From positions 1 to 20,020 of the IMG/VR virus record IMGVR_UViG_3300037502_000465: a stretch of DNA of 20,020 bases, one strand, 5' to 3'. Shown here in pieces: positions 1 through 20,020 of this stretch (positions are counted from its first letter, which is position 1; every line of letters begins with the position of its first letter). The position numbers and the translations under genes were made by a program. The notes under the pieces are model-generated. The model ran no database searches, had not been told where the DNA came from, and worked only from the letters and a program-made list of their open reading frames with translations. Source of the stretch: a virus.

Positions 1-1041
1 GTAAATGTTGCCGTTTGCGTAGTCACCTAACAGGTTTTCGGTGTTGAAAAAGACTTGCGCCTGCCCCCGGTACCGCGTCCAGTTGTCGTTCCAGCCGGCG
101 CGCTCATGCCATGCGCCCGTCGAAGCGTCATAAACCCATGTTTTTCCGGCAGACGGGAACACAAGCACGTAGAACGAGTGCCCGTCCTGCTGATACGTGT
201 ACCCAATGGCATCCGACATGGTGCCGTATTGTTGAATTTGCCACTCAACGGAATGCGTGGAGATGCGCTGGCCTTGGTAGCCGTTGGCCACGTAGACGAT
301 GCCTTGACCGCGGAAATCCTTGCCCAGCCAGTAAATCTGGTTGTTCATCTTGGCGACGCTGTAGCGTGCCGCGCAGCCCAGTTCGTTATAGGCGCCCTGA
401 ATACGGACCAGCGGAAAGTCGGTCAGGCCCGCGTTGTACCAGACCTCAGTCGAGTTGTTGCCGAATACCCAAACCTCGCGGTGATCCACGATCATGCTGG
501 TGATGTTGTCCGGGTCGCCTTCGGCGCTGGCAAAATCCAACGGGTCGATGCTGGTGCCGTCCAGCAATGCCGTCACCCAGATGCGCTGGCTAGAAGGTTC
601 AATGAAAACGAAATAGCCATCCAGATAGTCGACAACAGACGCACCAGGAAAATCCGGGTCTGTAATTTGACCAAACGCGCCTGTGCTGGTGTTGTAGATG
701 TACCCGTCTGGATCAGCAGCAATAAATATCTGCGTACCGTTGTCGGCCATGGTAACAAGATTAGACCCTGAAACAGTGCCTTTGGCCGTCGCAACAAAAC
801 TGCTGTTTACCTGATAGAACGTATTTCCAGACACAACATACAGGTAGTTGCCGTGCTCCCACATTCCGCGTATTGGCCCAGAACCGACCGCCGCGCGGAG
901 CGTCAACCCCGGCACGCGCTGAAGAAAAGCCGGTTGCTTACCGCCTTCCGGGACCACTTCAGGAAACAAATTCACCATACGGTTGTCCGCAGCGTTTACG
1001 CTGCGGGCCGTGTAAGCCGATCCGAGGATAGGCGTTTGCAT
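1..1041 (-). CDS. P22 gp10-like tail hub / packaged-DNA stabilisation protein, 3' end cut by window edge
   Basis: 347 codons are open without a stop from ATG 1039-1041 to the left edge, so the C terminus is missing. The N terminus (MQTPILGSAYTARSVNAADN, then RMVNLFPE and RVPGLTL) and the later stretch STEVWYNAGLTDFPLVRI are typical of the P22 gp10 family. In P22 this protein forms part of the tail hub beneath the portal and gp4 and helps keep packaged DNA in the head. P22 gp10 is about 470 residues, so roughly three quarters should be present. The start lies 3 bases after the stop of the preceding fibre-like gene. Position after the gp4-like gene matches the P22 order, although one extra gene separates them. 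The family call comes from motifs I recognise by eye; no alignment was run. Confidence 0.83.
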   Translation of the reverse strand, partial: MQTPILGSAYTARSVNAADNRMVNLFPEVVPEGGKQPAFLQRVPGLTLRAAVGSGPIRGMWEHGNYLYVVSGNTFYQVNSSFVATAKGTVSGSNLVTMADNGTQIFIAADPDGYIYNTSTGAFGQITDPDFPGASVVDYLDGYFVFIEPSSQRIWVTALLDGTSIDPLDFASAEGDPDNITSMIVDHREVWVFGNNSTEVWYNAGLTDFPLVRIQGAYNELGCAARYSVAKMNNQIYWLGKDFRGQGIVYVANGYQGQRISTHSVEWQIQQYGTMSDAIGYTYQQDGHSFYVLVFPSAGKTWVYDASTGAWHERAGWNDNWTRYRGQAQVFFNTENLLGDYANGNIY

Positions 1042-1044
1042 CGT

Positions 1045-1872
1045 TTAGGCCACCGTAGCGCCGCGGACGCCGATAACCGCCCAACCTTGCGTAAAGTACT
1101 GTAGGGTGACGCTATCACCAACGTTGGTAAAGGTAATCGTGCTGTAGCCGACACGCGTTGTAGGTGTAAGAATACCCGTATCTGCGCCTGCCGTTTCGGC
1201 AACATACGCAATCGTTTTAACCTGCCCGACCGTTCCGTTGGCCAATGTCAGCGCGTTGCCCGTCGCCGTCGAGGTAAATGCTGTGGCAAAACTGGTTACA
1301 TCAACCGCGCCCGCGCCCGACAAAGCCTGCACGTTGCCAATGACCGCGCCGTTGATCGTCTGGTTTCCGGTAAACGTCTGCGCCGCGTCAGTGCGCGCAA
1401 TCGTTGCGCTGGTAGACGGAAACGTCATAACCGTGCTGTCGGTGCCAGCCAGCGTCAGCGAATGGTTGGCAGTCAGCGTTTTGCCGTTGGCAATCGTAAG
1501 CGTGGCGCTGGAAGCCGGGGCCGTAATCGTAACCTTGTTGACAGACGTTGCGGTAGCAACGCCGATATTCGGCGTGACAAGCGTTGGGCTAGTAGCCAAA
1601 ACAACGTCGCCCGTCCCGGTTGCTGCCGTTGCTCCCGTGCCCCCGCGGGCCACAGTGAGCGTTCCGGTGGTGCCCGCTACAATCGGAAGACCCGTGCAGT
1701 TGGTCAGCGTCCCTGCGGACGGCGCGCCGATATTGGGCGTGACCATCGTCGCATTGGTGAACAACAGCGTATTAGTGAGTTTCTTGGTGATGCCGCCCTG
1801 CACAATAGGGATTTCATCCGTACCTACGGCAGAAGAAGCGGCGGGAAGCTGGGAGATGGCAACAGTGGTCAT
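1045..1872 (-). CDS. repeat-rich phage fibre-like structural protein
   Basis: A 275-residue protein made almost entirely of Thr, Ala, Val, Gly, Asn and Ser, with almost no Lys, Arg, Glu or Cys. The signature VARGGTGA lies at residues 74-81 and the element TPNIG occurs twice, at about 45-49 and 100-104. These low-complexity beta repeats are common in phage tail-fibre and tail-tip proteins and usually form trimeric beta structures. The C-terminal third (about 215-275) is less repetitive and could be a small globular tip. The gene sits between the gp4-like adaptor (8-base gap) and the gp10-like hub (3-base gap), so it probably attaches at the tail. Receptor specificity cannot be read from the sequence. 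An SD-like AGGA lies a few bases upstream of the ATG. Confidence 0.72.
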   Translation of the reverse strand: MTTVAISQLPAASSAVGTDEIPIVQGGITKKLTNTLLFTNATMVTPNIGAPSAGTLTNCTGLPIVAGTTGTLTVARGGTGATAATGTGDVVLATSPTLVTPNIGVATATSVNKVTITAPASSATLTIANGKTLTANHSLTLAGTDSTVMTFPSTSATIARTDAAQTFTGNQTINGAVIGNVQALSGAGAVDVTSFATAFTSTATGNALTLANGTVGQVKTIAYVAETAGADTGILTPTTRVGYSTITFTNVGDSVTLQYFTQGWAVIGVRGATVA

Positions 1873-1880
1873 AAGGAACC

Positions 1881-2591
1881 TCAGTAGTTTCCGGCAAAGA
1901 TGTTGAACCGCTGACGCGTTCCGACGATGCTGTAGGGCAGCGCCATGATGTCATCCGGGTTGTTGATACGCTTCAAGTTGCGCTTGGACGTCATGGCGAT
2001 GCGTTGCACCTGCCGCGACGGTTCAACGCCAAATTCGGGCGCCAGTTCGCAGGCCAGATTGTAGCGGAAGCAGCGCAAATAACCTGGCGGAAACGCCAAA
2101 TCGGTCGCCAGATTAGCCGGCTGCGTCAGTTCCTGCACCGAGACAATGTGGAACTCCAGCACCTTGGTGGGTACCGGGTACACGTACATCTCAATGTTAG
2201 GGTAGGTCATGTTGACCCACATGACTTGCGGGTAGGTACTGGTGACGGTCTTGACCGCGATACCGTTGTACTGCTGCTGGTTGATCAGCTTTAAGCCGTA
2301 AGAAATGCCCGACGCCGGATCGCGGAAATACGTGCTATCATCAATCGTAACGGGGCGGCTGGCCACAATGTCGCCGGTCGGACCAAACGTGCGCGACCGG
2401 GTACTGGGCGGCCAAGTCACAACCTGATCAACCGTAGAGAAGACGGCAAGGCGCTCTGTATTCCAGCTATCAATCATCTGGTTCAGGGCTAGCAACGCGT
2501 CCTGCGCCGTCTCAGAGGACGGCGTTTCGCCTTCTGCCAACTGCCCAATCAGACGAAGAGAGCCGTTAATAATGTCGCCAGCCGTCGCCAT
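1881..2591 (-). CDS. P22 gp4-like portal-tail adaptor (head completion protein)
   Basis: A 236-residue protein. The N terminus ATAGDIINGSLRLIGQLAEG, followed by SETAQDALLALNQMIDSWN, has the helical layout (GDII..ALR.LG....E, then a second helix ending in a W) seen in P22 gp4 and related head-tail adaptors. The middle is beta-rich (PNIEMYVYPVP), and the C-terminal helices run through FRYNLACELAPEFGVEPSR. In P22, gp4 docks on the portal after DNA packaging and extends the DNA channel towards gp10. It is longer than P22 gp4 (about 166 residues), which is usual for relatives that carry an insertion. It lies upstream of the gp10-like gene, as expected. The family call is motif-based and would need a profile search to be final. 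Confidence 0.78.
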   Translation of the reverse strand: MATAGDIINGSLRLIGQLAEGETPSSETAQDALLALNQMIDSWNTERLAVFSTVDQVVTWPPSTRSRTFGPTGDIVASRPVTIDDSTYFRDPASGISYGLKLINQQQYNGIAVKTVTSTYPQVMWVNMTYPNIEMYVYPVPTKVLEFHIVSVQELTQPANLATDLAFPPGYLRCFRYNLACELAPEFGVEPSRQVQRIAMTSKRNLKRINNPDDIMALPYSIVGTRQRFNIFAGNY

Positions 2592-2592
2592 G

Positions 2593-2796
2593 TCAACCGT
2601 CCTGCATCTGCCTCGGACGCCCGCGGCGGCGAGGTTCGGCCATCACATTATCCTCAACCGGCGGTTCAGACAACTCTTCTTCCAAGTCCGCCGGATCAAA
2701 TCGAACCCAACCGTGCATTTCATCGTGCTGCGCTTCCATCTCCAGCGAGGCGATTTTGACGCCATGTCTGGGGTGCATCAGATAGATTTCAGCCAT
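2593..2796 (-). CDS. small hypothetical protein with basic RGRPR-type tail
   Basis: A 67-residue protein starting MAEIYLMHPRHG. I prefer the ATG at 2794-2796 over an upstream one at 2850 because AAAGGA sits 6-8 bases before it, and the longer version would overlap the preceding gene and an intergenic hairpin. The middle is acidic (DPADLEEELSEPPVED). The C terminus is basic (RRRGRPRQ) and resembles an AT-hook core, though a single match that short can occur by chance. The stop lies 1 base before the gp4-like start, so the two are probably translated together. I do not recognise the family. It may be a minor virion or assembly protein. Confidence 0.62.
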   Translation of the reverse strand: MAEIYLMHPRHGVKIASLEMEAQHDEMHGWVRFDPADLEEELSEPPVEDNVMAEPRRRGRPRQMQDG

Positions 2797-2815
2797 GTGT
2801 TTCCTTTGTGAAGGG

Positions 2816-2837
2816 CAGGCGGTCCGAAGACCGCCTG
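2816..2837 (-). terminator. GC-rich UUCG-loop hairpin between small structural genes
   Basis: On the minus strand a 9-bp perfect stem (CAGGCGGTC / GACCGCCTG) closes a TTCG loop with the very stable C(UUCG)G arrangement. It fills the 46-base gap between two structural genes. There is no T-run after it, so it is more likely a transcript-stabilising, processing or attenuating hairpin than a strong terminator. Confidence 0.55.
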
Positions 2838-2842
2838 TTTGG

Positions 2843-3136
2843 TTAAGCAATCAGATTTAGCGCCTGAAGGCGGGCTTCCAGTTCAGACACGCGGGTCTGA
2901 AGGTTAGCGATAACCGCCAGCACCGAGTTACCTTCGTCCTTGGTCACAAAACCAAAGGCGCTGGTGTTCACCAAATCCTGAATGGCATAGTCGGGCGTGC
3001 CGGGAGCCGTGGACGTAATCGTCGTAAGCTGGGCCGTCAGCGCCGCGCCCTTTGCCGTATAGACCGGATTTTCGATGGTAGCGCCGTTAAGGTACTGGTC
3101 CTCGTAGGCGACACCAACAGGCTTGGTATTCGGCAT
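2843..3136 (-). CDS. small putative structural protein with C-terminal coiled coil (possibly head-fibre-like)
   Basis: A 97-residue protein, MPNTKPVGVAYEDQYLNGAT at the start. It has an SD (AAGGAG) about 7 bases upstream. The middle is a Thr/Ala-rich segment (about 29-50) followed by PDYAIQDLVNTSAFGFVTKD. The last 30 residues (about VLAVIANLQTRVSELEARL) have clear heptad spacing and should form a short coiled coil, probably a trimer or dimer. It lies two genes downstream of the coat gene. The layout resembles small phage head-fibre or decoration proteins, but I hold that as a weak inference only. It is bracketed by two UUCG hairpins, which may set its expression apart from neighbours. Confidence 0.6.
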   Translation of the reverse strand: MPNTKPVGVAYEDQYLNGATIENPVYTAKGAALTAQLTTITSTAPGTPDYAIQDLVNTSAFGFVTKDEGNSVLAVIANLQTRVSELEARLQALNLIA

Positions 3137-3156
3137 GTTGATCTCCTTGAAGGGTT

Positions 3157-3180
3157 AAGCCCCCGCCGAAGCGGAGGCCT
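3157..3180 (-). terminator. second UUCG-loop hairpin downstream of the putative decoration gene
   Basis: On the minus strand a 10-pair stem (AGGCCTCCGC / GCGGGGGCTT, including two G-U pairs) closes a TTCG loop. It lies in the 50-base gap between two small structural genes and has no following T-run. It has the same design as the hairpin at 2816-2837. Confidence 0.55.
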
Positions 3181-3186
3181 TGTTGC

Positions 3187-3603
3187 TTACGAGATGGCGT
3201 AGAGCGCCCAAGTTCCGTCGCCCGTCTTGCGGGCGCGGAAAGAGCGCACGGTACCGGCCGTGGCCGCGATGGTCATCAGACCCTGCGAACCGCCCGAGCC
3301 AATCGACCAACCCGTGTTGGTCGTCATGGTGATGACGCCAGCCGTGGTCGTGTTGATGACGCGGAAGTCGAAGGTCGAACCGACCTTGGCGTTGCCAAGC
3401 GCCGCATCGACGTCGGCGGCCAGCGGCAGCGTGTAGGCTGCCGTCGTCGTCGGAGTGCCGATGATGATGCCGTTGGTCAACTGGGCCACGGTCAGGGTCG
3501 CGCTGTCAGTCGCCGTAGCAGGAGCCGCGGCAACCGAAATCTTGACCTCGTTCAGGTTGCCATCATTAAACTGATAGCCACCACCAACAGAAGGAAGTGC
3601 CAT
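3187..3603 (-). CDS. putative head decoration-type protein immediately downstream of coat
   Basis: A 138-residue protein rich in Thr, Ala, Gly and Val, with no Cys and few charged residues, starting MALPSVGGGYQFNDGNLNEV. AGAAAGGA lies about 8 bases upstream. The pattern is short beta strands (AAYTLPLAADVDAAL, STFDFRVINTTTAGVITMTT, TVRSFRARKTGDGTWALYAI), which suggests a compact beta-sandwich or jelly-roll. Location directly after the major coat gene and the all-beta composition fit a capsid decoration or head-stabilising protein. I recognise this as a type of small protein common next to podovirus coat genes, but no function is proven by the sequence. The hairpin at 3157-3180 follows its stop. 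Confidence 0.62.
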   Translation of the reverse strand: MALPSVGGGYQFNDGNLNEVKISVAAAPATATDSATLTVAQLTNGIIIGTPTTTAAYTLPLAADVDAALGNAKVGSTFDFRVINTTTAGVITMTTNTGWSIGSGGSQGLMTIAATAGTVRSFRARKTGDGTWALYAIS

Positions 3604-3629
3604 GTGATTTATCCTTTCTTTCTAACCTG

Positions 3630-4838
3630 TTAACCCCAGAGACGCACGGCCATGGGCGCGCGGATCACGGAGTAGCCATAGAGAACGTCGATACGGCACG
3701 GCATACGGTCGTTGTTGATGTCGTACTGACGGACAACGCGCATGGAGATACCGTTGTGAACCTGGCGAGAAGCCATGTCCACACCGTTCGGCAGCAGCAG
3801 GTCAGCTGTGGCGAACGAGATGGCGTCCTTATGGTAGATCAGGTTCTGCGGATACTGCGTCGAGGGCGCGCCGAGGAAGGTCACAGACTTGCCGTTGATC
3901 GACAGGGTGTTGACCGTCGCCAGAGCGTTGGACGACGAATACAGCGACGGCGAAACCTTCAACGTGATAGCGCCGCCCGCGGACGAAGTGTTGGTCTCGG
4001 TGACGACGAACTGCTGGAGCGCGCCCGTGGACTGACGGGTCTGCGGGTTTACCGCATAGCAATCAGCAACCGTGAACACGTCGCCCACAACGTAGGTCTT
4101 GGCGTTGCCAGCGGAAGCCAGCGTGATGGTGCTGGCACCTTCAGACGCATCGCCGTTCACCGTAGCGCCAGTGGCGGTGCGAGTGCCCGTCGTGTGCTGC
4201 TGGATCGACTGAGACATGTTGATCTCTTCGTAGCCCAGCACGCCTTCGCCCATCATGCCGTTCTTGAACTGACGGGAGACGGTATCGACCGGGTTGAAGA
4301 GGCCCTTCATGCCTTCGACCAGACCCGCATTGGCGGCCGGGTTCACGGTCGCATAGCGGTTCGGCATCATGGCAGCGAACTCGTTCAGCTTCTGCTGGCC
4401 CTGAAGAAGGACAAGAGAAGTAGACGGGGTCGTGCCGGGGGTGCCGACAGACGAGTAGATGGACTTGTAAGCGTTGGCGACGTCCGCGTCGATGGAGGAC
4501 GCAAGCTGCGAGATACGCGGCTTGAGAACACGGTCGGCAAAGTCATCAAGCTGCATGGTGAGTTCGGCAGACGTGAAGTTCACGCCGATGTGCTTCTGCG
4601 AAGCCACCGTGAGGGTCGTAAACTGCTCGTTGTCGTCCTGCACCTGAAGCGCGGCGCCGTCCGTGACCAGAGCGCGGTCAGGCAGACGGATACGGAGGGT
4701 CGAACCGATCTTGGCGCCTTCGACAGCGAAGCTGTCGTCGTACTGACGGTTGACGTTGCGGGTGATCACCAGGTTGTTCTCGAGGATTTCGAGCGCCTTC
4801 CGGGTGATCATGTCAATAGTAAGAAGTGAGTTGGCCAT
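3630..4838 (-). CDS. major capsid protein, P22 coat-like (HK97 fold)
   Basis: A 402-residue protein. The N terminus MANSLLTIDMITRKALEILE is a long helix, followed by DDSFAVEGAKIGSTLRIRLP and the DNEQFTTLTVASQKHIGVNF stretch. The C terminus (NGISMRVVRQYDINNDRMPC, then RIDVLYGYSVIRAPMAVRL) corresponds to the end of the P22-type coat proteins, where gp5 has a similar dynamic region followed by an ALWYG-like strand and a proline turn. These proteins form the icosahedral shell and assemble around scaffold. Length is near P22 gp5 (430). The gene sits 16 bases after the scaffold gene and is followed by a decoration-type protein, the expected order. The family assignment rests on pattern and context and is firm. 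Confidence 0.9.
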   Translation of the reverse strand: MANSLLTIDMITRKALEILENNLVITRNVNRQYDDSFAVEGAKIGSTLRIRLPDRALVTDGAALQVQDDNEQFTTLTVASQKHIGVNFTSAELTMQLDDFADRVLKPRISQLASSIDADVANAYKSIYSSVGTPGTTPSTSLVLLQGQQKLNEFAAMMPNRYATVNPAANAGLVEGMKGLFNPVDTVSRQFKNGMMGEGVLGYEEINMSQSIQQHTTGTRTATGATVNGDASEGASTITLASAGNAKTYVVGDVFTVADCYAVNPQTRQSTGALQQFVVTETNTSSAGGAITLKVSPSLYSSSNALATVNTLSINGKSVTFLGAPSTQYPQNLIYHKDAISFATADLLLPNGVDMASRQVHNGISMRVVRQYDINNDRMPCRIDVLYGYSVIRAPMAVRLWG

Positions 4839-4854
4839 GTTTAATCCCTATGGA

Positions 4855-5631
4855 TTAGCGTCTGCGTTGTGCCTCGTACTTCTTGATCTGGCGCAGCCGT
4901 TCCGCTTCAATCCATTCCGACGTTGACATGGCCTTTACAGACCGCGGGTCGGTGGTGTCATAAGCAGGCGTACCAGAGGTACGGGCTGTCACCGGAGCAA
5001 TCGGCGCCGGGGCGGTTGTGGTCTTCTTGGCCGGTGGATTGGAAGCCAGTTTGGCCTCAATCTTCCCGATTTCCCGTGCCTGCAAGAGCGGGTTGAGACG
5101 CGCGATCCGTTCGGCTTCCTTGGGATTTGACCCGAGATAATAGATTACATCGGGACCGATCTCGGATGCCTGAATGGTTTGCGCCATCGTTTCCGTGACA
5201 GGGAGCTTAGGGTTGTAGGCGACCTGTTCAAAGTCGTCATACTTGCCGCGGGCTTCCTCTTCACGGTCGTGATAAGCTTCAAGCGTTGCCTGACGTTCGG
5301 CCTCTGCTTCCCGCTGCGCAAGAAGTTCCTGCGCTTTGCGTTCGGCAAGGGCGTCAGCGTAGGCTTGCGCATCAGCAAAGTTATCGGGCTTCAGCGGTTC
5401 CGGCGGCGGCGCCGGGGGCGGCTGGGCTTTCAACTTCTGCGCTTGCTCTCGCTCCCATTTCCGTTGCTCTCTTGCGAGACGTTTGCCAACGATGGCGTCC
5501 AGTTCTTCCTGAGTGAAGGTCTTGGGCGCTTCCGTAGGCGTCGGTTCCGGCGGTGTATCTGGTGCGGCAACAGGTTCAGCCGTGGGAGCCTGTTCCGGCG
5601 CGGGCGCACCCGCTAGTTCGTTCTCAATCAT
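4855..5631 (-). CDS. capsid scaffolding protein
   Basis: A 258-residue protein. Residues 1-40 are Pro/Ala/Glu-rich and probably disordered. Then comes TFTQEELDAIVGKRLARE, a signature seen in many phage scaffolds, and a long charged helical zone (about 55-135) with repeated Glu, Gln, Ala and Lys. The C terminus (STSEWIEAERLRQIKKYEAQ, then RRR) is a basic helix of the kind that binds coat protein in P22 scaffold. The protein would fill the procapsid and leave before or during packaging. No protease motif is seen in it or beside it. It lies directly upstream of the coat gene. A GAAAGG sequence lies about 9 bases before the ATG. Confidence 0.86.
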   Translation of the reverse strand: MIENELAGAPAPEQAPTAEPVAAPDTPPEPTPTEAPKTFTQEELDAIVGKRLAREQRKWEREQAQKLKAQPPPAPPPEPLKPDNFADAQAYADALAERKAQELLAQREAEAERQATLEAYHDREEEARGKYDDFEQVAYNPKLPVTETMAQTIQASEIGPDVIYYLGSNPKEAERIARLNPLLQAREIGKIEAKLASNPPAKKTTTAPAPIAPVTARTSGTPAYDTTDPRSVKAMSTSEWIEAERLRQIKKYEAQRRR

Positions 5632-5676
5632 TCACGTACCTTTCGGTTCCTGGCGTGCCCTGCCAGTAGGGTCTTC

Positions 5677-6186
5677 TTAAACGTTAAGCGCAGCCACCTT
5701 CGCCTGGAACGCCTTGATGCGGTCGTCCAGCGCCTTAGCGTCTGCGTTCAGTTTTGCCTCGGCGTTTGCCAGCTTGGCTTCGCGGGCAGAAAGGTCACGT
5801 TCCGCAGCGGCGATGGTGGCCTCTTTGTCGCTAACCTGCTTTTCGCGGGCGACCAGAGACGCATTAATTTCGCGGTTGCGGGCTTCAAAATCCTTTTCGC
5901 GCTGATCCATTGCCTTTTCACGGGCAAGCGTCAGATCAGACCGAATTTTGGCTTCGTCTGCGACAGCCTTGGCTTCAGCCTTGGCGGCGTCCAGTTCTTC
6001 CTTGGCCTTCTGACGCAGGGCGACGGCTTCATTCTTGATGCGAAGCGTATCTTCGACAGCCGTCAGGGCGCCCTGCCGCTTCTCCAGTTCATCACGAAGC
6101 GTGGCCATAGCGGCCAAGTCTTTCGGCAACTGCTTCGTAAAGTAGGCGAGGTAATCGACGGGTTTCTTTTCGTTCGAGATGTCCAT
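5677..6186 (-). CDS. coiled-coil protein upstream of scaffold
   Basis: A 169-residue protein. After a short N-terminal section (DYLAYFTKQLPKDLAAMATL), residues about 25-165 are an almost unbroken run of Ala, Lys, Glu, Arg, Asp and Gln with heptad spacing. A long parallel or antiparallel coiled coil is therefore predicted. There are no cysteines, no signal peptide and no membrane segment. It lies 10 bases from its upstream neighbour and 45 bases before the scaffold gene, so it may be an accessory assembly or internal head protein. I do not recognise a named family, since coiled coils match many unrelated proteins. The gap to the scaffold gene contains a small CTGGC/GCCAG hairpin. Confidence 0.68.
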   Translation of the reverse strand: MDISNEKKPVDYLAYFTKQLPKDLAAMATLRDELEKRQGALTAVEDTLRIKNEAVALRQKAKEELDAAKAEAKAVADEAKIRSDLTLAREKAMDQREKDFEARNREINASLVAREKQVSDKEATIAAAERDLSAREAKLANAEAKLNADAKALDDRIKAFQAKVAALNV

Positions 6187-6195
6187 AGTCGCCTC

Positions 6196-6504
6196 TTATG
6201 CGTAATAGCTGACGTTCAGAATGGCGCCAGAAGCATCTTCAATGAACCGGATACGCTTCAAATCGCCATCGTACTGAAGCGTAACGCCGGCCGAAAGAGG
6301 CATACCGACAGACCCAGTCGGGTCCGTTCCGTCGTCGCGCCAGCGAACGCCCTGCGTTTCAGGCGTGATGAGGGCAATGACAGGTTTGGTATTCAGCCCC
6401 GATACGGGGTCTACAGTCGGAACAGTCAAGCTAACAGCAGATGTCAGGTTGGTGATCTGCTGGTACCCCAAGCAAACCGTAATCGCTTTAAGGTTGATAG
6501 CCAT
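6196..6504 (-). CDS. conserved small phage structural-type protein
   Basis: A 102-residue protein with a good SD (GGAG about 9 bases upstream). The C-terminal half, WRDDGTDPTGSVGMPLSAG then LQYDGDLKRIRFIEDASGA and LNVSYYA, is a strand-rich pattern I associate with small virion-associated proteins found in many short-tailed phages. A beta-sandwich is likely. There is no signal peptide or membrane segment. It stands between the tandem-repeat protein at 6556-6906 and the coiled-coil gene. The function is unknown. Virion location is inferred from its position and composition only. Confidence 0.68.
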   Translation of the reverse strand: MAINLKAITVCLGYQQITNLTSAVSLTVPTVDPVSGLNTKPVIALITPETQGVRWRDDGTDPTGSVGMPLSAGVTLQYDGDLKRIRFIEDASGAILNVSYYA

Positions 6505-6555
6505 TTAGAACGTTCTCCTACATTGTTGTGTCTGTAACATCTCTTTGACGACTTG

Positions 6556-6906
6556 TCAAAACATGCGTTTACGCGTCGTAAACGAACGAGCGGCCGTCTG
6601 GATGTCAATAAAGACTTGTGTTGGCGTTGTCGGCGTTGGGGGCGTAGTTACGGTCGCAGTCGCTACAATCGTGTTGTCGGCCTGGTTCAGGTTTGCGACA
6701 GCCGTAACCAATACAGTTGCAAACGCAGAGATTGTGTTATCTGCTTGGATAACATTGACGACAGCGGTAACACCGCTAGGCGCCGCGCTGGGCGCCAGCG
6801 TGTCGTAAGGCAGGCCATTAAACCAATATTTTACGGTTCCGGCGGTTGTGCTTAACCCGTCGAGAGGCAGGCCGTTAAACCAATATTTGACGGCCCCAAC
6901 AGCCAT
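6556..6906 (-). CDS. small protein with two pairs of internal repeats
   Basis: A 116-residue protein whose start overlaps the preceding stop by one base (TAATG), suggesting translational coupling. The element VKYWFNGLPxDxL occurs at about residues 6-18 and again at 26-38, and is nearly identical at DNA level (around 6812-6840 and 6863-6890). A second pair, QADNTI flanked by Val/Ala strands, follows at about 54-59 and 75-80. A Pro/Thr linker (TTPPTPTTPT) and a basic end (SFTTRKRMF) complete it. The layout suggests two short beta hairpins plus two longer ones produced by duplication. I do not recognise a named family. Location directly after the large beta-helix gene suggests a partner or chaperone of that protein, or another small virion protein. 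Confidence 0.66.
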   Translation of the reverse strand: MAVGAVKYWFNGLPLDGLSTTAGTVKYWFNGLPYDTLAPSAAPSGVTAVVNVIQADNTISAFATVLVTAVANLNQADNTIVATATVTTPPTPTTPTQVFIDIQTAARSFTTRKRMF

Positions 6907-9407
6907 TAAGTTACCGTCCAGTCATCGACATTGATCCAGCCGGCGGTGCCGTCGCAGTCCACATAGAACTCCAATGCACCATCTGCATCGACTGCGGCAG
7001 TCGTGCCGGTAAGCTGTTCCCACGTTCCGGTGCCGACAGTCATTGTATCAAGCACAGTATCGGTAGTGATACCTGCGGCGGGGTTGGCTTTGACGATCAG
7101 ACGCGGCTGGTTGCCGTTGTATTCAGCGCCGTCACCTGTCGCAGACTTGCGAACGTAGGCATTGATCGTGATGGTGTTGCCATCGTCCACCGCAACAAGA
7201 CGCGGGCCTGATGCCAACTTGATCGTGGCGCTACTAGGCGTCAGACGCTCAGACGGCGCGGCGGTGTTAAAGATCGTAGTGTCGCGTTCGATTACGCCGC
7301 CTTGAAACCACGACTTGAATGCACCTTCTGTCTGATCGTGTTTGGATGATTTGATAAAGCCAGTAGAATCAAGGTTAGGAGCAAACGCTACTTCTGTAGC
7401 GGCACCAAGTAGCACATTACTCAAGGTAATCATAGGTCTTGTAAAAGTTGTTGAATTAGGCCCCGCATTAATGTCTACAGTATTAGCTGTGTAGATACCA
7501 GTTACTTCTGAAAACTTTGTATTTTCAATTTTAACAATAGAATTAACACCATTAATTTGGAGACCATACGGCATTGTTGCAGTGGAATCACTGCTTATTC
7601 TACTGTTAAGTAGTGTTAAATTTGCACCGTTTTGGGGTGTTATACCACCTACTGAATTTGCAAATATATCTGCGTTATCGATGATAACTGGCGTAACATT
7701 ACTAAACATAGCAATATTTGTATTGCGCCATATTTTTAAACCAGAAAATGTTACCGTTTTGCCCGTTGTTGAGGTTGGGTTAACTTGAACGGAATTAGCG
7801 CAAGAGTGTACAGTTAAATTAGAAAACGTTATGTTTTGCGCTTGAGATGTTATATTAAAGTTAAAAGGGGTACTAGCCGTACCGACAATTGTATTATTAG
7901 CAAAAGTTCCACCGGGGACTGTTCCTGCACCGGATAAAGTCATACCAGCATTGCCTGATCTGATAATTGTGTTGTTGGTTATTGTAGGGGCTACGGTGCC
8001 ATCAAGAGTTAATACTGTGACCGACGCAGTTGGAGCATACGACACGTTATTGCTAAATGTTGCGCCTCTGAAAGTGTTCCCTGTCCCACCATATTCAAAA
8101 AACGCACAGTATTGAATATCGGATACAACAGCAGCAGACAGATTTAATCCGGCAGAAGAACCCACCCAAGAAAATCTACACCAATAAATGTTAAATGCTG
8201 TTGCATTTACAAACGAGCGAACTGCTGTTGGCTGGCTAGTTGAATTGCCACGAATAACAACGTTTCGTGACAGATTAATAATTTCAGCTTGCGTAGGTGT
8301 AGTACCACTGTGAGCAAATGCAAGACCACCCGCAACGCCAGCAAAGCCATCAACGGTAAGCGTAGATGCGCCAGCAGCGCCATTCAATGCGCCAAGTTCA
8401 CATTGAGTTCTGTCGCTGGTTGTCGCAGCAATTACAATTTCATCGTTATCAAGCCAGCCTGTATCTGTATCAATAGTCAGCGATGTTGCATTTACTGCCG
8501 CATCGGCAGACAATTTGCATTGAACAATATTCTTACCAGACGTTCTTGATTGACCATATACGTTTGTCGTTGATCCAGCAGCAGCAAACAGTGCGTATGT
8601 AGAAGAACTGCTGTCCCCTGTGCTATCAAGTTGAAGCGTCATTGTACTGTCGCGAGGGCATGGCGTGCCAGAGGTACCCATGTTATAAGTGCCACCAGAC
8701 CAGACTACGACATGACCAGAAAGTCTGAGGTAGTAGTTGGTTGCGGCAGACGTACCCCATGCCAGAGTACCGTTTTGCCCAATTTGAACACCGTTGAATG
8801 TTTGAGGATTTGTTTGGGTTGGAAAACCGCTGGATGAATTAGTACCAAAATCAGTTGCGCTATTTGTATTATCCATAGTGACAGTGTACGAAGAACTTGC
8901 ACCAGCACCTGTTAACTCACCAACAATCAGCATCGTATCGTTAGCAGCAGGAGCGCCTGTCAGCGTAGTAGACACCATACGCGCCCAGTTATTCGACGCA
9001 GTACCGCGATAAACAGCGGCGTTGGCTGCATCAGAAGCAACAACACCAACACGGTAGTCTGTGCCGCCATCAAGCGTCAACGTAGTTCCAAACTTGAAGA
9101 AAACCCAGCTTTCGTCAGCAGGAAGGTCAGACGCATTGACCGTGACAGAACGGGTAGCCGTCACGCCATTGTCATCAGACAGGGCAACCGTAACTGTACC
9201 GGTGGTATTCAGTCGCTTAAGGAACAGCGCGATGCCGTCAGCCACACGGGTGTTCGTGCCCGTGAACGCGTTGCTGTAGACGTAACTGGTCGTCGTATTG
9301 GTCGATGCGGAAGGGTTCGTAAGCTGAGAACCCGTCGCACTATCAGCCACGCCCCACGTCGCTGCGGCGGTAAAATTGCCGGTCGCGCGGCTGATCAGCA
9401 TTGCCAT
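6906..9407 (-). CDS. large G8-like / right-handed beta-helix virion protein, probable carbohydrate-active receptor-binding protein
   Basis: An 833-residue protein with four visible zones. Residues 1-180 begin with ISRATGNFTAAATWG and form a Ser/Thr-rich beta domain. Residues about 315-392 read GWLDNDEIVIAATTSD, then AFAHSG and INLSRNVVIRG. This succession (DEIVIA, an H-G turn, L-x-RNVVI-x-G) is the hallmark of G8-domain proteins leading into a beta-helix. Residues about 390-680 are short parallel-helix rungs (ITNNTIIRSGN, FANNTIVGTAST, FSGLKIWRNTN). Residues about 720-833 look like a carbohydrate-binding jelly-roll, ending GWINVDDWTV. There is no P22-type head-binding domain. The DNA of the helix zone is visibly AT-rich compared with both ends, which suggests module exchange. 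A role in binding or cutting surface polysaccharide is inferred; no catalytic residues can be assigned. Confidence 0.74.
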   Translation of the reverse strand: MAMLISRATGNFTAAATWGVADSATGSQLTNPSASTNTTTSYVYSNAFTGTNTRVADGIALFLKRLNTTGTVTVALSDDNGVTATRSVTVNASDLPADESWVFFKFGTTLTLDGGTDYRVGVVASDAANAAVYRGTASNNWARMVSTTLTGAPAANDTMLIVGELTGAGASSSYTVTMDNTNSATDFGTNSSSGFPTQTNPQTFNGVQIGQNGTLAWGTSAATNYYLRLSGHVVVWSGGTYNMGTSGTPCPRDSTMTLQLDSTGDSSSSTYALFAAAGSTTNVYGQSRTSGKNIVQCKLSADAAVNATSLTIDTDTGWLDNDEIVIAATTSDRTQCELGALNGAAGASTLTVDGFAGVAGGLAFAHSGTTPTQAEIINLSRNVVIRGNSTSQPTAVRSFVNATAFNIYWCRFSWVGSSAGLNLSAAVVSDIQYCAFFEYGGTGNTFRGATFSNNVSYAPTASVTVLTLDGTVAPTITNNTIIRSGNAGMTLSGAGTVPGGTFANNTIVGTASTPFNFNITSQAQNITFSNLTVHSCANSVQVNPTSTTGKTVTFSGLKIWRNTNIAMFSNVTPVIIDNADIFANSVGGITPQNGANLTLLNSRISSDSTATMPYGLQINGVNSIVKIENTKFSEVTGIYTANTVDINAGPNSTTFTRPMITLSNVLLGAATEVAFAPNLDSTGFIKSSKHDQTEGAFKSWFQGGVIERDTTIFNTAAPSERLTPSSATIKLASGPRLVAVDDGNTITINAYVRKSATGDGAEYNGNQPRLIVKANPAAGITTDTVLDTMTVGTGTWEQLTGTTAAVDADGALEFYVDCDGTAGWINVDDWTVT

Positions 9408-9649
9408 TAGACGATCTCCGTACCCACAAGTTCCTCAAGGTTCACAACGGCCTGATCAAAGGCGTTCAGCTTGTCCACCTGATCCTTGATGAACGATACC
9501 GTTGTGTCCACGGTGGGGAAAGAATTTGCGTGGATGTTGTAGGTGCGATTGATCACCCTCGTGCCGTCTGAATAGCGCACGATAACATTGCGCGTATCAT
9601 TCGGCACGGGGTTTTCAAGTACAGCGGTGATGGTTGCGGTCCAGGCCAT
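9407..9649 (-). CDS. small conserved phage protein of unknown function
   Basis: An 80-residue protein starting MAWTATITAVLENPVPNDTR. It has a beta-rich first half (RNVIVRYSDGTRVINRTYNI) and a helical second half (VSFIKDQVDKLNAFDQAVVN). AGGGA lies about 11 bases upstream of its ATG, and the gene begins 1 base after the stop of its neighbour. Its own stop overlaps the start of the beta-helix gene by one base (TAATG). This tight coupling suggests it is made in step with the receptor-binding proteins. I do not recognise a named family and no motif points to enzymatic activity. Confidence 0.66.
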   Translation of the reverse strand: MAWTATITAVLENPVPNDTRNVIVRYSDGTRVINRTYNIHANSFPTVDTTVSFIKDQVDKLNAFDQAVVNLEELVGTEIV

Positions 9650-9650
9650 G

Positions 9651-10058
9651 CTATGCGTTCCCTGCGGTAATTGTGAAACCCGTCACAGTCACTGTCTGAC
9701 CAGAATTGATCGACGTATTGTCGAGGGTCATGTCACCGCCGCCGCCCGTAGCGGTGCAAGTGCCCTGTGCATGACAGGTCGTGCCGTCGCTGGCGTACAG
9801 GCGCCAATGGCCGGCTGTGCCCGTTGCGTCAGCGGATAGTTCTTCCCATGTCCCAGACTTGGCCTTACTGCCAGACGAAGCCGCGGCCATCCAATCAGAT
9901 GGCAAATTCAGGGTTGCAAGTACCGTTCCGCTGTCTGCGGTAGCGCAGTTGGCTGGGGGAGACCCAGTGCGAATTTTAAGTACCGCTGACGCTCCGATTG
10001 CCGTTTCAAACGCATCTAACTGTGCGTTTCGGACAGTTACTGAATACTGAAGCGCCAT
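9651..10058 (-). CDS. conserved small phage protein, tail-module associated
   Basis: A 135-residue protein. The N terminus (MALQYSVTVRNAQLDAFETA, then IGASAVLKIRTG) and the later SDWMAAASSGSKAKSGTWEE and TAGHWRLYASDGTTCHAQGT are familiar from small proteins that recur near tail genes in many short- and long-tailed phages. The function of those relatives is unknown to me. Three Cys residues are present, two of them in the CHAQGTC stretch. The rest is a beta-type pattern ending TVTVTGFTITAGNA. Its own SD is weak (AAAGAAC), and a 21-codon reading frame with a better SD overlaps its start (see 10037-10102), so coupling is possible. Confidence 0.7.
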   Translation of the reverse strand: MALQYSVTVRNAQLDAFETAIGASAVLKIRTGSPPANCATADSGTVLATLNLPSDWMAAASSGSKAKSGTWEELSADATGTAGHWRLYASDGTTCHAQGTCTATGGGGDMTLDNTSINSGQTVTVTGFTITAGNA

Positions 10059-10102
10059 ATGGTTTGTTCTTTCATGCCGTTGTCAGATAGAATGGCGGTC
10101 AT
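10037..10102 (-). CDS. possible 21-residue leader or coupling ORF
   Basis: This short frame reads MTAILSDNGMKEQTIWRFSI plus one residue. It starts with a recognisable SD (AGGAACC just before the ATG), immediately after the tailspike stop. It ends 22 bases inside the following gene, in another frame. Ribosomes leaving it could re-initiate at the weakly signalled start at 10058. Length is far too short to judge coding by composition, so chance is a real alternative. Confidence 0.3.
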   Translation of the reverse strand: MTAILSDNGMKEQTIWRFSIQ

Positions 10103-10109
10103 AAGGTTC

Positions 10110-11996
10110 CTACGTTTGGGTTCCGACAACGGTGCCATCTGTGTCGCTTGTCGGCGCGGTGCCGGCTCTAATGCGAAGATCGCCAGTTGCGTCCACCCAT
10201 AGCCAGTTATTTCCAAACCTGAGAGCAGTGGTGTGCGCCTGCTTGTAAAAACCAGCCGCAAAATAGCTGGAGTTAAAGGTACTGTTGATTACGTGATGAT
10301 TGTCGTTACCGCTGTCAAAGATATATGCGCTTGCAGTTGCGACAACATTTTCAAATGTCATAGGGGAACAGAACGCTGCCAAAACCTGACCGTTAAGCGA
10401 AACGTTCCGAACGGCACCATTAGAGATGGACAGCAAAACATAGCCGCCGCTGACTACGGCATTATCAAGCACGACACGCGTACAGGCGCGGGCAAGCGAC
10501 GTATCGTTTGAAAGCGTCGCTGAGACATTGTTCAGAATGACGTTAACGCATTCTTTTATGATGGCCTTGGTTGGCGTGGCCGAAGCATCAACAATCATAG
10601 CGTCAATGCGCAGCCGCTGAAGCACGCTGCCGCCCCACACGTAAGCGTTGTAAACAACTTCGGTAGCGCCGCAATTTGAAACGTTCAAAAGCCCAATCTG
10701 CAAATCCTGGCAGCCAAGTTCGCCGCTGTTGAACACAACAAAGATGGCGTGGGACTTGTAGTTTGTGGCGGTCAGTTTTCCGACACGAATGTCTTTGACG
10801 TTACGCAGTATGAAACCAGTAAGCTGTTCGCCGCCCGGCCCATACGACGGCGTGGAGTTTGTACCGTAAATGGTTGGCTCAAGATCAAGTATGCCAAACT
10901 CTACGCCTGAAGCAAAAGCCGCAGGAGATGCAGGCACAACGCCGACCGCTTTACCCGCTACGTACCCAACTTTTACGCCTGTAGCTGGCTGGTTGTACGG
11001 ATCAGGTTCAATGTTGAATGCGTAATATCCGGCATTTGTGATGTTGACACTTTGGATTTCAATGTTCTCGCCGCCAAGAACGGAAATACCGCTGCGCAGA
11101 ATATTGTTCCCAGAAATACGGCCAACACGCACATTCTTCAGTGGGTAAGCCGGAAGGCCGCCTATCTCAATTACGTCGCCGCGGATGTCCTGCCCATAGA
11201 TGTCGTGGATCGTGATGTTTGAAATGGCGCCAGTTGTTGCATCTGCGTAGATAGAGAGGCAATGGTTCCACTCAAACGTGCCAGTTGCAATGTCACCGAT
11301 AAACGAAAAACTCTCAATTTCTACGTTACTACCAATGATGCGCATGGTTCGCACCGTATTGGTAGACGCCGGGTTTCGCTGAATAACTGTGTCGAAACCG
11401 TCTGTCTTAATGTAGGTGCCGCCAGGAATAGTAATCGGCTGGATGAGGTACGTGCCCTTCGGAAAGTACACGGCGCCAGCATTGGCGTTGAGCGCGTTTT
11501 GAACAGCCGTTGTATCATCAGTTACGCCATCACCAACGGCGCCAAAATCCTTGACGGACACAATTTCTTGCAGTTTGGCATTGACTGTACGAGCAACGGC
11601 GTTCGTCAAAAAGCCAATGGCGTTTGACTGCTTGAAACCGATCAGCGCGTCGCCCAACGTGTTATTGGTTGTGTTGGCCAGATTTTGAGCCAAGTCGCTA
11701 GCGACGACAGAGCCGCCGATGTTGTCCCATGTACGGATGGTAACGTCGGCAGACGTCTTAACGACGTATTTGTAGAGTGAACCTTCCGTAGACCAAATCT
11801 GTTCCGGTGTGCGACCAGCGGCGTCCAAAATGATGGGGTTTGTGTTAGCCGTAGCGCCCGTGCGCGACGTGTACGTAGCAAGAGGCGTTGTTGTGCCTGC
11901 TGCGTAAGTGTAAATTTTGCCGCCCGACAGCGGATCACCGTTATCGTCGAAGAACTGCCATCCGGCGCCGCCGATAAACGAAAGGTTGACTGCCAT
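10110..11996 (-). CDS. tailspike with P22-type head-binding domain and pectate-lyase-like beta-helix
   Basis: A 628-residue protein (P22 tailspike: 666). Residues about 17-95 form the head-binding domain, with DDNGDPLSGGKIYTY, AGTTTP, NPIILDAAGR and an IW...GSLYKYVV ending. A linker follows to about residue 145. Then VSVKDFGAVGDGVTDDT and GAVYFPKGTYLI (147-185) mark the start of a pectate-lyase-3 type right-handed beta-helix, which runs to about 560. The last 40 residues (ALRFGNNWLWVDATGDLRIR, ending DTDGTVVGTQT) form a separate C-terminal element seen at the ends of several phage fibres. In the family such trimeric spikes bind and often cleave O-antigen or capsule. The catalytic acids cannot be assigned by eye. 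The N domain should dock on the tail hub. AAGGA lies about 6 bases upstream of the start. Confidence 0.88.
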   Translation of the reverse strand: MAVNLSFIGGAGWQFFDDNGDPLSGGKIYTYAAGTTTPLATYTSRTGATANTNPIILDAAGRTPEQIWSTEGSLYKYVVKTSADVTIRTWDNIGGSVVASDLAQNLANTTNNTLGDALIGFKQSNAIGFLTNAVARTVNAKLQEIVSVKDFGAVGDGVTDDTTAVQNALNANAGAVYFPKGTYLIQPITIPGGTYIKTDGFDTVIQRNPASTNTVRTMRIIGSNVEIESFSFIGDIATGTFEWNHCLSIYADATTGAISNITIHDIYGQDIRGDVIEIGGLPAYPLKNVRVGRISGNNILRSGISVLGGENIEIQSVNITNAGYYAFNIEPDPYNQPATGVKVGYVAGKAVGVVPASPAAFASGVEFGILDLEPTIYGTNSTPSYGPGGEQLTGFILRNVKDIRVGKLTATNYKSHAIFVVFNSGELGCQDLQIGLLNVSNCGATEVVYNAYVWGGSVLQRLRIDAMIVDASATPTKAIIKECVNVILNNVSATLSNDTSLARACTRVVLDNAVVSGGYVLLSISNGAVRNVSLNGQVLAAFCSPMTFENVVATASAYIFDSGNDNHHVINSTFNSSYFAAGFYKQAHTTALRFGNNWLWVDATGDLRIRAGTAPTSDTDGTVVGTQT

Positions 11997-12005
11997 GCTG
12001 CGTCC

Positions 12006-12371
12006 TTACGCGAGGAATTTCAACTTGTAGAGCGTGGTATAGTACAATCCGACGATTTCGTCGATAACGTTCTGAAGCGGCGTGCATTCACGGTCCACAA
12101 CGTCGTAGCGAATGCGTTCAATCTCGGCCGCCTGGTCCTCCAAAAACTCAACAACGTTGTTGGTCTTCTTGGCCGACATAAGCGCAATCGGACCGATCAG
12201 GCCGTACTTGCCTTGGTACATTTCGGCAAATTTGTCAGCCAGATCAATGATTTCATCGTAGAAACCGCCAAGGGCCTGATGCTTGGCAAAAGACCGCGTG
12301 TTGAGATGCACGGAGTGCGTCACATCACGGGCCAGAAACAGCATACCCAGAAACTTGTCGCAATTGCTCAT
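12006..12371 (-). CDS. Dps/ferritin-like four-helix protein (phage DUF5856-like)
   Basis: A 121-residue, all-helical protein. The segment from residue 22, HLNTRSFAKHQALGGFYDEI then IDLADKFAEMYQGKYG, matches the helix pattern of Dps-like proteins (H-x-x-x-x-S/F...H..L...YDE....D..AE). I associate it with a phage family of unknown function, DUF5856. Potential metal ligands in the right order are H22, H31, D39/E40, D43, D46 and E50, but this is inference. The C terminus is YYTTLYKLKFLA. The start overlaps the portal stop by 4 bases (ATGA), so production is coupled to portal. Such proteins could bind metal, protect DNA or act in virion assembly; the sequence does not say which. Confidence 0.66.
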   Translation of the reverse strand: MSNCDKFLGMLFLARDVTHSVHLNTRSFAKHQALGGFYDEIIDLADKFAEMYQGKYGLIGPIALMSAKKTNNVVEFLEDQAAEIERIRYDVVDRECTPLQNVIDEIVGLYYTTLYKLKFLA

Positions 12372-14512
12372 ACCGGAACCCCTTCAATCATCTGCGGCGC
12401 CCCGCGCTCGGCTTCCATCTGCGGCATCATAGGCCGACCGGGCGAGATGTCGCCCGTCTCGACCGCGGCTGCAATCGTGCCCATGACGATGTCCTGCACC
12501 TGCTCGGGCGTCATAGCCGCCTGCATGGCGCTGATGCGCTTGGTTTCAGCGTCATACGCCTTGATCTTCAGTTCCTGCGCGTCCATGGAATTCTGGATGT
12601 TCTCCACCATGCCCATGGTCTGGTTCAACTGCTGCGTCAGGGCTTCGATCATCTGCTCAGCGGCTTGAAGTTCCGGCGGCTTGTCGTCTTCCGCCAGCAC
12701 CTTCGGGTCGATGATCTTCTTGAAGCGGGCCGCCATCTCCTGCGCCCCCGGCCAATCCATGTTCTTGATGAACAGGTCGCCGGCCACCTGCCAAAGCTGC
12801 GGGCTGGTCTGGAGGATGTTCGCCATGGCCTCGACGGCCTCCTGGCGCTTGGTCAGGTAGCTTGGGCCGGTCGTGATGATGACGTCGTAGGTGCCGACAG
12901 ACGGGTTGTAAATCTTTTCGATCACGTTGCCCATCTGGTCACGGATTTCCTTGACCGGCTCTTGCTGCATGGGGTTGATCTTCGCCATGCCGACCTCGCC
13001 ATCCACGCCAATGATGCGTGCGATGCGCTCGGTGTCGTAAATCTTCGGGATCAAGTCCACAAGCTGCCGCGTGACGTGGCGGATGGCCCGACCCAGATTG
13101 TCCACGAAGTGGTACGTGCCGGTGTCGCCCTCCTGCACGCGAGCGAGGATGGCGCGGCCAGACCGCTCGTTGCCCTGCTGCCCAAGGCTGGCGTTGTACT
13201 GGCCCGTGGTGGCCTTGATGTCCTCTGCGGCGCCCATCTTGGCCTGAATAAGGCCCGTCTGAGCCATAGGCGGCTGGGCGCGCTGCGGAAGAGGCAGAAC
13301 GTTGCCTGCCCCGTCTGTGACGTCTGGATTGACCTCAAGGTACGGCCAGTTGTTCGTATTGGCCGTCTTCCACTGCATCTCGTAGCCTTCAAACTGGCCG
13401 CCATAGCCAATGAAGGGTGCCTTGGGCGCCAGAGCCAGCATTTCGGCCTCTTGGCTCACCCAGTAATTGTACATGCGCTGCGCGTCCTTGGCGTTGCGCA
13501 CAAGGCCCGACACGTAGAGCCGGCCGTCCACCTCGAACTCGTTGCCGATGACGCGAACGACGGGGATGTAGGTGCCCGGCCACTCGCGCTCGTCCAGCAC
13601 CTCGTAGCCGTTGGTTTTCATCCACATGACGCGCTTACGGTCCACCTGGCGGGTGCGGATGGGCTTGCCAAACATCGCCGCCAGTTGCTTGTCCTGCGGC
13701 GTGTTTTTGAAGGCCGTGACGTTGCCGGGGTAGAGGTGCAGCGTGTCCTTCTTGTGATCGATGTAGAAGTATTCTGCGATGCGGATCGTGTTCTCGCTGA
13801 TCCACATGCTCAAGGACTGGTCGCCAATGCCGCGCGTCATGATCGACGACACGGGCGCCGCGTCCGGGAACATGCGCTCATAGTCGGCCTTCAGCACGTC
13901 CTCCGTGATGAAGCACCACTGCGCGTCGGCCCCGGTCGGGTCCTGGATCATGGGGTCCATGTAGACGCTGAACGAGTTGCGCACGCGGCCAATGCGCAAG
14001 TCCTGGTCGAAGCTGTCCTCGCGGGCGTATTCGGTCAGAATGCGGATGTAGCCTTCGCCATACGTGACTTGGTTGTCACACGCGGTATCATAGGCCACGT
14101 CGGCGTCGGACATGTACTCAATGTGGCGGATGATGCCGTCGAAGATTTCTGCCACCTTGACGTCGGCATTGTCGTCAGCCGGGATCACCTTGCCGCTAGG
14201 CCGGTTCTGGCGCTGCTGGTTCGTGACCTGACGGACGTGCTGCGGCAGCTTGTTGATGGTCAGGCAGGGTCGCGCGTTGATGGTCTGGCCCTGCACCGAC
14301 CCGCGGGTGGCCAGCACGTCAGCCGGCCACTGCCACTGGTTGTCCGGCGAACCCGCCATGAAGCGCAGGTCATCCAGTTCGTCCTCACGGCTCTCGCCGT
14401 AAGCCGAGATGGCCATGGTGAAGCGCGACCGCATGGTCGCCAGCATGTCGGACCTGTCCGTACCGCCGTTGGCGACCGTAGCCGCGCCGAGAATGCCGGT
14501 GTCGTCTGCCAT
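12368..14512 (-). CDS. portal protein, P22 gp1-like
   Basis: A 714-residue protein, close to P22 gp1 (725). The wing region includes LDDLRFMAGSPDNQWQWPAD at about residues 47-66 and RPCLTINKLPQHVRQVTNQQ at about 81-100, both typical of the P22 portal family. NSFSVYMDP (about 188-196) and the NERSGRAILARVQEGDTGTY stretch (about 455-475) also fit. From about residue 600 it becomes a long helix (AAEQMIEALTQQLNQTMGMV and onward), comparable to the barrel helix that projects into the head in P22. The portal forms the dodecameric ring through which terminase drives DNA, and the gp4-like adaptor docks on it. It starts immediately after the preceding stop (TAAATG), with GGTGG-rich bases as SD. Confidence 0.93.
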   Translation of the reverse strand: MADDTGILGAATVANGGTDRSDMLATMRSRFTMAISAYGESREDELDDLRFMAGSPDNQWQWPADVLATRGSVQGQTINARPCLTINKLPQHVRQVTNQQRQNRPSGKVIPADDNADVKVAEIFDGIIRHIEYMSDADVAYDTACDNQVTYGEGYIRILTEYAREDSFDQDLRIGRVRNSFSVYMDPMIQDPTGADAQWCFITEDVLKADYERMFPDAAPVSSIMTRGIGDQSLSMWISENTIRIAEYFYIDHKKDTLHLYPGNVTAFKNTPQDKQLAAMFGKPIRTRQVDRKRVMWMKTNGYEVLDEREWPGTYIPVVRVIGNEFEVDGRLYVSGLVRNAKDAQRMYNYWVSQEAEMLALAPKAPFIGYGGQFEGYEMQWKTANTNNWPYLEVNPDVTDGAGNVLPLPQRAQPPMAQTGLIQAKMGAAEDIKATTGQYNASLGQQGNERSGRAILARVQEGDTGTYHFVDNLGRAIRHVTRQLVDLIPKIYDTERIARIIGVDGEVGMAKINPMQQEPVKEIRDQMGNVIEKIYNPSVGTYDVIITTGPSYLTKRQEAVEAMANILQTSPQLWQVAGDLFIKNMDWPGAQEMAARFKKIIDPKVLAEDDKPPELQAAEQMIEALTQQLNQTMGMVENIQNSMDAQELKIKAYDAETKRISAMQAAMTPEQVQDIVMGTIAAAVETGDISPGRPMMPQMEAERGAPQMIEGVPV

Positions 14513-15232
14513 TTACCGTCCACCACCCCTGCGTCCAGCGCCCACGTCGCCGCGCGACGAAGTCTTGGTAGAACGACTAGAACTGTTTGCGCGTGCGGAT
14601 GCGGGTGATGCTTTACCGCCACCCCCGCCGCCCTTCATGGCTGTCGTGTAAGACTTGCCACCAAACGAGAAGGTTGACTTGCCAGCAGCGCGGGCCGAGG
14701 CAAATGCCTTGCCAAAGCTGGATGGCGCCTTACCGCCGCCGGTTGCGGTACGTGTGGTGCCGGTTGTCTTCTTGGCACCAGACGGGCGGCTTTCGCCCTT
14801 CATGGCCGTCGTGTAAGACTTGCCGCCAAACGAAAAAGTCGGCTGACCGGCCTTGCGGGCGGCGGCGAACGCCTGACCAAAGCTGCCGGCTGCCTTGGAC
14901 GGCCCGCCGCCGTACATCTTGGTGCGTTCGGCCGTAGTCGTTGTCAGGCCCGTGCGCATCTGCATGGAGGGCTTTGGGTTCATGTAGGGCTGCATGCCAA
15001 GCCCACCCACCAAAGACGTGGCCTGCTGGCGGCTGCGCATGGGGTTCATGGTCTTTACGACGCGGCCTTTATCAACCATCGGCTGGTTGGTGTAGCGAAC
15101 GCCCTTCTGCACCGTCTGGTTAGCGCCAATCGCACCGCCAGACCGCGTTGCAGATGGTACGCGGGCCTGCGTCTTGCCGCTAAATTGAATGCCGAGAACG
15201 CCGCGGCCGCCACTGATTGCTTTCTTGGCCAT
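14513..15232 (-). CDS. basic low-complexity protein with two 30-residue repeats
   Basis: A 239-residue, strongly basic protein rich in Gly, Ser, Lys, Arg, Ala and Thr. A 30-residue unit occurs at residues 117-146 and 172-201 with 25 identical positions. Its core is SFGxAFAxARxAG, then TFSFGGKSYTTAMKG. This FGxAFxxAR..G..TF.F.GK.Y.T motif recurs in basic phage proteins that I recall from virion gene clusters, but its role is unknown to me. The C terminus is a Ser/Arg/Gly tail (SRSTKTSSRGDVGAGRR). No membrane segment is present. Charge and location between terminase and portal suggest a DNA-binding internal virion or packaging-associated protein. SD AAAGG lies 8 bases before the start. Confidence 0.72.
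   Translation of the reverse strand: MAKKAISGGRGVLGIQFSGKTQARVPSATRSGGAIGANQTVQKGVRYTNQPMVDKGRVVKTMNPMRSRQQATSLVGGLGMQPYMNPKPSMQMRTGLTTTTAERTKMYGGGPSKAAGSFGQAFAAARKAGQPTFSFGGKSYTTAMKGESRPSGAKKTTGTTRTATGGGKAPSSFGKAFASARAAGKSTFSFGGKSYTTAMKGGGGGGKASPASARANSSSRSTKTSSRGDVGAGRRGGGR
14630..14719 (-). repeat. second copy of 30-codon repeat
   Basis: This copy encodes residues 172-201 of the same basic protein. It ends GGKSYTTAMKG and is followed by a Gly run. Confidence 0.8.
14795..14884 (-). repeat. first copy of 30-codon repeat
   Basis: This copy encodes residues 117-146 of the basic protein at 14513-15232. The partner copy lies at 14630-14719. The protein repeat is better conserved (25 of 30) than third codon positions, which implies selection on the motif. 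Confidence 0.8.
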
Positions 15233-15233
15233 C

Positions 15234-15374
15234 TTACTTGCCTTTCTTGCCCATCGCCTTGCGCTTCACGGAATACGCAATGGCAACGGCCTGTTTCTGG
15301 GGCTTTCCGGTCTTGATTTCGGCCTTGATATTGGCCCGAAATGCCTTCTTTGAGGGTGATTTTACGAGCGGCAT
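15234..15374 (-). CDS. 46-residue Lys-rich phage protein
   Basis: A complete short gene, MPLVKSPSKKAFRANIKAEI then KTGKPQKQAVAIAYSVKRKA and MGKKGK. The arrangement (K-S-x-x-A/K-F..NI..E...GKPxKQA.AIA...KR.A) is one I recognise from tiny proteins encoded near terminase in many phages. It has about one third basic residues and a single predicted helix. It ends 1 base before the next gene and starts 1 base after the previous stop, which supports it as real. A GAAGGG sequence lies about 10 bases upstream. The function is unknown; nucleic-acid binding is a reasonable inference from charge. Confidence 0.77.
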   Translation of the reverse strand: MPLVKSPSKKAFRANIKAEIKTGKPQKQAVAIAYSVKRKAMGKKGK

Positions 15375-15375
15375 G

Positions 15376-15579
15376 TTACTTGCCCTTCTTGATGCGCTTC
15401 ATACCAGGCAGCCCGCCGTAGCCAGACAGCGACCGCTGGGCCGTTTTGGCCGATTTCTTAAACGCAGCGGCGGTCGGAGCACCCTTTGTGCCCGGTTTAC
15501 GCATCTTTTCGCCCGATCCAGCGGCAATGCGGGCACGTTTGGCGTGAATGTTGGCGTAAAGTCCGGGTTTTGAGGCCAT
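15376..15579 (-). CDS. 67-residue basic phage protein
   Basis: The protein starts MASKPGLYANIHAKRARIAA and continues GSGEKMRKPGTKGAPTAAAF. It belongs to a recognisable group of small basic phage proteins with the pattern LYANIH.KR.RI..GSGEKMRKPG.KGAPTA. I choose the ATG at 15577-15579 because homology-like sequence begins there and GGAAG lies 8 bases upstream. A longer frame to 15663 would run into the next gene. About a quarter of the residues are Lys or Arg. There is no known function. It is one of four adjacent small basic proteins between terminase and portal. Confidence 0.77.
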   Translation of the reverse strand: MASKPGLYANIHAKRARIAAGSGEKMRKPGTKGAPTAAAFKKSAKTAQRSLSGYGGLPGMKRIKKGK

Positions 15580-15581
15580 TT

Positions 15582-15839
15582 TTAACACTTCCACCGTCTC
15601 ATGGAGGCTTTCGCCCGTTCTGCGTTCTTCGATTTGGCTACAACACCGCCCATACGGGCACAAAAGCTGGCCTTACGGCCCTTGTCAGCCTCGGTCTTGG
15701 GGTTCGGAGCCGGCGGCTTCAGCTTTGACCCCGTGGCGCGGTTGTACTTGGCGCGTCCCTTGGCCGTCAGGCCAGCACCTTTGGAGACGGGCAGCTTTTC
15801 GCCCCGTCCGACCGCGAGAGAGACGCTTTTGCGCGCCAT
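15582..15839 (-). CDS. DUF6321-like small basic phage protein
   Basis: An 85-residue protein, MARKSVSLAVGRGEKLPVSK, then GAGLTAKGRAKYNRATGSKL, PNPKTEADKGRKASFCARMG and an RRWKC ending. The succession GLTAKGR.KYN..TGS.LK.P, P....ADKGR..SFCARM and W.C is distinctive, and I assign it to the phage family DUF6321 from memory. The two Cys residues (in SFCARM and at the C terminus) are conserved in that pattern and might bind metal or form a disulfide. The start overlaps the terminase stop by one base (TAATG). It sits two bases from the next gene. The function is unknown. Confidence 0.82.
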   Translation of the reverse strand: MARKSVSLAVGRGEKLPVSKGAGLTAKGRAKYNRATGSKLKPPAPNPKTEADKGRKASFCARMGGVVAKSKNAERAKASMRRWKC

Positions 15840-17365
15840 TACGACCCCATCCAGGAGTTGAGGACACTTGATTGACCATACGAACGTTTGACGCGGTTGT
15901 CAACGCGCTCGGTTCTGGAGGCCACGGGGAACGCGAATGTAACGGCTATCGCGTCCGCGGCGTCGGGGCTTGCGAGACCACGGGCTTTCATATCCTTCTT
16001 GCTTTCGAGGAAAATCGTGCCCTTGCTGTCCGGCTTCATCAGCGGCGAAATCAGGTCCGTTTTGAGGAGGCGGTCGTTCGGGATGCTTGCGGTCTTCAAC
16101 CATTCCCGCATCGTCCCCCACATCTCGGCCCGCTTGTTACCGTACATGACAGGCTTTGCCGACTTGTTCCCAAAGTTCACTCCCTTGACCTTGTACCGCT
16201 GCTCCTTCAGCCGGTCCACGACGCCTGCCCCCAGCCCACCTTCGTCGATCACCACCAGCGCCGGCTTGTAGGTCTCAATCGCGTCAATGACGTGCCCCAC
16301 GACCTCCATGGTGTCATCGCCCCGGTGCCGCTTGATCGAGATTATGTCCCTGCCCTGCCGGACAGCAATGACCGTAGCGTCGGCGCCGAAGCGTGCCGGG
16401 TCCACGCCAATGACCACGGGCGCGGAAGGATCGGCGAAGCGGGGTCGGGACATAGCCTCATCGACGACAGATACCGATATAAACTGGTCATCGCCAGCGC
16501 TGGGGAACTGACCGTAGACCTCAACATGGGCTTGAACGCTGTCAGGACCGTACTCGTGGATGATCTGCTCATAAATCTGCTTGTCCGTTCCTTCGACCGA
16601 CCGGGCGTCAACGATCTTGTTTCGCCAGAAGTCGCGCTTTGCGTTGAAACATTCGTAGAAATAGCCCGTGTTGCGGCGGGGGTTGGAGAACGCCATCCAG
16701 AAGCGGTGCGGCGTGTTTTCGGTGAAAAAGCCTTGCGCCACCTGCCAGATGCTGTCCGAGATACCGCTGGCTTCGTCGAAGATCAGCATCACGCCGTCGA
16801 AGTTGTGCACGCCCGCGTAGGCGTCCGGGTTCTCTTCCGACCACAGCCGGCCCTCGACGCCCCAGTAGCGCGTGCCCTTCTGCAAGTCGCGTTCGACCAG
16901 TTCGGCCAGCCACTTGGCAGGCGTGACGCGCGTTGCGCTGATCTCAAACCAGTGGCTGTTCATCGCCAGTGCCAGCCACTTGGTAATTTCAGCCCATGTG
17001 ATGGACCGCAACTGCGTCTCGCTGTTGGCCGACACAAGGGTCGTTGACCCAATCCGGGTCGTCAACATCCAGATCACCAGCCAGCTTACGAGGGCCGACT
17101 TGCCGATGCCGCGGCCTGAACTGACCGCCTGCCGGAACGTGTCGAAGTTGATCTTGCCCTGGTTCTGCTTGATGTGCGCTGTCAGGTCCAGCAGCACCTC
17201 GCGCTGCCATCGCCGCGGCCCGTCGAAGTGTTCCAGCGGCGTGCCCTTCTTGCCCCACGGGAACAGCAGCATCACAAAGGCCAGCGGATTGTCCTTATAC
17301 TGCGGCGACCACAAGGTCGCCATCAGCCGCTGCTCGTCCTCGGGGCTATAGACTGTGGTCTGCAC
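15839..17365 (-). CDS. terL: terminase large subunit (ATPase-nuclease packaging motor)
   Basis: A 508-residue protein counted from a GTG start. The Walker A loop GRGIGKS lies at about residues 84-90 and the Walker B strand VMLIFDE at 192-198. The nuclease domain shows GVDPARFG (Asp at about 322), VVIDEGG (Asp at about 374) and SPDAADA (Asp at about 468 and 471), the usual RNase-H-type acid set. The enzyme cuts concatemeric DNA and pumps it through the portal. I choose GTG at 17363-17365 because GAGGAGG lies 9 bases upstream; an in-frame TTG at 17383 would add six residues but lacks a better site. The start overlaps the small terminase gene by 20 bases. The following basic gene overlaps by one base. 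Confidence 0.94.
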   Translation of the reverse strand: MQTTVYSPEDEQRLMATLWSPQYKDNPLAFVMLLFPWGKKGTPLEHFDGPRRWQREVLLDLTAHIKQNQGKINFDTFRQAVSSGRGIGKSALVSWLVIWMLTTRIGSTTLVSANSETQLRSITWAEITKWLALAMNSHWFEISATRVTPAKWLAELVERDLQKGTRYWGVEGRLWSEENPDAYAGVHNFDGVMLIFDEASGISDSIWQVAQGFFTENTPHRFWMAFSNPRRNTGYFYECFNAKRDFWRNKIVDARSVEGTDKQIYEQIIHEYGPDSVQAHVEVYGQFPSAGDDQFISVSVVDEAMSRPRFADPSAPVVIGVDPARFGADATVIAVRQGRDIISIKRHRGDDTMEVVGHVIDAIETYKPALVVIDEGGLGAGVVDRLKEQRYKVKGVNFGNKSAKPVMYGNKRAEMWGTMREWLKTASIPNDRLLKTDLISPLMKPDSKGTIFLESKKDMKARGLASPDAADAIAVTFAFPVASRTERVDNRVKRSYGQSSVLNSWMGS

Positions 17366-17792
17366 GTGGCAGCGCCTCCTCAACCATCTCCGTTGCCGTC
17401 AGGTCCAGCACCTGACCAACGCGTCGCTGCGCCTCCTCCAGCGCTGCCGTGATGCTGATGCGCTGCTCGACGTTGATCTCGACGGCCTGCTTGGCCACCC
17501 AGTTGTGGGCGTGACGCAGCACCTCAAGCGCCGCCTTGGTGTCGCCCGCCTGCGCCGCCGTGTAGAGGGTCGTCGCCATTTCGCGCTCCCCGTCCGCACG
17601 TCCCTTCTGCTCGGCATACTCCGCGATGGGGTCAAACTGCACAAGCTGCCGGTATTCCATGGGTAGCATCCCTGCGGCGAGTGCCAGCGCGTCACCCTTC
17701 AGGCCGACCTTGGCGGCGTTGTAGATTGCCTCCAGGCGCGCCTCCGTCGCCTTCAGCGCGCGCGGCTCATATGGCAGAGAGTGGAAGGTCAT
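17346..17792 (-). CDS. terS: terminase small subunit (probable)
   Basis: A 148-residue helical protein directly upstream of terL. Residues about 10-55 (RALKATEARLEAIYNAAKVG, then LKGDALALAAGM) look like a helix-turn-helix DNA-recognition region. A helical middle follows (about 60-105). The end, VEINVEQRISITAALEEAQR, is the kind of C-terminal strand-helix seen in several phage small terminases. These proteins form rings that recognise packaging sites and control terL. Overlap of 20 bases with terL suggests coupling. No SD is visible before the ATG, and a promoter-like pair 12-35 bases upstream would put the transcript start at or next to the ATG (see 17799-17827). Confidence 0.78.
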   Translation of the reverse strand: MTFHSLPYEPRALKATEARLEAIYNAAKVGLKGDALALAAGMLPMEYRQLVQFDPIAEYAEQKGRADGEREMATTLYTAAQAGDTKAALEVLRHAHNWVAKQAVEINVEQRISITAALEEAQRRVGQVLDLTATEMVEEALPRADHSL

Positions 17793-18080
17793 GACTGTAA
17801 ACTAAACCGTTTTGTTGTTGGCTGCAAGCGTTAAGAAGTTTGTTGTGCGTTGAGCAAAGTTTTTGTTTGTGAGGTTAGCTAAAAAATAAAAAAGTTTTTG
17901 TGATCCCTTGCCACAGCAACAGCAGCGCGCGCTGGCCCTGTCCCCCCCCTGCCCTTCGCGCCCGCAACAAAATGCTGCACTGCACACAGCTATCAACCGA
18001 GAGTTGTCTGCTACTCGCGGAGCGGGAGTTTTGTATATGCTACCTTGCGTTGTGGCTCATGTGCCATGGACCTTTCTGGT
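17793..18080. other. intergenic control stretch upstream of terS
   Basis: No gene that I would accept lies here. The part next to terS is T/A-rich on the plus strand, with three related AAGTTTKTTGTG-like words (17836-17847, 17857-17871, 17892-17902) and an A-rich run (17881-17893) that may bend DNA. Further right lies an eight-C tract (17942-17949) and GC-rich sequence with no stem of note. It separates the late transcript from the small gene at 18081-18341. Confidence 0.5.
17799..17827 (-). promoter_or_regulatory. candidate late promoter for terS, near-leaderless
   Basis: On the minus strand TTGCAG (17827-17822) is followed after 17 bases by TAGTTT (17804-17799), then 6 bases and the terS ATG. 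A start about 7 bases beyond the -10 would give a leaderless or nearly leaderless mRNA, which would explain the absent SD. The -10 match is modest. Confidence 0.4.
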
Positions 18081-18341
18081 TTAGCGCCACTTGGCGCGAT
18101 TGTTCAAGGTGAGGGTGAGAGCCGGCATACCGTGCGCTTGCACGGTTACGTACAGGTAACCTTTCGGCGTGCGATATGCGAGCGCCACCGTAGCCGGCAA
18201 CATGGGCGCAAGCCTGGCAACAATTGCCCGGAATTGCGGCCGCGTCATCAAGTGGTCCGTTGGCACGGATATGAGCCATTGCCGCAGCGCCATTTCAGTG
18301 TGCACGGCGGTAGGCGGTAAAAGATGGGTTTTGGTTGCCAT
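18081..18341 (-). CDS. small hypothetical protein in control region
   Basis: An 86-residue protein, MATKTHLLPPTAVHTEMALR, then QWLISVPTDHLMTRPQFRAI and VARLAPML, ending NNRAKWR. I choose ATG 18339-18341 because GAGG lies 5 bases upstream; an upstream ATG at 18398 lacks one. A helical first two thirds is followed by a beta segment (GYLYVTVQAHGMPALTLTLN). No motif identifies it. An opposite-strand frame (18045-18320) overlaps it but has no SD at its start and reads as an antisense shadow. Location beside the repeat-rich region suggests a regulatory or early gene, which is inference only. Confidence 0.55.
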   Translation of the reverse strand: MATKTHLLPPTAVHTEMALRQWLISVPTDHLMTRPQFRAIVARLAPMLPATVALAYRTPKGYLYVTVQAHGMPALTLTLNNRAKWR

Positions 18342-18365
18342 TTGAACCTCGTTTTTGCGGTCAAC

Positions 18366-18395
18366 CGTACTTCTACACGAAAACGTAGATGTACG
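18366..18395. promoter_or_regulatory. inverted repeat, candidate operator
   Basis: Arms CGTACTTCTAC and GTAGATGTACG (11 bp, one mismatched pair) flank 8 bases. The left arm continues as AACCGTACTTCTACAC, which recurs with 14 of 16 matches at 18468-18483. The site lies 25 bases upstream of the small minus-strand gene at 18341, where a regulator could act. Confidence 0.45.
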
Positions 18396-18420
18396 CAAGG
18401 GTCAGTGTGCAGGGGCGGTT

Positions 18421-18438
18421 ATGGGTCATATGGGTCAT
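18421..18438. repeat. tandem 9-bp iteron-like repeats
   Basis: ATGGGTCAT occurs twice in perfect tandem (18421-18429, 18430-18438), followed by the partial copy CTGGGCAC. The inverted relatives AACCCATT and TAACCCAT lie at 18540-18555 on the other side of the AT-rich core. Confidence 0.7.
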
Positions 18439-18539
18439 CTGGGCACACCCTATAAATCCCCAGTAGTAACCGTACATTTACACTTCTATAATACTACCGT
18501 ATAAATACAGTTACATTTCTTATATAGTACTATAATGAT

Positions 18540-18555
18540 AACCCATTTAACCCAT
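18540..18555. repeat. inverted counterpart of the iteron-like repeats
   Basis: AACCCATT followed by TAACCCAT. Read on the minus strand these are ATGGGTTA-type words, matching the ATGGGTCA core of the tandem repeats at 18421-18438. Confidence 0.6.
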
Positions 18556-18634
18556 AAGGGTGAATTTAAAAGCTTTTAGCACCGCCCGGCCACGCCCATG
18601 TCGTTACCCCGCATAACCCCGATGAGCACCCAAC

Positions 18635-18663
18635 AAAAAGCCCCGCAGCTTGCGCCGCAGGGC
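18635..18663 (-). terminator. rho-independent terminator for the minus-strand 46-residue gene
   Basis: On the minus strand GCCCTGCGGC and GCTGCGGGGC pair over 10 positions (two of them G-U) around a GCAA loop, followed at once by TTTTT. It lies about 47 bases past the stop at 18710 and would shield the AT-rich region to its left from read-through. Confidence 0.83.
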
Positions 18664-18669
18664 AATTCG

Positions 18670-18691
18670 TTAACAACGCCTGCGTTGTTAA
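18670..18691. promoter_or_regulatory. 22-bp palindrome with perfect 10-bp arms
   Basis: Arms TTAACAACGC and GCGTTGTTAA flank a 2-base centre (CT). It lies between a small gene's stop and its terminator. The 2-base centre makes a stable RNA hairpin unlikely without opening the last pairs, so a DNA operator for a dimeric protein is a fair alternative. Confidence 0.55.
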
Positions 18692-18709
18692 TACACTTCG
18701 CGGCGCGTG

Positions 18710-18850
18710 TCAATAGACGCGGCGCAACTTCTTAAACTCCACCGCAAAGCCATTATTGACGTACAGCGGCACAATCTGAAAGCGGTGCTGGTTGGCGCCA
18801 ATCCAGTTGGCTTGATCGTGAGCCGTCTTGAAGCGCTTGATCGTCCACAT
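18710..18850 (-). CDS. 46-residue small phage protein
   Basis: The frame reads MWTIKRFKTAHDQANWIGAN, then QHRFQIVPLYVNNGFAVEFK and KLRRVY. The strong SD (AGGAAAGGA) lies 7-10 bases upstream, a promoter pair lies 30 bases further up and a terminator follows, so it looks like a complete single-gene unit. The pattern (helix with a W, then YVNNGFAVEFKKLRRVY) is one I know from tiny phage proteins of unknown function. It is divergent from the plus-strand early genes. Two longer frames over the same bases (18688-18975 and 18753-18938) lack SD sites and are rejected. Confidence 0.75.
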   Translation of the reverse strand: MWTIKRFKTAHDQANWIGANQHRFQIVPLYVNNGFAVEFKKLRRVY

Positions 18851-18879
18851 GTGTCGTTTCCTTTCCTGTTGTGTCCTCT

Positions 18880-18908
18880 CTCATAGCATGACGCGGCGCA
18901 AGCTGCAA
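18880..18908 (-). promoter_or_regulatory. promoter for the 46-residue gene
   Basis: On the minus strand TTGCAG (18908-18903), 17 bases, then TATGAG (18885-18880). The same -35 word, TTGCAG, precedes terS. The spacer contains the GACGCGGCGCAA repeat (plus-strand reading, 18890-18901). Confidence 0.55.
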
Positions 18909-18931
18909 ACAAATTCTTTGCAAAATAATGT

Positions 18932-18960
18932 TTGACATGCACGCGGCGTGCTGGTAGGGT
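18932..18960 (+). promoter_or_regulatory. early promoter with inverted repeat in the spacer
   Basis: TTGACA (18932-18937), a 17-base spacer and TAGGGT (18955-18960). The spacer holds GCACGC and GCGTGC around one base (18939-18951), placed where a repressor would block RNA polymerase. The -35 is perfect; the -10 matches three of six positions. Confidence 0.6.
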
Positions 18961-18968
18961 TATCCACA
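18960..18968 (+). promoter_or_regulatory. perfect DnaA-box sequence
   Basis: TTATCCACA fits the strong DnaA-box consensus TTATNCACA exactly. It starts at the last base of the -10 and covers the expected transcription start. A second copy follows the promoter at 19894-19923 in the same position. Confidence 0.6.
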
Positions 18969-18986
18969 TCAACAACGGAGGTGAAC

Positions 18987-19235
18987 ATGTCCAAGCCCAT
19001 CAAGTTCAAGTCTAGCTACACCAATGACCCGACACGCAAGGGCCAGCTTGCCGCGCGCAAGCAAATGTTCGGCGATTGCAGTCGCTATGCCGTGGCGCCC
19101 GTTCATACGCGCTTTGATGCCGTGCAATGGTTTGTGTGGGATGCCGAAACGAACTGCCCTGACACGGGGCGCCCTGAAGTCATCCGCATAGAGCCAACCC
19201 TGGCGCAAGCGCTCCACGGTCTCATTGAAGCCTAA
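18987..19235 (+). CDS. 82-residue early protein, unknown function
   Basis: The protein starts MSKPIKFKSSYTNDPTRKGQ, then LAARKQMFGDCSRYAVAPVH. The ATG at 18987 is chosen because GGAGG lies 5 bases upstream and the promoter at 18932-18960 would not transcribe the longer frame starting at 18948. The middle, TRFDAVQWFVWDAETNCPDT, is a strand-turn, and the end is a helix (TLAQALHGLIEA). It resembles small phage accessory proteins in size and layout, but I assign no family. Two Cys residues are spaced too far apart to suggest a zinc site. It is followed by a hairpin terminator. Confidence 0.72.
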   Translation: MSKPIKFKSSYTNDPTRKGQLAARKQMFGDCSRYAVAPVHTRFDAVQWFVWDAETNCPDTGRPEVIRIEPTLAQALHGLIEA

Positions 19236-19245
19236 TGCCTAGCAG

Positions 19246-19266
19246 ACGGGCGCCGCGTGCGCCCGT
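19246..19266 (+). terminator. hairpin after the 82-residue gene
   Basis: Arms ACGGGCGC and GCGCCCGT (8 bp, perfect) flank a 5-base loop. The T-run is poor (TTCACTAG follows), so partial termination or 3'-end protection is likely. The outer words ACGGGCG and CGCCCGT recur in the palindrome at 19897-19918. Confidence 0.5.
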
Positions 19267-19315
19267 TCACTAGTCACTAGCCTAACCTCAACTCAACACG
19301 AAAGGACATTTCACT

Positions 19316-19570
19316 ATGTGCAACGGCTGGACAAATCGCGAAACGTGGCTCGTTAACCTGTGGTTCGGCGACGGGTTTCAGATGGAACTGGAAGACGGCG
19401 TGGAAATCACGGCGGACTATATCCGCGACACTGTCGAAACATACGTCGAAGAAATCATTGGGCGCGGCGCCGGCTCAGGTTTCGTTCAGGACATGATCGA
19501 CCTCCGCGCGATCAATTATGACGAGTTGGCCAGCCATTACGAAACTGAACCAGAAGTGGTGGAGGGCTGA
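19316..19570 (+). CDS. small conserved protein with N-terminal MCNGWTNRETW motif
   Basis: An 84-residue acidic protein. The opening CNGWTNRETWLVNLWF is highly characteristic of a widespread family of small phage and plasmid proteins; the Trp-rich motif W.NRETW...LW is its signature. The rest is acidic and helical (about 34-55 and 60-82). AAAGGA lies about 9 bases upstream. It is the first of three tightly spaced genes, with the next ATG 2 bases after its stop. The biochemical function is unknown to me. Confidence 0.8.
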   Translation: MCNGWTNRETWLVNLWFGDGFQMELEDGVEITADYIRDTVETYVEEIIGRGAGSGFVQDMIDLRAINYDELASHYETEPEVVEG

Positions 19571-19572
19571 CA

Positions 19573-19683
19573 ATGCAACTCCTCAAGGATTGCGCGTTCC
19601 TGGCGCTGCAACTGTTCAACGTCGCGCTTTTCTGCGGCGCAATCTATGCCTTCACGGCATTTTTCCTTGCCGCAACGCCATAA
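19573..19683 (+). CDS. 36-residue hydrophobic membrane peptide
   Basis: The frame reads MQLLKDCAFLALQLFNVALF, then CGAIYAFTAFFLAATP. After a Lys-Asp pair, residues about 7-34 are nearly all hydrophobic, enough for one transmembrane helix. GGAGG lies 7 bases upstream and overlaps the end of the preceding gene, and the downstream gene starts 12 bases after the stop. Small single-pass phage peptides of this kind can be inner-membrane modifiers, but no family is recognisable and a lysis role is not supported by the position. Confidence 0.66.
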   Translation: MQLLKDCAFLALQLFNVALFCGAIYAFTAFFLAATP

Positions 19684-19695
19684 AGGACAATGCAC

Positions 19696-19890
19696 ATGGA
19701 TACGCATGACAAACCTTGCGCCGCACACGGCCTCAACTCTTACCGCTATCGCGGCCGCTATGGATGGATCATGATCGGCGCCCGCGATGACGCGGACGCC
19801 TTGCGCGAGGCGGCACGATCGTCAAGCGCTGCGATTGATCCTGCTAACCTGCAACGCTGGAACGGCACGGCATACGAAAACGCAAACTAA
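19696..19890 (+). CDS. 64-residue small conserved phage protein
   Basis: The protein starts MDTHDKPCAAHGLNSYRYRG, then RYGWIMIGARDDADALREAA and an LQRWNGTAYENAN ending. The core YRYRGRYGWIMIGA.D..DAL.EA..S, ending with LQRWNG..Y, is a pattern I know from short phage proteins of unknown function. I prefer the ATG at 19696 over that at 19690 because AAAGGA lies at a normal distance (8 bases from GGA) only for the second. It is the last gene of the three-gene unit, followed by a palindrome that may end transcription. Confidence 0.77.
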   Translation: MDTHDKPCAAHGLNSYRYRGRYGWIMIGARDDADALREAARSSSAAIDPANLQRWNGTAYENAN

Positions 19891-19893
19891 TGT

Positions 19894-19923
19894 TTGACGG
19901 GCGACACATGTCGCCCGTATATT
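19894..19923 (+). promoter_or_regulatory. second early promoter
   Basis: TTGACG (19894-19899), an 18-base spacer and TATATT (19918-19923); GTATAT at 17 bases is an alternative. The spacer is almost wholly occupied by a 10-bp-arm palindrome. The layout parallels the promoter at 18932-18960. Confidence 0.6.
19897..19918. promoter_or_regulatory. 22-bp palindrome in promoter spacer (operator and/or terminator)
   Basis: Arms ACGGGCGACA and TGTCGCCCGT are perfect over 10 bp around a 2-base centre (CA). It begins 7 bases after the stop of the previous gene, so as RNA it could end that transcript. As DNA it lies exactly between -35 and -10 of the next promoter. Confidence 0.6.
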
Positions 19924-19924
19924 C

Positions 19925-19933
19925 TTATCCACA
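19925..19933 (+). promoter_or_regulatory. perfect DnaA-box sequence, second copy
   Basis: TTATCCACA lies 1 base after the -10, covering the predicted start of transcription. Flanking bases also match the copy at 18960-18968 (TTATCCACAT, then AACA after 0 or 1 base). Confidence 0.6.
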
Positions 19934-19952
19934 TAACAGAAAGGGAAACACC

Positions 19953-20020
19953 ATGTTCTATATCAATTACACGGTTCAGGTTTGGAAAGATGACGTCCTG
20001 CTATTCGAGCGCGACTGTGA
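19953..20020 (+). CDS. start of a further early gene, cut by the right edge
   Basis: ATG at 19953 opens a frame without a stop to the edge, MFYINYTVQVWKDDVLLFER then DC. GAAAGGG lies about 8 bases upstream, and a promoter with a DnaA-box-like word precedes it. Alternating hydrophobic and polar residues suggest beta strands. Only 22 complete codons are present, so no family can be assigned. Confidence 0.65.
   Translation, partial: MFYINYTVQVWKDDVLLFERDC

Follow-up and report, generated by a model that had tools for sequence, protein, structure and literature searches.

We propose that a P22-like podovirus very likely has a replication origin, perhaps not its only one, at positions 18421 to 18555 of the window, and that the iterons there would be read by the phage's own primase-helicase. 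The window, by which we mean the whole stretch of DNA analysed, comprises an entire IMG/VR record (20,020 bases) and represents part of the genome of a tailed, uncultivated water phage. Computation shows a conserved module in a conserved place, repeats that are not the product of chance, conserved arms around a diverged core, out-of-sample covariation between the iterons and the wing of a helicase, and a predicted winged helix in that helicase. Physical binding, melting, a bidirectional start and autonomous replication from the module are inferred.

The module is built of two pairs of 9-bp iterons. On the terS side lies a tandem pair on the plus strand (ATGGGTCAT ATGGGTCAT, 18421-18438, copies at 18421-18429 and 18430-18438) and on the early-gene side an inverted pair, ATGGGTTAA ATGGGTTAT on the minus strand (18538-18555). 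Read on the plus strand, the inverted copies are ATAACCCAT (18538-18546) and TTAACCCAT (18547-18555), i.e. ATGGGTTAa/t twice. Both pairs are the same in the closest relative, L159, and the 21-nt arms (18419-18439 and 18537-18557) are 86% complementary. When the entire 20-kb window was searched for modules, defined as any tandem pair of 9-mers followed after a gap of 55-130 bp by an inverted 9-mer pair (maximum score 54), 18421-18555 was the top-scoring module (47/54). First-order Markov shuffles of the window gave a mean of 35.9 (n = 60, sd 1.7, max 41) and, in a larger set, of 35.8 (n = 400, max 44), with 0/400 scoring 47 or more; likewise, 0/2000 local shuffles reached the score of the module. 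An earlier sequence-only reading, made by a model without database searches, had described perfect tandem copies at 18421-18438 and inverted copies at 18540-18555 framing roughly 100 strikingly AT-rich bases. A sequence check upheld the tandem copies, the inverted ones start slightly further left, at 18538 (coordinates right within two bases), and the AT-richness also held.

The 99-bp core between the iteron pairs (18439-18537), the presumed DNA-unwinding element, is 66.7% AT compared with 43.8% for the window. Judged by AT content, the AT-richest 60 bp (18476-18535, 78% AT) would likely be melted first; only 0.03% of the 60-mers of the window are as AT-rich, and of all its 99-mers the one with the highest AT content begins at 18473. 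Tandem short repeats above chance and a neighbouring AT-rich stretch (67%, with a sub-stretch of 78%) are the marks of an iteron origin, and both are present. Split into fifths, the core has AT fractions of 0.80, 0.75, 0.75, 0.50 and 0.53 in the window and 0.71, 0.76, 0.63, 0.44 and 0.53 in the mean of 51 relatives, and in both the AT peak adjoins the iteron pair on the early, helicase side. The sequence-only reading had further singled out a near-perfect inverted pair inside the core, TATAATACTA (18487-18496) and TAGTACTATA (18525-18534). The pair exists (9/10 match), but its significance did not hold: an equally good pair occurs in 29% of shuffled cores and there is no conservation in the nearest relative, L159. 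The inner dyad was therefore rejected as a functional element.

GTACWTNTAC-type half sites were also observed at 18367-18395 (two, inverted, just ahead of the ORF at 18341) and at 18472-18481 (one, within the core); conceivably they are the operator of the ORF at 18341.

Some 600 bp upstream of terS, the module occupies the hub at which late and early genes diverge. The late genes (terS, terL, portal, coat and tail) are oriented leftward, starting near 17.8 kb, and the small early genes are oriented rightward, starting near 18.99 kb. On the minus strand are the large terminase subunit (15839-17383, used as the anchor in the search for relatives), a candidate small terminase subunit (17346-17792, assigned by position, with homologues adjoining terL in relatives) and an 86-aa ORF between the origin and terS, at which the late direction begins (18081-18341, with homologues in the same place in relatives). 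To the right of the module, also on the minus strand, a hairpin resembling an intrinsic terminator (18640-18663) separates the origin from a 46-aa ORF (18710-18850) that shares 85-89% identity with its counterparts in relatives. Two early promoters were recognised in the plus-strand sequence, TTGACA-17-TAGGGT (feature 18932-18968) and TTGACG-18-TATATT (feature 19894-19933). Directly behind the -10 of each lies a perfect DnaA box, TTATCCACA (18960-18968 and 19925-19933), and both boxes are kept in L159. A standalone DnaA domain IV, mimicking host DnaA, could perhaps regulate these promoters. The phage does not fit a satellite lifestyle, having its own terminase, portal and capsid genes. Its TerL is closest among named phages to MW202483 (80%) and phage DSL-LC05 OR003940 (66%), and no named phage matched the hub at the DNA level.

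We then compared the hub with those of relatives, comprising 80 loci in viral contigs found via TerL (locus handles begin with L). Their hubs contain tandem 9-mers around AT-rich cores, built from different words (e.g. TTGGGTCAT, GTGGACAAT, TTCGGCAGT and CTAGGCATT), and the module sits between the PrimPol-D5-helicase gene and terS. Of 60 hub windows, 57% scored 42 or more, compared with 0/332 control windows of equal length from the same loci (max 40), and a helicase-anchored set of relatives gave the same placement of the module. The search for the repeats in relatives that the sequence-only reading had suggested found the exact word mostly absent from TerL relatives, yet the module architecture recurs at the same place with other words. 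The absence was at first read as non-conservation; it arises because the word changes, and the variability between phages is far greater than that reading could have known. A 7-mer enrichment scan detected the arrays in relatives and missed the four copies of the window itself. The interpretation of the module as an origin in the sequence-only reading is well supported by these comparisons, although the replication start is inferred. The suggestion of an initiator encoded further right is also supported, since the PrimPol-helicase gene of relatives lies 2-5 kb beyond the module, with early genes between, on the side at which the window is cut off. The absence of an initiator from the window is explained by its early end: the record extends only about 1.5 kb beyond the module and does not reach the replication genes. 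Relatives do encode the putative cognate initiator on the same replicon. The proposed GC-skew check was uninformative, as complete relatives show no skew turn at the module.

The closest relative, L159, was found through its helicase and offers the most detailed comparison. Along 1,271 bp that include the terminase genes it is 91% identical to the window, and most other patches are at 84-92%. Both 19-bp arms are 100% identical, whereas the core between them has diverged and is not well alignable. Conserved arms and a diverged but AT-rich core would be expected if the origin is bound by a protein and contains an element that melts. The helicase gene of L159 ends 3.4 kb from the module and is adjoined by a gene for a standalone DnaA domain IV without an AAA+ part (4949-5336, minus strand), which is also found in most of the clade. 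This protein may be a second DNA-binding player.

The identity of the reader rests on covariation. When the remainder of the C-terminal half was controlled for, distances between iteron words tracked distances between wings (L018 residues 726-740), the partial rank correlation being 0.47. The short tail behind the wing reached up to 0.39, and elsewhere in the C-terminal half the value was at most 0.25. For the 15-residue wing window, 1000 label permutations gave a maximum of 0.21 against the observed 0.47. The best partial correlations with the iteron word were 0.27 for TerS, 0.37 for TerL and 0.45 for the helicase wing. A scan of the whole protein revealed that a second helicase stretch (271-290 in L018 numbering, zinc-finger-like) correlates with the iterons at a similar value. 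For an out-of-sample test, two further scans supplied 40 new non-redundant module loci, and training phages with more than 85% helicase-body identity were excluded. Iterons predicted from the phage with the nearest wing were correct at 7.13 of 9 bases, compared with 4.76 for the nearest body and 5.31 for a random phage (p = 2e-7); the advantage of wing over body was also positive in the training set, but weaker.

In a mutual-information analysis of 91 loci (effective number 46) and helicase columns 481-768, the strongest pair was wing residue 6 and iteron base 1 (z 8.1), followed by wing residue 4 and iteron base 3 (z 5.6). At residue 6, R is paired with G at base 1 in 37/37 loci, G with T in 12/12, V with C in 4/4 and A with A in 19/23, whilst K at residue 4 is paired with G at base 3 in 55/55. 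These counts are of loci and not of independent events, and the p-values overstate independence. The R-G pairing, and the KSRxxD(T/S/N)KKH wing with GTGGACAAT, recur across clearly different helicase bodies (e.g. L045, L040 and L306), and the V-C pairing is likewise seen more than once, with differing neighbours (L077 and L222). That the C-terminal domain of the helicase specifies the iteron word is thus supported by statistical covariation that holds out of sample; binding itself is inferred.

A DUF5906 helicase was found in 36/50 records, including nearly all of the long ones, and has about 770 residues where complete. In Foldseek searches with a full-length model the N-terminal part matches AEP primases and the part further on matches NrS-1, D5 and SaPI5 PriRep1 helicases, with hits to NrS-1 (6k9c, profile E 1.5e-8, Foldseek E 2e-9) and to PriRep1 on dsDNA (7pds). 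In the AlphaFold2 prediction, the local confidence of which is good here, the last 130 residues form a winged helix, with the covarying segment as strand, wing and strand. Foldseek of this domain returned mostly winged-helix DNA-binding proteins, as weak class-level matches, and no specific relative. By structure prediction, Foldseek and profile search, L159 thus combines a primase, an SF3/D5 helicase and a C-terminal winged helix in one protein.

We envisage that this PrimPol/D5-type helicase would bind the iterons through its C-terminal winged helix, the wing loop setting which 9-mer is read; iterons and wing would change together because of this. One helicase ring may assemble per iteron pair, the two opposed on either side of the AT-rich core, although neither the number of rings nor the order of events has been demonstrated. 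If SaPI Rep and P4 alpha are a guide, the two rings would melt the core and start two forks, making replication bidirectional, with primers made by the N-terminal primase domain. Any help from the DnaA-like protein has likewise not been demonstrated. The helicase gene of the window would lie beyond the right end of the record, to judge from the nearest relative about 3.4 kb past the origin. Several points count against this reading: this helicase is outside the record, helicase stretch 271-290 also correlates, there is no experiment, some relatives have weak module scores or longer or differently arranged arrays, the GC skew does not turn, 2-5 kb separate the module from the helicase gene, and the neighbouring standalone DnaA domain IV could also bind DNA there.

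Four other explanations were weighed. The module could be a packaging site (pac or cosB), at which the small terminase subunit binds the repeats and starts packaging. Terminase-binding repeats exist in other phages, the module is close upstream of terS and repeat arrays often reach toward terS. However, the iteron word covaries with a helicase loop and shows no local peak in TerS, as a packaging site would require, and a better cos or pac candidate is the distinct, conserved G-rich element that lies between the repeats and terS; we regard packaging as very improbable. Equally improbable is an operator without origin function, at which a repressor or activator switches between the rightward early and the leftward late operons. 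In its favour, the module lies where early and late genes diverge and a weak promoter-like site on the minus strand (18564-18535) overlaps it. Against this, the clear early promoters are at least 400 bp away and the module has no more promoter-like matches than expected by chance, the covariation partner is a replicative helicase and not a regulator, and a core that varies in sequence yet stays AT-rich fits melting better than a promoter.

An origin bound by the phage's standalone DnaA domain IV (Bac_DnaA_C) instead of the helicase has some circumstantial support, as this protein is encoded 3-5 kb from the module in eight TerL-anchored relatives (L003, L007 and L011 among them) and by most of the window's clade, L159 included, and the iterons are 9-mers like DnaA boxes. 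Nevertheless, family searches did not find it in L018, L044 and L016, relatives with very strong modules, and it was rejected as a universal iteron reader for this reason. DnaA boxes with one mismatch or fewer lie outside the module, the perfect ones being at the two early promoters, so that this is not a DnaA-box origin, and the density of such boxes did not separate phages with the DnaA-like protein from those without. This too we hold to be very unlikely. A chance or low-complexity artefact can be all but ruled out: short repeats are common in AT-rich DNA, and the inner dyad is indeed chance, but no whole-window or local shuffle reached the score of the module and the arms are identical in L159 around a diverged core. 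A helicase-read origin thus remains the preferred reading.

Iteron origins and self-loading primase-helicases are already known. SaPI Rep helicases bind origin iterons through their C-terminal domain (PMC7581432), and the winged helix of P4 alpha binds origin repeats before unwinding and priming (cited in PMC4234260). The SaPI origins of Staphylococcus with Rep/PriRep1 resemble that of the phage in pairing an AEP primase and D5-type helicase with a C-terminal domain that reads iterons, binding being inferred for the phage. However, the SaPI origin is directly downstream of the helicase gene, an arrangement absent from the phage, in which 2-5 kb and early genes intervene. The phage also differs in being autonomous, P22-like and from open waters, in its symmetric core module of two inverted 9-bp pairs, and in having a word that has diversified across the whole family together with a wing code that can be read. 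P4 shares a winged-helix primase-helicase at origin repeats, but alpha has a TOPRIM primase and P4 is a satellite, whereas the phage is autonomous and its primase is predicted to be AEP-like. The NrS-1 primase-polymerase and poxvirus D5 helicases are the closest solved structures to the helicase part, and in the literature searched neither has an iteron origin read by the wing of a winged helix. Iteron plasmid origins (RepA/RepE/TrfA class) likewise place tandem iterons beside an AT-rich opening element; in the phage no Rep_3-type initiator was found, and the iterons are 9 bp long, flank the core as two inverted pairs and would be read by a helicase. A family-wide variable iteron origin in autonomous podoviruses, with a wing-to-base code, is undescribed in the literature searched, though absence there is no proof.

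The origins of most uncultivated phages are unknown; in this case sequence alone suffices to place one and to name its putative reader. Dozens of natural variants tie the specificity of the reader to two residues, which yields a testable recognition code for winged-helix primase-helicases, such that natural sequences reveal part of a protein-to-DNA code. It may serve for annotating origins in many metagenomic phages and as a system in which to study the reasons for the diversification of origin specificity. A bolder reading, towards which we lean only slightly, is that in these abundant water phages the origin word is hypervariable and follows a simple rule from wing residue to base (R-G, A-A, G-T and V-C at base 1; K-G at base 3), giving co-existing phages many origin types predictable from their helicases and possibly an escape from incompatibility among relatives that co-infect or from origin theft by satellites.

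Lastly, further elements were observed at the hubs. The hubs of L082 (MW202483) and L065 contain 11-12 copies of GTTTACA that are not arranged as two inverted 9-bp pairs, and therefore origin architecture varies within the group. L002 has tandem copies of a 15-bp unit, CGGCTGCCGATCGCC, between the iterons and terS, at about -990 to -890 from terL. Just upstream of terS in the window, at about 17930-17960, is the G-rich element AGGGCAGGGGGGGGACAGGGCC (minus strand), a possible cos or pac site, which has counterparts in many otherwise diverged relatives.
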